Of a stretch of 64,000 bases of DNA, positions 1 to 64,000 are shown in pieces (position 1 is the stretch's first letter; the number at the start of each line of letters is the position of its first letter). Made by a program: the position numbers and the translations under genes. Source of the stretch: Bacteroidota bacterium (GTDB taxonomy: Bacteria; Bacteroidota; Bacteroidia; Chitinophagales; Chitinophagaceae); contig JAKQGX010000027.1 in NCBI GenBank assembly GCA_029573235.1, forward strand, positions 1-64,000, read 5' to 3'. Under the pieces are notes generated by a model. The model had not been told where the DNA came from. It worked only from the letters and a program-made list of their open reading frames with translations, and searched no databases.

Positions 1-78
1 GGAATAGTCGTTTTTCTTTTGTGCATTAGCAGAGCCAATGATGCAAAGGGCTGCTAATAGGGTAGTGACTCTTTTCAT
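1..78 (-). CDS. Secreted protein, N-terminus only (cut by window edge)
   Basis: Reading the minus strand from the ATG at 78 gives 26 codons that stay open to the window edge. They encode Lys-Arg, a hydrophobic stretch (VTTLLAALCIIGSA) and a likely signal peptidase I site after NAQ. This is a classical Sec signal peptide, so the product is probably periplasmic, outer-membrane or secreted. The mature domain lies outside the window and its function cannot be told. Confidence 0.6.
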   Translation of the reverse strand, partial: MKRVTTLLAALCIIGSANAQKKNDYS

Positions 79-91
79 GGTATATTTGTTT

Positions 92-119
92 GAAAGGTAA
101 AAGATATAGTTTTATACAA
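92..119 (-). promoter_or_regulatory. Possible promoter of the partial secreted-protein gene
   Basis: On the minus strand TTG (117-119) is followed 17 bases later by TACCTTTC (92-99), close to the Bacteroidota TTTG / TAnnTTTG pattern, 13 bases before the ATG at 78. A 9-bp inverted repeat (105-113 with 131-139) overlaps the spacer. Confidence 0.3.
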
Positions 120-271
120 CAGTTATAGCAAAAACTATAACGTTTGTCTAAGCCTAATATTGTTTCAATTCAAACAAAGTTAGGAAGTATGCACGAGAGC
201 GAATGCTAAAATTTTGAATTACGAGCTTCTTTCATAGTTTCTTATCCTTTACAGAAACACACCATTTGTAG

Positions 272-1750
272 TTATGGTAAATATCTAAGTTGGACGTTTA
301 TCTCTTTAGTTTCATTTTTTGCAATGCTAAATTGAAAGTCGTTAAAAGATGGCTTTGAAAGCCCTTTGTGATAATAATTTGAAAACCCGAAGCCTTCCTT
401 TGGAAGGGACAAAAGTTGATAGCTCATCAAACCATCATTATCGGTATCATCCAATACGGAGAGTCCATAGTTTCCCTCTTTAAAAGGGATAGAGACCGAC
501 AAGCTGTTGTTCACTATTTTGTCTTTAGGTACCCGAACGGTATAAACTGCCTTTTCGGAAGAAAACTGTTTTTGATTTTCAAAAAAGGCAACACACACTT
601 GTCCTTTTTTGGTGCGGATGTTGGCAATCTTCAATAAGATGGTTTGTGCCTGTACACTACTAGTGATAAGCAATAGCAATACCGTAGTAAGCCAGCTCCA
701 AAATGGAGATTTGTTTCTATGTTGGCTTTGAAAAATCCCCGACGGAAAAAACTGTTGCAATTGCTTTTTGTTTTGCTTTCGAACTGCTTTATATGGCTCG
801 GATAGCTGTAGCAAACCCCATTTTATGATCGGACGAAAGAGGGTAGCCATCAGTCTTGTGCTGAAATGTATTCGTTTGGCTACTGCAGCAAAATAGTCTT
901 CCAGTGTGTCTTTTCGGAAATGCAGTAAGGCTTCCAACTGATCGCCATCAGCCATATTCCCGCAATGGAAATTGTGTTGTGCAAAAGCATATTTGGGAAA
1001 GTTGAGTTGTCCTAAACCATATTGTTGAAAAGAGCGTTGCAAAAACTCCCTATATGAGATTCGGCAAGTTGCCCCACCTCCGAGGTTGTATATTTTATGT
1101 ACCAATTGCTCCCGACAAGACAGCGCCTTCACAAAGGCACGCGCTGTATCTTCCGGTGTACAAATCTCCATTGATGTATCCAGTGGCATGTGAAACATCA
1201 GTTTCGACATTTTATGATTTTTCATGATGGCAGCCAAGCGAAAGATGCTCCAATGCAAGGTGCTTTCTTGTACTAATTGCTCTGCAGCTATTTTACTTTC
1301 GGCGTAGGCATCGCCCACACTGGCGTGAACAGGGTCAGTAACTAATATGTCAGGATTTTTCAGCCGGTCGCCATATACCGATACCGAAGAACTGAATAAG
1401 AAAAAGCAATGGGGAGAATTGCGTTGCAAGTGAGCTAACAGCATTTGGGTACCGGTTACATTTACTTGCCAAGCCCGTTGCGGATGTGCATCTGCAGCGG
1501 GAGGTATGATAGCTGCTAAATGAATAACAGCATCCAGCGAAGAAGGAATTTTTTCGATGGTATCCGCATCAGTAATGTCTCCGTCAATTATGGAAATGCG
1601 TTTTTCCCATGACTGGTAAAACCGTTTTGCTGTTGGGGTCACTCGATCTAAAACGACAAGTTGATACTGTGGCTGCATTGCCAGTAATTGAAGTACTTCT
1701 TGTCCTACGGTACCTGATGCGCCGGTAATTAATATCTGCTGCTTTTTCAT
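272..1750 (-). CDS. NAD-dependent epimerase/dehydratase fused to a membrane segment and DUF2141 domain
   Basis: Residues 1-300 form an extended short-chain dehydrogenase/epimerase: the dinucleotide motif GASGTVG is at 10-16, an SSSVSVYG segment carries the active-site Ser, and YAESK supplies the catalytic Tyr and Lys. After a basic linker comes a hydrophobic stretch near 352-370 (WSWLTTVLLLLITSSVQAQ) that looks exactly like a signal peptide, followed by a DUF2141 domain (about 372-492) containing a DxDNDG-type motif. DUF2141 proteins are normally separate secreted proteins. No methionine stands at the junction, so the sequence reads as one 492-residue polypeptide. The predicted topology is a cytoplasmic enzyme, one transmembrane anchor and a periplasmic DUF2141 domain. 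The sugar or steroid substrate is unknown. Confidence 0.8.
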   Translation of the reverse strand: MKKQQILITGASGTVGQEVLQLLAMQPQYQLVVLDRVTPTAKRFYQSWEKRISIIDGDITDADTIEKIPSSLDAVIHLAAIIPPAADAHPQRAWQVNVTGTQMLLAHLQRNSPHCFFLFSSSVSVYGDRLKNPDILVTDPVHASVGDAYAESKIAAEQLVQESTLHWSIFRLAAIMKNHKMSKLMFHMPLDTSMEICTPEDTARAFVKALSCREQLVHKIYNLGGGATCRISYREFLQRSFQQYGLGQLNFPKYAFAQHNFHCGNMADGDQLEALLHFRKDTLEDYFAAVAKRIHFSTRLMATLFRPIIKWGLLQLSEPYKAVRKQNKKQLQQFFPSGIFQSQHRNKSPFWSWLTTVLLLLITSSVQAQTILLKIANIRTKKGQVCVAFFENQKQFSSEKAVYTVRVPKDKIVNNSLSVSIPFKEGNYGLSVLDDTDNDGLMSYQLLSLPKEGFGFSNYYHKGLSKPSFNDFQFSIAKNETKEINVQLRYLP

Positions 1751-2071
1751 AATGGCTGAATGATGGTTGTATATAAAACGGACTCACAAAAACATTCGTA
1801 TCCTTCCAAATCTTAAAATATTGATAAGATGCGATTGTCTAATAGGAGCTTTTTCTGATTCAGTTTTTAGACAATTGCCATTACGAGTGGGATACTAGAA
1901 CTATTTATTTGCCATGATTTTTCTACGACTATGTATAATTTGTGTTGTATGCCTGATTGATTTTTTTAACCATAGACATTACTTTTTTAATTTTTTTTTA
2001 TAAATTAGCAGACATGAAATAAATGGGGTAAGCCGAAAACCATTTTAGAGTAGGCATAAATACTGTTTATT
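1751..2071. other. Divergent intergenic region, 321 bases
   Basis: This AT-rich region lies between two divergently transcribed genes. No coding signal or RNA gene was seen. A weak -7-like TAAATTAG sits in the long T/A tract near 2000-2010 upstream of the plus-strand cargo gene. No convincing promoter was found for the minus-strand epimerase. Confidence 0.4.
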
Positions 2072-5000
2072 ATGAAAAAAACATTACATCTAAAAGCGAT
2101 GCTGTTGTTACTGCTTTTGGGTTTGGGGTGGTGCAACCTGCAAGCACAGGTATCGGTCAGTACCGGTATTCCGAGCTCCCCATCATCGGGCTCCGGTGGT
2201 AACCCGGCCTACTTGGCGTTTACAATTGAAAACACCAACTCTTACCCATTGGCGTTGGACAGTCTGTATATGTATCGGGGAACCACAAGCAATGGTGTTT
2301 TATACAGTTTGTATTATAGTTCTACATCTATTAGCGGTAGTCCCGGTATTTCAGGTGGTACGGTACCTGCCTCCTGGACATTGATAGACACAGCCACGCA
2401 GACTACTGTTAGCACTACGGCTATACATCCTTCTTTTGATAACCTAAATTTCACCATACCAGCCAATACCATTTATCGGTTTGCAGTAGTATTAACCGGT
2501 GGTGTGAATGTAAGCATGGGAGGTACTGCATCTGCGCCAAACTCCTACTCTAGTGGTGGTGTTACTATTGGTGTGGGCAACTATCAATATAATAGCCAAC
2601 CGGTAGGGTATTGGTCCAATAACGCCAATTATTTTTGGGCAGGTACGGCTAAGCTAAATCAAATTTCTCCTTGTGTGTCTCCACCCACCGCAGGCACTGC
2701 TACGGTTTCAAAAAGCAATCCTTGTGGCAACACGCAGGTATTGCTAAATGTTACCGGAGGTACCGGAGGTATCGGTCAAACGTATCAATGGCAGACAGCC
2801 ACTTCAGCTACTGGCCCTTATAGCGATATAGGTTTGCCACAATCATCCAGCAACTATGTATTGACTACTCCTGCTACACCGGGTACTTACTATTATCGTT
2901 GTTATGCAACTTGTAGTTCTTTTTCGGATACATCGTCAGTAGTGTCTATTACTGTACCTACTGCATTCCCTGGAGGGGTATATACCATTAACTCGGCACA
3001 GCCCACTTCCGGAAGCAACTTCAATAATTTTACCGATGCTATGAATGCCATCCGTTGTGGTATTACAGGTGCTATCACATTTAATGTGGCACCAGGCAGC
3101 GGACCTTATAACGAGCAAGTATATATTTCGGCATCTGTGGGTACTAGTGCTACCAACACGCTTACGATTAATGGGAATGGCAATACACTCACACTTAATG
3201 CTCCGGCGTCAGCACCTTATACAATGGGTATCGAAGGGGCAGATTATATAACCGTTCGAGATTTGACCATTGAGGGTACAAATACTACTTTAGCATACCC
3301 GGTACGCCTTTGGAATGGTAGCGATAATGATAGCTTCATCAACTGTAATTTCCAAATTCCGTTAACCGTTACTACTTCCAATGCCGTTGCCTTTTCTGCC
3401 AGTGGTAACTCTGCAGCAGGTGCCTTAACTGCCGGTGGTCCTGGAAATAGCAATAATGTGCTACTGAATTGTACACTGCAAGGAGGATATTACGGAGCCG
3501 TATTTTATGGCGCCAGCACAAGCGTTAAGGGGCTGAACAATAAAATCATTAATTGTAAATTGACCGATTTTTATGTGTATGCCATCTATTCTTCCTATCA
3601 AGATGGACTAGTTATCAGCAACGATACTGTTGAACGCCCCACACGCCCTACTATCAGCACCTTCTATGGTATGTTTCTCGGTACGGGTAATACCGGCTTA
3701 GTAGTAGAAAACAATATTATTCGTACCCAACACAGTACTTCTCCTGTAAATACTAATACGGTGTATGGTATATACCTTACTTCAGATGGTACATCAACTA
3801 CTTCCCAGCGCATTGTTAATAATATTATTTATGACATGAAAGGAAATGGATCACATTATGGCATCTATTTAAGTAGTGTGGACTATGTAGATGTTTATCA
3901 TAATACCGTAGTGTTAGATGATATCAACTCTACCGGAGGTATAACCTATGGTATATATAATACAGGTACTACTGGTGGTATTAATATCAAGAATAACCTT
4001 GTGTATATCTCACGTGGAGGTACGGGTAATAAATATTGTCTTTACTACACAGGTGCCGGTGCAAAGAGCTCCAATTACAATGACTTATTCATAACTACCG
4101 CTGCAACGAACTACCTTGGGTATAATGGTAGCAATCAAGCCACTTTAGCCGCATGGCAGGCTGCCTCAGGTGCCGGTAGTCCTTATGATGCAAACAGTAT
4201 TGATACTGACCCAATGCTTGCCAACCCCAATATTGGCAACCTGAATCCGACTAATTGGAATGTGGACGATAAAGGTACTCCGGTGGGCGTGAGTAGCGAT
4301 ATAAAAGGTATGAGCCGCAGTGCTACTACCCCGGATGTTGGAGCTATTGAATTTAATATTCCTGCATGTAGTGGCAAACCTAATAAAGGCGTGATCTTAG
4401 GTCCGGGAACCGTTTGCTCCGGCCAGCCATTTACTTTATACGGCGATAGTCTCTCTATTGGTATTGGTATTACGTATGCTTGGGAGTACAACGATGGTAT
4501 GGGTTGGTTGCCTACCAGTTCTTCAGGCTTTAGCCATACAGTACCGTTGGGAGTTGCTATACCTACAAGCTATCGGGTTATTACCTATTGTTTGAATAGC
4601 GGATTGTATGATACTTCTGCCGCTTATACCGTTACGATGAGTCCTTTTTATCTGTGCTACTGCTCTCCATTGCTGGGCAATACCCTGCATACGTCCAAGG
4701 CAAACTATACTACCAATGTACAGATTACCGGATCTACATTAAATAACACCACATCGGTAGTTGGTGTTGGAGGTTATTACCGTGGAGATAGCACTACGCC
4801 AACACAAACAGCTACTGTTTTCATTAATGTTCCGTTTGTGCTGAATACGACACAGTCCACTACTTTGGCAACCGTAGAAGCTTGGGTGGATTGGGATCAC
4901 AGTGGTACTTTTGACGCCTTAGAATACTATTCTCTGAATAGTAATTCTACTACATTAGCAACGGCTACTATTACACCGCCATTAGGTGCATTATTAGGGC

Positions 5001-6349
5001 TTACCGGAATGCGCATTAGAGTGTCTTACAATTCGCCTAATGCATTCACCTCCACAGGTGCTTGTACCAACGTGACGGCAGGTAGAGAAACAGAAGATTA
5101 CCTCATAACAGTAGCACCGACTCCTACATGCCCTCAATCGACATTGTTGACTTCTACCAGTGGACCTAGCAACGCTACTTTAAGCTGGACGCCTATTTCA
5201 GGTGCACAACAATGGCAAGTAGAATACGGACCCGGTACATTTAATGTAGGTAGTGGTACCAGAGCTACTATCGGACTACTACCCTTCATTACTCCTACGC
5301 TTACGTATGATACTTCTTTCCTCTTTTATGTAAGAGATATCTGCGGGCCTACAGACTCCAGCACTTGGACACCTGCTAAAAAGTTCTATTTAACACCACC
5401 CAATGACGATTGTATTAATGCTATTTCATTGTTTAATAACGTAACCGTGTTGGGAACTACTGGTGGTGCTACTCAAACCGATGCTCCTTGTGATGCGGGT
5501 ACTACCGTAGCAAATGATGTGTGGTATAAATTTACTACCGGTACTACGGGAGGAAGTGTTACTATTACAGTTACTACAACCTACGCTGACGCTGTGGTGC
5601 AAGCCCTAGACGGTACCTGTGGGTTATTCCTGCCAATGACGCCAACAGCATCTACAACGTTAGGTTCTAACGGTTGTATTGACGGTCCCGCAGCAGGACA
5701 AGAATATGGTACGTACACCGTATCGGCAAATACTACTTACTACTTTAGAGTGTATGGCTATGGTGCTGTTGGAGGTAGCGGTAAAGAAGGTACGTTCACC
5801 ATAGTAGCTACAGGTACGCCACTTGCTATCAAGCTAGATAATATCACGGCTACTAACATCGGCACGGCAAACCGTATTGATTGGAATACTCAAACAGAAG
5901 ACATGGGGGATCGTTTCGAATTGGAGCGCAGCAGTGATGGCAAAGAGTACACCACTATATCTTCGGTATTGGCAAAAGGAAAAGCCAGTCAATATAGCTA
6001 CGTTGATGAGCGTGCATACACCGGTATCAATTACTATCGTATAAAAATGTTAGATGCTTCCGGTACTACTCAATACTCTAAAGTAGTAACTGCTACGGTG
6101 AAGAATACTCGCTTTGAAGTAAGCGCCTTCCCGAATCCGGTATCTGACAAACTTACTATCCGTGTGAGCAATGGCATACAGCCCAATGCACAAGTAGTAA
6201 TGATGGATATTGCCGGAAAGGTTATTCGCCGCATCGCTATTTCAGATGTAGAAACTAGTATAGATATGCAAGGAATAGCGAAAGGTGTGTATTTGATTAA
6301 ATACACAGATGATGAACATAACAAAACAATGCGTATCAGCAAGCAATAA
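2072..6349 (+). CDS. Large T9SS-secreted surface protein: beta-helix, GEVED and type A sorting domain
   Basis: The 1425-residue product begins with a signal peptide (1-25, cleavage after LQA). About residues 300-720 show right-handed parallel beta-helix character, with many short N-x-I/V turns. An Ig-like stretch follows, then a GEVED domain near 870-1015 (CYCSP start, VDWDHSGTFD, GRETEDY end), an FN3-like domain and a jelly-roll-like domain (about 1110-1245). The C-terminal 75 residues form a type A sorting domain (FPNPVSDKLTI, GKVI, GVYLIKY, KMRISKQ-like end). T9SS exports such proteins and anchors or releases them at the surface. The beta-helix could bind or cut polysaccharide, but no catalytic motif was recognised. 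The gene is monocistronic and ends at a hairpin. Confidence 0.85.
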   Translation: MKKTLHLKAMLLLLLLGLGWCNLQAQVSVSTGIPSSPSSGSGGNPAYLAFTIENTNSYPLALDSLYMYRGTTSNGVLYSLYYSSTSISGSPGISGGTVPASWTLIDTATQTTVSTTAIHPSFDNLNFTIPANTIYRFAVVLTGGVNVSMGGTASAPNSYSSGGVTIGVGNYQYNSQPVGYWSNNANYFWAGTAKLNQISPCVSPPTAGTATVSKSNPCGNTQVLLNVTGGTGGIGQTYQWQTATSATGPYSDIGLPQSSSNYVLTTPATPGTYYYRCYATCSSFSDTSSVVSITVPTAFPGGVYTINSAQPTSGSNFNNFTDAMNAIRCGITGAITFNVAPGSGPYNEQVYISASVGTSATNTLTINGNGNTLTLNAPASAPYTMGIEGADYITVRDLTIEGTNTTLAYPVRLWNGSDNDSFINCNFQIPLTVTTSNAVAFSASGNSAAGALTAGGPGNSNNVLLNCTLQGGYYGAVFYGASTSVKGLNNKIINCKLTDFYVYAIYSSYQDGLVISNDTVERPTRPTISTFYGMFLGTGNTGLVVENNIIRTQHSTSPVNTNTVYGIYLTSDGTSTTSQRIVNNIIYDMKGNGSHYGIYLSSVDYVDVYHNTVVLDDINSTGGITYGIYNTGTTGGINIKNNLVYISRGGTGNKYCLYYTGAGAKSSNYNDLFITTAATNYLGYNGSNQATLAAWQAASGAGSPYDANSIDTDPMLANPNIGNLNPTNWNVDDKGTPVGVSSDIKGMSRSATTPDVGAIEFNIPACSGKPNKGVILGPGTVCSGQPFTLYGDSLSIGIGITYAWEYNDGMGWLPTSSSGFSHTVPLGVAIPTSYRVITYCLNSGLYDTSAAYTVTMSPFYLCYCSPLLGNTLHTSKANYTTNVQITGSTLNNTTSVVGVGGYYRGDSTTPTQTATVFINVPFVLNTTQSTTLATVEAWVDWDHSGTFDALEYYSLNSNSTTLATATITPPLGALLGLTGMRIRVSYNSPNAFTSTGACTNVTAGRETEDYLITVAPTPTCPQSTLLTSTSGPSNATLSWTPISGAQQWQVEYGPGTFNVGSGTRATIGLLPFITPTLTYDTSFLFYVRDICGPTDSSTWTPAKKFYLTPPNDDCINAISLFNNVTVLGTTGGATQTDAPCDAGTTVANDVWYKFTTGTTGGSVTITVTTTYADAVVQALDGTCGLFLPMTPTASTTLGSNGCIDGPAAGQEYGTYTVSANTTYYFRVYGYGAVGGSGKEGTFTIVATGTPLAIKLDNITATNIGTANRIDWNTQTEDMGDRFELERSSDGKEYTTISSVLAKGKASQYSYVDERAYTGINYYRIKMLDASGTTQYSKVVTATVKNTRFEVSAFPNPVSDKLTIRVSNGIQPNAQVVMMDIAGKVIRRIAISDVETSIDMQGIAKGVYLIKYTDDEHNKTMRISKQ

Positions 6350-6373
6350 TAATTTGTAATCTATTGCCGTAAT

Positions 6374-6401
6374 AACAGCCTCAACATTCGTTGGGGCTGT
6401 T
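6374..6401 (+). terminator. Hairpin terminator after the T9SS cargo gene
   Basis: An 11-bp stem (AACAGCCTCAA with TTGGGGCTGTT, one G-T pair) and a 6-base loop lie 24 bases after the stop codon. A T-rich but imperfect tail follows. Confidence 0.65.
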
Positions 6402-6439
6402 CTTGTTAAAACAGCACTTAATATCAAAGCTATGGGCAT

Positions 6440-6467
6440 AAAAAAACCGCCTTTGAAAAAAGGCGGT
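6440..6467 (-). terminator. Rho-independent terminator of the isc operon
   Basis: Read on the minus strand, ACCGCCTTT and AAAGGCGGT form a 9-bp stem with a 4-base loop followed by seven T. It lies just downstream of iscA. Confidence 0.85.
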
Positions 6468-6493
6468 ACCTAAACAAAATAAACCATGAAAAA

Positions 6494-6820
6494 CTAAACT
6501 GCAAAACTCTCGCCACAGCCACAGCTACGACTTGCATTCGGATTGGTAAAGTGAAACCCTTTACCGTTTAATCCGTCTGAGAAGTCAAGTGTGGTATCGC
6601 AGAGGTATAAAAAACTCTTCAAATCCGTTACTATTTTCACGCCTTCTGCTTCAAATACTTGGTCGTTAGGTTGGCTTTCGTTGTCAAAGTCCAACTTGTA
6701 CGAAAGACCGGAACAACCGCCACCCACCACGCTAACACGAAGAAAATAATCTTCTCCCAATCCTGTATCTTGCCTTAACTGAGCTACTTTTTCTTTTGCT
6801 TTGGCGCTGATATTTATCAT
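6494..6820 (-). CDS. iscA: A-type iron-sulfur carrier protein (HesB/IscA family)
   Basis: This 108-residue protein has the three cysteines of A-type carriers: C36 in the GGGCSGLSY motif and C100/C102 in the terminal CGCGESF motif. Family members accept Fe-S clusters from the IscU scaffold and pass them to apo-enzymes in the cytoplasm. It is the last gene of iscS-iscU-iscA, 24 bases after iscU, and precedes a strong terminator. The name could equally be erpA or sufA, since sequence alone does not separate these. Confidence 0.9.
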   Translation of the reverse strand: MINISAKAKEKVAQLRQDTGLGEDYFLRVSVVGGGCSGLSYKLDFDNESQPNDQVFEAEGVKIVTDLKSFLYLCDTTLDFSDGLNGKGFHFTNPNASRSCGCGESFAV

Positions 6821-6844
6821 ACTACCTGTGCTTTTAATTAAAAA

Positions 6845-7252
6845 CTATTTCTTTTCTTCCAATGGTTCTAATCCATTTTTGGAACGGTAGTCGTTGATAG
6901 CTGCTTTAATAGCGTCTTCTGCTAACACAGAACAATGGATTTTTACCGGTGGTAAGTTTAATTCTTCAACAATATCCATATTGTCGATAGCCATAGCTTG
7001 GTCAACGGTTTTTCCTTTCAACCATTCGGTAGCAAGGGAAGAAGAGGCGATGGCCGAGCCACAACCAAATGTTTTAAATTTAGCATCACTAATAATTCCG
7101 GTAGTGTCATCTACTTCAATCTGCAAGCGCATTACATCACCACATTCCGGTGCGCCCACCAATCCGGTGCCTACATTTTTTTTGCTTTTATCAAGTGTAC
7201 CTACATTTTTAGGATGTTGGTAGTGGTCAATTACTTTTTCTGAATATGCCAT
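6845..7252 (-). CDS. iscU: Iron-sulfur cluster scaffold protein IscU
   Basis: This 135-residue IscU has all three cluster-ligand cysteines, C37 (PECGD), C64 (TFGCGSA) and C107 (KIHCSV), plus H106. The LPPVKIHC segment is the recognition motif for the HscA chaperone. The protein assembles 2Fe-2S clusters on sulfur supplied by IscS. It lies 36 bases after iscS. No hscA, hscB, fdx or iscR is nearby, so the operon is the reduced Bacteroidota form. Confidence 0.95.
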   Translation of the reverse strand: MAYSEKVIDHYQHPKNVGTLDKSKKNVGTGLVGAPECGDVMRLQIEVDDTTGIISDAKFKTFGCGSAIASSSLATEWLKGKTVDQAMAIDNMDIVEELNLPPVKIHCSVLAEDAIKAAINDYRSKNGLEPLEEKK

Positions 7253-7288
7253 TGTGTGTGTTCTTTAGTTGTAAATAATAATTTTGAA

Positions 7289-8509
7289 TTAATGGTGTGA
7301 CCATTCTACTGCATCGAGGTCAACTCCTTCTTTAAACATTTCCCAAAGAGGGCTCATTTCACGCAGCTTGGTTACGGTATTTTTAATAGCGTTAATGGTA
7401 TAGTCTATTTGATCTTTGGTAGTAAAACGTCCTAGCCCGAAACGCAAGGAGCTATGAGCAAGGTCGTCGCCTAAGCCGAGTGCTTTTAAAACATACGATG
7501 GCTCCAACGATGCAGAGGTACAAGCTGAACCGCTTGATAAAGCAATATCTTTATTAAAGCCCATCATCAACCCTTCACCTTCTACATATTTGAACGAAAT
7601 ATTAGAAACGTGTGGCAATCGGCTATTGACATTTCCGTTCACGTATGATTCTTCTAATTCTTTCAGAGAGGTTTCCAAATAGTCCCGTAATTGGCTGAGG
7701 CGAGCGGCTTCGTCAGCCATCTCCAATCGGCAAATTTCACAGGCCTTTCCAAGTCCTACAATGCCGGGTACATTTAGCGTACCGCTGCGCATACCGCGCT
7801 CATGCCCGCCGCCGTCCATTTGGGCAGTTACTTTCACACGGGGGTTTTTACGACGCACATATAACACGCCTACACCTTTTGGTCCGTACATTTTATGTCC
7901 GCTGAAGGCCATCATGTCAATGCCATCTGCCAACACATCCACCGGTATTTTACCCACTGCTTGTGTTGCATCAGTGAAGAATAGAATGTTGTGCTTTTTA
8001 GCTATCGTACTGATTTCACGTATAGGTTGCACTACACCGATTTCGTTATTGCCGTACATGATAGCTATCAATATGGTCTTGTCGGTTATGGCTTTTTCTA
8101 ACTCATTTAGGTCTATCAATCCATCTTCCTGTACGGGAAGGTAGGTCACTTGACCGCCTAATTTTTCAATATGCTTGCAAGTGTCCAATACTGCTTTGTG
8201 TTCGGTAACGCAGGTAATAATGTGATTGCCTTTGGAAGCATACATTTCAAAAACGCCTTTAAGTGCAAGGTTATCAGCTTCGGTGGCTCCGGAAGTAAAA
8301 ATGATTTCTTTGGGGTCGGCATTAATTAATTTGGCTACTTGCTCTCTGGCATAATCTACGGCTTCTTCGGCTACCCATCCGAAAGGGTGGTTGCGGCTGG
8401 CAGCGTTTCCAAATTTGTCGGTAAAATAGGGTAACATCGCTTCCAGCACACGTGGATCCATGGGAGTAGTAGCATTGTTGTCTAAATATATCGGCAGTTT
8501 CAGTTCCAT
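7289..8509 (-). CDS. iscS: Cysteine desulfurase IscS
   Basis: This 406-residue fold-type I PLP enzyme has the PLP lysine K206 in [11 protein letters not shown], the conserved GATEADN segment and the catalytic cysteine C330 in the [13 protein letters not shown] loop of group I desulfurases. It converts L-cysteine to alanine and gives persulfide sulfur to IscU and to thio-modification pathways. It is the first gene of the isc operon, divergent from the methylmalonyl-CoA epimerase gene. Confidence 0.95.
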
Positions 8510-8541
8510 TACAATTCTTAAGTTTATTTCAATTTATGATG

Positions 8542-8549
8542 CGAAGGTA
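8542..8549 (-). promoter_or_regulatory. -7 element of the isc operon promoter
   Basis: Minus-strand TACCTTCG matches TAnnTTTG with one T-to-C change, 32 bases before the iscS ATG. No well-placed -33 TTG was found. Confidence 0.4.
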
Positions 8550-8580
8550 AGTCAATTGTCCTTTTGTATTTTGTAATGCC

Positions 8581-8588
8581 TATTTTAG
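8581..8588 (+). promoter_or_regulatory. Possible -7 element for the mce gene
   Basis: TATTTTAG has one mismatch to TAnnTTTG, with a TTG 22 bases upstream (8556-8558). If used, it places the transcription start downstream of the ATG at 8576 and supports the GTG start at 8624. Confidence 0.3.
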
Positions 8589-8623
8589 CTTTTAATATTA
8601 GCATTTACAAAAACTATATCCAC

Positions 8624-9040
8624 GTGTTACATATTGAACATATCGGTATTGCTGTTGCTTCTTTGGAAGCGTCGATACCCCTCTTCGAGCAACTATTGAA
8701 TGTACCCTGTTACAAAAAGGAAAAAGTAGCCAGTGAAGGAGTGGAAACCGCTTTTTTTCAAACGGGCAATTCAAAAGTTGAATTACTGGAAGCTACCCAT
8801 GAACAGTCGCCCATTGCCAAGTTTTTGGCAAAAAAAGGTGCCGGCATTCATCACATCGCTTTCGAGGTGGAAAATATTGAAGCTGAAATGAAACGCTTGT
8901 CAGCATTAGGTTTTGAGCTGTTGCAAGAAACCCCCAAAAGAGGAGCTGATAATAAATGGATTTGTTTCTTGCACCCGAAAACTACTAATGGTGTTTTAAT
9001 AGAGCTATGCCAAAGCATCCGTCTTGATACGGAAGGTTAA
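8624..9040 (+). CDS. mce: Methylmalonyl-CoA epimerase
   Basis: This glyoxalase/VOC-fold protein interconverts (2R)- and (2S)-methylmalonyl-CoA. The start begins LHIEHIGIAV, with the N-terminal metal-ligand His. HHIAFEV in the middle and LIELCQ near the end supply further metal and catalytic residues. I chose the GTG at 8624 (138 residues, the family's usual size). Earlier in-frame starts at 8564 and 8576 add residues unlike the family and overlap a possible promoter. It fits with the methylmalonyl-CoA mutase subunit at 34.1-35.7 kb, although the two are unlinked. Confidence 0.88.
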   Translation: MLHIEHIGIAVASLEASIPLFEQLLNVPCYKKEKVASEGVETAFFQTGNSKVELLEATHEQSPIAKFLAKKGAGIHHIAFEVENIEAEMKRLSALGFELLQETPKRGADNKWICFLHPKTTNGVLIELCQSIRLDTEG

Positions 9041-9057
9041 TATGGACAATTACTGGC

Positions 9058-9612
9058 TTACAGAAAATAATATTCCACCTTCAACGCCTTGTCTTTTCCA
9101 ATCATGGGTGATTCGTATTCTTGAATTTGGATGAGCTTTACGGGAGCATAGAATAATTTCTGAAGTGTACCATTTTTCTCTGTTTCAATATATATGGACT
9201 TTATTTTACGGGTCTCCATATCCGTTACTATCTGTAAAGTTCGGGTGACTAGTACTGTGTTCTTCGCTTCGTAAACCAAGGTGCGAGTGTCCATCATATT
9301 ATCTTCCAGCAAGCTCACGTTATATTGCCCCAAGTATTTGGGTGCGCTAATATCAGCGCTGAAAAAGGGTTTTAATATGCTCTCCCAATCCATATAAGGA
9401 GCTGTAACAAAACTGCTGTCGGTCTTGCCATTCAGGGTAATGACCCGTTGAAAAGTATAGGGTTGCTCTCCATAGGTCTGAAATTGGTCTGAGGCAAATT
9501 GTACAATCGAGAAATAGGTTTTGTCTGTAGGAAGTGTCATTTCTTCTGAAGCCTTTTTTTTGCAAGCAAGCAATAATATGAAGGAGAGAAGCAACAAGTA
9601 CTTTTGGCTCAT
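9058..9612 (-). CDS. Lipoprotein of unknown function
   Basis: The 184-residue product starts with a lipoprotein signal peptide whose lipobox LLAC places the lipidated Cys at about position 17, followed by KKK. The mature part is rich in beta-type residues and short aromatic repeats. No family was recognised. It probably faces the periplasm or outer membrane. Its 3' end lies only 17 bases from the convergent mce stop. Confidence 0.7.
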   Translation of the reverse strand: MSQKYLLLLSFILLLACKKKASEEMTLPTDKTYFSIVQFASDQFQTYGEQPYTFQRVITLNGKTDSSFVTAPYMDWESILKPFFSADISAPKYLGQYNVSLLEDNMMDTRTLVYEAKNTVLVTRTLQIVTDMETRKIKSIYIETEKNGTLQKLFYAPVKLIQIQEYESPMIGKDKALKVEYYFL

Positions 9613-9632
9613 AAGTCGAATTGGTTTCGATA

Positions 9633-9640
9633 CAAAATTA
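9633..9640 (-). promoter_or_regulatory. -7 element upstream of the lipoprotein gene
   Basis: Minus-strand TAATTTTG is a perfect TAnnTTTG match, 20 bases before the ATG at 9612. It lies inside the 3' end of yqgE. Confidence 0.4.
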
Positions 9641-10216
9641 ATTCATGGAAGGATTCACCGGCATCTGTGATAAATATTGATATTCGGTGCCCAACAATTC
9701 AATAGCCTTTTTCCAAACCAATGTCGATGGCGTCTCAAAAACGATGGCGGCATTAGCAGCAGAGACAATCCAAGCTCCTTGTTCTATCTCAGCCTCCAAT
9801 TGTCCGGCACCCCATCCGGAGTATCCCAAGAATATTTTTAAGGATGTAATGGGAGCCTTTTCTTTCTGCAATAACTGCTCTAATCTTTCGAAATCTCCAC
9901 CCCAGCATATATTTTCTGGCAATAGCGAACCTTTTAAAAGATGGGGTAGAGCATGTACAAAATGTAGGGTATTCATTTGTACAGGACCGCCTTTGTAAAT
10001 AAGTTGCGACACGTTGCCCGTCTCCGGAAGCACTTCAGATATAGAAGCATCTAAGGGTTGATTGAGCACATAACCCACCGCGCCTTCCGAAGTATATTCG
10101 CAAAGTAGAATGACGGTTCTTAAAAAATTATTATCGTTCAGAAAAGGTGCCGCAATCAACAATTTGCCGGCAGCAGGAGGTATTTGAGGCGGTTGTTTGA
10201 ATGTATATGTAGGCAT
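9638..10216 (-). CDS. YqgE/AlgH family protein (DUF179)
   Basis: This 192-residue protein matches the YqgE/AlgH family: AGKLLIAAPFLNDNNFLRTVIL at the N-terminus gives the family pattern of P-x-L-x-D-x-x-F-x-R-x-V, then GAVGYVLNQPL, GGPVQ and a central GYSGWGAGQLEAEI motif. The family is widespread and structurally known. Its molecular role is not established, although AlgH was first described as a regulator of alginate synthesis. The product is cytoplasmic with no signal peptide. The downstream lipoprotein gene follows after 25 bases. Confidence 0.9.
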   Translation of the reverse strand: MPTYTFKQPPQIPPAAGKLLIAAPFLNDNNFLRTVILLCEYTSEGAVGYVLNQPLDASISEVLPETGNVSQLIYKGGPVQMNTLHFVHALPHLLKGSLLPENICWGGDFERLEQLLQKEKAPITSLKIFLGYSGWGAGQLEAEIEQGAWIVSAANAAIVFETPSTLVWKKAIELLGTEYQYLSQMPVNPSMN

Positions 10217-10479
10217 TGTAAATAATGGTCTTTGTGGCTAACGGCGCTGTGCAAAATAACAGTCGTTCGTTGTGGTGGATAGTACAGTGTAGTTGTGCTA
10301 CGATGAACAGCAGAATAAATATAGTTTTATTTTTTTGAAGAGAAACGCTACGATTGAATGTATTGCTGATGACTACTTGAATCAACGAAAAAGTCATATT
10401 GAAAATGCAATAAGAGAAGGGCAAACAATAAAGTAAGAGAGAAAGATGCAGTATCGCACTATTTGCGCATCGGTATTAG

Positions 10480-10487
10480 TATTTTTG
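10480..10487 (+). promoter_or_regulatory. -7 element of the ZIP transporter gene
   Basis: TATTTTTG matches TAnnTTTG, 21 bases before the ATG at 10509. A TTG at 10463-10465 is closer (14 bases) than the usual 19-21 spacing. Confidence 0.4.
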
Positions 10488-10508
10488 TAGCTTATCTATT
10501 ATTCCTTC

Positions 10509-11246
10509 ATGTACCTGCTACACAATCTACTCTTGTTTATTCTCACCCTCGCGGGCGGATTAGCGGCGTTGAAATATAAAGTGGTGGAAAAACATATCCA
10601 CTTGGTATTGGCTTTTTCCGGAGCTTTTTTATTGAGCATTACGGTACTTCATCTATTGCCCGAAACCTTTGAAGAGAACGGGCATAAAGCCGGTATATTT
10701 ATTTTACTTGGTTTTTTTCTACAGTTGCTCATACAGCAGTTCACGCATGGGGTAGAGCATGGGCATATACACACCCAAGCGTTAGACCACCACGCACATA
10801 GTCATGCTGTGCATTTTAATTCCATCTTTTTGGGTCTGGTGGTACACGCTTTTATGGAAGGGTTGCCGTTGGGTTTTGAATACCGCACCGCAGCAACAGA
10901 GCCCTCATTATACTTGGCAGTAGCGGCGCACAAGCTACCGGAAGTAATATTGCTGGCTACTTTGGCACAAACGGTAAAACCTACAAAAACGGTTATATTC
11001 ATTGTGTTGCTTTTCTCAATGATAACGCCTTTAGGCTCAGTGACAGCACTCTTACTGGGCGAGAACTATACGATTGTGAGCGAAGGGGTAGCCATTGTGA
11101 TACCAATAGTAGCTGGGGTTTTCATCCATATTGCCACCACTATCTTTTTTGAAAGTGGTACTAAACATCACATGCTTACCTTCTCCAAAATATTAACCAT
11201 CGTTTTGGGTGTTGGTGCCGGATTACTCACTATGTTTTTTGAATAA
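10509..11246 (+). CDS. ZIP family divalent metal transporter
   Basis: This 245-residue integral membrane protein has about eight hydrophobic segments. The two metal-site helices are recognisable: HAFMEGLPLG (near 118-127) and AAHKLPEV (near 138-146), both carrying the His/Glu ligands of ZIP carriers. A histidine-rich loop (HGVEHGHIHT...HHAHSHAVH, about 81-103) precedes them. ZIP proteins move Zn, Fe or Mn into the cytoplasm. The specificity cannot be read from the sequence. It is transcribed alone. Confidence 0.9.
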   Translation: MYLLHNLLLFILTLAGGLAALKYKVVEKHIHLVLAFSGAFLLSITVLHLLPETFEENGHKAGIFILLGFFLQLLIQQFTHGVEHGHIHTQALDHHAHSHAVHFNSIFLGLVVHAFMEGLPLGFEYRTAATEPSLYLAVAAHKLPEVILLATLAQTVKPTKTVIFIVLLFSMITPLGSVTALLLGENYTIVSEGVAIVIPIVAGVFIHIATTIFFESGTKHHMLTFSKILTIVLGVGAGLLTMFFE

Positions 11247-11310
11247 TGCTTGTTTCTTAAATATACCATAATGGCACTGAGGCAAACACTGCATTAATAG
11301 GCAAATAGCC

Positions 11311-11318
11311 TACCTTTA
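11311..11318 (+). promoter_or_regulatory. -7-like element directly before the TraB/GumN start
   Basis: TACCTTTA (one mismatch to TAnnTTTG) ends 5 bases before the ATG at 11324, implying a leaderless or nearly leaderless mRNA. Confidence 0.35.
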
Positions 11319-11323
11319 TTCGC

Positions 11324-12214
11324 ATGAGTAAATGTTGGATTTTTTTATGGAGTTGTCTTTCGTTCATGGTTGGGCATCTCCCTATGAAGGCGCAGGTTTC
11401 AAAAGTATCGCCTGCAAAAAACCACTCGTTACTGTGGAAGATTTCTGGCAATCAAATGAAGCAACCCTCTTATTTGTTTGGCACCATGCACATGATTTGT
11501 GCCGATGATTATCTCTGGACACCAGCTATGAAGCGCAGTCTCAGTGCTACTCGTGAGGTTTGTTTTGAAATGGATATGGATGACCCGATGGTAATGATGC
11601 AAGTAGCACAAGGAATGGTTAACATCAATGGGAAAGCGTTGTATGAATATTTCTCGCCCGAGGATTATCAAGCAGTCGTCAATCATTTTTCTAAAAAATT
11701 ACAGTTAGATACCGCCATGTTGGCTCGGCTGAAACCATCAGCGCTAATGATGATGATGGCTACCGAAGGAGTGACTTGCGCCCATACTGTGTCATACGAG
11801 AATAATATTATGGAAGCAGCCAAAGAGTTGAAAATTGATATTACTGGATTGGAAACACCCCAAGAGCAATTGGCTTTATTGGAAAGCATTCCAGCGGATA
11901 CGATAGCAGGAGAAATTGCTAGAAGTATCAAAGAAAAAGGGGAAGGTAGCAGCAACGAATATCAAGCCCTCGTGCAAGCGTATAAGCAGCAAGACCTGGC
12001 AACACTATTTACACTGATGACTCAAAATTCGAAAAGCAGCCTCAACTTAAACACCTTTATTGTTGAGCGCAATGCCAAATGGATTGAGCGTATGGAAGAG
12101 CGAATGGATCAACAAGCGGTATTCTTTGCTGTAGGTGCAGGGCATTTATGGGGCGAAAAAGGTGTGATTCAACTATTGAAAGACAAAGGATATACAGTAG
12201 TGCCTGTAAAGTAA
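11324..12214 (+). CDS. TraB/GumN family protein
   Basis: This 296-residue protein has an N-terminal signal peptide (cleavage near MKAQ, residue 24) and the family motif YLFGTMHM at 50-57. The second conserved site, AVGAGHLWGEKG, lies near 268-280. TraB/GumN proteins are related to the metal-dependent Tiki/EreA-like superfamily and are suspected hydrolases or proteases. No substrate is known. The product is likely periplasmic. Its TAA stop directly abuts the stop codon of the convergent receiver gene, so the two genes share no spacer. Confidence 0.85.
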   Translation: MSKCWIFLWSCLSFMVGHLPMKAQVSKVSPAKNHSLLWKISGNQMKQPSYLFGTMHMICADDYLWTPAMKRSLSATREVCFEMDMDDPMVMMQVAQGMVNINGKALYEYFSPEDYQAVVNHFSKKLQLDTAMLARLKPSALMMMMATEGVTCAHTVSYENNIMEAAKELKIDITGLETPQEQLALLESIPADTIAGEIARSIKEKGEGSSNEYQALVQAYKQQDLATLFTLMTQNSKSSLNLNTFIVERNAKWIERMEERMDQQAVFFAVGAGHLWGEKGVIQLLKDKGYTVVPVK

Positions 12215-12619
12215 TTATGAATTGAGCTTGTCCATCAAATCGATGAGCACATCTTTTTTGATGGGTTTATTTAGAAAAGCGTTTACCGATTTGTATCGTT
12301 GCGATTGTATCATGTCATTTTGATTGACAGATGAAGTCAGCAAGTTGATGATGTATGTTGATTGCTTGGGTTCCGGAATGTTTTTTTCAAAATGTTCGAT
12401 GAAATCAAATCCAGTCATCAAAGGCATTTGTATATCTACTAGTATGATGGTTCGGTGGGCATCTACACTACTGTTTTGTATGTGCTCAAATGCAGCAGAA
12501 GTGCTCATAAACGTATGGCATGAAACGGCACGACCCGAGCCAACGATGATCTTTTCACCAATGAAGCAATCTAGTTTGCTATCGTCTATTAGAATAAAGT
12601 GAAATTGTTCTGTTGCCAT
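12215..12619 (-). CDS. Single-domain response regulator (CheY-like)
   Basis: This 134-residue receiver domain has no output domain. The acidic pair D12/D13, the phospho-acceptor D62 (LVDIQMP), T95 and K118 are all present, so it should accept phosphate. It is the last gene of the E1-acyltransferase-kinase operon, 2 bases after the hybrid kinase gene, and is a likely phosphorelay partner of the two upstream kinases. Final output would need another protein. Confidence 0.88.
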   Translation of the reverse strand: MATEQFHFILIDDSKLDCFIGEKIIVGSGRAVSCHTFMSTSAAFEHIQNSSVDAHRTIILVDIQMPLMTGFDFIEHFEKNIPEPKQSTYIINLLTSSVNQNDMIQSQRYKSVNAFLNKPIKKDVLIDLMDKLNS

Positions 12620-12621
12620 AA

Positions 12622-13713
12622 TTATTTACCCGGTAATGTAATAACGAATTCAGACCCCTTTCCTATTTCGGAGCAAACCAAAATATCTCCTTTTAGTTTC
12701 AACAAGGCATCTTTTACATTGTACAATCCAAAGCCCGATCCGGTTGAAGATTCAGAAGCTCTAAAAAACATGTTGAAGATTTTATCGAGGTATTTTGTTT
12801 CAATGCCGATGCCGTTGTCTGCAACTTTTATGGTGGCAATACCATTATTGACTTGCACGGAAAGGTTTACAAATTTATTTACTTCAGCATCTTTTTGATA
12901 TTTAATAGCGTTTGATAACAGGTTATTAATGATTAGGTGCAGCAATACACGGCTGTTATGATAGGTTTCAACTTGTTGTACCGTAATGGTTAATTTAATA
13001 TTTGCCAGTGCTAATTGAATATTGTGAAGCTCTGCAAGTTCTTGACACAAGTTTTTGAAATCAATTTCTTCAATTTCTATGGTGCCTCTTTGAAGGCTGT
13101 AATATGCGTGGATGTTTACAATGAGGTCGTTTACTTGTAAAGCCGATTCTTCCATCATATTGCAGATGCTATGCAACTCTTCCATACTTTGAGTTTGCTT
13201 CATGATTTCTAAAGCACCTAAGATGCTCAATATCGGACCTCTTATATCGTGAGTAACACTATAAGCAAATTTGTCTAAATCCTCATTGGCCTTTTGTAAT
13301 TCTTCATTCTTCTTTCGAAGCATGAAGCCTGTCATGTAATATTTATAGGCTTGCTCAATGGCTGCATGAATTTCCTCTTGCTGGTAAGGCTTTGTCAAGT
13401 ACCGAAACACTTGACCTTTGTTGATGGAATCCACAACGGCCGCTACATCCGTAAACCCGGTAATAAGTATCCGTACAGGGTCTGGGTATTCAGAAGCAAT
13501 GTCTTCAAAAAACTGGGTTCCGGTAATGTCCGGCATACGCTGGTCGCAGAAGATGACATGGGTATCGGGATGTTGCTGTAACAAAGCCTTTCCTTCAGTA
13601 GCAGAATTGGCTAAAAGAATGTTGTATTCAGTTCGAAATGCTGCTTTAAACCCGAAGAGGTTGTTAGACTCGTCGTCAATATAGAGGACTTTTATTTTTT
13701 CGGTAGTATCCAA
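12622..13713 (-). CDS. Receiver-histidine kinase hybrid (REC-HisKA-HATPase)
   Basis: Residues 1-125 form a receiver of the RpfG-like subclass (D13/D14, D57 in FCDQRMP, K108). A coiled segment follows, then a HisKA domain with H155 in SVTHDIRGP and a full ATPase domain (LLSNAIKY, VADNGIGI, GSGFGLYNV). There is no membrane segment, so it is soluble. The start is a TTG at 13713, only 2 bases after the stop of the membrane kinase gene, implying translational coupling. It probably receives phosphate at D57 and controls its own kinase output to the lone receiver downstream. The receiver is paralogous to the one at 17808-18269. Confidence 0.88.
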   Translation of the reverse strand: MDTTEKIKVLYIDDESNNLFGFKAAFRTEYNILLANSATEGKALLQQHPDTHVIFCDQRMPDITGTQFFEDIASEYPDPVRILITGFTDVAAVVDSINKGQVFRYLTKPYQQEEIHAAIEQAYKYYMTGFMLRKKNEELQKANEDLDKFAYSVTHDIRGPILSILGALEIMKQTQSMEELHSICNMMEESALQVNDLIVNIHAYYSLQRGTIEIEEIDFKNLCQELAELHNIQLALANIKLTITVQQVETYHNSRVLLHLIINNLLSNAIKYQKDAEVNKFVNLSVQVNNGIATIKVADNGIGIETKYLDKIFNMFFRASESSTGSGFGLYNVKDALLKLKGDILVCSEIGKGSEFVITLPGK

Positions 13714-13715
13714 CG

Positions 13716-15887
13716 TTAAATATTTGTTTCTGGTGGTGGTGCTTTCACCGGTAGTGTAAAAATAAATTCGGTACCGACACCAAACGTAGAGTTTATATCA
13801 ATTTTCCCTTCATGCTTCATGATGGTTTTCCAAGAAATAGAAAGCCCCAAACCGGTGCCCAGCCCTACCTGTTTGGTTGTGAAGAATGGCTCAAATAAAC
13901 GTTTCTGCACTTCATCTGTCATGCCTATTCCATTATCTTTGATGGATACGATAAGATGGTCGTTTGACTTTTTGGTCGTAATGGTAATAATGCCATTGGG
14001 CGCTTCTTTCCACCGCTCATGAATGGCATGAATGGCATTGGTGATAGTGTTTAAAAATACTTGGTTTAGCTTTCCCGGATAGCATTCTATCACAGCATCA
14101 GATGTATAGTTTTTTTCTACCGTTATAGTTCCGTTCAATTGATTATTCACAAGTGTTAGGGTAGCGTCAAGTCCTTCGTTGATGTTAGCCGGTTTAACCC
14201 CTTCTTCGTCCAGTCTCGAGAACAGTCGAAGCCCTTTGACTATTTCTGAAGTGCGTACAGCACCTTCATTGATGCCTTTTATTAAAAAGTCTATTTCAGA
14301 AAGGATATAGTCGTAATCTTCTTCTTCTTTTAGTTGCTTAATCTTCGCTAGTTTTTCTTCGCTACTTCCCTCTTGCAGTCCTATTGCTTCTACTTTCGCT
14401 AGAATATCTTTTATCGTGTTGATATCTCTTTTTAAAGGATTGACATTAGAAGTTACAAAATTGATAGGGTTGTTTATTTCATGAGCTATGCCCGCTGTCA
14501 GTTGCCCCAAAGAAGCCATCTTTTCAGATTCTACCAGATGTGTTTCGGCTTCTCTCAAATCTTTTAACGTTTTTTCTAAAGCAGTATTAGATTCTTGTAG
14601 TTCTTTGGTGCGTGCTAAAACATTGGACTCTAAGATGACGTTTTGCTCCCGTACTAAACGTTCCTTTTCTTCTGCTGCAGCTATAGATTGTTGTTGGAAA
14701 GACTCTTTCTGCATTTTGTATAGGTTTATCTTATCCGCCACGGCTATAGAAAGTAGGATGATGGTAGATGCAGAACCCAATTGCAAGATGGAAATGGTCA
14801 ATAAATTGTAGGGTAATACGCCCACATCTTTTAATACAAAAATGATAACACTCAGCAAGAATAATACCCATGCTATCAAAAACACAAAAGCAGGGCGGTA
14901 CTTGTGTTTTACCCAAATATAAACACCCGCCCATATCAGCATAATGGCCAAGGGAAGCCCCAGTATGTTCAGAAAATTATAGCTGATGGTCTTATTGCCG
15001 AAAAATGCATTTAGGGTAAGGATAATGTACAATAGATTTACCACACTCAATAACTTATTGAGGCGAGGTACATAGTCTTTGATAAAAAGAAAATGGCGGG
15101 TGAACCCAATGGAGCTAATTGCCGTAAGGGTAGGGAATATGTATAGGGATATGCTCTCAAAAAATGGACTGTTAAACCAAAGGTACTTATAGCCAAGCCC
15201 GGTAATGTTGAGTTGTACCAATCCTACCGAAATGATGTAAAAGATAAAGTACAGGTAGCTTTTGTCTTTGGTGCTGTAAAATATGAAGAGGTTGTAAAAG
15301 AGAATGCCTAATAGTATTCCGTAATACACCCCTCTCAAGGTGTTTTTTCTCAATTCATACACCATGGTGCTTTCATCACTATCTAGTTTTATTGGCACAA
15401 TAAACTGTGTTGGGGTAGTTGCTTTTAGGTAAAAATGGCTAACACTACCATTGGGAATGTTGATGAAAAACGCAGGATTTGAGATGGCTATTTGCCGACT
15501 CCAAAAAGGTTGTGTCTTTGAAACGCTATCGATTTGGTAATTTCCATCTTGGGTTTCTTGAAAAAGCACGACATTTTCTAAAAAGGCATTTTCAATATTC
15601 AAAATAAACCGGTCTTTTGGCTGGTCGTTGGCAATGGTAAAGTGAAACCAAATAGCTCCTTTTTGAGTGCCCAAGTTGGGTACCGGCTCATTAGAAGGTT
15701 TGAAATGGGTGGCATTGCGAGCCCCCCAGTAGGTGAGGGTATCAGCCTCGTCAATGAGGATTTCTATTTGTTTCCCGATGTATTGGTTAAGACTGCTACT
15801 GGTATAAATAGTAGGGTGCGGTGATGCACTAACCTTTAATATCGTGAAGACAAGAATGAATAGGAGGAGATGCTTCTTTTTAATCAT
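13716..15887 (-). CDS. 7TMR-DISM sensor histidine kinase
   Basis: The 723-residue product has a signal peptide, then a periplasmic 7TMR-DISMED2 beta-domain (about 30-165, WFHFTI and ending YLKATT), seven transmembrane helices (about 180-395), a coiled coil (395-455), a HisKA domain with GIAHEINNP near 465-473 and an ATPase domain (NTITNAIHAI, IKDNGIGM, GLGTGLGLSI). DISMED2 domains resemble carbohydrate- and ligand-binding folds, so it probably senses an extracytoplasmic small molecule. Its ATG overlaps the acyltransferase stop (ATGA), tying synthesis of the sensor to that enzyme. No receiver is attached; the likely partners are the two downstream gene products. Confidence 0.9.
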   Translation of the reverse strand: MIKKKHLLLFILVFTILKVSASPHPTIYTSSSLNQYIGKQIEILIDEADTLTYWGARNATHFKPSNEPVPNLGTQKGAIWFHFTIANDQPKDRFILNIENAFLENVVLFQETQDGNYQIDSVSKTQPFWSRQIAISNPAFFINIPNGSVSHFYLKATTPTQFIVPIKLDSDESTMVYELRKNTLRGVYYGILLGILFYNLFIFYSTKDKSYLYFIFYIISVGLVQLNITGLGYKYLWFNSPFFESISLYIFPTLTAISSIGFTRHFLFIKDYVPRLNKLLSVVNLLYIILTLNAFFGNKTISYNFLNILGLPLAIMLIWAGVYIWVKHKYRPAFVFLIAWVLFLLSVIIFVLKDVGVLPYNLLTISILQLGSASTIILLSIAVADKINLYKMQKESFQQQSIAAAEEKERLVREQNVILESNVLARTKELQESNTALEKTLKDLREAETHLVESEKMASLGQLTAGIAHEINNPINFVTSNVNPLKRDINTIKDILAKVEAIGLQEGSSEEKLAKIKQLKEEEDYDYILSEIDFLIKGINEGAVRTSEIVKGLRLFSRLDEEGVKPANINEGLDATLTLVNNQLNGTITVEKNYTSDAVIECYPGKLNQVFLNTITNAIHAIHERWKEAPNGIITITTKKSNDHLIVSIKDNGIGMTDEVQKRLFEPFFTTKQVGLGTGLGLSISWKTIMKHEGKIDINSTFGVGTEFIFTLPVKAPPPETNI

Positions 15888-16585
15888 TGGAGGGTAGAAG
15901 TTCGGTTAATAGTAATGTCGTATTTTACGATGGTTTCCCCCTTTTGACCTAATACCGATGCGGTGCTAATAGGGGAATCATAGAAGTAAATTATTTCATT
16001 ATAAAACTCCGATTTGGGGTCGATATGGTGCAGGTCTTTTACTACGAGTGCCGTTGCAATAAGATCGAGTTTCGGATATACAAACCTACCCTCATTGCCA
16101 ATAGAGGTTTCGATTTCAAATCCCGAATCTTGACACATTTGCACAGTATAGGGCGCGCAGAGCACAAACAAGCTGTCCATACCAATATGTCGGGCAATTG
16201 CTACGCCTATTTTGGTTAAAAACAAACTTACCCCTTTGCCGGCTATCGATTTGGCATTCCATAATCCACAAATTTCGCCGGTAACTTTTCCATCGGCATA
16301 ATGTTCAACTAGTGTATGCACTTTAGGGTCAACGATGGCTACTGCTTCTTGTATAGGTAAATAAAAGCCCTCACTTACCATGTGGACACGCTCCCCACCC
16401 ACTACTTCGCCCGTTTCTTCATCTTCAACTAAGACCACATAAACGCCAGGGTTAAAAAACCAATCCGTACGGGCTGAAGTTACTTTCGTAACACCATAGT
16501 CTTTAAGCACATTGGCATGACCTTCTGCGAATTTTTCACAAGATTTTAAATCATCTATAGCTCTAAATACCCTTATAGACAACAT
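15884..16585 (-). CDS. GNAT-fold acyltransferase resembling LuxI/FeeM-type N-acyl synthases
   Basis: This 233-residue soluble protein lacks a signal peptide. A beta-hairpin with GGERVH (63-68), a GEICGLW strand (103-109), a helix with IARHIG (130-135) and a CQDSGFEI ending (151-158) reproduce the arrangement seen in the acyl-homoserine lactone synthase and FeeM N-acyl amino acid synthase branch of GNATs, which lack the usual Q/RxxGxG acetyl-CoA loop. By analogy it could transfer an acyl group from ACP or CoA to an amino-acid-like acceptor. This assignment is by pattern only. It sits between the E1-like gene (34-base gap) and the sensor kinase (4-base overlap), which suggests it makes or modifies a signal. 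A plain GNAT with another role is the alternative. Confidence 0.6.
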   Translation of the reverse strand: MLSIRVFRAIDDLKSCEKFAEGHANVLKDYGVTKVTSARTDWFFNPGVYVVLVEDEETGEVVGGERVHMVSEGFYLPIQEAVAIVDPKVHTLVEHYADGKVTGEICGLWNAKSIAGKGVSLFLTKIGVAIARHIGMDSLFVLCAPYTVQMCQDSGFEIETSIGNEGRFVYPKLDLIATALVVKDLHHIDPKSEFYNEIIYFYDSPISTASVLGQKGETIVKYDITINRTSTLQ

Positions 16586-16619
16586 TTTGTAATTGGTTTT
16601 TTGTAAAAACGGTAGGGTA

Positions 16620-17702
16620 TTACTGAATTATCTGGTCTAAATCTACATAAAACCTTCCGGATTTTTCCAATTCATTTAAGAAAATTCTTCTGATTACATC
16701 TGCCGTAACAGCACCACCCAGCAATACCGAAGATGCCAATTGCGGCCAGCTGCTAATAGTCTTTCCTATTTCCTTCATAGAGTATTTTAACTTATCAGAA
16801 GTGTTATCAAAATCAATAATCTTCATCACCGTTTGTAAGCGTTCTTCAGGTGTTTGCTTTTGTAGTACTTCTACGGTGAGCCCCTCAGCTAACCCGTGTA
16901 ATAAAGGACGGTTTGGTTCAAGGTCAAAACGTTCGATGTCCATCATCCCTCTGTCATTAGTGTCCATTACAACGGGTATTTTCATACTACGAGCTAAAAG
17001 CCTACTGCTTATTTTTTGTTCAATGCCATCGCATACTTCTACCAGCAAATCCAGAGTACCTCCTTCGTTAAAAAAGGAATCGATATTTTCGGCAGTCACA
17101 CCATCACTATAGATGCGCACTTGAAGGAAAGGGTCTATTTCTGCAATATCTCTTGCGGCAATAACGGTTTTGTGGAGCCCCAAATGTTGTACGCCGGTTC
17201 TTATGCGATTGAGGTTACTGAGTTCCAATTCGTCAAAATCTGCAATGTGTAAGGCACCACAAACGCGCTCCATTGCCAGAGAAGTAGCGATGGAATGCCC
17301 TACCGACAAGCCGATGATACCCACTTTTTTGGTCCGCAATAAGGCTTGTTCCTCCGTAGTTAATTTGTATTTATTACGATTGGTGCGTACCTCAATAAAT
17401 TCCTCTTCGTCCAATAAGTGAATGAGTTTGTTCAACCAAGGATAGTACACCCACACCCCATAATCTTCCATGGATATTCCCCCTAAAAAAGCGGCGATTG
17501 CTATCTTCCATTCTTCGTCAGACAAGCGTTGGGTTGGATTCCTGCTTTTCAATAACCCTTTGATTTGGCTGGTCATCTCATCCATAATGGTCAATCCCAA
17601 TGGAGGTGCCGCTTTAAAAGCATCAAAGTCGATAGTATTGGGTTTGAAAATAATCGGCTGATATACAGAATTGTGCTCTGCTTCGTAATTTTTTTTCATC
17701 AT
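16620..17702 (-). CDS. E1-like adenylating enzyme (ThiF/HesA/MoeB superfamily)
   Basis: The 360-residue product has an N-terminal extension of about 120 residues rich in aromatic and charged residues, then an E1/ThiF Rossmann domain: GLSVG at 131-135, D155 and D157, NLNR at 163-166 (ATP-binding Asp and Arg) and D225 in EVCDGIEQK, equivalent to the Mg/ATP Asp. The paired CxxC zinc motifs of MoeB and ThiF are absent, and no ThiS/MoaD-type carrier is nearby, so a thiamine or molybdopterin role is unlikely. It resembles the ThiF half of Rv1355c-type proteins. It is the first gene of a five-gene operon with an acyltransferase and a two-component system. It probably adenylates a carboxylate, but the substrate is unknown. 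Confidence 0.75.
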   Translation of the reverse strand: MMKKNYEAEHNSVYQPIIFKPNTIDFDAFKAAPPLGLTIMDEMTSQIKGLLKSRNPTQRLSDEEWKIAIAAFLGGISMEDYGVWVYYPWLNKLIHLLDEEEFIEVRTNRNKYKLTTEEQALLRTKKVGIIGLSVGHSIATSLAMERVCGALHIADFDELELSNLNRIRTGVQHLGLHKTVIAARDIAEIDPFLQVRIYSDGVTAENIDSFFNEGGTLDLLVEVCDGIEQKISSRLLARSMKIPVVMDTNDRGMMDIERFDLEPNRPLLHGLAEGLTVEVLQKQTPEERLQTVMKIIDFDNTSDKLKYSMKEIGKTISSWPQLASSVLLGGAVTADVIRRIFLNELEKSGRFYVDLDQIIQ

Positions 17703-17778
17703 TTATATGGTAATTTTGATATTATTATTTACCTTCATCGAGTTAATTAAACGCTATATCCTTATCTTATTATAGGTT

Positions 17779-17786
17779 CAAAAATA
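17779..17786 (-). promoter_or_regulatory. -7 element of the E1-acyltransferase-kinase operon
   Basis: Minus-strand TATTTTTG is a perfect TAnnTTTG match about 77 bases before the first ATG. It lies in the 105-base divergent region shared with the receiver gene at 17808, so both could be co-regulated. Confidence 0.4.
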
Positions 17787-17807
17787 GGCAAGCATTTCTA
17801 CAAGATA

Positions 17808-18269
17808 ATGGATGACAAAATAAATATACTATACGTAGATGATGAAGTGAACAACCTCATTTCATTCAAAGCTACTTTTCGCTTGAGATATAAAATTTTC
17901 ACGGCTGAAAGTGCTCGAGATGCTATGAAAATATTGGATGAACACAACATCCACATCATCATTACCGATCAGCGCATGCCGGAGATGACCGGAGTGGAAT
18001 TTTTAGTGAATATCTTGGAAACCCATCCCGACCCCATTCGTATTTTACTTACCGGTTATGCCGATTTGAATGCCGTAATAGACGCCGTTAATAAAGGTAA
18101 AATATACCATTACCTGAGCAAGCCTTGGAATGAAGAGGAACTCAACAATACCATTTTGCAGGCTTTTGAAATCTATAAAAATCGAAAAGACGAAAAAGAA
18201 ATCACCGACAAGCTACAAGTAACCAACGATCAGTTGGAATTCCTCCTTCGACAAAAATTGTTATCTTAA
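17808..18269 (+). CDS. Response regulator: receiver domain with C-terminal coil, no output domain
   Basis: The 153-residue product holds a receiver with D11/D12, phospho-acceptor D54 (ITDQRMP), T82 and K105, and ends in a charged helical tail (about 125-153). It is closely similar to the receiver of the hybrid kinase at 12622-13713 (shared YVDDE-NNL, DQRMP, PDP-RIL, VDA/S-NKG, KP patterns). Such receivers usually carry an HD-GYP, kinase or other output module, which is missing here. The tail may be a dimerising coil. Divergent from the E1-like gene, it is probably another receiver of the same circuit. Confidence 0.85.
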   Translation: MDDKINILYVDDEVNNLISFKATFRLRYKIFTAESARDAMKILDEHNIHIIITDQRMPEMTGVEFLVNILETHPDPIRILLTGYADLNAVIDAVNKGKIYHYLSKPWNEEELNNTILQAFEIYKNRKDEKEITDKLQVTNDQLEFLLRQKLLS

Positions 18270-18295
18270 TTAAGTCCATTGCTTTAATATGTTCT

Positions 18296-18303
18296 TAGCT
18301 TTG
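18296..18303 (+). promoter_or_regulatory. -7 element of the glycosyltransferase pair
   Basis: TAGCTTTG is a perfect TAnnTTTG match ending 13 bases before the ATG at 18317, giving a very short predicted leader. Confidence 0.45.
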
Positions 18304-18316
18304 CGCCAGTCTTTTT

Positions 18317-19093
18317 ATGATTAGCCTTAGCGTAGTTGTCATCACTCTAAATGAAGAAAAAAACATCGGTCGCTGCTTGCATTCTGTGGCAGGCATCGCT
18401 GATGAGATAATCGTGGTCGATAGCCAGTCGACAGACAGCACCGTTGCTATGGCACAATCGTTTGGCGCAAAAGTTATATCATCTGAATTTCTGGGTTATG
18501 TTGCACAGAAAAATTTTGCTGACGCACAAGCCTCCCATGATTGGATACTCTCCATAGATGCCGATGAAGTACTCAGCCCGGAATTGGAGATGAGCATTCG
18601 CCAAATAAAGCTTCAGCCTGCTTTTCCTGCTTATGAATTAAGGCGCCGTACAAATTATTGTGGCAAATGGATTAATCATTGTGGTTGGTATCCGGATAAG
18701 AAAATCCGCTGCTACAACCGCACTAAAGGCAGTTGGAAAGGGGAACAAATTCATGAAAGCTGGCAATTAGATGGCCAGTTATCTGCAGTAGGTATGTTGG
18801 AAGGCGATTTGTTGCATTATAGCTACCACACGTTGTCCGATCATCTCAAACAAATCGAAAAATTTACCGACATCATGGCTCGTCGTGATGTGGAGCTTGG
18901 TAAAAATGCCGGTATTTGCAAGGCTTTGTTTGCGGCAAAGTGGAAGTTTGTTCAATCCTATTTTATTCGATTGGGTATCTTAGATGGATATGCCGGCTTT
19001 CAAGTCTGCTTGTTTTCGGCTTTTGCCACCTATATTAAATACAGCAAAATTCGTCAGTATCATCAATTCAAAAAAGAAGGAAAGGAATATTAA
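18317..19093 (+). CDS. Family 2 glycosyltransferase, LPS-core (WaaE-like) type
   Basis: This 258-residue GT-A enzyme has the N-terminal nucleotide-sugar fold (LSVVVITLNEEKNIG, IIVVDSQSTD) and the metal-binding D81-A82-D83 in SIDADEVLS. The C-terminal region (RRTNYCGKWI, GWYPDKKIR) resembles the WaaE/KdtX group of LPS-core glucosyltransferases. It transfers a sugar from an activated donor at the inner membrane face. Its stop overlaps the start of the next gene by one base (TAATG), so the two are translationally coupled. Confidence 0.88.
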   Translation: MISLSVVVITLNEEKNIGRCLHSVAGIADEIIVVDSQSTDSTVAMAQSFGAKVISSEFLGYVAQKNFADAQASHDWILSIDADEVLSPELEMSIRQIKLQPAFPAYELRRRTNYCGKWINHCGWYPDKKIRCYNRTKGSWKGEQIHESWQLDGQLSAVGMLEGDLLHYSYHTLSDHLKQIEKFTDIMARRDVELGKNAGICKALFAAKWKFVQSYFIRLGILDGYAGFQVCLFSAFATYIKYSKIRQYHQFKKEGKEY

Positions 19094-20100
19094 TGCTGCC
19101 ACTTCCTAATATTATAATTAGTCGTACCGATAGTATTGGCGATGTCATTCTCACATTGCCGGTCGCGGGTGCATTGAAAAAGCAATTTCCGAATATCAAG
19201 ATTGCTTTTTTAGGGACGCGTTATACTCAACCGGTTATTGCTTGCTGTGAGCATGTTGATGTTTTTATTGATGTTGAGGATTTTATTCATCAAGAGGTTT
19301 CTATTTTGGGAGCAGCGCCGGCGGCTATTCTTCATGTTTTCCCCGTACGTGCCATTGCAAAAAGGGCTGTGAGTTTAAAGATTCCGATACGCATAGGCAC
19401 TACCCATCGGTTGTATCATTGGCTCACTTGCAATAAATGGGTATCGTTGAGTAGAAAGAATTCAGACTTGCATGAGGCACAATTGAATTTAGCTCTTCTG
19501 AAACCATTGGCTGTTTCTCCAACATGGCACTTAGAACAGATCTCCGGTTTGTTTGGATTCCATAAGTGGGAGGCGCTTGATGTGCGCTACAAACAGTATT
19601 TGCATCCTCATAAGTACAACCTCATTTTGCATCCCAAGTCGCAAGGAAGTGCCAGAGAATGGGGTATTGATAATTTTGTTGCATTAATAAAATTGTTGGA
19701 CAAAGAGCGGTTTCATATTTTAATATCCGGCACTGAGAAAGAACGTGAGTCATTATCACCACTACTCAATCAGTGCGCAAGCGATGTGACCGATATTACC
19801 GGAAAAATGAACTTGCCACAGTTTATTGCTTTCATTGCTCATTGTGATGGGCTGGTGGCCAATAGTACCGGACCACTACATATAGCAGCGGCTGTTGGCA
19901 TAAATAGCTTGGGTATTTTTCCGCCTATTCGCCCTATGCATCCCGGTCGATGGGCACCCCTTGGTACACATGCTAGTGTATTAGTAAAGCAAAAAAACTG
20001 TAGTGATTGTCGAAAGAGTGCTTCTTCCTGTCATTGCATACAAGAAATCTCCCCCATTGAAGTAGCGATAAGACTTCAGCAGTCACCACGCATTCACTAG
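19093..20100 (+). CDS. Family 9 glycosyltransferase (heptosyltransferase-like)
   Basis: The 335-residue GT-B enzyme opens with ISRTDSIGDVILTLPV, the GT9 acceptor-binding loop, and contains NLILHPKSQGSAREW (donor-site segment) and GPLHIAAAVG (about 257-266), the ADP-heptose-type nucleotide site. A Cys-rich stretch, CSDCRKSASSCHC, follows near the C-terminus, as in many heptosyltransferases. With the GT2 gene it forms an LPS inner-core unit. Confidence 0.88.
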   Translation: MLPLPNIIISRTDSIGDVILTLPVAGALKKQFPNIKIAFLGTRYTQPVIACCEHVDVFIDVEDFIHQEVSILGAAPAAILHVFPVRAIAKRAVSLKIPIRIGTTHRLYHWLTCNKWVSLSRKNSDLHEAQLNLALLKPLAVSPTWHLEQISGLFGFHKWEALDVRYKQYLHPHKYNLILHPKSQGSAREWGIDNFVALIKLLDKERFHILISGTEKERESLSPLLNQCASDVTDITGKMNLPQFIAFIAHCDGLVANSTGPLHIAAAVGINSLGIFPPIRPMHPGRWAPLGTHASVLVKQKNCSDCRKSASSCHCIQEISPIEVAIRLQQSPRIH

Positions 20101-20169
20101 TAGATATTACAGCGTTTAGTAGCTTCGGAATAATGAGTACGGCACAAAACGAAGAGGCTCCTGTATGAG

Positions 20170-21558
20170 TTATTTGAATAGCCTGAAGATGTCTAGCCCG
20201 TTTGCGTAGAGCATGAGTCCGAGTAGTAATACCAAACCAACCGTGGTGGCTTTCTCCATTACTTTGTCACTCACCTTTCTACCGCTCACCAATTCATACA
20301 ACAAGAAGATTACGTATCCGCCATCCAAACCCGGTATGGGAAGCAAGTTCATAAATGCCAAAATGATGGAGACGAAGGCCGTGAGGTGTAAGAAGGTTTG
20401 CCAGCTAAATACAGGCGGGAACATTTGTCCGAAACTAACAATGCCTCCCAGGCTTTCAGACGCTTTTACTTCTTTGGATGTGAAAAGAAATTTGAATTGC
20501 TCGAAATAGGAACCAAATGTTTCGAAGGTTGCCGAAAACCCTTTAGCTATTGAAGCACCCACACCATACTTAATCGTTTCTAGTTGAAAATATCTTTCAG
20601 GGTCTATCTTAGGACGAAAGCCGAAAATACCATCTGCTGGCAAAGTGCCATGTATTGAAATAGGTTTTCCATCCCGGATGACATTGAGGGTAACATCTTG
20701 TCCTTTATACTGTTGTTTGGCAGTTTCAAATTGATCGAAAAACTGCGTGTTTTGATTGTTTAGCGAAACGATGCTATCGCCGGCTTTGAGTCCTATCTTT
20801 TCTGCCGCAGAGCCATTGCCCACATCACCCACTAAGAAAGGAGTACGCTCAGAAATAAAGCCGCCTTTTTTTCGTGTTTTTAATATGTTTCCAATCGTTC
20901 CTTCGGGAATGGTAATAGTCAAAGGTTGTCCATCACGTTCTACTTCAAAGGTGGTGGCTTGCTGAAAAATAAACTCTTTCATCACCTCGTTGAAACGCTC
21001 TACTTTCTTGCCGCCTACGCTAATGATTTTGTCTCCGTCTTTAAACCCAACGCTTTTGGCTAAAGAGTCGGCAGCAATACCATAAGTCATGTTTTTTACC
21101 GGTAAATACTGCTCTCCCCAAATACCAAAGATGGCAATGTATAGGAAGATGGCAACAAGGATATTCATAATGATACCCCCCAACATAATCAATAAACGTT
21201 GCCACGCTTTTTTAGATCGGTATTCCCAGGGTTGCGGGGGCAATGCCATCTGCTCTTTATCCATACTTTCGTCTACCATGCCGGATATTTTTACATAACC
21301 ACCCAGCGGAAACCATCCCAGTCCGTATTCAGTATCGCCTTTTTTCTTTTTAAATAAGGCAATATTCAAAAGGTTGGGAAAGGGAAATAGAAAGTCGAAG
21401 AAGAGATAAAATTTCTCAACACGTGTTTTGAATAAACGCGCAAAGAAAAAGTGCCCAAATTCATGAAGTAATATAAGTAAAGATAGTGCTGCTAATAGTT
21501 GTAAAGCCTGTGTCCAGCCACCGGAAAGCAGTAAGACGCTCGAAGAAAATAATAACAT
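20170..21558 (-). CDS. rseP: RIP metalloprotease RseP (site-2 protease)
   Basis: This 462-residue membrane zinc protease has HEFGH (H32, E33, H36) in the first helix, two PDZ domains (about 165-235 and 250-330) and the NLLPIPGLDGG motif near 400-411 with the Asp metal ligand. RseP cleaves anti-sigma factors and signal-peptide remnants within the membrane after a first periplasmic cut. It follows dxr by 21 bases in the same orientation, an arrangement common in Bacteroidota. Confidence 0.95.
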   Translation of the reverse strand: MLLFSSSVLLLSGGWTQALQLLAALSLLILLHEFGHFFFARLFKTRVEKFYLFFDFLFPFPNLLNIALFKKKKGDTEYGLGWFPLGGYVKISGMVDESMDKEQMALPPQPWEYRSKKAWQRLLIMLGGIIMNILVAIFLYIAIFGIWGEQYLPVKNMTYGIAADSLAKSVGFKDGDKIISVGGKKVERFNEVMKEFIFQQATTFEVERDGQPLTITIPEGTIGNILKTRKKGGFISERTPFLVGDVGNGSAAEKIGLKAGDSIVSLNNQNTQFFDQFETAKQQYKGQDVTLNVIRDGKPISIHGTLPADGIFGFRPKIDPERYFQLETIKYGVGASIAKGFSATFETFGSYFEQFKFLFTSKEVKASESLGGIVSFGQMFPPVFSWQTFLHLTAFVSIILAFMNLLPIPGLDGGYVIFLLYELVSGRKVSDKVMEKATTVGLVLLLGLMLYANGLDIFRLFK

Positions 21559-21579
21559 TCTGAAATGGATAAATAATAA

Positions 21580-22749
21580 TTAATAAACCGAGAGCTGCGA
21601 TTTTTTTATTAACTCGGCTGCTAAGATGCGTGCTTCACGGTCCGACTTTTCATAATCTTCCAATGATGGGTGTTCAATGAAGGTTATCTTTTCCATTACT
21701 TTTTCTATCACATCACTCATTTCCAGAAAACCCACTTTGTTTTTTAGGAAAGAATCGACCACCAATTCATTGGCTGCATTCATGACACAAGGCACATTAC
21801 CGCCTTTTTCCATGGCTTCTTTAGCGATTGCAAGATTACGGAAAGTTTTATAATCGGGTGCATCGAAATGAAATTTTGAATAATTTTTAAAACTAAATCG
21901 AGGAAAATCATTTTGAATGCGCTGTGGGTATCCCAAGGCATATTGTATGGGGAGTTTCATATCCGGCAGACCCATCTGTGCTTTGATGGAGCCGTCACAA
22001 AACTGAACGAAAGAGTGAAGAATGCTTTCGCGATGCACCACCACTTCTATTTGGTCGTTGTTTAACCCAAACAGCCATTTGGCTTCTATCATCTCCAACC
22101 CTTTATTCATAAGGGTGGCACTATCAATTGTTATCTTGGCACCCATCGTCCAGTTGGGATGCTGCAAGGCATGAGATGCTTTGACATTCACAAGGAAATT
22201 GGGCTTTTTACCTAAAAAAGGCCCTCCGGAAGCGGTAAGAATTATCTTTTCAATAGCTGTTTTGTGCTCTCCTGTCAAGCACTGAAAAATGGCTGAATGC
22301 TCGCTATCAACCGGTATGATGGATACCTTTCGTAACTGTGCCAAACTCATTACCAGCTCGCCGGCAACAACCAGGGTTTCTTTATTGGCGAGTGCTACAG
22401 TTTTGCCGGCATCAATAGCCGCCAGTACGGAATGTAGCCCGGCAAAACCAACAATGGCAGCCAACACCACATCTACACTTTCCCACTGCACTACTTCCAT
22501 TAGTGCATGTGGCCCGCTAAATACTTTTATGGGGAGTGAGGAGAGTGCTGCTTTTACTTTTTCGTATTTCTTTTCGTCCGTAACAATGACGGCATTGGGT
22601 GAGAACTTTTTTGCTTGTTCAATTAAGAGTTTATCATTGCTATGAGCACTGAGTACTTCTACTTCAAATAAATCCGGGTGAGCTGCTACCACATCCAATG
22701 CTTGTGTACCTATTGATCCGGTGGAGCCGAGTATTGCCAATCGCTTCAT
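21580..22749 (-). CDS. dxr: 1-deoxy-D-xylulose 5-phosphate reductoisomerase
   Basis: The 389-residue Dxr has the NADPH loop GSTGSIG (8-14), ANKETLV, PVDSEHSAIFQC and ASGGPF motifs and the Asp/Glu metal site. It converts DXP to 2-C-methyl-D-erythritol 4-phosphate, the committed step of the MEP isoprenoid pathway, in the cytoplasm. It is first in the dxr-rseP operon. Confidence 0.97.
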   Translation of the reverse strand: MKRLAILGSTGSIGTQALDVVAAHPDLFEVEVLSAHSNDKLLIEQAKKFSPNAVIVTDEKKYEKVKAALSSLPIKVFSGPHALMEVVQWESVDVVLAAIVGFAGLHSVLAAIDAGKTVALANKETLVVAGELVMSLAQLRKVSIIPVDSEHSAIFQCLTGEHKTAIEKIILTASGGPFLGKKPNFLVNVKASHALQHPNWTMGAKITIDSATLMNKGLEMIEAKWLFGLNNDQIEVVVHRESILHSFVQFCDGSIKAQMGLPDMKLPIQYALGYPQRIQNDFPRFSFKNYSKFHFDAPDYKTFRNLAIAKEAMEKGGNVPCVMNAANELVVDSFLKNKVGFLEMSDVIEKVMEKITFIEHPSLEDYEKSDREARILAAELIKKSQLSVY

Positions 22750-22795
22750 GTCTAAAACAAAAATTTATAGACACTGCATAAGAGCCATAATACTA

Positions 22796-22803
22796 CAAAG
22801 GTA
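22796..22803 (-). promoter_or_regulatory. -7 element of the dxr-rseP operon
   Basis: Minus-strand TACCTTTG is a perfect TAnnTTTG match, 46 bases before the dxr ATG. Confidence 0.5.
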
Positions 22804-22944
22804 AATACCCATTATAGCGCTAACCTCTTATGGAGTGTCTGCATGATAGTTAGTAATCAAAATTATTAAAAAACTCTATTAACAATCTTACTTTCACGTA
22901 ATTTTATTAACACATTACGTTCTAATCAAACACCTTACCAATTT

Positions 22945-23598
22945 ATGGAATCTTCCACTTTTTCTTTTCTTCAAAACTTGAATGAAAACAATAATAAAAC
23001 CTGGTTTGATGCCAATCGAAAAATGTATGAAGCTGCTCGTACTGATTTTGAAAAACTCGTACAAACCATTTTAGATAAATTGGCGGTATGGGAAGAAGGG
23101 TTTACGGCTCAGCGAGCAAAGGACTGTATCTTTCGTATCCATCGGGATGTTCGGTTTTCAAAAAACAAGGAGCCTTACAAAGCAAACTTTGGTGCTGTAT
23201 TTAGCAAAAATGGGAAAAAGGATATTGGGGCAGGGTATTACCTGCATTTAGAACCCGGGAAAAGTTTTGTCGGAGGCGGTATTTGGCAGCCAGAGAAGGA
23301 TGTACTGAAAAAAATAAGACAAGAAATTGATTACAATTTTCCGGAGTTTGAAGGTATTATTTCTGAAAAGAAATTTACAAGTGTATTTCAAAAAATAGAT
23401 GGAGAACCCTTAAAAAGGCCCCCTCTTGGATACGATGATAGTAATCCCGCCATTGCCTATTTGAAGCTGAAAAGTTTTACCGTTGGTGCTCGAATGGATG
23501 ATGCGGCTTTTATCCGAAAAGATACCTCTGAGAAAGTAGTATCCATTTTTCAAACGATGCAACCATTTATTTCCTTTTTAAATAGAGCTGTTGAATAA
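22945..23598 (+). CDS. DUF2461 (TIGR02453) family protein
   Basis: The 217-residue protein matches DUF2461: FLQNLNENNNKTWFDANRK at the N-terminus, then RIHRDVRFSKNKEPYKANFGA and the GGGIWQPEKDVLKKIRQEI segment. The family is widespread and uncharacterised. The conserved Arg/Lys/Asp pattern suggests a catalytic or nucleic-acid role that is not proven. It is cytoplasmic, with no signal peptide, and is transcribed alone and convergent with the T9SS cargo gene. Confidence 0.88.
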   Translation: MESSTFSFLQNLNENNNKTWFDANRKMYEAARTDFEKLVQTILDKLAVWEEGFTAQRAKDCIFRIHRDVRFSKNKEPYKANFGAVFSKNGKKDIGAGYYLHLEPGKSFVGGGIWQPEKDVLKKIRQEIDYNFPEFEGIISEKKFTSVFQKIDGEPLKRPPLGYDDSNPAIAYLKLKSFTVGARMDDAAFIRKDTSEKVVSIFQTMQPFISFLNRAVE

Positions 23599-23642
23599 AT
23601 GGGAGGTGATATTTCTTCAGCAAATATTTCTCTTGCATGATA

Positions 23643-23685
23643 CATAACACTGAAGGTAGTCATCACGACTACCTTCAGTGTTATG
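23643..23685. terminator. 19-bp perfect inverted repeat between convergent genes
   Basis: Positions 23643-23661 pair perfectly with 23667-23685 around a 5-base loop. It lies between the stops of the DUF2461 gene and the cargo gene. No T-tract follows on either strand, so its action as a bidirectional terminator is inferred from position. Confidence 0.6.
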
Positions 23686-23704
23686 AGTGAAAAATAGTTA
23701 GCTG

Positions 23705-26700
23705 CTACTGCACATCAAATTTATGTGTGGTAGTTTTTTCGGCAGTAACAAATTTTAGGAAGTAGGTTCCCTTAGCGTGATGTTGCATATTGATAGTAGC
23801 TTGGTTGCTTCCTTTTGTAAGTTGCAACGTGGTACTATACATTATTTTTCCGGTGATGTCGGTAACAACAACATCCCCCGTCATGTCTTTGGCAGACATA
23901 ATTTGCAAGTGTATGGCATCCTTTACCGGATTAGGGAATATCGATACCGAAGTGCTTACCGAATTGAAAATAGAAACGGTTTTGCTATAAGTGCTATTAC
24001 CGGCAGGGCTCACTGCTTTTACACGATAGTAATTGGAGCCGTTAAGTGGGTTGGAGTCATAGTAGCTATAGGTTTGTTGCTGGTTGGTAGTTACGGTTCC
24101 TACTTCATAAAAGATGCGTCCATCGTTGCTTTTTTCAATGATGAAATGGTCAAAAATAGCCGTATTGGCAATAGTCCATTGCAGTTTGTTTTTGCTGCCC
24201 ACCTGACTTACTTGAATGTCAATAATGGAAAGAGGAAGTGGACTGTTGAGCCCTACACCGGCAGCATACGAGCCACCACTGAAACTAGTGATGCTATCAA
24301 ATTGGGCATATACCAACCCGTTTATGCGGCTGTTGCTGGTGTTTTTGTTGGTTAAATACATGGCATTAAATACGCCTCCTGCATCGAGGTGTGAAGTATC
24401 ATTGGCGTACGCACCGGAAACTGTTTTAAACCATGTAGGTGTTTCTAAACTACCACCATACAGCCCTATGAATGCATTGGCACGATTGGTTACTTGTGCT
24501 ATTTCGGTAGAGTCATAAAAGAACCGTACATGTACCGGTCCGGTCAGCGTAGTACTGTTTAGATTTACATTCCAATATCTTTTTGAAACAAATGTTGCCA
24601 TTTGCAAAGCAGGAATTTCAACGCTATAGGCACCTGTATCAACATATAAACTTGGACTTGCGGCTGCTTTAGCTGCAGTATTAGCACCGGTGTTGTTAGG
24701 GTCCCAATTAATTGCGATGAAGTTGGTATTTGAAATAGAAGGGTCGCTATAATATGTCCATCCATTATCATCGCAAGAAGCGGTCATGTTTACAGCATTT
24801 GATGCAGGAGTAGAAAGTGCTAACATTTGCATAGCATTACTACCAATCATTATGTCGTCAACGCCGATTATATTCCCAAATTTGCTCACCCCTTCAAGCC
24901 CTACTTGAATGGTTTGCCCGGCGTAAGTGGATAGGTCAACGGTTTCATGTTTCCAACCCGGTGTAGAATAGGAAGAATTATAGCGAGCAAAACCCGGGAA
25001 TAGCCTTGTCCAGGTCATACCTCCATCATTACTCACACATGCATATACACTATCAAGATCGGTAGAGAAGCTATTGTCTTGCGTCATCCAAAAGCCTAAT
25101 GAGTTATTAGAACATGGGAATGTTGGCGTGCTCGGCAAGGTGATACAGCTACTATATATTCTGGAGGAAACCCCGGCGGCAAAACTATAACAGTTAAACA
25201 TTACGAATGTATTGCCAGAGTGTGGACTAATAGCCAAAGTAGTAGGAGTTCCATTCTGTAGAGCCCAATTACCGGTACCGGAGAGTTGTGTTAAGTTGCC
25301 CACATTAAAGGTAGGATTGTCATAAGATTCTACTACCGGTAATGTAGTGAGCGTTGGCAATATGGTTTGTTGAATTTTCTGAGTATCATTTTCCGGTTCT
25401 CCATCGCCGGTTAGTGTTACATACATGGTGTCAAAGTTGGTACCCGTGGCTAACAGGTTAATTCCCGAAAAGGTTACCAACTCTGTATCTCCGGGTGATA
25501 ATAGCTTTACGTTGTTATAGGTAGAAGTGTAGGTGTTAGCGCCTCTAATTTTTAGTGTTACAGTTGCGGCGCCTATACTAATATTATTGGCACCTGTATT
25601 GGTGAGCAAAGCAGATACTTCTTGAGGGAAAGGAGTACATGAGGTCGTACTTCCCATATTGGTATGAATGTCGCTAAGGCTGATATCAATAGGGAGAATG
25701 AGCTTGGGCTCAATCATAAAACGGAAGGGGTTGTTGGGTGCAAAGTCATTCCAAGTAGTGCTGGTAATAGGTGAAGAATAATAGAAGGTATTAGCCCGAA
25801 TAGGAACCTCTGATTGATATGCAAAGCCAACATTGGTAGTACCTACTTGCCGAACGCCTACATAAAAATCACCGCTATTCACCAACACCGGTGGCGATAC
25901 AGGTAACACATTTACACCGGAAACAGTGGTCAACGGATTGGGAGAGTCCCAAAGAAGCGTACCCGGTGCACCATTGGTGCCGGAGGCATCCCATATCCCC
26001 AGTTTGTATTGATTACCACCCGAGGTAAAGTTTACTGTTATTTGAGAAATATAGGTTAGCGCATTGGTGTTAAATTTTGCTACAAAATTTCCTGTAGCCC
26101 CTGTGAAGCCGACACCCCCGGTTGGGGTAGGTCCATAAGCGTATGACCAGGTATTGGCATTCAGTAGTTGGGGAATTGATTTTACATTGTTGGTCGTATC
26201 ATCATCTGTAGGTAATGAAACGGTTATTGTATTTGCCCCTAAAGCAGTATAGGTAACAGTGGAGAAGTTGATGACTGCAGTACTATCGGGAGGTAAAGTA
26301 GTTATCAATTGAGAGTCAACAAAAGTATTGGCACCTGTAATAGCTAAATGAGCATAAACATTATTGAGGGAATCAGTACCTACATTACTAATACTTGCAG
26401 AAATAGGTTGGGTAGCTCCGTTGGGGTAAGGTAATTTTCCTAAAGAATAAATCGCATTTACTTTGAGGTCATATTGATGTTTGTGGCTGAGACGAATGGC
26501 CGGTCTAAATGCAGAGAGCGACATGGTAGTGGAGGGTGATAGTGCCGCACTACCATTATATCGTCTTGTAGAGATGGCCGAACTACTGGTGCTATTGCCT
26601 ATAGAGCATGTCCACACAAAACCCGAATGAGATGTAGCATCCGTACGAGTAATCATTACTTGCAAGTTGGTACCGGGGGTTCTTACGTAAGGGGTTGTAA

Positions 26701-27103
26701 GGGCTACAGAAGTCCAATTTCCGCCTAGTGAAGCGCTGCTGAAAGTAATACTACCGGTATATACCAAAGTGTAACCGGCAGTACTATAGGTGCCTGATGT
26801 AAAGGTAGTAGTGGACAAAGGAACATCCTTCATATAAATGCTTACACTGTTGAAGGTAGGGTTAGTACCTAATGTACTCAATGCAAAACCTACATGAGAG
26901 ATAGCGGTGCCCGCGGTTATAAAATTGGAAGCTCCAATCTCTGCCTCAGTATAAATAATTTCGGATGCATGATGACTTAGTGTCCCAAATGGCACGTTGC
27001 CACTGGTACCGGGGTTTACGGTAATATCCACAATCTGTGCATGTGTGCTAATGCCAATAAAGCATAACAACCAAACCGGCAATACTTGTATTACTCTTTT
27101 CAT
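23705..27103 (-). CDS. T9SS-secreted multidomain surface protein with CARDB-like and adhesion-type domains
   Basis: The 1132-residue product has a signal peptide (1-23, ending THAQ), an N-terminal beta-sandwich (25-205), a CARDB-like domain (about 210-315, TTNN ending), further beta-domains (about 320-580), a choice-of-anchor-like jelly roll (about 590-760, DDIMIGSN end), an FN3-like domain (about 955-1050, LQWTIAN...YYRVKAVSPAGNS) and a type A sorting domain (about 1055-1132, FPNPVKDAIHLQI, GTYFLKFV, HKFDVQ end). No catalytic motif was seen, so an adhesin or structural surface role is likely. It is monocistronic. Confidence 0.85.
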   Translation of the reverse strand: MKRVIQVLPVWLLCFIGISTHAQIVDITVNPGTSGNVPFGTLSHHASEIIYTEAEIGASNFITAGTAISHVGFALSTLGTNPTFNSVSIYMKDVPLSTTTFTSGTYSTAGYTLVYTGSITFSSASLGGNWTSVALTTPYVRTPGTNLQVMITRTDATSHSGFVWTCSIGNSTSSSAISTRRYNGSAALSPSTTMSLSAFRPAIRLSHKHQYDLKVNAIYSLGKLPYPNGATQPISASISNVGTDSLNNVYAHLAITGANTFVDSQLITTLPPDSTAVINFSTVTYTALGANTITVSLPTDDDTTNNVKSIPQLLNANTWSYAYGPTPTGGVGFTGATGNFVAKFNTNALTYISQITVNFTSGGNQYKLGIWDASGTNGAPGTLLWDSPNPLTTVSGVNVLPVSPPVLVNSGDFYVGVRQVGTTNVGFAYQSEVPIRANTFYYSSPITSTTWNDFAPNNPFRFMIEPKLILPIDISLSDIHTNMGSTTSCTPFPQEVSALLTNTGANNISIGAATVTLKIRGANTYTSTYNNVKLLSPGDTELVTFSGINLLATGTNFDTMYVTLTGDGEPENDTQKIQQTILPTLTTLPVVESYDNPTFNVGNLTQLSGTGNWALQNGTPTTLAISPHSGNTFVMFNCYSFAAGVSSRIYSSCITLPSTPTFPCSNNSLGFWMTQDNSFSTDLDSVYACVSNDGGMTWTRLFPGFARYNSSYSTPGWKHETVDLSTYAGQTIQVGLEGVSKFGNIIGVDDIMIGSNAMQMLALSTPASNAVNMTASCDDNGWTYYSDPSISNTNFIAINWDPNNTGANTAAKAAASPSLYVDTGAYSVEIPALQMATFVSKRYWNVNLNSTTLTGPVHVRFFYDSTEIAQVTNRANAFIGLYGGSLETPTWFKTVSGAYANDTSHLDAGGVFNAMYLTNKNTSNSRINGLVYAQFDSITSFSGGSYAAGVGLNSPLPLSIIDIQVSQVGSKNKLQWTIANTAIFDHFIIEKSNDGRIFYEVGTVTTNQQQTYSYYDSNPLNGSNYYRVKAVSPAGNSTYSKTVSIFNSVSTSVSIFPNPVKDAIHLQIMSAKDMTGDVVVTDITGKIMYSTTLQLTKGSNQATINMQHHAKGTYFLKFVTAEKTTTHKFDVQ

Positions 27104-27258
27104 GTGAAAAAATTTTAGTTAGATGGAAGATATATAATCCTTTTGTTAATTGCAATAGCTTTTTTTTATACTAATTATATGCAACTATTTTTTTAAATAA
27201 AAATGAATGTGCAACTGCAATGGAAGTAGTATGGCTTACTAAAGGTTGAAAAACAAAA

Positions 27259-27287
27259 TGGGCTGTTTCTTTCGTTGAAACAGCCCA
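27259..27287 (-). terminator. Hairpin terminator of the small basic secreted protein gene
   Basis: An 11-bp perfect stem (TGGGCTGTTTC with GAAACAGCCCA) and a 7-base loop. On the minus strand it is followed by a broken T-rich tract. Confidence 0.65.
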
Positions 27288-27323
27288 CTTGACGTGTATC
27301 TATGATTGTTTGAAATTCGCCTA

Positions 27324-27635
27324 TTAATACCGGCGGTGTCTATTATGCTTGGCAACATAGATATTTCTATGCGCTCTACGTTCCGCTTTCACAATGCGTG
27401 CCCTTTCTCTGTGTGTAACATAACCATCGGCATAGGCTTTTCTTTTGATAGAGGAAATGTGTCTTTGCTCTTTGTGCAAGCGATGTGCCTCTCTAGGTGT
27501 TATCTGTCCGCTGCGTACTCCTCTATGAATGCTGTGCTTCTGATGACGTTGGCGGAAATCGGGACGAGCTTCTGTAGTGGCGGAAATGCCCACCAATAAT
27601 GCAACGAATAACGTTGCCATAATCATCTTTTTCAT
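27324..27635 (-). CDS. Small basic secreted protein with two EF-hand-like repeats
   Basis: I chose the ATG at 27635 (103 residues) because it starts a clear signal peptide (KKMIMATLFVALLVGISATTEA). Upstream in-frame codons encode unstructured sequence. The mature part is extremely rich in Arg, His and Lys and holds two related units: GVRSGQITPREAHRLHKEQ and ADGYVTHRERARIVKAER. Each has a D/S-G-x-[IV]-T-x-x-E pattern resembling a calcium-binding half-site. Similar small secreted proteins occur in other bacteria with no known role. The high charge suggests binding to anionic surface polymers or metals. Confidence 0.65.
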   Translation of the reverse strand: MKKMIMATLFVALLVGISATTEARPDFRQRHQKHSIHRGVRSGQITPREAHRLHKEQRHISSIKRKAYADGYVTHRERARIVKAERRAHRNIYVAKHNRHRRY

Positions 27636-27855
27636 ATCCTTATTCGTTTTAGTGATACACTGCTTCATGCCATTACCATGCCATTTTTTGTGAAAGCAAT
27701 ATTTATTGCAACCGACAACGGAAAACATCATTGCTGATGTGCTGGATTCAAGGCACGTCAACTCATAAAATTACGGAAGATGAGCAACGAACAAAAAATA
27801 CAGCATTTGTATATCAGCCTGCATAGCAGCAATGAAATGTTATCGGTAGTTATCT

Positions 27856-28509
27856 TCATTTATTCGAAAATTTTTCTAATGCACTTTCATAAATCATGTC
27901 AATAAATTCCTTGATAATTGAAATAAAATCTCTGCAAGCATCAGCATTAATTGAAATAAACTCAGTTTCTTCAATTGAAATTGAAGGAATTGCCTTCGCT
28001 AGATTTTGGATTGATTCCAGGCGATTAAACCTTCTACCATACCAGTTTTCAATCTGACCTTCATAGTGTACAATACAGTTTCTTAATTCAATAAGATTCT
28101 TTACTTTCTGGTATTTAGAGGAAGAAAAGTCTATTGATAGAAAAGCAATTTTGTTAGTATACGTCCTAAACTGTTCCAAAATGGTCCCTTTAAAATCGTT
28201 ATAATTCACTTGCAGGCTAAGGGCGGTTTGTAAATCACAACAATAATTTTGCAATTCGACTTCTAAAAAAGTTGCCAGACTTACAACAACCGATGCCCTT
28301 AAATTTTTAGCCAGAGTATTTCCGAAATGAAATTTTCTTTTGTAAAGACTAGGATTGGTATTGTATTCCACATCAATACTCTCCAGTTTGATTTTTTCAT
28401 TAGAAATAAGTGATTCCAGTTCTGAATGAAAATATTCAATCTCTTCTATCTTATCTTCTGCATTGCAGAAATTTCCGAAAAACCTTGTATGATTATCAAG
28501 TTGTGTCAT
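27856..28509 (-). CDS. HEPN-domain protein (RiboL-PSP-HEPN-like)
   Basis: The 217-residue cytoplasmic protein is alpha-helical. It has an N-terminal coiled segment, a LATFLEVELQNYC helix, and an RNCIVHYEG segment near 154-162 whose R-x4-H matches the HEPN catalytic motif. HEPN proteins are often RNases in toxin-antitoxin and defence systems. No MNT nucleotidyltransferase or other antitoxin partner lies next to it: both neighbours are secreted proteins. The gene looks more AT-rich than its neighbours, which hints at horizontal gain. A non-catalytic HEPN role remains possible. Confidence 0.65.
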   Translation of the reverse strand: MTQLDNHTRFFGNFCNAEDKIEEIEYFHSELESLISNEKIKLESIDVEYNTNPSLYKRKFHFGNTLAKNLRASVVVSLATFLEVELQNYCCDLQTALSLQVNYNDFKGTILEQFRTYTNKIAFLSIDFSSSKYQKVKNLIELRNCIVHYEGQIENWYGRRFNRLESIQNLAKAIPSISIEETEFISINADACRDFISIIKEFIDMIYESALEKFSNK

Positions 28510-28557
28510 ATTTAATTAACGACAACGACGGTATGATGAAATCCAACTTTTTCTTAA

Positions 28558-30801
28558 CTATCGTACCAGTGTAATATCTCCTTTGAGCGTTTGTTGTTTG
28601 TTGTCCGGCGTCACTACTCTAATAACATAATAATACACCCCAGCATCTTGCTGTTGTCCTTTGTAGCTGCCGTCCCAACCTTGTTCGGGGTTGGTGGTGC
28701 TGAATACTTCAATCCCCCATCGGTTAAAAATTCGGAATTCTTGAAGCTTGTTGAAACGCATATTACCGGCTTTGAAGAGGTCATTCTTACCATCGCTATT
28801 GGGGGTAAAAGCAGTAGGTATCGGAATGATGTCATCATAGTCAATGCGAATTTTTACCGTATCCGTATTGCGACATCCATTACTGGCAATACCGGTTACT
28901 ACAAAATAGTTGGTATTGCCAATGGTCACAATAGGTGTAGGCGAAGTAGCATTATTGAAACCTATAGCAGGATACCAAGTATAGTAAGTACCTCCACTCG
29001 CTGTCAGTTGCAATTCGCTGCCGTATTTCACTATGGTATCATGGGGCGTGGCTATAATGTTGGGCAAGGGCATTACGTTAACCGTCACAGCTAAGGTGTC
29101 AGCACATTGGTATTGGTCAGATATCCGAACCGCATATATCGTACTATCATTGGGGGTGGCAATGGGTGATGGACAATCGGTACAAGACAATTGATTCAAC
29201 TCACCCGATACCCACTCATACTGCTGTCCACCGGAGGCAAATAATTGTATTTTTTCGCCCACACAAATAGATGCCTCTAATGGTGATAGTGTTGGGTTTC
29301 GTTCTGACAATGTGATGTTCACTTGCGCACGATGCGGACAACCATCTTTATCTGTTGCCAACATAGTAAAGGTGCTTGATTGACGAATGAATGTCATTGT
29401 TTGCAATTGGGTGGAATCGTTTACAAAGGTGCCGGGCATCCAATGATAGGTTGTGGGAGACGTCGTATTGTCCACTCCAGAAAGCATTATATAACCCGAA
29501 TCACAGACTATCGTGTCAGACATTAATGCAATAAGTCCATCTTGGGAGTTGATCGTAAACGATACGGAATCTCCTACGGGAAGCGCTAACCCGCAGTTGT
29601 CCGTAAGTGTGTTTCCATCTGTTCCAATTTTAGATTGTATTGTATAACTGCCATCCATTGATATAGGTGCCAACAAACTAATAAGTATTGTATCCGTCAT
29701 GTTGAGGCTATTGCAATTGATACCTGAGGCAGCTACAACGCTTACCGCTTGCGGACCCGATATTTGAAAATCGGAACCATCTGCTGCAATAGAGTTGCAA
29801 TTGGTCATGGAGTTGGTCGTAATCTTAAATTGATAACAGGCCGGTGGTACAACTGCATCCAATGAAAGCGCCGTGGGGCTTACGACTAACGTCACTTGGT
29901 CTGGTATCGTATCGGCATGGTTGCATAAGTCAATAATAGTATTCGTATCGGTACCGTTTTGAATATCGATAGTATACGTACCGGGAGGCAAGGGTGCACT
30001 CAAGGTAAGAATAACAGTATCAGTATAGCCGTTGAGTCCGCTGCAGTTAATACCTGTCGCGCTAATAATACTACCACCACCGGAGAGTAAGAAGTCGGTG
30101 CCGCTTGGCTCAATAGAACTACAAAGTACATTTTCACTTATGGGAATATATATCTTATCGTTGATACCGCAGGGTTGATACGCTGAAAGCATATGAGGAC
30201 GACCATTGTCGTTGAAGATAGCCGTACTGCCTGTAAAGTCGATCGTGAATCCGGAGCTGGGGCCACCTACAAATGGGTCTCCAAAATTGTTGATCATGAT
30301 AAGGTACACATCACCTGCATTGGCGTTTATCTGTTGCAAAAAGGAACCCCCGAAAGCTCCTGCAGTAGTAAATAATGTAGTGGAAGTAGTATTCAATCCT
30401 ACTACGCCATTCACATTACTGCCCGGTTGATTATTATTGAAATTGCATCGGATGACATTCGCACTCGTCAACGCATTGCAAGGAGTATTGGTGATATCTA
30501 AAACCGCAAAATCATAATCGTCGGTTAGGTTGAGGGGAGATATAGTGAAGACAATAATGCCGGCACTAACCACATTCAATCGTAGCCACATTGAATTACC
30601 TTCTCCACCACTACAAGGTGATGATGTGAGGTCGCTAACGAGTCCTTCCAATTGATAACTATAGGTTGAAGTAAAGGTATTGCCACATAATTGCAAGGCA
30701 TTACACGCATCTTGCTCCGGTTGGTTGGGTGCTAAAAGCTGTGCCTGTAGCGGTTGTAAACAAAGAACGATAAGTGCAATAGATATCCAAAGCGATTTCA
30801 T
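28558..30801 (-). CDS. Secreted protein with gliding-motility-associated (CHU_C, type B) T9SS C-terminus
   Basis: The 747-residue product has a signal peptide (1-20), an N-terminal jelly-roll domain (about 25-200), two tandem related modules of about 110 residues (near 215-325 and 330-440) sharing GINC and GTD-x-N-x-x-x-D-x-C patterns, Ig/PKD-like domains (about 440-655), and a C-terminal CHU_C domain (about 660-747: IPTAFTPNSDGKND, IFNRWG, GWDGSYKG, GVYYYVI). CHU_C proteins are T9SS cargo, often linked to the gliding or adhesion layer. No enzyme motif was found. Confidence 0.88.
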   Translation of the reverse strand: MKSLWISIALIVLCLQPLQAQLLAPNQPEQDACNALQLCGNTFTSTYSYQLEGLVSDLTSSPCSGGEGNSMWLRLNVVSAGIIVFTISPLNLTDDYDFAVLDITNTPCNALTSANVIRCNFNNNQPGSNVNGVVGLNTTSTTLFTTAGAFGGSFLQQINANAGDVYLIMINNFGDPFVGGPSSGFTIDFTGSTAIFNDNGRPHMLSAYQPCGINDKIYIPISENVLCSSIEPSGTDFLLSGGGSIISATGINCSGLNGYTDTVILTLSAPLPPGTYTIDIQNGTDTNTIIDLCNHADTIPDQVTLVVSPTALSLDAVVPPACYQFKITTNSMTNCNSIAADGSDFQISGPQAVSVVAASGINCNSLNMTDTILISLLAPISMDGSYTIQSKIGTDGNTLTDNCGLALPVGDSVSFTINSQDGLIALMSDTIVCDSGYIMLSGVDNTTSPTTYHWMPGTFVNDSTQLQTMTFIRQSSTFTMLATDKDGCPHRAQVNITLSERNPTLSPLEASICVGEKIQLFASGGQQYEWVSGELNQLSCTDCPSPIATPNDSTIYAVRISDQYQCADTLAVTVNVMPLPNIIATPHDTIVKYGSELQLTASGGTYYTWYPAIGFNNATSPTPIVTIGNTNYFVVTGIASNGCRNTDTVKIRIDYDDIIPIPTAFTPNSDGKNDLFKAGNMRFNKLQEFRIFNRWGIEVFSTTNPEQGWDGSYKGQQQDAGVYYYVIRVVTPDNKQQTLKGDITLVR

Positions 30802-30887
30802 AAAATCCCATATTGTTCAGGGATTTTGAAATTACATAAAAATTAATAGCGAATGATAAAAAAATAATAGAAAATAGATACCTGATA

Positions 30888-32258
30888 TCATCCGATGAAG
30901 ACCGTTTTAACGTTTACAAATTCTTTGATGCCCCATTCGCCCAGCTCACGTCCATAGCCACTTTGCTTGATGCCACCAAAGGGTAGTCTTGGGTCAGAGT
31001 GTACAAAGGCATTCACAAAACAGTTACCGGCTTGTAACTCGTTGGCGGCAATTGCTTCCGCTTTTTCTATGTTGGCAGAAAATATCCCTGCGCCTAAACC
31101 ATAGATGCTGTCATTCGCTATTCGTATAGCTTCCGCTTCATCTTTTGCTTCAATGATAGCTGCTACCGGGCCAAATAATTCTTCGTCGTAGGCGGGCATT
31201 CCCTTTTTTACATTGGATAATATCGTGGGTGGATAGTAGGCTCCTGCTCCTTCGGGAATATATCCTCCACACAACAAGGTAGCTCCCATTTCAATACTTT
31301 TCACAACCTGCTCATGCAATTCATCTCTCAAATCTACTCGAGCTAAGGGACCAATAGTATGATGTTCTATCAGTGGGTCACCAAATGTTGCTGCTTTAAA
31401 GGATGCCAACAATCCTTCTTCAAAAACCGGTAATGCGTCTTTCTCAACAATAAATCGTTTTGCAGCTACACAACTCTGCCCACTATTCACCAATCGCCCA
31501 TAAGTACAGGTCTTAATGGTGAGGTTCATATCTGCATCTTTTAGGATAATATAGGCATCGCTGCCACCTAACTCCAACACTTGTTTTTTGATATGAGCAG
31601 CAGCCACACTTGCTACTTCTTTGCCGGCTGCCGTGCTTCCGGTTAGCGTAACGGCAGCTATCGCGGGGTGTGCTATCAATGCTTTAATAGATGAAGCGGG
31701 GAGCAACAAAGTGGTAAATAATCCTTGAGGTGCTTTTGCTTTTTGCAAAATATCTGCTATTGCCAATGCACATCCCGATACATTGGAAGCGTGCTTTAAT
31801 AAAAGGGCATTACCTGCCATCAATAAGGGCGCCATCGCACGAAACACTTGCCAGAAAGGAAAATTCCAGGGCATCACAGCTAATACTACGCCTAATGGTT
31901 GGTAGCTGACGTAACTCTTCTTAGCATCAGTAGTTACTGTTTGGTCTTGTAATAATGTAGCACCTTGCTCGGCATAAAATTCTAAAGTCATAGCACATTT
32001 ATCAACTTCAGCACGGCTTTGCAAAATAGGCTTCCCCATTTCTATGGTGGCAAGTTTGGATAATGTGTCACGCTCTTGGCGCAGTAGGGCAGCAATACGA
32101 TTGAGCAGCGCAGCTCTTTCTTCAAAAGATGTTTTGCGCCAGTTGTCAAATGCAATTTGTGCTTGTGTTGCTGCTTGTTCAGCTTCAGCGATGGTGTTGG
32201 AGTTATAGGTTAGAAGCTGTATGCCGGTAGCAGGATTAATGGAAGTAACTTGGTTCAT
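30888..32258 (-). CDS. NAD(P)-dependent aldehyde dehydrogenase, succinate-semialdehyde type
   Basis: The 456-residue enzyme has the ALDH set: NFPFWQVFR (N-x-P-x-x), LTGSTAAGKEV (coenzyme site), catalytic Glu in LELGGSD near 227 and catalytic Cys in NSGQSCVAAKR near 263. The length and the missing N-terminal extension match the short Sad/YneI type of succinate-semialdehyde dehydrogenases. It oxidises an aldehyde to an acid, plausibly succinate semialdehyde to succinate. It is monocistronic and cytoplasmic. Confidence 0.85.
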   Translation of the reverse strand: MNQVTSINPATGIQLLTYNSNTIAEAEQAATQAQIAFDNWRKTSFEERAALLNRIAALLRQERDTLSKLATIEMGKPILQSRAEVDKCAMTLEFYAEQGATLLQDQTVTTDAKKSYVSYQPLGVVLAVMPWNFPFWQVFRAMAPLLMAGNALLLKHASNVSGCALAIADILQKAKAPQGLFTTLLLPASSIKALIAHPAIAAVTLTGSTAAGKEVASVAAAHIKKQVLELGGSDAYIILKDADMNLTIKTCTYGRLVNSGQSCVAAKRFIVEKDALPVFEEGLLASFKAATFGDPLIEHHTIGPLARVDLRDELHEQVVKSIEMGATLLCGGYIPEGAGAYYPPTILSNVKKGMPAYDEELFGPVAAIIEAKDEAEAIRIANDSIYGLGAGIFSANIEKAEAIAANELQAGNCFVNAFVHSDPRLPFGGIKQSGYGRELGEWGIKEFVNVKTVFIG

Positions 32259-32674
32259 CTTTGGCGAATTAAAGTATATGCAAAGTGCGCAATAAAGACG
32301 CTTTGGCTTCTGTATTTTTCAAAGAAGTACTAACGGAGATTGCATCCATAAAATTGTGTTGAACATACCCAATGTCGCTGGTTGCCCGTTGTATGATGAA
32401 TAGCAACAACCCTAGTAATTCGTATTTTCAAAGTTCTAAAAAAATACGAACCGACTATCTATATTGACATCAACAGTTCAAATGAACAGCAGCAACCTGT
32501 CTTTCGCTTGCAACTTTTTAACAAATATGCATAACATATGAATCAGTCCTGCATTGGCGGAGAACAGAGTACAAGAGGCAGCCCTTATTTCAATAAGAGA
32601 AATACAAGAAATCCATTGCAAAAAAATAAGAGACAATATTATTGCCTCTTATAAAATGTGATGTCTCTATGATA
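32259..32674. other. Intergenic region, 416 bases, no gene seen
   Basis: This separates the aldehyde dehydrogenase start from the lipoprotein stop. Apart from a terminator hairpin at 32626-32652, neither strand shows a supported open frame, tRNA-like structure or repeat. It may hold promoter sequence for the dehydrogenase gene, but no convincing TAnnTTTG element was found. Confidence 0.4.
32626..32652 (-). terminator. Hairpin terminator of the lipoprotein/outer-membrane pair
   Basis: ATAAGAG-A-CAAT and ATTG-C-CTCTTAT pair with one central mismatch around a 3-base loop. On the minus strand the stem runs into T-rich sequence. Confidence 0.6.
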
Positions 32675-33151
32675 TTATTTCTTTTCGAAGAAGAACCAAT
32701 AAGACATGGGCGCAAACTGGCTGGAATCACTTTGTAGTATTGCAAAACTATTTACATCTCTAAAATGTAACTTCGTTGTTTTGGGGTTTTTGTTAATCTC
32801 AGTTACGGTCAATTCTTGTGTACGGTCATTTACAGACCAACTGAAATCTGCATTGCGACCGAAGAATGTAAGTGGATAAAGCACATTTATCCAACCACCG
32901 GATGTGGTGTAAATCCCCGTTTGATTATCCTTAAACTGAAGTGTACCTAGGTCTGTTTTAAATTCATAAGCATTTTTTATTTCATCAGCATCGAGGACGC
33001 CATTGCCATTATCGACATAAATTTTGGAAGGTTTCCAATCGGCTATTAAAGCACGAGTAGTACTTACATCATCTGTTTTGTCGCATGAGGTAAAAAGAAT
33101 ACTGCTTGTGAAGGCAATCAATGCGGCTAGGGGGAGCGCTTTACGTATCAT
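32675..33151 (-). CDS. Lipoprotein with calcium-site-like DxNGxxDxDE motif
   Basis: The 158-residue product has a lipoprotein signal peptide (lipobox FTSC, Cys near position 23). The mature part carries DNGNGVLDADEIKNA (about 47-61), which matches an EF-hand/thrombospondin-3-like loop, then a beta-rich lipocalin-like stretch with WSVNDRTQELTV. This lipocalin-like pattern is common among short Bacteroidota lipoproteins. It lies 33 bases after the barrel-like gene at 33185-33949, presumably in one transcript. Confidence 0.7.
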   Translation of the reverse strand: MIRKALPLAALIAFTSSILFTSCDKTDDVSTTRALIADWKPSKIYVDNGNGVLDADEIKNAYEFKTDLGTLQFKDNQTGIYTTSGGWINVLYPLTFFGRNADFSWSVNDRTQELTVTEINKNPKTTKLHFRDVNSFAILQSDSSQFAPMSYWFFFEKK

Positions 33152-33184
33152 ATATGTTTTGTTTAGGCTTTTGTTTTGGGTTAA

Positions 33185-33949
33185 TTAATATGTATTAAAC
33201 CATTCATCTCTATGCCAAGTAAAAGCAAAAGGCATTACTAAAATAGAAACGGTAAGGTTGGAGGCTCCTTGTAATAGGTGAGTGGTTTTTCCGTTGGAAC
33301 TGTTCTGTGTTTGATTGACATAAGTGAGGTTGCCAATAGTATAGATAGCACGAAGTTTAAAACAAGCTCCGGCATACACCCCTACTTCTCCTTTTACATA
33401 CGGAGCAACACTAAATTGCGGTGTAATGTCGTTGAGATCATCCAGCGTAGTCATAGAAAATGAAGGCAATGCTCCTACTCCCAAAGTGGCACAAAAACGA
33501 TGATTTTTTAAGGTCATAGCATCACAGCCAAATTTTAAATCTAAGCCGGTAGGGAGCGCCATTTGCACGGTAGCACCAGAAAAAGGCGCATCATAAAGCT
33601 TGCCGTCATTGTCGAATCTCTTTGTTTTGGTATCCCATAGCATCATGTTATACATGTAGTCAATACCCCAAGACAAGTTACTCTTTCTGCCCAGCCTTTT
33701 AATGGGCACATACGTACCCATGGTAGCCCCAAACGAGCCGGATGTTTTCATATCGTAGTTAAAGGTGCTATCTAGTGTATTGCCGTTCAGAGTTAGCTTT
33801 TGCTTTATTTCATAATTGGCTTTGTTGGAAACAAATGAATACCCTAGTTGGTAACGCTGTAGAATACCGGGGAATTTTGCCTCAGAGATAAAAGGAAGTG
33901 CAATCAACATTACAATGATGGCAATTAGTATCTTGGAATTGTTTTTCAT
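33185..33949 (-). CDS. Probable outer-membrane beta-barrel protein
   Basis: The 254-residue product has a signal peptide (about 1-24, ending SEA). The mature part alternates polar and aromatic residues in strand-like stretches (YQLGYSFVSN, GATMGTYVPI, SWGIDYMYNM, FCATLGVGAL, VKGEVGVYAGACFKLRAIYTIG) and ends in an aromatic-rich tail, as in Bacteroidota outer-membrane barrels. No specific family was recognised. It is likely co-transcribed with the downstream lipoprotein. Confidence 0.65.
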   Translation of the reverse strand: MKNNSKILIAIIVMLIALPFISEAKFPGILQRYQLGYSFVSNKANYEIKQKLTLNGNTLDSTFNYDMKTSGSFGATMGTYVPIKRLGRKSNLSWGIDYMYNMMLWDTKTKRFDNDGKLYDAPFSGATVQMALPTGLDLKFGCDAMTLKNHRFCATLGVGALPSFSMTTLDDLNDITPQFSVAPYVKGEVGVYAGACFKLRAIYTIGNLTYVNQTQNSSNGKTTHLLQGASNLTVSILVMPFAFTWHRDEWFNTY

Positions 33950-34147
33950 GCTTGCCGTAAAAAATATTTTTGTGAAAATATAAAAATACCGTTAAAAGTC
34001 AAGGTTGCTATTCAAATCATTTCAAGGGCAACCTGAATGTACAAACTTGCAGAAAATACACCAAGCATCTTGCCTTATTAAGGTGTTAAGGCCTTTTTGT
34101 GATGCATATCATAACACTTATTGCAGTTGATCCAAACATTACAATGG

Positions 34148-35701
34148 TTATCCGGAATATTCACCCCATACGTCCCGCAGGGCATTCGATATTTCGCCGA
34201 GGGTACAATAGTTTTCTACTGCATCGATCACATAGGGCATCAAGTTTTCGGAGGTAAGGGCTACTTGTTTTATTTTTTCGATACAGGCAGCTGCCTTTCC
34301 TGCATCACGACGGGCTCTGAGTTGGGCAAGCTTATCCGACTGTACTTGACGTATCGAATCATCAATTTTTAACACCGGCGCCGATTCTGTTTCTACGGAC
34401 GTAAACTTATTGATACCTACAATTATTTTCTCACCTTCTTCTATTTGCTTGTTGTAGGTATAGGCTGCATGAGCTATTTCATCTTGCATAAAGTGTTGTT
34501 CAATGGCTCTTACAGCGCCTCCCATGGCATCTATTTTATCCATCAGTTTTTGTGCTTCGGCTTCCACTCTGTCGGTAAGTTCTTCTACAAAATAAGAGCC
34601 GGCAAGCGGATCGGGCGTTTGGGTAACACCACTTTCAAAAGCGATGATTTGTTGGGTGCGCAATGCCAACGTAGCAGCAGTGGCTGTAGGCAAAGAAAGG
34701 GCTTCGTCGTAGCCATTGGTGTGCAAAGATTGTGTACCGCCCAAAACGGCACTTAATGCTTGTAGGGTGACACGGGCTATGTTATTGCTGGGTTGTTGTG
34801 CGGTGAGCGTGCTGCCTCCGGTTTGTGTATGGAAGCGCAACATCTGTGCTTTGGGTTCGGTAGCTCCTAAATCTTTTGTAATGTTTGCCCACATTCTTCG
34901 TGCAGCACGAAACTTAGCTACTTCTTCAAACAGATTATTATGAGCATTAAAAAAGAAGGATAATCGCTGGGCAAAAACATTGATGTCAAGTCCTTTTTCG
35001 AGTGCCGCTTTCAAATAGGCTTTGCCATTGGCTAACGTGAATGCCAACTCTTGAACAGCAGTAGATCCGGCTTCACGAATATGATAGCCGGAAATGGATA
35101 TAGTATTCCACTTGGGTACTTCTTTGCTGCAATACTCAAAGATGTCGGTTATCAATCGCATGGAGGGTTGTGGCGGATAGATATAAGTACCGCGAGCAGC
35201 GTATTCTTTAAGAATGTCATTTTGTATCGTACCCGATATCTTGCGAAGGTTCGCTCCTTGCTTTTTTGCCAAGGCAATATAGAGCGCCAATAAGATAAAC
35301 CCGGTAGCATTAATGGTCATCGAGGTAGATACTTCTTCTAATCGAATACCTTGAAACAGGAGTTCCATATCCTCTAACGAATCGATGGCAACGCCCACCT
35401 TTCCTACTTCTCCCTCCGACATGGCGTGGTCTGAATCGTATCCTATTTGGGTGGGCAGGTCAAAGGCTACGGAGAGTCCCATTACCCCTTGAGACAATAA
35501 ATAATGATAACGTTTGTTGCTTTCTTCTGCCGTACTAAACCCTGCATACTGGCGCATGGTCCACAGCCTGTCACGATACATAGATGCATGCACTCCTCGT
35601 GTAAAGGGAAACGAGCCGGGCGTTTCTTGCATGTTGCTGGGCGTGTTGTAGAGTTCTTTTATTTCTATTCCTGAATCGGTAGTGATTTTCTTTTCAGACA
35701 T
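34148..35701 (-). CDS. Methylmalonyl-CoA mutase catalytic subunit lacking the B12-binding domain
   Basis: The 517-residue protein is the TIM-barrel mutase domain only. Y52 in [12 protein letters not shown] and R170 in [11 protein letters not shown] correspond to the Tyr/Arg pair that favours methylmalonyl-CoA over isobutyryl-CoA. The C-terminal DxHxxG cobalamin domain of the usual 700-residue mutase is absent, so a separate small B12-binding subunit is needed and is not in the window. It interconverts succinyl-CoA and methylmalonyl-CoA. The mce gene at 8.6 kb would supply the epimer. Confidence 0.9.
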
Positions 35702-35705
35702 GGCA

Positions 35706-35738
35706 GCAAGGTAATTTGCAAAAATGGAAACGGCAAAA
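35706..35738 (-). promoter_or_regulatory. Promoter of the mutase gene, -33 and -7 elements
   Basis: On the minus strand TTTTG (35734-35738) is followed after 20 bases by TACCTTGC (35706-35713), the expected Bacteroidota spacing. The -7 element ends 4 bases before the ATG, predicting a leaderless mRNA. Confidence 0.55.
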
Positions 35739-35866
35739 GTTTTTGATACAAGAAGACTCTTGTTGATTCATTAGTGAGCCGCTATTGCACAATTATTCTA
35801 TTCAATAAAATGCGTTCGTTATGCCAACATAACTAAGGCTGTCGTCATTCCATGTCTTGAAAAAAT

Positions 35867-35874
35867 TACCTTTG
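35867..35874 (+). promoter_or_regulatory. -7 element of the PLP decarboxylase gene
   Basis: TACCTTTG matches TAnnTTTG and ends 16 bases before the ATG at 35891. It supports that start over the TTG at 35882. Confidence 0.5.
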
Positions 35875-35890
35875 CTTCAAATTGCTCCGT

Positions 35891-37138
35891 ATGAAACTTT
35901 GGAAAAAGCGCAGTGAACAAGAGATAGAACAATATATTGATGAGGCACTGAGCCAAAACATAGATTATAAAAATAGGATTAGTTTAGGTGTTCCAGCATC
36001 TAAGTTGGATAACTTGGTGTTTAATGACCAAGCTGGCTTTTTAAAAGAGGCACCTTTCCTTCGTTCAATTGTTCAAAATCCTAACCATATCGGATGCCAC
36101 ACGCTCTCCGAATCTGAAATGTTTTTTAAAGGTACCCAAAATATAGAGCGGGAGGTCATGGAGTTATTAGCAGTAGATGTGTTTCAAGCTGCAGCGGGGC
36201 AAACAGATGGTTACGTTGCTACGGGCGGTACAGAAGCCAATTTGCAAGCCATCTGGATGTATCGAAATTATTTTATTCAAGAATGCCAAGCTACTCATAA
36301 AGAGATAGTGATACTAGCCTCAGAGGATACGCATTACTCCGTTGTAAAGGGTGCCAACCTCATGTATATTGATTATATTAAAGTGCCTGTAGATGACGAA
36401 ACTAGAGCTATTTTAGAGCCAGAGCTAGATACCATCATTGCAACTGCCAAGAATAATGGTAAGAAATATTTTATTGTGTTGAATAATGTGGGCACTACCA
36501 TGTTTGGTTCGGTGGATAATCCGGATGTATTTGTACGGCTATTAAACAAACATAACTTGCCTTTTAAAATGCATTTAGATGCTGCATTCGGTGGGTTTAT
36601 TTATCCCATTTCACAACCGGAGAACAACACCAATTTCTCCAACGAGCATGTAAGTTCTATCACTTTAGACGCCCATAAAATGCTACAAGCACCTTATGGT
36701 ACCGGTATTTTCCTGGCTCGAAAAGGCTTGATGCAATATGTTTTTACCAAAGAGGCCAGCTATGTACATGGTATGGATATAACGCTATCGGGTAGCCGCT
36801 CCGGAGCCAATGCCATTGCTATTTGGATGATACTCTCGGCATACGGACCGTATGGTTGGTACGAAAAAATAAACACCTTATTGTATCGTACTAGTTGGGT
36901 TTGCAAGCAACTCAATGAAATGGGGGTTCGTTATTTCAGACATCCATCCATGAACATTATCACCATTCGTGCGGCTCACATCCCCAAGTCGCTAGCCGGT
37001 ACTTATGGTCTTGTGCCCGATGCACATGATGATAGTGTGCGATGGTATAAAATTGTCGTAATGGATCATGTGGAGGTAGAGCAATTACAACCTTTCTTGG
37101 AAGACCTGCACAAGCATCTCCAGTTGAGTCAGGGGTAA
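35891..37138 (+). CDS. Group II PLP-dependent amino acid decarboxylase
   Basis: The 415-residue fold-type I enzyme has the central HLDAAFGGFIYP segment (PLP Asp), TLDAHKMLQAP with the PLP lysine K263, and the GATGGTEAN-type loop YVATGGTEANLQA. It belongs to the glutamate/tyrosine/aspartate decarboxylase group (MfnA-like). The amino acid substrate cannot be told. I chose the ATG at 35891, not the in-frame TTG 9 bases earlier, because of the promoter. It ends at a strong bidirectional hairpin. Confidence 0.85.
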   Translation: MKLWKKRSEQEIEQYIDEALSQNIDYKNRISLGVPASKLDNLVFNDQAGFLKEAPFLRSIVQNPNHIGCHTLSESEMFFKGTQNIEREVMELLAVDVFQAAAGQTDGYVATGGTEANLQAIWMYRNYFIQECQATHKEIVILASEDTHYSVVKGANLMYIDYIKVPVDDETRAILEPELDTIIATAKNNGKKYFIVLNNVGTTMFGSVDNPDVFVRLLNKHNLPFKMHLDAAFGGFIYPISQPENNTNFSNEHVSSITLDAHKMLQAPYGTGIFLARKGLMQYVFTKEASYVHGMDITLSGSRSGANAIAIWMILSAYGPYGWYEKINTLLYRTSWVCKQLNEMGVRYFRHPSMNIITIRAAHIPKSLAGTYGLVPDAHDDSVRWYKIVVMDHVEVEQLQPFLEDLHKHLQLSQG

Positions 37139-37225
37139 CCAAGACACAAGTATCATTCTTTAAAATAAAAATAAAAAGGAATCATTCACTTTCTACTCCA
37201 TTATTCATGAATGGTATCAAGCATA

Positions 37226-37263
37226 AAAAACGCACTTCTATCTTTCGATGGAAGTGCGTTTTT
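37226..37263. terminator. Bidirectional terminator between decarboxylase and DUF5689 genes
   Basis: AAAAACGCACTTC (37226-37238) pairs perfectly with GAAGTGCGTTTTT (37251-37263), giving a T-tail on both strands. The inner ATC/GAT bases can extend the stem. Confidence 0.85.
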
Positions 37264-37304
37264 ATATAGTACAACGACGATTCGGTCATCGCTATCTGTC
37301 ATTA

Positions 37305-38618
37305 TTACTCAGCGGATACTTTCACATTGTCTAACTCCCAACTAGAAGCAGCGCTGGTGGTAGAGGTGTATTTAAAGGCGATGTACACCGTTTTGTTTTT
37401 GTAAGCAGTCAAATCAATCACGCCTGAATTGGTGAATACGAAGCCTGAAGCGGCGTCATAAATAGCCGGTAGCAAGGTCCATGTAGCGGCGCTTGGCAAG
37501 CCGGTACCGCTGTAGTCGGTAGAAATATAACATTCCAATGGATTGCCGCTATAGTTGCCGGCATTATCAAATTGAAAACTGATTTTGTTATACCCACTCA
37601 AGCTAAGCGGTTTGGAGATAAGCCAGTCTTCGTTGGCATAGCTCGTTCCACCTTCAAAACCATTCATGATACCACATGGCTTTGGATTGCCATAATCAGC
37701 TATACTCCATGTTTGCGTACCGCTAACATTTTGTATTGTCCAGTTGTTAAGGTTATCAAATGGGTCGTTCAACAAGAATTTGGCATTGGGGGAAGAGCCA
37801 TCGCAGCGGTTGCCGTATAGTTGCAGGTCAGACGTATCGCGAATGACTAACTGAGGCGTAGCATTGTATGTAGTGTACAAAGCTGTGATTTTTCCTTTGC
37901 CTGAAGGCACGGTATAGCTTTGGAAATTGGCGTAAGCACTATTGCGCAAAACAATTGTTTTACCATTGCAATCTTTGATGGTAATGCTGGTACCGCTGGA
38001 AATGGTAGAAGGTTGTGCATAGGTTTTGCCCAAGTCACCTGTAATGATTTCCACACTATCTATTTCTACCAATCGGTTGAGCATTCCGTTGTTTACTGCT
38101 TGCAACGCCACCAATCCATTGAATTTGGTAACCGGTACCGGATTGGGGTAGTTGGCACGAACTACAAAATTATCCAACATAGCATAGGGGATACCGCTGG
38201 TGCTACCCGATGTGCCCAAGGCATAACCCACTTGTGGCAACTTATTGTAAAAACCATAGTACAGCCCTTTCAACTTCACATATACTTTCCGTCCAACGGG
38301 TAGTTTGGTATAAAGGCTGTTGCCGTCTATTTGAATGGTGATACCACCCGTAGAGTCTTCGATAGTGATTTGTTTGTAAAAATTTCCTGAACGATCATCC
38401 GCAGTAATAATACCATATATCGTCCAGTTGCTATCAATTTGTACCGCACTAACTGCACCAGCATACGCTTTCTTCAGTTGTGCAATGGTGAGGTTCACCG
38501 GTAGTGCAGGGTCGTTTTTAGAGTTGTCCGGTGGTGGGTTGTATTCTTTCTTTAAGCAGGCTACCAAAAGTACGGAAGCACTCAGTGAAAGTAACGAGAG
38601 GAAAAACAGTTTTTTCAT
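37305..38618 (-). CDS. DUF5689 lipoprotein with choice-of-anchor J-type C-terminal domain
   Basis: The 437-residue product has a lipobox LVAC (Cys near 21). DUF5689 (about 40-275) contains an OB-like core with YGIITADDRSGNFYKQI and VGRKVYVKLKGLYYG. The C-terminal jelly roll (about 285-437: FDNLNNWTI, EDWLISKPLSL, FQFDNAG, WELDNVKV) is a choice-of-anchor J-type domain. Surface lipoproteins of this kind pair with TonB-dependent receptors. Here the receptor gene lies immediately upstream (11-base gap) in the same orientation, with a secreted nuclease-like enzyme divergent from it. Confidence 0.88.
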   Translation of the reverse strand: MKKLFFLSLLSLSASVLLVACLKKEYNPPPDNSKNDPALPVNLTIAQLKKAYAGAVSAVQIDSNWTIYGIITADDRSGNFYKQITIEDSTGGITIQIDGNSLYTKLPVGRKVYVKLKGLYYGFYNKLPQVGYALGTSGSTSGIPYAMLDNFVVRANYPNPVPVTKFNGLVALQAVNNGMLNRLVEIDSVEIITGDLGKTYAQPSTISSGTSITIKDCNGKTIVLRNSAYANFQSYTVPSGKGKITALYTTYNATPQLVIRDTSDLQLYGNRCDGSSPNAKFLLNDPFDNLNNWTIQNVSGTQTWSIADYGNPKPCGIMNGFEGGTSYANEDWLISKPLSLSGYNKISFQFDNAGNYSGNPLECYISTDYSGTGLPSAATWTLLPAIYDAASGFVFTNSGVIDLTAYKNKTVYIAFKYTSTTSAASSWELDNVKVSAE

Positions 38619-38629
38619 TATTGATTATA

Positions 38630-41404
38630 TTAAAATTTTAAAGACAAGTTGATAAAATAGTTTCTGCCGAATCCATAAAAATACTTGGAAGCATATTTAG
38701 AAGCGTCAAAGCCCGTATAGTCAAATCGGGTGTTTTCGAAACCTCCGGTAGGAATGTTTTTGTTGTTCAACAAATTGTTGATACCGACATTCAAATAGAG
38801 GTATGTGCCTCGTGGAAGGAATTTCAGCGACTTGGATAGTAAGAAGGATTTACCACCATAAATATCTATTGTAAAGATTTGCTTCAATTGTTGTTGGTCT
38901 AATATAGCATGCCAGGTAGCAGAGCCTTGCTCGATGCCTTCTACAGCTTGTTCCGTACGTCTTGGAGCGGCGGGATCTACATAGTTTCTTTCGAGATAAT
39001 TAAAGTTGGCATTTAGGTACCAATATTTTTTCGAGCGATAGTTGATGCCTAAAGTATAAGCACTTTGCGGACCAACGCCGAGATACATATTGTTGAGGTA
39101 AGCTGTTTCTTTTATTACAGGACTATCTATCGCGTTTTCTTGGTGGATGGTTACATCCGGGTTGTTGGTATAAAAGGCTTGTCCAATCGCCGCCACGGCA
39201 GTAGCAGATAAGCTGGAGCTGAACTTATAATCAATAGCCATTTCCAAACCCGTATATCTTGTATTTACATGCTGCATAACATAGGCTACCATGCTGTTGG
39301 AGCTACCGGTACCTTGGTAAAAGAAGCGTTGTATTTCTACCGCATCTTTTCGGTCAGTGGCATAGCCCACCAATCTTATATTGGTTTTAGGTGCACGATG
39401 CAAGTAACCCCCTTCTATGCTGGCAGTCTTTTGTACCGTAGGGTTATCAACGGTAGTATTGCGAATTCTTGAAGAGAAATAGGTATTGTCAACCGTAGGT
39501 GCATCGGTATTGTAAGCCGCATTTACAAACAAGTAATGACGCCCATTGAGCTTGTATGTAACGCCGCCTTTTACCCCATATATCGTAAAGCTTTGGCGTT
39601 TTCCCTTGCCATACGAATCGTCTTGGAATAAGCCATTTCTATACAGCCCTTCTCGTTGAAAAGAGTTGACACCATAGTTGGCAGCAAGAAAGAAGTCTAC
39701 TTTGTTGTAGGTAAAGATACCTTGTCCCCACCACCACGCTTTCAAGAAATCTATGTTATAGTTGTAATAGTATTTGTCGCCTTCTTTCACTATTGTATTG
39801 GGGTTGTTCATATCATTCAGGCTACGAACCGCAGTGCTTCCAAAGTTTCGTTCCGTAAAGGAATTGATGTTTAAGAAATAATCACCACCCAATAAATCCA
39901 ACATCTGGCGGTAGCTTTCTGTTTTCTGTTTTAGTACTGTAATGCCGGTTTGAACATTGATATGCTCGTTCACTACTTTTTGAAGATTCGTATTGAACAT
40001 CCATTTACGGATATCATCCACATCATTTCCTAACACATATACCGAGCGACCATTGTTGAGCATATTAGCAGCATACAAGGCATCCCAATTGATTTGTGCG
40101 TTAGAGGTAAAGCCCGAAATAATCTGTGCTTTTTGTTCATCGGTTAAGTTGGCGTAGTCGGTATTGTTAGCAAAATAGTTGCTGGGTAAGTATTTGTAAT
40201 AATCGGGTCGTGGGTCGGCAGCGTTGTACCAATCCAGTGTCGAGTTTTTATTTTTACCAAACTGATATCCAAGGGTGGTATTCCACTTCAACGATTCAGA
40301 TGGGTTTCTTTCATAGTTGAGCAAGATGACAGGCTGGTGGATATCGCCCACTTTGGCATTTCTTTTTTTGCCATTGAGGTAGCCCCAGTTGGGGTTGTAA
40401 AAATTAGTACCGGTCAGGTCATATGCTTCTTGATACGAAGGAGCCGACTTGCCTCGCTGTGTTGGAGCACCAAAAATGGTTAAGTTGAGCAGGTGTTTGT
40501 CACGTATTCTTTTTGAAACCGCCGCATAATAGGAGTAGCCATCATAAAAAGTGCCGGGTACATAACCTTCATTTGCCCATCTTTTAGAAAAAGACAAAGA
40601 ATAAGCCCAACCGTTTTTATTGAAACCGCTGCTGTGTGTCAGCATGAGGCGATGTGTGTACTGCCGGTTGGCTAAGGAATACGAAACACGCGTTTGCTTA
40701 CGTTGATTGGCAGCCGTTGCATCTATCGATACCAGTCCGTTGATGCCGCCAAAGGCATATTCGGAGGGTTGTAAGCCATAGCTGTTGCTACGTCCACGGA
40801 ATACATCATTGAGTCCGCCCCACTGCCCCCAGTAAGCATCTCCGGTTTCTATATCATTCATTGGCGCACCGTTTATCAACACTTGTTGTTGGTTGCGGTC
40901 GTATCCTCTGGTTTGAAAACGATAGGTGCCGAATACAAAAGAAGCCGTATTCAAAAATGGATCACGCGATGCAGTAAGCAAGCTGCTCACAGTGGCTATT
41001 TTGCCCGATTCATCATCGCCGTCATCGCTGTCTTCCATTACCATCGTTGGTAGTTGCGACTCTTTCGAATTTACAACGGCATCATTGTAGTCAATAGAAA
41101 TGCTGCCAATGTCCACAAGTGCTTTATCAATTTTAACGGCAATGGTATCGGTGTTTACGGTATTGCCACCTACTACCAATCGTTGCACGCCATAAGGCAC
41201 TTGGCTAAAGGTAAATTCCCCTTCTTCATTGGTAACGGTAAGCATCTTCAAATACGGTATGCTTACTTGTACATCGCTGGCGGGTGTATTATTGGCCGTG
41301 TTTTTCAACTTGCCTTTCAATAAGGCATTTTGTCGCTCTTGGGCTTGTAGTTGCCACCCAAAAACCAAGGTCAGAATAATGCCCGCTAGTAATTTTTTTC
41401 TCAT
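38630..41404 (-). CDS. TonB-dependent outer-membrane receptor with N-terminal carboxypeptidase-like domain
   Basis: The 924-residue product has a signal peptide (ending WQLQAQ), a carboxypeptidase regulatory-like/CarboxypepD_reg domain (about 25-120, LKGKLKNTANNTPASDV, EGEFTFSQVPYG), a plug domain (about 140-260, QQVLINGAPMNDIETG, GGINGLVSID) and a 22-strand barrel ending in FINLSLKF. It imports a bulky substrate across the outer membrane using TonB. With the DUF5689 lipoprotein it forms a receptor/lipoprotein pair that differs from SusC/SusD. The nearby EEP enzyme suggests a phosphodiester or nucleic-acid substrate, which is inference. Confidence 0.9.
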   Translation of the reverse strand: MRKKLLAGIILTLVFGWQLQAQERQNALLKGKLKNTANNTPASDVQVSIPYLKMLTVTNEEGEFTFSQVPYGVQRLVVGGNTVNTDTIAVKIDKALVDIGSISIDYNDAVVNSKESQLPTMVMEDSDDGDDESGKIATVSSLLTASRDPFLNTASFVFGTYRFQTRGYDRNQQQVLINGAPMNDIETGDAYWGQWGGLNDVFRGRSNSYGLQPSEYAFGGINGLVSIDATAANQRKQTRVSYSLANRQYTHRLMLTHSSGFNKNGWAYSLSFSKRWANEGYVPGTFYDGYSYYAAVSKRIRDKHLLNLTIFGAPTQRGKSAPSYQEAYDLTGTNFYNPNWGYLNGKKRNAKVGDIHQPVILLNYERNPSESLKWNTTLGYQFGKNKNSTLDWYNAADPRPDYYKYLPSNYFANNTDYANLTDEQKAQIISGFTSNAQINWDALYAANMLNNGRSVYVLGNDVDDIRKWMFNTNLQKVVNEHINVQTGITVLKQKTESYRQMLDLLGGDYFLNINSFTERNFGSTAVRSLNDMNNPNTIVKEGDKYYYNYNIDFLKAWWWGQGIFTYNKVDFFLAANYGVNSFQREGLYRNGLFQDDSYGKGKRQSFTIYGVKGGVTYKLNGRHYLFVNAAYNTDAPTVDNTYFSSRIRNTTVDNPTVQKTASIEGGYLHRAPKTNIRLVGYATDRKDAVEIQRFFYQGTGSSNSMVAYVMQHVNTRYTGLEMAIDYKFSSSLSATAVAAIGQAFYTNNPDVTIHQENAIDSPVIKETAYLNNMYLGVGPQSAYTLGINYRSKKYWYLNANFNYLERNYVDPAAPRRTEQAVEGIEQGSATWHAILDQQQLKQIFTIDIYGGKSFLLSKSLKFLPRGTYLYLNVGINNLLNNKNIPTGGFENTRFDYTGFDASKYASKYFYGFGRNYFINLSLKF

Positions 41405-41436
41405 AAAAAATACTGCTGTGGTTTAGAAAACGATTG

Positions 41437-41444
41437 CAAAAATA
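41437..41444 (-). promoter_or_regulatory. -7 element of the TonB-receptor operon
   Basis: Minus-strand TATTTTTG matches TAnnTTTG, 32 bases before the receptor ATG. Confidence 0.4.
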
Positions 41445-41490
41445 ACGGTTGACAGGAATATATTTTCGATTAATTCTTAATAACTATCTG

Positions 41491-41498
41491 TACCTTGC
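41491..41498 (+). promoter_or_regulatory. -7-like element of the secreted EEP gene
   Basis: TACCTTGC contains the TAnnTTG core. It overlaps the upstream in-frame TTG at 41495, which argues against that TTG as a start codon. Confidence 0.4.
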
Positions 41499-41545
41499 GA
41501 AACGATTTTCATAAAATAAATTTTTCATCTACAATACTCTGCAAC

Positions 41546-42601
41546 GTGCGTTCATTCAAGACTTTTCTCTCCGTAGGTTTGCTCTGGGCTTCTTTTGCTC
41601 ATGCACAAAAAACTGTACAAGTAAGTGCCATTGCTTTTTACAATTTTGAAAATTTATTTGATACCGAAGATGACCCCAAAAACTATGGAGATGATGAATT
41701 TCTGCCTAACGGTACTTACAATTATACCCCAGAAGTATATCATCAAAAACTCTCCAACTTGGCGTGGGTGCTTCATGAGTTGGGTACAACTTATACTCCC
41801 GATGGTCCAGCTATAATCGGTACGGCTGAAATAGAGAATGAAGTAGTATTAAAAGACTTGGTACAGCAGCCGGCAATAAAAAATCGCCAGTATCAATACG
41901 TACATTTTGATAGTCGCGACTCTCGTGGCATTGACGTAGCGATGTTGTATAACCCCAAGTATTTTAAGTTGCTTAGTGCCCGTGCGCTATATGTAGATAT
42001 CAGCAAGATGGGCGAAATAAAAGGCGGCAAAACCAGAGATGTATTGTATGTGAGCGGCATCCTCGCCGGAGATACAGTGCATGTGTTGGTGAACCACTGG
42101 CCATCACGTAGAGGCGGTGAGGCAGCTTCGGCTCCATTGCGGGCGGCAGCTGCAGGCGTGGGAAGAGCTGTTATTGATTCGCTCATGGCATTGAACCCTC
42201 ACGCTAAAATCATCCTCATGGGCGACTTGAATGATGACCCCATTAATGAAAGCCTTACCAAAGTGATAGGCGCTACCGGCGATATGAGAAAAGTAAAATC
42301 AACCGGTATGTATAATCCTTGGATGAGCTATTTCAGAAAGGGTTATGGTACGTTGGGTTTTAATGACAGTTGGAATTTGTTTGACCAAATCTTGCTATCC
42401 GGAGCCTTTTTAAAACAAAATCGTCGCAGTGAAAATGAATGGACGTATTACCAATCAGAAGTTTTTAAACGGGATAATATGATTGAGAAGTTTGGACAAT
42501 ACAAAGGGTATCCTAAACGTTCCTTTACCAATAATCAATGGAACAATGGTTATAGCGATCACTTCCCCACTATTGTTTATTTAGTGAAAGCGATTCAATA
42601 G
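41546..42601 (+). CDS. Secreted endonuclease/exonuclease/phosphatase (EEP) family enzyme
   Basis: I chose the GTG at 41546 (351 residues) because it starts a signal peptide (VRSFKTFLSVGLLWASFAHAQ-type). The in-frame TTG at 41495 lies inside the promoter. The EEP fold is complete: FYNFENLFD (N), GTAEIEN (Glu metal ligand), RGIDVAMLYN, VNHWPSR (His), GDLNDDP (Asp/Asn) and SDHFP (catalytic Asp-His). It cleaves phosphodiesters or phosphates outside the cytoplasm. It is divergent from the TonB receptor-DUF5689 pair and probably works with it. Confidence 0.85.
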   Translation: MRSFKTFLSVGLLWASFAHAQKTVQVSAIAFYNFENLFDTEDDPKNYGDDEFLPNGTYNYTPEVYHQKLSNLAWVLHELGTTYTPDGPAIIGTAEIENEVVLKDLVQQPAIKNRQYQYVHFDSRDSRGIDVAMLYNPKYFKLLSARALYVDISKMGEIKGGKTRDVLYVSGILAGDTVHVLVNHWPSRRGGEAASAPLRAAAAGVGRAVIDSLMALNPHAKIILMGDLNDDPINESLTKVIGATGDMRKVKSTGMYNPWMSYFRKGYGTLGFNDSWNLFDQILLSGAFLKQNRRSENEWTYYQSEVFKRDNMIEKFGQYKGYPKRSFTNNQWNNGYSDHFPTIVYLVKAIQ

Positions 42602-42617
42602 GCGATTACCATTCGCA

Positions 42618-45600
42618 TTACTGCACCACCAGTTTCCGTACTATTTTCTCCGAACCCGCATCCAGCGTAACGATATACACTCCCTTGGGCATTGCCGATA
42701 GGTCTATGGTTTCTTTGAGTTCATTTCCTACATATGGTTGCAAGAAAGACTTTTCGTACACACTAGTACCGATGATGTTGGTAACAGTGAGGTGCATCGC
42801 ATCCACTTTTGAATGAGCCATCATGGTGCAGTTAACTTGTCCATCAGAAGGATTCGGATATAAGGAAAGTGCAGCCACAGAAGTGGCTTCCGCTACTCCC
42901 GTAGTAGAGGGTTTTTCGAATATGATAACACCGTAATCTTCTGTCTCTCCGGAATAATAGATACCGCAAGCATCATCAGAAGGAGCATTGGGTCCCACAT
43001 CGTTGTTCAAAATGAGTCGCATACCGGTGTATGTATTGGTAACGGCAGATGCAGGTACCAAAATACTCGTGTTGATGAAGGTATGAGTGGCATCGGTGTA
43101 GCCTGTCCATACACGCTCAGACGGGATATCGTAAACGAGGTTGTTATTGAAATCAATGAACAAGGTCACTTTAGCATCTTGTTGATTCGCATCTTTGATG
43201 ATGTGGTACACAGATACATTGAAACTACTATCTCTATATAGTTGCGCGATGCTGTTGTTGGCCGTATATGGCTTTACCGCAGCCGGATTGGAAAGGTGCG
43301 GGCCACCACCATTTACGACAAACGTACCAATAGAGAAGGCTCCAATATCGGATAAGTCGCCACTGCTGCCACCATTGGCATAACTGGGACAATAACAAAA
43401 GTGTGGTAACCGTATTTTTAATAACACAGCATTGGAGAATGAAGCCGTATTATTAGAGGTGCAAATCACCTTCAATCGATAATAGGTGCTTTGATTGGGT
43501 GCTGCCAACGAAAACGTATCAAGGTCTTGAGAGTTGGCAATATCTGTCCAGGTTTGATTATTTGTGGAGGATTGCCATGTGCGGGTATAGCTGGCTATTG
43601 ACTTGTCGTAGCCGGTATCGATGAGCGAAAAAATCTCCGTAGGACAAAGTAGCGTGTCGGTAATGCTAGCCACACCGGGGTTCACAGCTGTGCTACATGC
43701 AGGCAGCCCGATGATGACCAGATAGTCTTCTACCTCGCCGGAGTACGGTTGGAAGCAAGGATCAGGAGTGCCAAGGCTGGCGTCATACACAACGCGCAAT
43801 CCGGTAATGCCGTATTGGGCTGTCATTGGTATTTTGTAAGAGCCTCCATAGATGTGGGATATCTGATTGACCGTACCGGTAACTACTCGTTCGGATGTTG
43901 AATTGAAAATACCATCTCGGTTTAAATCGATGTACACCGAAACGGGACTACCAAAAATGCCCACATCGCTTGTTATGGCAGTTGTTTTAAAATTGTATGT
44001 ACTGTTTTTATTCAAGGTAGGTGCCGGCAAGTAGCTATAGTCAGTATAGGTATTGGTCGCATTGGCATTGTTGGATAATGGGGCTGCATTCCCGTTGTTT
44101 AATACAATCTGAATGGGAGACGTGCGTGTAATGGAGAAGTTCCCGATATCTCCTCCGGTAGATACCGTAGCCGCATTTTCGCAATAACAATGATAAAAGG
44201 GTGCAATAGGAAAATACTGACTGACAGAAGTGTCTGACGTGCTAGAATTCGCACAGGTTACAATGGCTCTAAAGTAGGTGGGAGCTGTAATGTTGGTTGT
44301 TACTATAGGTGTATTGCCTCCGGGTAAGTTGGTCCAAGTAATATTATCAGGAGATGACTGCCATGTGTAGGTTAGCCCGCCGGATGAAGATGTACCCGAA
44401 AGAGACAGGTCAAAATTTCTTCCTGAACATACTTTAAACGAATCCACCGTACCGGCTACCGGCACACCACCACAAGGTGGTAATATTCGCACCAAGTCGA
44501 TGCCTAAGTCATCTAAATACATTGCCTCGCCCACACCTTGAAAGCGGATGATGGTTTGTGTAGAAGCACTGGTAATGGGCACTTGCTGCATGGACCAAGT
44601 AGCCGAGCTGCCATAGGCGGCTAGTCTTGTGAATGTGGCTCCATTGTCGGTAGAGATAAGTATGCGTAGTGAATCGGTAAAGCTGGTAGGGTTGATATAA
44701 AAAAATTGAAGCTCTTTAGTACCGGGGCTGCTACAGTCCACAAACAATTCTAAATTGCCGATACCACCGGTAATAGAAGAGTGAAAACGGGCAGAGTGGC
44801 TTTGGTGTTTAGAAGCCGGACTATAGTCGCCATAGTTAAATCCCCAAGCTGTAGTTCCTTGATCATCGCGTCGCCAGGAAGGGTCGCCTGTAGCTGGCGC
44901 ATTTGTCCAATTGAGCGAAGGGCGGTCTGAATTGCTGCAACTACTCATCCACGATTCAAAGCTTTCTGTATAGGGTACGGAAGCAAATATGGGAGTTGCG
45001 ATATTGAGTAGAATGGCATTGGTGGTATCAGATAAGGCACTTCCACCACAGGTTACCACCATTCTGTAACGTATCGAATCATACAACGTTGGCGTAACAT
45101 AAGTTGTGGTGGTAGCACCGGGTATCACCGTCCAGTTCAAGCCTCCATTGGTGCTTTCTTGCCAAACATAAGATAGGTTCCCACCCATAGTAGTGCCTTG
45201 TACATTCAGGGTATAGCTGCTACCCGGGCATCCTGCCCCAACGGATGCAATGGTGCCTGCAAAGGGCATTCCACTACAAGGTGAGGCAATGTACAGACTG
45301 TCTATCCCGATATCCGAATAGTCACCATTGGCATTCACATAACCCGTAAAACGTAAGATGGTTTGATTGGAATTGGAAACGATAGGTACCGATACTCTTT
45401 TCCATACATTGGCTGAGTCGAAGGTGCTAAGGTGAGTAAAATTCAACCCACCGTCGGTAGATAGATACACCTTCAAGCTGTCGTTGCAGAACCAATTTGT
45501 AACTCGGTTAATAAAATAAAAATAGGCTTGTTTATTTCCGGTAACAGCGCTGCAATCTAAGTGCAAATCCAAATTTCCGGAGTTATTGTTGGGAAGTCCT

Positions 45601-46883
45601 CCATTGCTCACAGAGCCGCTGGAAAAACGAGCACTGCGGGTGCCACTTTTGGAAGAAGGTGTGTAAGAGCCACCGAAGTATCCCCAGCCTGCTGTGCTGC
45701 CTTGGTCGTTGCGTCTCCAAGCATTATTGCCGCTTGCGGGATTCCCTTTCCAATGTACATTACTGCCACTCGGTATGTCGCTGGTAGCACAATAATTTAC
45801 CCAGGTTTCAAAGTCTTGAAAATAGGGAATGCCCACATAATTGGGAGCAGTAGAATTAACGACTACAGCAGTGCTTGAATTAGTTTGACTACTAGCAGTA
45901 CAAATAGTGGTTAAACGATAGTAAGTAGTTGGCAAGGTTGGGGTCACTGTTACAGTAGTAGTGGTGGCACCGCTAATGGCGGTCCATGGTCCTGTACTTG
46001 CAGCAGCAGACTCCCATTGATACGTAACGCCCGTAGCACCGGATGATAATGTGCCTGAAAAAGTAATGCTGTTGCCCACACAGGTATTGATAACACCAGC
46101 AGGACTTACAAGCGCTACCGGAGGCAATGCCGAACAAGGCGGCGGTGGGGTAAATTGGTATATCTGTCCACTTGCCGGGCGGGTATTAATATTCGTTGTA
46201 AATAGAGTAGAAGAAGCAATGGGCGAAGTGCCGGAATTATTTAAGGAAAGGTAGGTGGGTATAGTATTGCCATCACAAATGCCTATAGATGCGGTTGTGC
46301 TTCCAGTGAGGCTGCCAGCCTCCGGACGATATACAAACTGAATGATATCGGTACCTTCAAACAGTTTTACTTGAAAGGAGATATTGCCGGTAGTAGCCGT
46401 GTTGCTCCATCCCCAATTATTACATTCAAAAGTGAATACACGATTGGGAGCCGTACCACTGTTTTGAAATACAGCCGTAGCACCCAGTGTGGTGGCGCCG
46501 GTGAGGTTGTCCCACAAGGGCATCAATGCAGGCTTAATAAAATTGAGTTGCGAAGTACTATTGTTGAAAGAAGTAGAAGCCGAATTGCTTTCGAAAGTGA
46601 CCCATCCATTGGAACAAACTTTGATGCCGTTATAACTGCTGCCACAATAGTTGAAAGTAAAAGGAAAGGGTAAGATGCCATTGCTAATCATATCATCGCC
46701 ATAAATGGCCGGAACCGCTACCGAGCCTGGTTGTCCCACAATACTGGTAAAGGTGCCGCTGAATGCTGAAAAACTGTAATGACTGGCGTTTTGCGCCTTT
46801 ACTGTATGGATGCTTACATGCAATAGGGCAACAGCAAGCCATACAAATGCTTTAGCAAAGGGAGTAACAATAGGTCTCTTCAT
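42618..46883 (-). CDS. Modular T9SS surface protein with repeated anchor-J/Ig and GEVED domains
   Basis: The 1421-residue product has a signal peptide (about 1-31) and an N-terminal beta-domain (35-250). An Ig-like domain is followed by two copies of a choice-of-anchor-like plus Ig-like module (starting near 345 and 628, each with FE[TS]W, WRRxDQG, SARF, IDSLY/LDDLGID), then two GEVED domains (about 910-1052 ending GEVEDY, and 1150-1313 ending GETEDY), and a type A sorting domain (about 1345-1421, LYPNPSDGQVNCTM, GVYIVTLDAG). No catalytic site was seen. An adhesive or matrix role is likely. Confidence 0.85.
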   Translation of the reverse strand: MKRPIVTPFAKAFVWLAVALLHVSIHTVKAQNASHYSFSAFSGTFTSIVGQPGSVAVPAIYGDDMISNGILPFPFTFNYCGSSYNGIKVCSNGWVTFESNSASTSFNNSTSQLNFIKPALMPLWDNLTGATTLGATAVFQNSGTAPNRVFTFECNNWGWSNTATTGNISFQVKLFEGTDIIQFVYRPEAGSLTGSTTASIGICDGNTIPTYLSLNNSGTSPIASSTLFTTNINTRPASGQIYQFTPPPPCSALPPVALVSPAGVINTCVGNSITFSGTLSSGATGVTYQWESAAASTGPWTAISGATTTTVTVTPTLPTTYYRLTTICTASSQTNSSTAVVVNSTAPNYVGIPYFQDFETWVNYCATSDIPSGSNVHWKGNPASGNNAWRRNDQGSTAGWGYFGGSYTPSSKSGTRSARFSSGSVSNGGLPNNNSGNLDLHLDCSAVTGNKQAYFYFINRVTNWFCNDSLKVYLSTDGGLNFTHLSTFDSANVWKRVSVPIVSNSNQTILRFTGYVNANGDYSDIGIDSLYIASPCSGMPFAGTIASVGAGCPGSSYTLNVQGTTMGGNLSYVWQESTNGGLNWTVIPGATTTTYVTPTLYDSIRYRMVVTCGGSALSDTTNAILLNIATPIFASVPYTESFESWMSSCSNSDRPSLNWTNAPATGDPSWRRDDQGTTAWGFNYGDYSPASKHQSHSARFHSSITGGIGNLELFVDCSSPGTKELQFFYINPTSFTDSLRILISTDNGATFTRLAAYGSSATWSMQQVPITSASTQTIIRFQGVGEAMYLDDLGIDLVRILPPCGGVPVAGTVDSFKVCSGRNFDLSLSGTSSSGGLTYTWQSSPDNITWTNLPGGNTPIVTTNITAPTYFRAIVTCANSSTSDTSVSQYFPIAPFYHCYCENAATVSTGGDIGNFSITRTSPIQIVLNNGNAAPLSNNANATNTYTDYSYLPAPTLNKNSTYNFKTTAITSDVGIFGSPVSVYIDLNRDGIFNSTSERVVTGTVNQISHIYGGSYKIPMTAQYGITGLRVVYDASLGTPDPCFQPYSGEVEDYLVIIGLPACSTAVNPGVASITDTLLCPTEIFSLIDTGYDKSIASYTRTWQSSTNNQTWTDIANSQDLDTFSLAAPNQSTYYRLKVICTSNNTASFSNAVLLKIRLPHFCYCPSYANGGSSGDLSDIGAFSIGTFVVNGGGPHLSNPAAVKPYTANNSIAQLYRDSSFNVSVYHIIKDANQQDAKVTLFIDFNNNLVYDIPSERVWTGYTDATHTFINTSILVPASAVTNTYTGMRLILNNDVGPNAPSDDACGIYYSGETEDYGVIIFEKPSTTGVAEATSVAALSLYPNPSDGQVNCTMMAHSKVDAMHLTVTNIIGTSVYEKSFLQPYVGNELKETIDLSAMPKGVYIVTLDAGSEKIVRKLVVQ

Positions 46884-47035
46884 ATCAAACGGTTGTAACA
46901 GTGTAGAATTAATGCTTTTAAAGTTATTGAGATTTCACTAATTCAAAAACAATTGACAAAATGTTTTTTAGATAAGAAGCATATTATCACTATTAACACA
47001 CTCGCATGGATAACAAAACTTCCTTTATGGCAATA

Positions 47036-47758
47036 TTATAAAGCAAGATAAAATGGAGCCATAAGGTCTTTGAAAGCCTGTGCATATTGATGCTTCTCGT
47101 CGCGGATGTTCAATGTAATTTCCTCGTATTTGCTCTTTTCTTGGGTGGTGCAAATTGCAATCAGTCTATTGGGTGCGGCGTTCGCTCGAGGCGCGATGTG
47201 GAGTTCTTGTTGAATGAAAATACCCTGCTTTTTTGCGCATCGGTGCCAAGTTTCGCGCCCGGCTTGCCAAGGTAGCAATATGGAAGCATAACCCTCATCA
47301 GAAAGGTGTTGGGTAATAGATTGGATCAGGTCGTCATACGTGTATAGCAAGGTGTGACGAGCATGATTTCTTGCGGTGTGGTCTCCCAACAAACTATTAT
47401 TAAAAAAGGGTGGATTGCAGATAATCAAATCATATCGGTGAGGAGCACAATAACTTTTCGCGTCGGTATGTATCAATCTCAATCTGTCTGACCAAGGGGA
47501 GGCTTCAAAGTTTTCTTTGGCTTGTTGTGCCGCTGCGGTATCTATTTCAAGTGCATCTATCGAAATACTAGGGTGCCTTTGCGCCAACATGAGCGATAAT
47601 AATCCGGTACCGGCGCCAATGTCCAGCACGTTTTTAATTTCGGTGCGAAGAGGCGTCCATGCGCCTTGCAGGCAAGCATCGGTAGATACCTTCATGGCGC
47701 AATTAGCTTGCTCTATTCTGAATTGTTTAAACTGGAAATAGGTATTAGGCATTACCAA
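47036..47758 (-). CDS. trmN6: tRNA1(Val) adenine(37)-N6 methyltransferase-like (TrmN6/YfiC)
   Basis: This 240-residue class I methyltransferase has the SAM loop DIGAGTG (46-52), the acidic D69-A-L-E-I-D block and the N6-adenine motif NPPF (115-118). Its start FQFKQFRIEQ...MKVSTDACLQGAW is typical of YfiC, which methylates A37 of valine tRNA. Its start overlaps the tsaD stop by 7 bases, so the two tRNA-modification genes form an operon. Confidence 0.87.
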   Translation of the reverse strand: MVMPNTYFQFKQFRIEQANCAMKVSTDACLQGAWTPLRTEIKNVLDIGAGTGLLSLMLAQRHPSISIDALEIDTAAAQQAKENFEASPWSDRLRLIHTDAKSYCAPHRYDLIICNPPFFNNSLLGDHTARNHARHTLLYTYDDLIQSITQHLSDEGYASILLPWQAGRETWHRCAKKQGIFIQQELHIAPRANAAPNRLIAICTTQEKSKYEEITLNIRDEKHQYAQAFKDLMAPFYLAL

Positions 47759-48765
47759 ACAGCTCTTGCAGTGGGTACCGTTGAAAGGTCAGCGAAGGAA
47801 GTACCTTCAATATATTTGTAGTGTGCCGTTATGGCTATCATAGCAGCATTGTCCGTACAATACTCAAATTTTGGGATGAATGTTTGCCACCCATTTCGTT
47901 CGCCTGCGGCTTGTAGCGCAGCACGCAAAGCACTATTGGCAGAAACTCCGCCCGCAATACCTACATTTTTTATCCCCAATTCCTTGGCGGCTTTTTCTAG
48001 TTTTTTCATCAACGAGCGGATGATGGTATCTTGTACAGAGGCACAGATATCGGGAAGGTTTTGTGCAATAAAATCCGGTTGTTTCTTTTGCTCTTTTTGT
48101 AAGAAATATAAGATGGATGTTTTGATACCGCTAAAGCTAAAATCATATCCTTTCATATCGCTGATAGGAAAAGAGAAACGTTTGGCATTGCCCTCTTTAG
48201 CGTATTTATCTATTAAAGGCCCACCCGGATACGGGAGTCCCAACATTTTTGCCGTTTTATCGAAAGCCTCGCCGGCTGCGTCGTCTATGGTTTCGCCCAA
48301 CACACGCATGGAGTGGTAATTTTCCATTAACACAATCTGAGTATGCCCCCCCGAAACCGTAAGGCAGAGAAAAGGAAAACTAGGCTTGGGGTCTTCAATA
48401 AAATGAGACATGACGTGGGCTTGCATATGGTGCACTGCTATCAAAGGCAGTTGTAATGATTGCGCCAATCCTTTTGCAAAACAGGCACCTACTAATAACG
48501 AGCCTATTAGTCCGGGGGCTTGAGTAAAAGCTATTGCAGATAAATCGTTGAGAGTAATGCCCGCCTGCTGCAACGCTACGGATACTACCGGTACGATGTT
48601 TTGCATGTGTGCCCGTGAAGCCATCTCCGGCACCACGCCTCCGTATTGTTCATGCACTTTTTGGGTGGCTATGAGATTGCTCAGCACCACGCCCTCCTTT
48701 ATGACAGCGGCGCTGGTATCGTCACAAGAACTTTCAATTGCCAATATGATGAGAGGTGTTGCCAT
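47752..48765 (-). CDS. tsaD: tRNA threonylcarbamoyladenosine transferase TsaD
   Basis: This 337-residue ASKHA-fold protein has the metal-binding HHMQAH (112-117), SGGHTQIV and SANSALR motifs and the N-terminal ESSCDDTSAAV. With TsaB, TsaC and TsaE it makes t6A37 on ANN-decoding tRNAs. It is the first gene of the operon with trmN6. A perfect -7 element stands 7 bases before the ATG. Confidence 0.96.
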   Translation of the reverse strand: MATPLIILAIESSCDDTSAAVIKEGVVLSNLIATQKVHEQYGGVVPEMASRAHMQNIVPVVSVALQQAGITLNDLSAIAFTQAPGLIGSLLVGACFAKGLAQSLQLPLIAVHHMQAHVMSHFIEDPKPSFPFLCLTVSGGHTQIVLMENYHSMRVLGETIDDAAGEAFDKTAKMLGLPYPGGPLIDKYAKEGNAKRFSFPISDMKGYDFSFSGIKTSILYFLQKEQKKQPDFIAQNLPDICASVQDTIIRSLMKKLEKAAKELGIKNVGIAGGVSANSALRAALQAAGERNGWQTFIPKFEYCTDNAAMIAITAHYKYIEGTSFADLSTVPTARAVW

Positions 48766-48772
48766 GGATAGG

Positions 48773-48780
48773 CAAAAATA
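48773..48780 (-). promoter_or_regulatory. -7 element directly before tsaD
   Basis: Minus-strand TATTTTTG matches TAnnTTTG and ends 7 bases before the ATG, predicting a leaderless or 1-3 base leader mRNA. Confidence 0.45.
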
Positions 48781-48875
48781 GTTTTTTTATAGCAGGCGGA
48801 AGGGAATTAAACAACTGCATCAGCCCCAATGCTTTCAACCTCCCATTAATGAAGAAACGGTTCTACTTCGTTGCG

Positions 48876-51800
48876 TTATTTATAATTCTTTTTATAAAAC
48901 TCTAAGTAGGAAGTGATGTCTCTATCGGCTTTTAGTTTTAACAGATTGTCGTTGGAGATTATCAAAGTCTGGTATTCTGCCGGTTTAAATTCAGACAATA
49001 ATTTCTTTTGACCATTTACAGCAGTACGATAATTCTTTGCTGCTGTGGCATTGGGGAATCCTTCTACATAAATAATACCTTGATCCGGTCGAAGCATTTC
49101 CATCTGTGTTTTTAACTTCATTTGGGAATAGGTAAAAGAATTAAAGTCCTGTAGCCCAACTTTCAATCCCATTACCTTCGATTCAGCCTGATAATAGTAA
49201 AAGATAAAAGCATGCGCACTTTGCGGTTTGTAGGTATAGGCTGTGGGCGCGGTTGCTACGGGCTTTGGAGCTATGGCTGCGGCTTCTTTTAGCGAAGTAG
49301 TATCGTTTTTAGCTATCGGTTTAGGTTGGGTCAATACATTTACTTTCATTGCCGAGGTGCTATCTTTAGGTAGGAGTGCTGCACGGCTGCGTTTTATGTA
49401 ATTGGAAACGGCAATAGCCCAAGTAAGGAGTGAATCGTTGGGGTGCGCTACTACATATTTTGCAATGATGGTATCGGCTTCATCCAGTTTTCCGGTGCCT
49501 GCCAATGCAATAGCCTCCATGATTTTAAACCTGTTGGTATAAGCCGGCATAGCATATTGTCGTTGCCCTTCTTGTGCCCGATACAATAGATTCGGGTAAT
49601 CGCGTTGCATCATCACCTCGTATGTTTGCTCATAAAAGATAGCAGCGGCAGCGCTGTTAGTCGGTGTGACGGTGGTATCCTTATTTGTTTTTGGGCTTAC
49701 TAATGTTGCCCATTTTGTTTTCGAAAATTCTTTTTGTAATCGCTTGCTGTATGATTGTGCTAACGACAAGTTGTTTTGCTGCATTGCCAGCAGGTATCGC
49801 TGGTACAAGACTTCTGCCTGGTAATCGTTTTCAGGGAATCGCTTATCGAAGGTGTCCAGTGTTTGTTGGGCACTGGGATAGTCTGCAAGATCGTTAATGT
49901 ATGCATCACTCAAGGATATATAGGCTTTTTGAATTTTTGCTTTCGCTGCATCTTTTTGTGCAGGTGTGCTCGGTATTTGTGCCAATAAGCTCAGTTCTGT
50001 AGGGATGCCGTTTTCATCAAATCCTATGATGGACTCATCCTGGTCGGGAGACTGGCTATTGCCCCCAGATAATTGTGCTCCGGCTTTAGATAACAGCCGC
50101 CAGTTGTCCACATTAGAACGATTGCCCCATTTCCGTTTAAATTCATTAAATCCTTGTTGCATGAGGGTAGTGTTGGTAAAATACCAAGCAGTTGTTCCAC
50201 CGCCATTGTTATCCGGTTCTTGTGGTGTGGGGGCACCGGAAAGAGGTTGGTTTTCGGCACGAACGATACTGTCAGTACGAGCTTTTTCAAGGCTTTTGAT
50301 GTATCGACGGATGATTTCTCGTTGTTCTTTTTCTGTTTTTTGAGAGAGTGCTAGCAAGCTGTCTTGTTCACGAATCACTTGACTGGGATAAGCTACTTTG
50401 TCTAACACACCTGCGCGTCTTATGGCTACAGCCACCAAGGGATCGTTCAAAGCATGTTTGGAAAAAACGGCGGCACTGTCATAAGCTATTTTAGCGTTGC
50501 GGTAGTCGCCCTTGGTATAATACACATTGCCGAGACTGCTGAACGAAATAGCTTTTTGCTTCTTTGTTGATTTGGGGCTGCTGGTGCTTTTCTGCAAATA
50601 AGTGATGGCTGTTTCCAAGTCGTTTGAGTTTGCTGCCAATTGCCCTAACACGTAATACACTTGCTCATAGTACGGAGCATACTTCCCATCCGAGAGAAGT
50701 GCTTTGAAGTCATGTAGCGCTTCTGCGCTGTTGTCGGGCTGTTGTAGTTTGCTATAGGCTAAGTTTTTTCGAGCATAAAAATCCATTTCAATCTTTGGCT
50801 TCAGGTCTATCACTTTTTGAAATGCTGTTGCTGCATCAACGTAGTTTTTTTGTGCGTATTGCAATTGCCCGTTCAGGTATGCCGCCCTCTGACGAATCCA
50901 TTTTTGCAATTGGTCGTCTTCCATAATAATGGTAAGGTATTCGCCGGCATTTCGCTCCTTGCCTTGTTTGAGGCTGAGGTATGCCTTCTCAATAGCAATG
51001 CGTCCTTTGTTTTTCTCGGTGGTGTTTTTATCGCTTTCCAATAAGTCTAAAATGGACTGGGCATCATTTTCTCTTCCGGCATCTACATAGGTTCTCGTAA
51101 GCCATAGAATAGCATCGTTGTTTACGGAGCGATGTTTGATAAAGTCAAAGAATCGGTTGTTTTCTTTTTCTACAATAGATATTTCCTTGTCAATTTTCTT
51201 TTGCTTTTTTGCCGCATTTTTCAAGGCTTCTTTCTTCCGTTGCTGGTTGATGCTGATGATGTACTTGAAGGCAGCATCGGCATTATCATAATCTCCTTTG
51301 AAATAAAATGCTTGTCCCAATAGCAGGTACAAGTCATCGCCCCATTTGGTACGTGGGTCGTGAATTTGTATGCCCAATGAGGCTTTTTGGATAATGCTAT
51401 CCATATCGGCCACCATCTTGGTAGAGTCTTTGTTGGGGTCAAATAAAAACAGCGTAATGGTAGAGTCGTATTCTTCCTTTCGGGCTCGCTGCATGTTCAG
51501 CAAGGCTTCATCCATTTTTTTATTTGCATTAAAATAGTAGTTGTATCGGGTAAATGTGTTTTGAATGACCCTTCGCGGCAACGACCATTTTTTCTTCAGC
51601 ATTTTTTCGTTGTTCCAAGCCTTATGTTTTTTCTCAATGCTAATCTTAATGGCTAAGTCTATTTTGTCTTGCTTTTTCTTTTCTTGTGCCTTTGCCAATT
51701 TTTCTTGTTCTGCTTTTCGCTTTGCCATTCTTTCTTCCCTTGCTTTTTTTACTACTGCAAGACTGTCGCTTCTTTTTTTACGAACCGTAGCAAGGCTGTC

Positions 51801-52433
51801 GTTGAGTTGTTTCCGAACAGCGGCTGCAGCGTCTATAGCTGTTTTTCGAACTGCCCTCAGACTATCATTATATACTTGCCGAACCTGTCGAATACTATCC
51901 AGTCTTGTTTGCCGGGAGATGGCCACGCTGTCTCTATATCGTTTGCTTTCTTTGTACTTGCGAATGGTCGCCAAACTGTCCGCTCTTTTTTGTTGAACGG
52001 CTTTAGCTGCGTCCATTATTATTTTCCTGCTTTGCCGCACGCTTTCAATTTGGTGCTGCCTTGCTTTTCGAATGGAATCATTATAAGCTATACGCTCTGC
52101 TTTGATGGAGTCAAGTCGTTTTTGTCGTACGTGTGCTACACTGTCTTTGTATTTTTTACTCTCCCGATAAGCGCGAAGGGCAGCTCTTTTATCAGCTTCT
52201 TTTTTGCGTACGAGTTTTAGACTATCGTTGTATTGTGCACGAGCTTTTCGAGTGCTGTCAATCGTGTGTTGATGCGCTTTTCGAAGGGCTTCGTTTTGTT
52301 TCTCCCGTGCTATTTTGAGGCTGTCATTCGTTGGTTTTTGTGCAAAGGAGGGAGTCGATAGTCCAATGGATAATAGCCAAGCAACCATGAATAGTCCAAT
52401 AAAACCAATGGTGTTTTTGATGAAATGAGGCAC
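48876..52433 (-). CDS. SprE/PorW-like T9SS TPR protein with long basic repeat region
   Basis: The 1185-residue product has an uncleaved-Cys-free Sec signal peptide (about 1-32), then a 240-residue, highly basic helical region. A 71-residue unit (89-159, YRESKKYKDS...RADSLATIRK) repeats at 160-217 (YKESKRYRDS...NDSLATVRK), each packed with DS-x-x-x-x-R steps. TPR units follow (about 370-700 and 820-1000). The C-terminal stretch (about 1075-1185, HAFIFYY, EGFPNATAAKNYRTAV, YLEFYKKNYK) fits the SprE/PorW family, which is needed for T9SS secretion and gliding. Usual members are lipoproteins. This one lacks a lipobox. The family call rests mainly on the C-terminus and TPRs. Confidence 0.7.
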   Translation of the reverse strand: MPHFIKNTIGFIGLFMVAWLLSIGLSTPSFAQKPTNDSLKIAREKQNEALRKAHQHTIDSTRKARAQYNDSLKLVRKKEADKRAALRAYRESKKYKDSVAHVRQKRLDSIKAERIAYNDSIRKARQHQIESVRQSRKIIMDAAKAVQQKRADSLATIRKYKESKRYRDSVAISRQTRLDSIRQVRQVYNDSLRAVRKTAIDAAAAVRKQLNDSLATVRKKRSDSLAVVKKAREERMAKRKAEQEKLAKAQEKKKQDKIDLAIKISIEKKHKAWNNEKMLKKKWSLPRRVIQNTFTRYNYYFNANKKMDEALLNMQRARKEEYDSTITLFLFDPNKDSTKMVADMDSIIQKASLGIQIHDPRTKWGDDLYLLLGQAFYFKGDYDNADAAFKYIISINQQRKKEALKNAAKKQKKIDKEISIVEKENNRFFDFIKHRSVNNDAILWLTRTYVDAGRENDAQSILDLLESDKNTTEKNKGRIAIEKAYLSLKQGKERNAGEYLTIIMEDDQLQKWIRQRAAYLNGQLQYAQKNYVDAATAFQKVIDLKPKIEMDFYARKNLAYSKLQQPDNSAEALHDFKALLSDGKYAPYYEQVYYVLGQLAANSNDLETAITYLQKSTSSPKSTKKQKAISFSSLGNVYYTKGDYRNAKIAYDSAAVFSKHALNDPLVAVAIRRAGVLDKVAYPSQVIREQDSLLALSQKTEKEQREIIRRYIKSLEKARTDSIVRAENQPLSGAPTPQEPDNNGGGTTAWYFTNTTLMQQGFNEFKRKWGNRSNVDNWRLLSKAGAQLSGGNSQSPDQDESIIGFDENGIPTELSLLAQIPSTPAQKDAAKAKIQKAYISLSDAYINDLADYPSAQQTLDTFDKRFPENDYQAEVLYQRYLLAMQQNNLSLAQSYSKRLQKEFSKTKWATLVSPKTNKDTTVTPTNSAAAAIFYEQTYEVMMQRDYPNLLYRAQEGQRQYAMPAYTNRFKIMEAIALAGTGKLDEADTIIAKYVVAHPNDSLLTWAIAVSNYIKRSRAALLPKDSTSAMKVNVLTQPKPIAKNDTTSLKEAAAIAPKPVATAPTAYTYKPQSAHAFIFYYYQAESKVMGLKVGLQDFNSFTYSQMKLKTQMEMLRPDQGIIYVEGFPNATAAKNYRTAVNGQKKLLSEFKPAEYQTLIISNDNLLKLKADRDITSYLEFYKKNYK

Positions 52434-52608
52434 AATAAATTAACTGATTTAAGAGGTATTTAGTATGTGTCTAATAATAAAAGATAGTATTACAAGGCTT
52501 TCAAAAATAATAAAATTGTTCCATTGCAATGGAAGATTATTTATAGCATAGGGCTCGCTTTCCGTTCTGTTGCTGGGCGTTGTTTGGAATAGGAATTGGG
52601 ACAAAATT

Positions 52609-52643
52609 GAAATGGGCTATCTGAAATCCAGACAGCCCATTTC
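52609..52643 (-). terminator. Hairpin terminator of the S46 peptidase gene
   Basis: A 15-position stem with one A-C mismatch (GAAATGGGCTATCTG with CAGACAGCCCATTTC) and a 5-base loop. A modest T-run follows on the minus strand. Confidence 0.65.
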
Positions 52644-52671
52644 GGTAACGTTTGAAAATAGATGTTGTTGA

Positions 52672-54828
52672 TTATTCGCGGATGTCCATTTCGCGGATAA
52701 GGTTTTTGGCATTACCTAATTTGTCAATCAAGAATAGAACGAAGCGAATATCAACGCTGATGGTGCGTTTATATTTTTTATCAAAAGCGATATCGCCGCT
52801 CATGGCTTCCCAGTTTCCGTCAAAGGCAAGCCCTATTAATTCGCCATTGCCATTGATAACAGGACTGCCGGAATTGCCACCGGTAATGTCGTTGTTGCTG
52901 ATGAAGCAAGTATGGATTTTTCCATCGCTTTTATCGGCATAGCGACCATAGTTTTTGGTTTTGTAGAGTTCTATAAAATCACTCGGAAGGTCAAACTCGT
53001 CATCGCCTGCTTTATACTTGCTCATCAATCCGTCGATGGTCGTATAATAGTCGTATTCTACAGCATCTTGTGGAGAGTAGCTCAGCACTTGTCCGTAAGT
53101 GATACGCATGGTAGAGTTGGCATCAGGGTAAAAGAGCGTACCTTCTTTCATTTGCATCAATCCTTTCACGTATTTTTTGCTCAGCTCTTTTTTGCTCTCA
53201 TTAAAAGCCGTCATTTTTTCCTGGAAATTGTTTTCAAAATTCAATACAAAGCTAGAAGCATGTACAAAAGCCGGGTCTTTTTCGAGCACCGCAAGGGATG
53301 GTTTTTTCAAGAAGCTATCGAGTTTTTGCTCGTTCAGTAAGAAGGAGTTTTTATAGAGTACTTCGGTGTAGTTGGCTATCGCTCTGTCGATATCTTTTTT
53401 GCCATATTTTTTGAAGATTACATTTTCGTAAATATCCGGCTGTTGTGTAGAAGCAACATCGGTATAGTACAAGCGGGTCATAGCTGCAAAGATTTCTTTT
53501 TCGGTAGCCATATCAAATTCGCTCATGGCGGCTTGGTAGTTTGCCTGGGCTATCTGAACATATTTTTTTAAGCTGTCTTCTTGTGTGACACCGCGTTTCA
53601 ATGCTTTTGAAAGGGGAACCAAGGCAGCTCCAATACGGTTGATGGCAGGTGCTCTAAAGGCTTCTGAATAATACGTTACATGCTTGGCATAGGGCTCATA
53701 ACCATTGTAAAGCTTGTTGTATTCGTCTAATAATCCTTCATATTCGTTTGCATTTTCCTCTGCCCATGCGTTAAAGCGTGCTTCTTGTTTTTCTTTTTTG
53801 GCTACTACTTTATTTCTCTTCAGTTGTTCGGTTTGCCCGATAAAATATTTCCAATAGTTGGAGATACGTTGATAGTTGGAGGTGAGTTTGAGGTAAACAC
53901 TTTTATCGGCATCCATGTGCTTGCGCATAATGGCTAAGCGTTCTTCACGAATTTTCACGATAGATGGATTTACTTCATTGATGGCTTGGCTTACACCGGC
54001 AGCTACTTCATATCGGTTGGTACGGCCGGGATATCCCATGACCATCGCATAATCGCCTTCTTGTACTCCTTTGATAGAAACGGGTAATGATTTCTTGGGT
54101 GTATAAGGAACGTTGGTAGCGCTGTATGGAGCCGGTTCATTGTCGGCTCCTGCGTATATACGGAACATCGAAAAATCTGCCGTGTGGCGCGGCCACATCC
54201 AGTTGTCGGTATCGCCACCATATTTGCCCAAGGAGCGAGGAGGCGTTCCCACCAAGCGGATGTCGGTGAATTTTTTATACACGAGCAAGATAATCTGGTT
54301 GCCATTAAAGAACTCTTTTACATTGGCAACATACTTGCCGTTTTTAGAGGCTTTCTTTTCTATCTTTTTGGCAATCTCGTTAAACTTTTTTGTGTATGCT
54401 TCACCGGTAGCATTCCCAACAAATTCCATTACTTCTTCGGTAACATCTACCATGCGTTCCAAGAAAATAACATTCATGTTAGGCGCAGGCAATTCTTCTG
54501 TTTTTTTCTTTGCCCAAAAACCATTGTCTAAATAGTTTTTCTCTACGGTGCTCAATCCGGCAATTGCGCCATAACCACAGTGGTGGTTGGTCAATAAAAG
54601 CCCTTCATCAGAAATTACCTCTGCGGTACAACCGCCATTAAACTGCACAATAGCATCTTTTAGACTACTGTTGTTAATACTATATAGGTCTTCTTTAGTC
54701 AGTTTCAACCCAAGGCGTTTCATCTCTTCGTAATTCTTACCAATGAGGTAGGGCAGCCACATACCCTCATCTGCACGTACCGAAATCAGGGTGCAGGCGG
54801 CAATAAAGGATAACAACAGTTTCTTCAT
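52672..54828 (-). CDS. S46 family dipeptidyl-peptidase (DPP7/DPP11 type)
   Basis: The 718-residue chymotrypsin-fold enzyme has a signal peptide (1-18), the catalytic His in TNHHCGYGAI (82-83), an Asp-containing region (YGGDTDNWMWPRH, about 207-219) and the catalytic Ser in GGNSGSPV near 652. A large alpha-helical domain lies between. It removes dipeptides from peptide N-termini in the periplasm. Gly in the FDGNWEAMSGD loop suggests DPP7-like hydrophobic specificity, since DPP11 carries Arg at that site. This reading is from memory of the family. Confidence 0.9.
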   Translation of the reverse strand: MKKLLLSFIAACTLISVRADEGMWLPYLIGKNYEEMKRLGLKLTKEDLYSINNSSLKDAIVQFNGGCTAEVISDEGLLLTNHHCGYGAIAGLSTVEKNYLDNGFWAKKKTEELPAPNMNVIFLERMVDVTEEVMEFVGNATGEAYTKKFNEIAKKIEKKASKNGKYVANVKEFFNGNQIILLVYKKFTDIRLVGTPPRSLGKYGGDTDNWMWPRHTADFSMFRIYAGADNEPAPYSATNVPYTPKKSLPVSIKGVQEGDYAMVMGYPGRTNRYEVAAGVSQAINEVNPSIVKIREERLAIMRKHMDADKSVYLKLTSNYQRISNYWKYFIGQTEQLKRNKVVAKKEKQEARFNAWAEENANEYEGLLDEYNKLYNGYEPYAKHVTYYSEAFRAPAINRIGAALVPLSKALKRGVTQEDSLKKYVQIAQANYQAAMSEFDMATEKEIFAAMTRLYYTDVASTQQPDIYENVIFKKYGKKDIDRAIANYTEVLYKNSFLLNEQKLDSFLKKPSLAVLEKDPAFVHASSFVLNFENNFQEKMTAFNESKKELSKKYVKGLMQMKEGTLFYPDANSTMRITYGQVLSYSPQDAVEYDYYTTIDGLMSKYKAGDDEFDLPSDFIELYKTKNYGRYADKSDGKIHTCFISNNDITGGNSGSPVINGNGELIGLAFDGNWEAMSGDIAFDKKYKRTISVDIRFVLFLIDKLGNAKNLIREMDIRE

Positions 54829-54997
54829 CTGAATGGTGTTTTGATTTGTTATTATGATTCACTTTTCGTTCCTAATTTGCGTTGTGTTATTTAGGAACTT
54901 TGATGGTGATACTTTTTATTGGTTTGAATGGGTTTTGTAATGGAGGGCAAAGGTAAATAATATAACTGTCAGAAACGATAGTGGGTCGGTTTCAACC

Positions 54998-55747
54998 CTA
55001 AAGCATGAGTAACGACAAGAGGTAATCTGCCAATAAAATTAGTATGCAACTCACCACCACAGAGGTAGTAGAAGCCCTGCCTATTTCTAATGCACCTCCC
55101 TTAACATGATAGCCGTAATACGCCGGTACTGCTGATAATATAAATGCAAAAGCAACAGATTTGGTTAAGGCAAAAAAGATATTGTAGGGCAAGAAGCCCG
55201 ATATCAACCCTTGCTGGAATTGCTCTTTAGACAAAATACTTGAAAACATGCCGGCAATATAGCCACCTAAAATAGTGATGGCGATGGACAGAATAATAAG
55301 ACATGGAACCATGATAAGAGCCGCCACTATTTTAGGCATTACCAAATAGGTCTTTGTATTGATACCCATTATTTCTAAGGCATCTATCTGCTCACTCACA
55401 CGCATATTACCCAATTCTGATGCAATCTTTGAGCCGACTACCCCTGCCAACACAATGCAGACCACAGTAGGCGAAAGTTCCAATATGGCAGAGTCTCTCA
55501 CAATACTGGCAATAACGGGCTTGGGCACGAGAGGACTGACCAGTTGATACGCCGTTTGGATGGTTAACACCATACCCAAGAACATAGATATTATCAGCAC
55601 TATCGGTAAGGATCGAATGCCAATGTCATTGCATTGTTCCATGAATTCTTTCCAATATACCTTTAGGTTTTCGGGTTTCGAAAAGCCATCCTTGATCATC
55701 AGAGAAAATGAACCTAAGTGCTCTAGAAACTTTTTTATCATGGACAT
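54998..55747 (-). CDS. MlaE-type ABC transporter permease
   Basis: The 249-residue membrane protein has the MlaE/YrbE pattern: about six hydrophobic helices, the central VGSKIASELGNMRVSEQIDALEIMGI segment (EQIDAL coupling motif) and an N-terminal amphipathic helix. The family moves phospholipids or other lipids between inner and outer membranes. No ATPase or MCE-domain partner follows in the window; it sits 47 bases after a phosphosulfolactate synthase gene. Confidence 0.88.
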   Translation of the reverse strand: MSMIKKFLEHLGSFSLMIKDGFSKPENLKVYWKEFMEQCNDIGIRSLPIVLIISMFLGMVLTIQTAYQLVSPLVPKPVIASIVRDSAILELSPTVVCIVLAGVVGSKIASELGNMRVSEQIDALEIMGINTKTYLVMPKIVAALIMVPCLIILSIAITILGGYIAGMFSSILSKEQFQQGLISGFLPYNIFFALTKSVAFAFILSAVPAYYGYHVKGGALEIGRASTTSVVVSCILILLADYLLSLLML

Positions 55748-55794
55748 GTGGTAGAAGGTGTGTGGGTTCTATTATGCAAAATTGTTTTTACAAC

Positions 55795-56571
55795 TTATGG
55801 ATGGGTAGCTGCCCCTTCTAAAAACATATGAAAGGTGTCGCCACGAAGCCCATAGCGCATACACTCCAATGGCAAAACTTCTGCCGGTGCTAAATTGCCC
55901 AAATTTACATTTGCACCTAATAATTGTAAGAAGTACACTTGTTGCGATTTTTGTGGAGCTTCCCAAATGATATTTTCAGATGGAATTTTTGTAAGAATTT
56001 CTTGCACGAGACCTTGCCGTACTTCTCCACTATCTCTGTAAATGCCTACATTGCCGGCTTCGCGAGCTTCTGCAATTACATATTGGGAGCCGGCTTCCAA
56101 TTCCGAGTGCATCAGCTCAATCCATTTATAAGGGGGCATGATGTTCGTAGCATCCTTACTGCCTACTTCAGAAAGCACGTTGGTATGTTTTGCCAATTTC
56201 TCGATATAGCCGCACTTTTCAATATGAGGGATGGTAATAGAACCGTCTGAAACCTCTACATACGTTAGGTTGTAGTCTTTGATGATTTGGAGGTAGTCAT
56301 CAAATTGGTTGCGGATTAAAAAAGCCTCAAACAGTGTTCCTCCAAAATACACGGGCACTCCGGCGTCTTGGTATAGGGCAATTTTTTCTTTTAATTGTGG
56401 TGTAACGAAGGAGGTACCAAAGCCCAGTTTTACGAAATCAATATAAGGGGCGGCAACCGATAAAAAATCACTGACACTGTTCAAACCCATCCCTTTGTCC
56501 ATCACCATGGTTACCCCATTTTTACGAGGCTTTTGCGTACGTTCCGGTAGATTTTTCAGAGCAAAGTTCAT
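55795..56571 (-). CDS. comA: Phosphosulfolactate synthase (ComA family)
   Basis: The 258-residue TIM-barrel protein has the ComA hallmarks: KPRKNGVTMVMDKGMG at the start, DFVKLGFGTS (about 49-58), GGTLFEAF, EVSDGSI, SEVG and AEAREAGNVG, ending with LRGDTF. ComA adds sulfite to phosphoenolpyruvate, giving (2R)-phosphosulfolactate. In methanogens this starts coenzyme M synthesis. Bacteroidota make no coenzyme M, so sulfolactate or sulfonolipid metabolism is the likelier use. It is the first gene of a pair with the MlaE permease. Confidence 0.85.
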   Translation of the reverse strand: MNFALKNLPERTQKPRKNGVTMVMDKGMGLNSVSDFLSVAAPYIDFVKLGFGTSFVTPQLKEKIALYQDAGVPVYFGGTLFEAFLIRNQFDDYLQIIKDYNLTYVEVSDGSITIPHIEKCGYIEKLAKHTNVLSEVGSKDATNIMPPYKWIELMHSELEAGSQYVIAEAREAGNVGIYRDSGEVRQGLVQEILTKIPSENIIWEAPQKSQQVYFLQLLGANVNLGNLAPAEVLPLECMRYGLRGDTFHMFLEGAATHP

Positions 56572-56596
56572 GACTGGCTATTTCTATTTTTGCGAA

Positions 56597-56604
56597 CAAA
56601 AGTA
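56597..56604 (-). promoter_or_regulatory. -7 element of the comA-mlaE pair
   Basis: Minus-strand TACTTTTG matches TAnnTTTG, 25 bases before the comA ATG. Confidence 0.4.
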
Positions 56605-56673
56605 AATCATTCATGGCAGCAGTAAAAAATTGCCTTAGGAATTTGTATTTTAGCTCACTAATAGTCAATTTTT

Positions 56674-56964
56674 ATGAATCGTGACAACGCTCCTTTAGGT
56701 TTGTTATTAGGTCTTATCTTTCCGGTTATCGGACTATTTGTGGTGTACTTAGTAAAGTTTTCCAGCACGGGTATCGGCGATTTTTTTCAGACGCTCTTTC
56801 ACAACTTTAAAGCAGCAGCGTTGATTATAGCCTTCAGTCTTTTTGCTAACCTGATTCCATTTATCTATTATACCAATAAGCGCCTTGACCAATCAGCAAA
56901 AGGAATTTTGATAGCAACCATGTTGTATGCAGTCTTGATCATTTTATTAAAATACGTGTGGTAA
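56674..56964 (+). CDS. Small three-helix membrane protein of unknown function
   Basis: The 96-residue product has three hydrophobic stretches (about 8-27, 48-68 and 75-95) separated by short charged loops. The N-terminus begins MNRDNAPLG. Nothing else identifies it. It lies 108 bases upstream of lpxB on the same strand and may be part of that transcript. This position suggests a link to the cell envelope, but there is no direct evidence. Confidence 0.65.
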   Translation: MNRDNAPLGLLLGLIFPVIGLFVVYLVKFSSTGIGDFFQTLFHNFKAAALIIAFSLFANLIPFIYYTNKRLDQSAKGILIATMLYAVLIILLKYVW

Positions 56965-57072
56965 ATTAATCTTCATTTACACATTTGGATTGCGGCAGTA
57001 TTAACCGACTCGATTGTTCTCTTTATTTTTACAAAAGCATACCCACTTTAGTAAACACCACTTATAATTTTT

Positions 57073-58173
57073 GTGCGTTATTATATCATAGCCGGAGAGG
57101 CCAGTGGAGACCTGCATGGTAGCAACCTCATCAAGCAATTGCACCAACAGGATGTGACTGCCAGCATTCGCGCTTGGGGTGGCGATAAGATGGAGGCCGC
57201 CGGTGCAACTATAGTTAAGCACTACAGAGACCTGGCTTTTATGGGGTTTGTGGAGGTTGTCAAACATTTGGGCACTATCCTTCGGAATATTTCGTTTTGC
57301 AAGCAAGATATACTACAGTTTCAACCTGATGTATTGGTGCTCATTGATTACCCGGGTTTCAATATGCGCATAGCAGCATGGGCAAAAAAAAAGGGTATCA
57401 AAGTAGTTTGGTACATCTCACCACAAGTATGGGCTTGGAAAGCGGGACGGGTAAAGCAGTTAAAAAGAGATGTAGATAAGATGCTGGTCATTCTACCTTT
57501 TGAAGTGGATTTTTATCGGCAGAAAGCATACGAAGTAACCTATGTAGGACATCCGCTGATCGAAGTTGTGGCTGAGGCAAGAAAGCAGCCTATTTCCCAA
57601 AACTTTTCCCACAAGCCCGTTATTGCCCTACTGCCAGGCAGCCGCAAGCAAGAAATAGCACAAAAGCTACCGGAAATGCTGAAGATGGTTCGCCTCTTCC
57701 CCGATTTTCAATTCGTCATCGCACAGGCGCCATCAATGCCGGAAGAAGAATATAGGCAATGGATAAAAGACGAAAATGTGCTATTGGTTTGGGGGCAAAC
57801 CTATAACCTACTTCAACAAGCTACTGCTGCATTGGTAACAAGTGGTACGGCTACTTTGGAAACAGCTTTGTTCGGAGTGCCGCAAGTAGTTTGTTACCGT
57901 GGCAATCCTGTTTCTTATTGGTTGGCTAAAAAAATAATCCATATCCGATTTATCTCTTTAGTAAACCTGATAATGGACAAGGAAATTGTCAAGGAGTTGA
58001 TACAAGATGATTTGAATGAAACAGCTTTAAGAGAGGAATTAGACAAGATATTGCGTCAAGCAACTTATAGAAATGAAATGAAGGAGCAATACGAAAAGCT
58101 TTGGAATTTGTTAGGCAGTCAACCCACTTCATTGTTGGTAGCCCAAGAGGTCATTGCAATAGCTCGACGGTAA
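57073..58173 (+). CDS. lpxB: Lipid-A-disaccharide synthase
   Basis: This 366-residue GT19 enzyme has the family start RYYIIAGEASGDLHGSNL, FVEVVKH, LIDYPGFN (about 91-98), SPQVWAWK, LPGSRKQEI and SGTATLETALF motifs. It joins UDP-diacylglucosamine and lipid X to form the lipid A disaccharide at the inner membrane. The start is a GTG at 57073, the only plausible codon giving the conserved N-terminus. Confidence 0.95.
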   Translation: MRYYIIAGEASGDLHGSNLIKQLHQQDVTASIRAWGGDKMEAAGATIVKHYRDLAFMGFVEVVKHLGTILRNISFCKQDILQFQPDVLVLIDYPGFNMRIAAWAKKKGIKVVWYISPQVWAWKAGRVKQLKRDVDKMLVILPFEVDFYRQKAYEVTYVGHPLIEVVAEARKQPISQNFSHKPVIALLPGSRKQEIAQKLPEMLKMVRLFPDFQFVIAQAPSMPEEEYRQWIKDENVLLVWGQTYNLLQQATAALVTSGTATLETALFGVPQVVCYRGNPVSYWLAKKIIHIRFISLVNLIMDKEIVKELIQDDLNETALREELDKILRQATYRNEMKEQYEKLWNLLGSQPTSLLVAQEVIAIARR

Positions 58174-58204
58174 GACAATTTTGATTTTTTTATAGACAGC
58201 ATTA

Positions 58205-58250
58205 TACAAGAGAAACGGGCAAGTGTGAACACTTGCCCGTTTCTCTTGTA
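58205..58250. terminator. 22-bp perfect inverted repeat between convergent lpxB and protease genes
   Basis: Positions 58205-58226 are perfectly complementary to 58229-58250 with only two central bases, so a 4-base-or-larger loop is expected. It is placed centrally between two stop codons, consistent with a bidirectional terminator. Confidence 0.75.
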
Positions 58251-58264
58251 CAAGGAAGCATTAA

Positions 58265-61039
58265 TTATTGCTTCACAAACGATTTGTAGTGTTTTACTCC
58301 TTGTGATGTTTCTATCTCAACCATATACATGCCGGCTGCTAATGTGCTTATATCTATCTTACATTGTTTTTCATTTAGCTTCGTAAGGCTCTTTAAGATA
58401 GCACCATTTACGGATAATATATTGATGTGCTTTATATCCTCTCCCGATTGTAGGTTAATAACCGTTTCTGCAGGATTAGGAGCGAGGGTGATGGAAGTTC
58501 TTCCGTTGCAATTGGGTAGTACAGTGCGAATGTCGGAATAGGTGAAGCCTCCATTGAGGTCAACCATTTTTAGTCGATAATACACTTTGTTTTCAATGGC
58601 AGCAGAAGCATAATCAGTATATTGATATGTGGTTTTATTCGCTTCTATGGGTTGCTTTGCAACGGCTGTAAAGTTGCGTCCTTCTTCAACGCTTCTCTCA
58701 ATATCGAAATGACTGAAGTTTTTTACATCATCTACCGACCATTGCAAGTAGTTATTACAATTTCTGGCGGTTGCATTCCATGTGATTAACTCAATTGGCA
58801 GGGGTGTTATACATTCTACCTTTAACACAAACCCGCTATCATTTATCGTAGCATCCGGTTCAAACAACAGTAATAGTTTGTTGGATGTAGTGATGACAGG
58901 AGATAAAGCACCTGGGTTTAGGCTACCCACATACCAATTATAACTTGAGGTCAAACTATCCCCATTCATCACATAGAAGTAATCAGCATTGTTTTCTGTT
59001 TTGAAGCGGAGTATGGTTACTTTATACTGGTTTACGGCCGGGTTATTAAATAATAAATAGGTAGCGCTATCGTTACCGTACTTGCCATTGATACCGCCAT
59101 CATCCGTAACGATCACATTACAGAGTGTGGTGCTTTGTGTGGGTTTATTCATTCGTATCGTATCACAGAAAGGGGTTGTGTTGCTAATAGTTACGGCAGC
59201 GTTTACCGTTACCGAATCTTTTTGGTTGTTGCAATGAGTGACTACAAGTTTCACGTTGTAAGTACCCGGTTGGGTATAGGTATGGGTAGGATTATTGACG
59301 GTAGAAGTGTCGCCATCTCCAAAATACCAAAGCGATGATTGTACGGAGGGAGAAGTGTTGTCAAATTTTACCGTAAGGTAATTATTACAAGTGCTGGTGG
59401 GCGTGTTAGTAAAAGAGGCTCCAGAAGCGGCTGTATTACCTCCTACACCAACGGCATACCAAGCAGCAGTAGTTTGCGTAACTTCATTAGAACACGCGCC
59501 GTATAAATCACGCGCACTTTGTATGGCAAATTGACGCGCTATTTTATAGTCGGCAGCAGGTGTTAAGTAAACACTCAGGTTTCGATAAGCAACCTTTGCG
59601 GCTTTATGCATGCCAATGCCGGTTACGCTATACGAATTGCTGATATCGTTGGTACCACTTCCGCCAATGGATAATAAGTAGAACCAATAGTTCTGCACAC
59701 CAGAGTTGGTATGTACGCCAAAGTTGTCGGTCTTTGTAGTAACCCAAAAGGTACCTTGATACGTATTCGGGTCACCTTTTGCTTTGGGGTTGGACATATT
59801 GCGCAATCCACCACTAATTAAGTCTTCACCTAATGCCCAACTGGCAGTTGCCGGTTTGTTGATAAATTCGATGCAGTTGCCAAAGATATCGCTAAACGAT
59901 TCGTTTAAGGCTCCACTCTCACCATTGTAATACAACTTTGCTGTGTATTGGGTTACGCCATGCGAAAATTCATGACCGGCTACATCTAAAGAAGTGAGAG
60001 GAGAATATGTGCTTCCGTCACCAAAGCTGATGGTTCGATTGCTCCAAAATGCATTATCGTAATTGGTGCCATATCGAGTTCTGAGCAGCAAGGCGCCACC
60101 GAGCCCATCGTAGCTGTTTCGAGAAAAACTGTCATTGAAATAATCATACGTGAGAGCAAGCCCCCAGTGTGCATCATAGATGGCTTTCACATAATTGGAG
60201 CCGGAAGTAAAGCTTTTGGTCGTACTGGTGACATCCGAGCCGGTTCCGGATGTTGCATTGTTCAAATTGGTCGTACGAATGCCATTGCCTCTGGTAAAAT
60301 CATGGAGTTTATAAGAAGAAGCACTGATGGAGTCGATAGTGATATTTTGCGTACCACTGTACAATGTAGTGGCATTACCGGTTACGTTTATTTCATGAAT
60401 CTTGGAAACCTTCCACAAATAGTCACCGTTCATAGCATCAATAAAAATATCGTATTGCTGCATGGGCTCGGCGGCGTAAATGTCAAATTTGTAAGCTAGT
60501 CGAAATGTATTTTGGCTAAAGTCGCCGTCTTTAGGCACATATACCAGTTCTCCTTTAGGGGCTTGACCATATAATACCGAGTCGTCACCAAGTTGCGATT
60601 TGGGCAATTGCCACATATAGACGGCTGCTTGTATGTGCTTGAGCGCTTTCTTTAGTGCTGCTTCTTCCGATAGGTTGGGCTGCACGTCATTCGATTTGAT
60701 ATTAAAAACATCCCCATTTACAGATGCTACATGATGGTTTCTTTCGTGTAAGATCCACATACTACCTTCTACAGGAATACCATTACAGTATTGTTGATAT
60801 CGTGTGTGGGTAAATCCCAATTCATCATTGAGTCGGCTGATAACATTAAAGCTGTAGCGACTATCTAACTGAAAGTAGGATTGTAATTTTTCAAGAGCCG
60901 CTGATGACTCAATGGTGATACCCTGTTCTTCAAAATTGGTGTAAACAGGAGTGCTTCGCCCGGGCAATATTTCGGATAATTGTGCCCAAGCGCTTAGGCT
61001 GTATAACAGCATGGCAAAGGAGGTAAATAGTTTTTTCAT
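58265..61039 (-). CDS. Secreted M4 (thermolysin) metalloprotease with PKD, CUB-like and T9SS sorting domains
   Basis: The 924-residue product has a signal peptide (1-19), an FTP/PepSY-type propeptide (about 35-205) and an M4 catalytic domain with HEFSH (356-360) and the third zinc ligand E380 in GALNESFSDIFG. Then come a PKD domain (about 545-640, WYFGDGDTSTVNNPTHTY), a CUB-like domain (about 645-760), an FN3-like domain and a type A sorting domain (about 850-924, LAPNPAETVINLQS, GMYMVEIE). It is an active-looking extracellular protease delivered by T9SS. Confidence 0.92.
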   Translation of the reverse strand: MKKLFTSFAMLLYSLSAWAQLSEILPGRSTPVYTNFEEQGITIESSAALEKLQSYFQLDSRYSFNVISRLNDELGFTHTRYQQYCNGIPVEGSMWILHERNHHVASVNGDVFNIKSNDVQPNLSEEAALKKALKHIQAAVYMWQLPKSQLGDDSVLYGQAPKGELVYVPKDGDFSQNTFRLAYKFDIYAAEPMQQYDIFIDAMNGDYLWKVSKIHEINVTGNATTLYSGTQNITIDSISASSYKLHDFTRGNGIRTTNLNNATSGTGSDVTSTTKSFTSGSNYVKAIYDAHWGLALTYDYFNDSFSRNSYDGLGGALLLRTRYGTNYDNAFWSNRTISFGDGSTYSPLTSLDVAGHEFSHGVTQYTAKLYYNGESGALNESFSDIFGNCIEFINKPATASWALGEDLISGGLRNMSNPKAKGDPNTYQGTFWVTTKTDNFGVHTNSGVQNYWFYLLSIGGSGTNDISNSYSVTGIGMHKAAKVAYRNLSVYLTPAADYKIARQFAIQSARDLYGACSNEVTQTTAAWYAVGVGGNTAASGASFTNTPTSTCNNYLTVKFDNTSPSVQSSLWYFGDGDTSTVNNPTHTYTQPGTYNVKLVVTHCNNQKDSVTVNAAVTISNTTPFCDTIRMNKPTQSTTLCNVIVTDDGGINGKYGNDSATYLLFNNPAVNQYKVTILRFKTENNADYFYVMNGDSLTSSYNWYVGSLNPGALSPVITTSNKLLLLFEPDATINDSGFVLKVECITPLPIELITWNATARNCNNYLQWSVDDVKNFSHFDIERSVEEGRNFTAVAKQPIEANKTTYQYTDYASAAIENKVYYRLKMVDLNGGFTYSDIRTVLPNCNGRTSITLAPNPAETVINLQSGEDIKHINILSVNGAILKSLTKLNEKQCKIDISTLAAGMYMVEIETSQGVKHYKSFVKQ

Positions 61040-61169
61040 AAGTTATATATGTTATTGGTTCATTGGTTAATTATTTAAAAATACAGCAATATTTAATATA
61101 TCAAAAATAATATTTACTCCAAATATGAATGATGTACTATTAAGTTGAAACAATCAGACGGCAAAAAAA

Positions 61170-61505
61170 CTATTTCGAGTTGGTGTATCCGGCTGCTTTT
61201 AGGATTTCTACTATTTTTTCTTTCGTATTGCCTTGGATGATAATCTCTCCATCTTTGGTGCTGCCACCGGTTCCGCATTTTGTTTTTAAGAGCTTTCCGA
61301 GTGTTTCCAAATCAGCATCCGAGCCTACAAAGCCTGTAACAAGAGTAGCGGTTTTGCCACCACGATGTTTGGTTTCAATGTGCACTCGCAGTTTCTGTTG
61401 TGAAGGAGGGAGTGTTTCCACAGATTCCTCATCCGCATGCAAAGGGAGGTCTCGGTTGGTAGAAAAGACCAATCCTCCCATACGTTCTTGTTGTTTTTTA
61501 GGCAT
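61170..61505 (-). CDS. yciH: SUI1/YciH-family translation initiation factor
   Basis: The 111-residue SUI1-domain protein has QKLRVHIETKHRGGKTATLVTGF (basic RNA-contact face) and LKTKCGTGGSTKDGEIIIQG, the eIF1-like core. In bacteria YciH can affect start-codon choice. I chose the ATG at 61505 (MPKKQQERM). The in-frame ATG at 61529 would add eight residues translated from the promoter element. Confidence 0.9.
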   Translation of the reverse strand: MPKKQQERMGGLVFSTNRDLPLHADEESVETLPPSQQKLRVHIETKHRGGKTATLVTGFVGSDADLETLGKLLKTKCGTGGSTKDGEIIIQGNTKEKIVEILKAAGYTNSK

Positions 61506-61513
61506 AAGTACAT

Positions 61514-61521
61514 CAAAGATA
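61514..61521 (-). promoter_or_regulatory. -7 element before yciH
   Basis: Minus-strand TATCTTTG matches TAnnTTTG and ends 8 bases before the chosen ATG, predicting an almost leaderless mRNA. Confidence 0.45.
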
Positions 61522-61640
61522 ATGAACACAAATGGACAATGGGGTTGATGATATAAAATTCGTTAAGGAATATGGAAGGGTTGTTGGTTAATAATTACTG
61601 AAGCGCTATAAAGAGCCCTATGGTTTTATGATTATCCTGC

Positions 61641-61648
61641 TATATTTG
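61641..61648 (+). promoter_or_regulatory. -7 element directly before the biotin carboxylase gene
   Basis: TATATTTG matches TAnnTTTG and ends 5 bases before the ATG at 61654, predicting a leaderless mRNA. Confidence 0.45.
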
Positions 61649-61653
61649 CTGCC

Positions 61654-63138
61654 ATGCAAAAAATTCTTGTTGCCAATCGGGGCGAAATCGCATTAAGAGT
61701 CATGCGAACTGCAAAAGAAATGGGGATCAAAACTGTTGCCGTATTTTCGGAAGCGGATAGAGAAATGCCCTTTGTTCGCTTTGCCGACGAAGCAGTTTGC
61801 ATAGGCCCTGCATTGTCTGCACAGTCGTACTTGCGAGCCGAAAAAATCATTCAAGTAGCCAAAGAATTAGGTGCCGATGGTATTCATCCGGGTTATGGAT
61901 TTTTAAGTGAAAATGCCAGCTTCTCAAAAGCATGTGCCGATGCGGGCATCACCTTTATTGGTCCCAGTGCCTACAGTATCGAAATGATGGGCAGCAAAAT
62001 TGCAGCAAAGCAAGCCGCAAAGAAATTTGAAGTACCTATGGTGCCGGGCACCGAAGACCCGATTACTTCTTTAGATGAAGCACGCACTATAGCTCAGCGT
62101 ATCGGATTTCCCATATTGATAAAAGCCTCTGCCGGTGGTGGAGGAAAAGGAATGCGAGTAGTAAATAGTGATGACCAACTGGAAGAGCAGATACGCACCG
62201 CCAAAAGTGAAGCCATGAGTGCCTTTGGCGATGACGCTGTTTTTATGGAAAAGTATGTAGCCGCACCCAAGCATATCGAAATACAATTGTTGGGCGATCA
62301 ACACGGCAATTATGTTTATCTATTCGAACGAGAATGCTCTATACAGCGTCGCCATCAAAAGCTCATTGAAGAAGCACCATCCAGTTGCCTGACTCCCGAT
62401 ATCCGCAAGGCTATGGGGGAGAGTGCTGTAAACGTTGCACGCAGTTGTAAGTATCATGGTGCGGGTACGGTAGAGTTTTTGGTGGACGAGCAATTGAATT
62501 TTTATTTTCTCGAAATGAATACCCGTTTACAAGTAGAGCACTGTGTAACGGAGATGATTACCGGAATCGATTTAGTAAAAGAACAAATACGCATTGCCCG
62601 TGGTGAAGCCCTCTCTTTCACACAAGAAGATCTTGAAATAAGAGGCCACGCTATAGAATTACGAATTTGTACCGAAGACCCTCATAATAATTTCTTGCCC
62701 GACACCGGTAAACTGGAAATGTATATACCACCTAAAGGCCCCGGTATTCGTGTGGATGATGGCTATGAGCAAGGTCAGGAAATTCCTATTTTTTATGATT
62801 CGATGATAGCCAAATTGGTGGCACATGCTCCTACGCGTCAAGAAGCAATAGAGCGCTTGTGTAGAGCAATGGAGGAATATCAGATAAAAGGTATTAAAAC
62901 AACCTTACCATTTGGCAAATGGGCGGTCAAGCAGCCGGCATTCATGGAAGGAAAATTCGATACCAAGTTTATCGAACAATATTTTAAACCGGAGTATTTA
63001 TCCATAGAAGACAACCCATCAGAACAAATAGCAGCATTGCTGGCAGGCTATATTTGGACGAAAGAAAAAAATACCGGAAATCCTATATCGACCCAAACAA
63101 CAGCTGGTAGAAACAATTGGAAGCTGCGTAGAGGATAA
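61654..63138 (+). CDS. accC: Biotin carboxylase subunit of acetyl/propionyl-CoA carboxylase
   Basis: The 494-residue enzyme has the biotin-carboxylase domain (KILVANRGEIALRVMRT), an ATP-grasp domain with KASAGGGGKGMRV (about 165-177), and EMNTRLQVEHCVTEM (about 287-301). It carboxylates biotin on a carrier protein using ATP and bicarbonate. About 45 C-terminal residues follow the core, as in Bacteroidota acyl-CoA carboxylases. No biotin carrier or carboxyltransferase gene is adjacent, so acetyl- versus propionyl-CoA use is open. The methylmalonyl-CoA genes in the window favour a propionyl link. Confidence 0.9.
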   Translation: MQKILVANRGEIALRVMRTAKEMGIKTVAVFSEADREMPFVRFADEAVCIGPALSAQSYLRAEKIIQVAKELGADGIHPGYGFLSENASFSKACADAGITFIGPSAYSIEMMGSKIAAKQAAKKFEVPMVPGTEDPITSLDEARTIAQRIGFPILIKASAGGGGKGMRVVNSDDQLEEQIRTAKSEAMSAFGDDAVFMEKYVAAPKHIEIQLLGDQHGNYVYLFERECSIQRRHQKLIEEAPSSCLTPDIRKAMGESAVNVARSCKYHGAGTVEFLVDEQLNFYFLEMNTRLQVEHCVTEMITGIDLVKEQIRIARGEALSFTQEDLEIRGHAIELRICTEDPHNNFLPDTGKLEMYIPPKGPGIRVDDGYEQGQEIPIFYDSMIAKLVAHAPTRQEAIERLCRAMEEYQIKGIKTTLPFGKWAVKQPAFMEGKFDTKFIEQYFKPEYLSIEDNPSEQIAALLAGYIWTKEKNTGNPISTQTTAGRNNWKLRRG

Positions 63139-63234
63139 TGTGTACGTTCTGAATGACAGACTGCAAACGGTTTTCAAATAACTATTGATAATTACAAAAC
63201 AAAATTGTTTTTTGTGATACAATAATTCGTACCC

Positions 63235-63588
63235 ATGCAAGACCCGATAGATTTTAGTTATCTGGAAAATATGGCAGAAGGCAATGAAGCTTTTTTTAAG
63301 CAAGTACTTGTCATATTCATGGAAAATGCCCCCAAAGACTTGAAGCAATTAAAACGCTTAATTTTAGACCAAGCCGAATATGATGCTATAAAAAAACAAG
63401 CACACGGATTAAAATCAAGTTTCGGAATTGTAAGGGTAAAAGATGTCTTGCCCTGTCTTCAACAAATAGAAGACCTTGCAGCTACCGAAGGAGACAGAGA
63501 TAAGATAGAAGAATTACTGCGTCAGATTATCGATAATTACAACCAAGCTAAAAGTATCATTAGAGCCTTGATTGCGGATGCTTCATAG
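63235..63588 (+). CDS. Histidine phosphotransfer (HPt) domain protein
   Basis: The 117-residue helical protein has the phospho-acceptor H57 in QAHGLKSSFGIV, the consensus A-H-x-L-K-[SG] of HPt domains. It relays phosphate between receivers and kinases in multistep phosphorelays. No kinase or receiver gene is adjacent. The lone receivers at 12.2 and 17.8 kb are possible partners but lie far away. It is transcribed alone and convergent with the next gene. Confidence 0.88.
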   Translation: MQDPIDFSYLENMAEGNEAFFKQVLVIFMENAPKDLKQLKRLILDQAEYDAIKKQAHGLKSSFGIVRVKDVLPCLQQIEDLAATEGDRDKIEELLRQIIDNYNQAKSIIRALIADAS

Positions 63589-63624
63589 TCCTCAACTAAA
63601 AGGTGATTCTGAAAAATTTATTAA

Positions 63625-63660
63625 CTAAAAGAGGTCTGCAGCAAATGCGACCTCTTTTAG
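63625..63660. terminator. Bidirectional terminator between HPt and barrel genes
   Basis: CTAAAAGAGGTC (63625-63636) pairs perfectly with GACCTCTTTTAG (63649-63660) around a 12-base loop, placed between two converging stops. Confidence 0.75.
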
Positions 63661-63672
63661 CTTTAACGCGAA

Positions 63673-64000
63673 CTATAGCCCCGAAATGCAAATACCGATA
63701 GAGTAGGGTGTCACGTCAGGACCTTTAGTGTCTTTGAAAACTCCACCCAAGTTATAGGCTCCAATGACGGAGAAATTGCCCCAGCCCAGTCTTACGGTAG
63801 CAGCATAGCGCCACGTATTATAAAACCGTTTCGTATTGATCTTGTCTGCAAATTTTGAGCCCTCCATTGTATATTTCCCTTTGGTGTGAGCCGCAATCAA
63901 CGTACCTACGCGGATGCCTATGGCTGCTTTGAAACCTACATTTCTATTGTCTTTGTTTCCGAAATAGCGAATTTCGAAAGGGGCTTCTACAAACGCACTG
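63673..64000 (-). CDS. Outer-membrane beta-barrel protein, C-terminal part (cut by window edge)
   Basis: The minus-strand frame stays open from the stop at 63673 to the window end, so the protein begins beyond it. At least 108 residues are visible. Strand-like stretches (AFVEAPFEIRYFG, GFKAAIGIRVGTLIA, YAATVRLGWGNFSVIGAYNLG) and a terminal YSIGICISGL are typical of Bacteroidota outer-membrane barrels. The TTG at 63900 is internal and not a real start. Confidence 0.65.
   Translation of the reverse strand, partial: SAFVEAPFEIRYFGNKDNRNVGFKAAIGIRVGTLIAAHTKGKYTMEGSKFADKINTKRFYNTWRYAATVRLGWGNFSVIGAYNLGGVFKDTKGPDVTPYSIGICISGL

Follow-up and report, generated by a model that had tools for sequence, protein, structure and literature searches.

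What do an E1-like adenylating enzyme and an acyltransferase make when they share an operon with a membrane sensor kinase, and is their product read by that kinase? This question is raised by a locus in the window, the 64,000-nucleotide stretch of DNA analysed here, which comes from a bacterium close to Taibaiella. The original prediction placed five minus-strand genes in the operon, separated in the order ThiF, GNAT, 7TMR-DISM kinase, REC-kinase and REC by 34, -4, 2 and 2 bases, and open reading frames were indeed found for all five. A further, divergent REC gene is also part of the conserved locus, because 98 of 118 loci compared have one. Taken together, the sequence data make it probable that the locus pairs an autoinducer-type synthase with a cognate receptor kinase.

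Features of the locus in the window
Feature	Position	Strand	Basis
ThiF/E1-like adenylating cyclase (360 aa)	16620..17702	-	Pfam ThiF 5e-15; NF005901 ThiF half
GNAT acyltransferase (233 aa), predicted N-acyl amino acid synthase	15884..16585	-	FeeM/LuxI-type fold in AF2 model, pLDDT 91.3
Membrane histidine kinase, 7TMR-DISM (723 aa)	13716..15887	-	Pfam DISMED2, 7TMR-DISM_7TM, HATPase
Soluble REC-histidine kinase (363 aa, TTG start)	12622..13713	-	Pfam REC, HisKA, HATPase
Single-REC protein without output domain (134 aa)	12215..12619	-	Pfam REC
Divergent single-REC protein, not in the gene list of the original prediction	17808..18269	+	Pfam REC 3.8e-20

Conservation was assessed across 137 loci, comprising the window and sets of 40, 80 and 16, the second of these being the best 80 of 468 relatives. 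Removal of 16 near-duplicates and of three loci without an acyltransferase reading frame (L066, L167 and L204; in L167 a longer antisense frame had been chosen over the stretch that matches the acyltransferase) left 118 non-redundant loci. In 114 of these a 7TMR-DISM kinase lies downstream of the acyltransferase, and the remaining four contigs end first. Moreover, no second 7TMR-DISM protein was found in the host genome assembly, which is 81% complete. Chance juxtaposition of the genes was therefore ruled out. The gene next to this core is far less constant. A tailoring slot holds a ThiF-oxidase, ThiF alone, a methyltransferase, an ICMT, an FAD oxidase or nothing, and where a methyltransferase, ICMT or FAD-oxidase gene is present it lies between the acyltransferase and the kinase (16/16). 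When the ThiF-GNAT-kinase order was checked for conservation, as the original prediction had suggested, the GNAT-kinase part stood and the prediction was not refuted, but ThiF is not invariant and can be replaced or absent. The soluble REC-kinase was found in 102 of the 118 loci. Among the 16 in which it was not found, four also lack the 7TMR-DISM kinase at a contig end, seven have fewer than 600 bases left, and five (L122, L130, L157, L092 and L200) have at least 1.4 kb of contig remaining. A same-strand single REC was found in 56 of the 118 at the cut-offs used.

The ThiF protein matches the NF005901 family model at 2.8e-132, in an alignment that spans positions 34-339 of the model's 722. 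The score, 442 bits, falls below the cut-off of 476 because half of the model is missing in this protein. By sequence, then, the protein corresponds to the ThiF-cyclase portion of Rv1355c (TrzS) family members and lacks their flavin-oxidase half, which bears out the resemblance to Rv1355c-type proteins seen at the outset. The putative catalytic residue D225 lies in the motif [VI]E[EV]CD and is invariant in 30 proteins of the same family and five further aligned proteins. The flavin-oxidase half was found neither at the locus nor in the 81%-complete host genome assembly in searches that included two positive controls; it is carried by 54 of the 118 loci. At one further locus (L073) the ThiF protein is 693 aa long and its other half has no Pfam match.

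The original prediction held the role of Rv1355c-type proteins to be unknown, a statement since overtaken by a 2025 paper. According to that paper, TrzA and TrzS make N-acyl tryptazolones, TrzS being the Rv1355c-family member that cyclises N-acyl tryptophan (PMC12856293). The supernatant held less of the product than the cells did (PMC12856293), a distribution that counts against a role as signal. Its Discussion notes that trzAS adjoins c-di-GMP genes, offers a signalling role there as a suggestion, and calls the role of N-acyl oxazolones a major unresolved question (PMC12856293). N-acyl tyrosine clusters, as described in PMC12479983, contain ThiF, nitroreductase and methyltransferase genes, and the enzymes of the tailoring slot resemble these types.

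A quite different role for the ThiF protein would be that of a ubiquitin-like or anti-phage E1, activating a protein or another small acid while the GNAT modifies a protein. The solved sequence relatives of ThiF, TcdA and UBA5, are compatible with such a role, as are weak matches to the PADLOC E1-E2 models (best 2.6e-9). However, the Rv1355c-family match is stronger by far, Pfam searches found no E2, JAB or ubiquitin-like family in the seven genes scanned, and many relatives either lack ThiF or have a different enzyme in its place. An E1 of this sort is thus very improbable. Its anti-phage form was rejected on the comparison of the NF005901 and PADLOC scores, the PADLOC matches being confined to ThiF.

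Sequence searches with the acyltransferase led nowhere alone, so a fold search was needed. No Pfam family matched at an E-value of 1 or better, the Pfam synthase models included, and no NCBIfam family matched; 41 relatives likewise hit no Pfam synthase family, all their matches being either weak hits to GNATs in general or due to chance. Against PDB sequences, a profile gave a weak match to serotonin N-acetyltransferase (E 0.94) and the single sequence gave noise. TrzA could be compared through a TrzA-like neighbour protein of an actinobacterial ThiF gene, which proved weakly alignable (a collinear match with a probability of 18%, the same after two near-identical rows were added), and two further proteins beside actinobacterial ThiF genes did not match.

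The structural comparison was more informative. In a Foldseek search of the PDB with the predicted model, ranks 1-13 were all AHL synthases (BjaI, RpaI and MesI) or FeeM. On the DALI-like VIA Z scale FeeM came first at 17.3; the ordinary GNATs 1xeb and ElaA, at 16.5 and 16.4, were tied with it but over fewer residues. The proposed likeness to autoinducer synthases would have failed had ordinary GNATs alone been returned, and it survived this comparison. The modelled fold is therefore FeeM/LuxI-type, a synthase fold held in common with LuxI, the AHL synthases and FeeM, and the protein is predicted to be an N-acyl amino acid synthase.

The FeeM/LuxI-type acyltransferase fold and the TrzS-family ThiF half together suggest, by analogy, that the most likely product of the pair is an N-acyl amino acid cyclised to an oxazolone. 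The closest described systems are TrzAS and TyzACB of Mycobacterium tuberculosis and OxzAB of Pseudoalteromonas rubra, which resemble the window in having an N-acyltransferase gene beside a Rv1355c-family ThiF cyclase with the conserved aspartate. Here, a TrzS-kind ThiF gene with the catalytic aspartate lies 34 bases from the gene of an acyltransferase with a FeeM-type fold and a predicted amino acid substrate. A further likeness is that most ThiF relatives have a fused flavin oxidase. The window locus differs in that no such oxidase is fused or adjacent and in that the pair is coupled to a putative receptor kinase.

A scheme can be drawn from these analogies. The acyltransferase would N-acylate an amino acid, and the ThiF enzyme would use ATP to activate the carboxylate and form a five-membered oxazolone. 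This ring is predicted to stay saturated, because the oxidase partner is missing here. The product would then reach the periplasm or membrane, and the DISMED2/7TM portion of the adjoining histidine kinase could bind it. The kinase would in turn start a phosphorelay by way of the REC-kinase and the single-REC proteins, whose output would be encoded outside the locus. Relatives would combine this acyltransferase-kinase core with other tailoring enzymes and with a sensor half to match, so that the signal would differ chemically from one pherotype to the next. The reactions are modelled on OxzAB, TyzACB and TrzAS; we infer export, binding and the order of the phosphorelay, and likewise that sensing is between cells rather than of the self.

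The kinase consists of a DISMED2 ectodomain (residues 38-168), a 7TM region (182-386) and a catalytic half from about residue 440, in which the Pfam HisKA match reaches 23.9 bits, below the cut-off of 26.9. The sensor model has a pLDDT of 92.6, and the nearest relative of its ectodomain is the RetS periplasmic domain; a RetS-like sensor fold names no lipid ligand. Mean identity among loci is 23% for the sensor and 56% for the catalytic half.

Next, the history of the two halves of the kinase was compared with that of the synthase genes. Trees were built from 99 loci with complete genes, 96 of them labelled; the co-switching counts omit L105 and L095, which are cut by contig ends, and L073. Presence or absence of ThiF required 3 and 4 changes on two sensor trees, whereas the trees of the catalytic half and of the REC-kinase each called for 14. 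For the ThiF/methyltransferase alternative the counts were 1 and 1 compared with 7 and 7. Of 235 pairs of loci with similar catalytic halves, 52 also had similar sensors, and in all 52 the tailoring class was the same. The sensor half therefore changes with the synthase and the catalytic half does not. The synthase-linked part runs from residue 1 to about 380, with a sharp swap boundary near residue 380 that coincides with the end of the 7TM region. ICMT-type sensors did not group on the 7TM tree (four changes for four rows). Together with the 114 linked loci, this co-switching ties synthase and receptor both genetically and in their evolution, and it lends new support to the proposal that the membrane kinase reads the enzymes' product, of which the making, export and binding are deduced.

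Such a pattern might also arise passively, if an adjoining tailoring gene and sensor half recombine together between conserved flanks while the kinase senses something else. The exchanged block in the natural replacement pair L161/L179 is continuous (L179, a near-duplicate by its acyltransferase, was used solely in this pair comparison), and the methyltransferase, ICMT and FAD-oxidase genes all lie between the acyltransferase and the kinase, as this explanation would have it. In L118/L119, however, both the oxidase domain and the sensor are replaced while the intervening acyltransferase has kept 86% identity, so that two separate modules have changed around a conserved gene. Moreover, similarity in the 7TM region correlates with that of the oxidase domain (partial r 0.49) and of the acyltransferase (0.39), but not with that of the ThiF domain (-0.05) or of the catalytic half to which the 7TM region is joined (-0.05), and the swap boundary falls at the 7TM end. 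Purely passive exchange is accordingly a poor candidate, less probable than any reading considered here except the E1 one. Whether a ThiF locus has the oxidase half or not required 13 changes on the tree of the ectodomain and 12 on that of the catalytic half, and so the sensor is tracked by the sequence of the oxidase and not by whether an oxidase is there. As the tailoring gene, acyltransferase and sensor half adjoin, exchange of whole cassettes may account for some of the co-switching. In partial Mantel tests over all 99 loci, with the REC-kinase controlled, the acyltransferase correlated with the ectodomain at 0.35, the catalytic half at 0.26 and the 7TM region at 0.17, a less clear picture.

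Alternatively, the enzymes might make an envelope or membrane lipid, with the kinase monitoring the lipid or envelope state of the same cell as housekeeping feedback. A 7TM sensor could take its ligand from the membrane, and the locus has no output regulator. Against this, the tailoring enzymes and sensor halves of two Sphingobacterium genomes differ between nearly identical flanks, a pherotype-like replacement, and the hypervariability of the sensor relative to the catalytic half fits a diversifying signal specificity better than a housekeeping lipid common to all. Housekeeping feedback is consequently unlikely, if the most credible of the alternatives to a signal synthase with its receptor.

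Pherotype switching of the kind proposed has known counterparts. The agr system is a pherotype system of the same kind as ComQXPA, and LuxM/LuxN and RpfF/RpfC are pairs of a small-molecule synthase and a membrane kinase. The co-switching described above follows the pattern known from agr or ComQXP pherotypes, except that the product would be small and lipid-like. ComQXPA resembles the present locus in that signal genes lie beside a membrane kinase with a variable N-terminal sensing part and a conserved catalytic part, as described in PMC4008528. In contrast to ComQXPA and agr, which use a peptide, the signal here is presumed to be a small acyl amino acid derivative; specificity in the relatives shifts by swapping whole tailoring enzymes, and no DNA-binding response regulator is encoded at the window locus. 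The conserved enzymes themselves argue for a small-molecule over a peptide signal. With LuxM/LuxN and RpfF/RpfC the likeness lies in the idea that a kinase reads a small, lipid-like signal, although here the candidate receptor belongs to the 7TMR-DISM kinases and its ectodomain is RetS-like.

More broadly, we lean towards a widespread form of Bacteroidota cell-cell signalling by an N-acyl amino acid with a variable carboxyl end (oxazolone, dehydro-oxazolone, methylated or free), in which the pherotype would switch when the tailoring enzyme and the sensing half of one kinase are exchanged together. Among the open-licence PMC papers listed by literature searches, none was recognised as a description of ThiF, GNAT and 7TMR-DISM kinase together, in line with the original prediction, which knew of no described system with this composition. 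The loci offer a genetically linked candidate receptor for N-acyl oxazolones. If the reading is correct, oxazolone lipids would gain both a role and a family of receptors, a class of ligands would be known for 7TMR-DISM kinases, and Bacteroidota would have a large family of autoinducers whose pherotypes can be switched chemically. The two Sphingobacterium genomes, S. paucimobilis HER1398 (methyltransferase type) and S. tabacisoli h337T (ThiF type), amount to a natural experiment, and the signalling idea is therefore directly testable in named strains.

As to the output, Pfam found no output or DNA-binding domain in the five operon genes or the divergent REC, and hence no response regulator with an output domain at the window locus, a point against the proposed signal-receptor pair. 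When 72 intergenic regions were scanned, with no shuffle control, for a Bacteroidota promoter pattern, three had matches toward the operon and four toward the REC, with none in the window, and no conclusion is drawn from these matches. At one other locus (L102), a REC-LytTR gene adjoins the conserved genes.

An ORF check confirmed the predicted run of five minus-strand genes, with gaps of 34, -4, 2 and 2 bases; the window belongs to contig C14, from a genome of 2.15 Mb and 81% completeness. A divergent single-REC gene is assigned to the same locus because a divergent REC was found at 98 of 118 related loci. Pfam searches revealed no output domain in the REC proteins of the window's locus. The closest named relative of the locus is in a Taibaiella metagenome genome (L103), with 85% acyltransferase identity. 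A second ThiF-family gene of the window's genome lies outside the window (G000:C14:83348-84055), and scores 148.8 bits against Pfam ThiF compared with 56.4 for the window's gene.

Genes of the putative signalling locus in the window
Feature	Position	Strand	Pfam match or remark
ThiF-like gene	16620-17702	-	ThiF
Acyltransferase	15884-16585	-	no Pfam match
7TMR-DISM kinase	13716-15887	-	DISMED2, 7TMR-DISM_7TM, HATPase
REC-kinase	12622-13713	-	REC, HisKA, HATPase
Lone REC	12215-12619	-	REC
Divergent single-REC gene	17808-18269	+	counted as part of the locus

The acyltransferase (ACYLTRANSFERASE) was modelled with AlphaFold2 from 74 sequences (pLDDT 91.3). The LuxI/FeeM likeness of the original prediction is borne out by fold and not by sequence: in a Foldseek search of the PDB, ranks 1-13 were the AHL synthases BjaI, RpaI and MesI and the N-acyl amino acid synthase FeeM, and the top VIA-align match was FeeM (Z 17.3, 173 residues). 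The AHL synthases RpaI, LasI and BjaI gave Z 15.5, 15.2 and 14.9 (193, 178 and 197 residues), and the ordinary GNATs 1xeb and ElaA tie with FeeM (Z 16.5 and 16.4 over 146 and 145 residues). A collinear but weak alignment (E 0.0013, probability 18%) was obtained with a hypothetical protein of a Rhodococcus plasmid, whose gene has a GGDEF gene on one side and a member of the Rv1355c family on the other; the described setting of trzAS resembles this arrangement. In the related locus L090, tandem acyltransferase genes occur (8295-9014 and 9549-10259, minus strand).

The acyltransferase was found in 46 of 147 same-family genomes and in 12 of 296 genomes of a phylum sample, in the latter with every E <1e-55. 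A one-genome-per-species scan (84,980 species, one short pattern) gave 468 relatives, the best 80 of which are all from Bacteroidota according to their record titles. Surrounding sequence was taken for all 46 same-family genomes (for the window's own genome, the window), and the pooled, non-redundant set comprised 118 loci. The kinase is conserved beside the acyltransferase: a 7TMR-DISM kinase lies 3' on the same strand at 114 loci, and at the other four the contig ends no more than 332 bases away. Since 7TMR-DISM proteins are uncommon (33 matches above the cut-off, spread over 25 of 61 phylum genomes, and a single one in the window's genome), this pairing exceeds chance by far. The REC-kinase was detected at 102 of the 118 loci; at L122 an AsmA-family gene (9920-12634, plus strand) occupies its expected place, and a recognised REC-kinase is also absent from L130, L092 and L157.

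The E1-like protein matches NCBIfam NF005901, the Rv1355c family, at 2.8e-132, with the match confined to positions 34-339 of the 722 in the model. The role of Rv1355c-type proteins, originally given as unknown, has been described: Rv1355c is TrzS, with TrzA as its acyltransferase, and the TrzS ThiF half carries out ATP-dependent, D217-requiring cyclisation of N-acyl tryptophan before the flavin-oxidase half desaturates the product (PMC12856293). The cyclised, saturated intermediate was obtained with the TrzS R540A variant or under limited oxygen (PMC12856293), and corresponding steps are reported for TyzACB (PMC10404671). D225 does not vary among 30 same-family proteins, nor among the five others aligned. 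In the alignment, the window's ThiF protein stops where the ThiF half would pass into the oxidase half, and the acyltransferase gene begins 34 bases further on. Among strong same-family matches (30 loci), the open frame exceeds 700 residues in 21 and stays below 400 in nine, the window's among them. An assembly accident is unlikely, because ThiF alone was labelled in 35 of the 118 loci (L073 being a doubtful member), including the near relative L103. No nitroreductase and no oxidase-half match were found in the window's genome (81% complete); the oxidase-half search detected the positive controls G020 and G117, and was also negative in the ThiF-only genomes G006 and G113. Other ThiF contexts occur on plasmids. 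In Streptomyces, one ThiF protein (L185, 5128-6996, plus strand) has a GNAT-like N-terminal region that matches FeeM weakly (E 0.036), and the next gene encodes a beta-ketoacyl-ACP synthase 3; a ThiF gene without an oxidase half (L186, 5914-7712, plus strand) adjoins a different GNAT (Acetyltransf_3). In Nitratidesulfovibrio, a 975-codon ThiF-family gene (L187, 4101-7025, plus strand) lies amid PEP-CTERM genes.

The ThiF gene occupies an exchangeable tailoring slot. The 118 loci carry ThiF-oxidase (54), ThiF (35), class I methyltransferase (10), ICMT (4), FAD-linked oxidase (2) or none/cut (13), the last three enzyme labels resting on Pfam for one example each and otherwise on similarity to those. 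A tailoring enzyme is missing from seven complete loci whose upstream sequence exceeds 7.5 kb. ThiF precedes the acyltransferase in 60 loci and follows it in 29; the non-ThiF enzymes follow it in 16 of 16. Modifier genes of published N-acyl tyrosine clusters are described as ThiF, nitroreductase and methyltransferase (PMC12479983). In the locus pairs L118/L119 and L175/L152, the ThiF domains are ∼77% identical and the oxidase domains that follow them only ∼28-30%. Judged from these sequences, at least two oxidase types occur, and differing types perhaps serve different substrates.

For analysis of co-variation, the kinase was split into ectodomain, 7TM and catalytic half, with mean identities of 23% (the most variable), 37% and 56%; trees were built from 99 complete loci, 96 of them with corrected labels. 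On these 96, ThiF-or-not required three changes on the ectodomain tree, four on the 7TM tree, nine on the acyltransferase tree and 14 on both the catalytic-half and REC-kinase trees (shuffled labels: ∼18 on average, minimum 14-16). For ThiF versus methyltransferase the counts were 1, 1, 7, 7 and 7 (shuffled: ∼7.8, minimum 6). Forty bootstraps with 152 columns per part agreed, as did IQ-TREE for ectodomain versus catalytic half (4 versus 13 and 1 versus 7, respectively), and on the 7TM tree a branch with support 100 separates the methyltransferase-type sensors from all others. Catalytic-half identity was 70% or higher in 235 pairs. The 52 of these with similar sensors (7TM >60%) all share a tailoring class; of the 145 with dissimilar sensors (7TM <45%), 59 differ in ThiF-or-not class and 80 in full class. 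In 20-residue bins, mean identity in 25 sensor-swapped pairs was 12-47% as far as about residue 380 and 49-99% from there on; in 26 control pairs it was 26-57% across the ectodomain and 63-88% across the 7TM. Both sensor kinds remain DISMED2 plus 7TMR-DISM in the six kinases scanned.

Co-switching of sensor and synthase holds also within one tailoring class. The ThiF-oxidase class (45 loci) contains 52 pairs whose catalytic halves reach 75% identity or more. The pairs are non-independent through shared loci, and L196 alone accounts for six of the 21 with a swapped sensor. Each of these 21 pairs has an acyltransferase ≤47% or an oxidase domain ≤33% identical; each of the 28 similar-sensor pairs has an acyltransferase at least 61% and an oxidase domain at least 57% identical; three are intermediate. 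In partial Mantel tests, 7TM similarity followed the oxidase domain (0.49) and acyltransferase (0.39; each 0/1000 permutations as high), and was untracked by the ThiF domain (-0.05) and the catalytic half of its own protein (-0.05). The ectodomain values were 0.25 for the oxidase domain, 0.35 for the acyltransferase, 0.21 for the ThiF domain (6/1000) and 0.07 for the catalytic half (140/1000).

Two natural pairs illustrate the exchange. Locus L161 (Sphingobacterium paucimobilis HER1398) has a methyltransferase where L179 (S. tabacisoli h337T) has ThiF. Eight of nine flanking ORFs are 99-100% identical in protein and the ninth, at the stretch end, 91%; the acyltransferase is 90%, kinase 57%, REC-kinase 93% and divergent REC 92% identical. 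In 200-base bins, DNA identity is 94-100% from 400 into the first part of the acyltransferase gene (first two bins 90 and 79%). It is 43-63% over the tailoring gene and the sensor half, 73-84% in the stretch that runs from the catalytic half to the divergent REC, and 97-100% further out. At this polymorphic locus, one allele seems to have been replaced by another. Co-switching could also reflect passive hitchhiking of neighbouring genes. However, L118 and L119 differ in two modules with a conserved gene between them, and simple hitchhiking does not account for this: the ThiF domain is 76% (80-95% in windows, residues 121 to 301), oxidase domain 28%, acyltransferase 86%, 7TM 38%, catalytic half 87% and REC-kinase 92% identical.

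The most likely reading of the locus is an autoinducer-type system. The acyltransferase is predicted to produce an N-acyl amino acid, the slot enzyme would finish its carboxyl end, and the kinase sensor half would recognise the finished product as putative ligand. From the window's genes, the product is predicted to be either a saturated acyl-oxazolone or simply the acyl amino acid. The best match of the ectodomain model is the RetS periplasmic domain, a match that names no ligand. The architecture is similar to that of agr. It is likewise similar to ComQXPA, where ComP has a variable N-terminal part, the predicted site of interaction with the signal (PMC4008528). The individual parts are already known one by one, and the locus would be a synthase/receptor-kinase pair, a known kind of system, and hence a variant of it. 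The literature searched (open-licence PMC papers) yielded no description of these parts in combination, of the receptor, of the exchangeable tailoring slot or of the pherotype pattern. The signal would be of a class new to such pairs, its receptor would come from a family for which no ligands of this kind are known, and specificity would change in an unusual way. Upstream of the methyltransferase-type locus L102 lies a REC-LytTR response regulator (7714-8502, plus strand), a possible candidate for the relay output.
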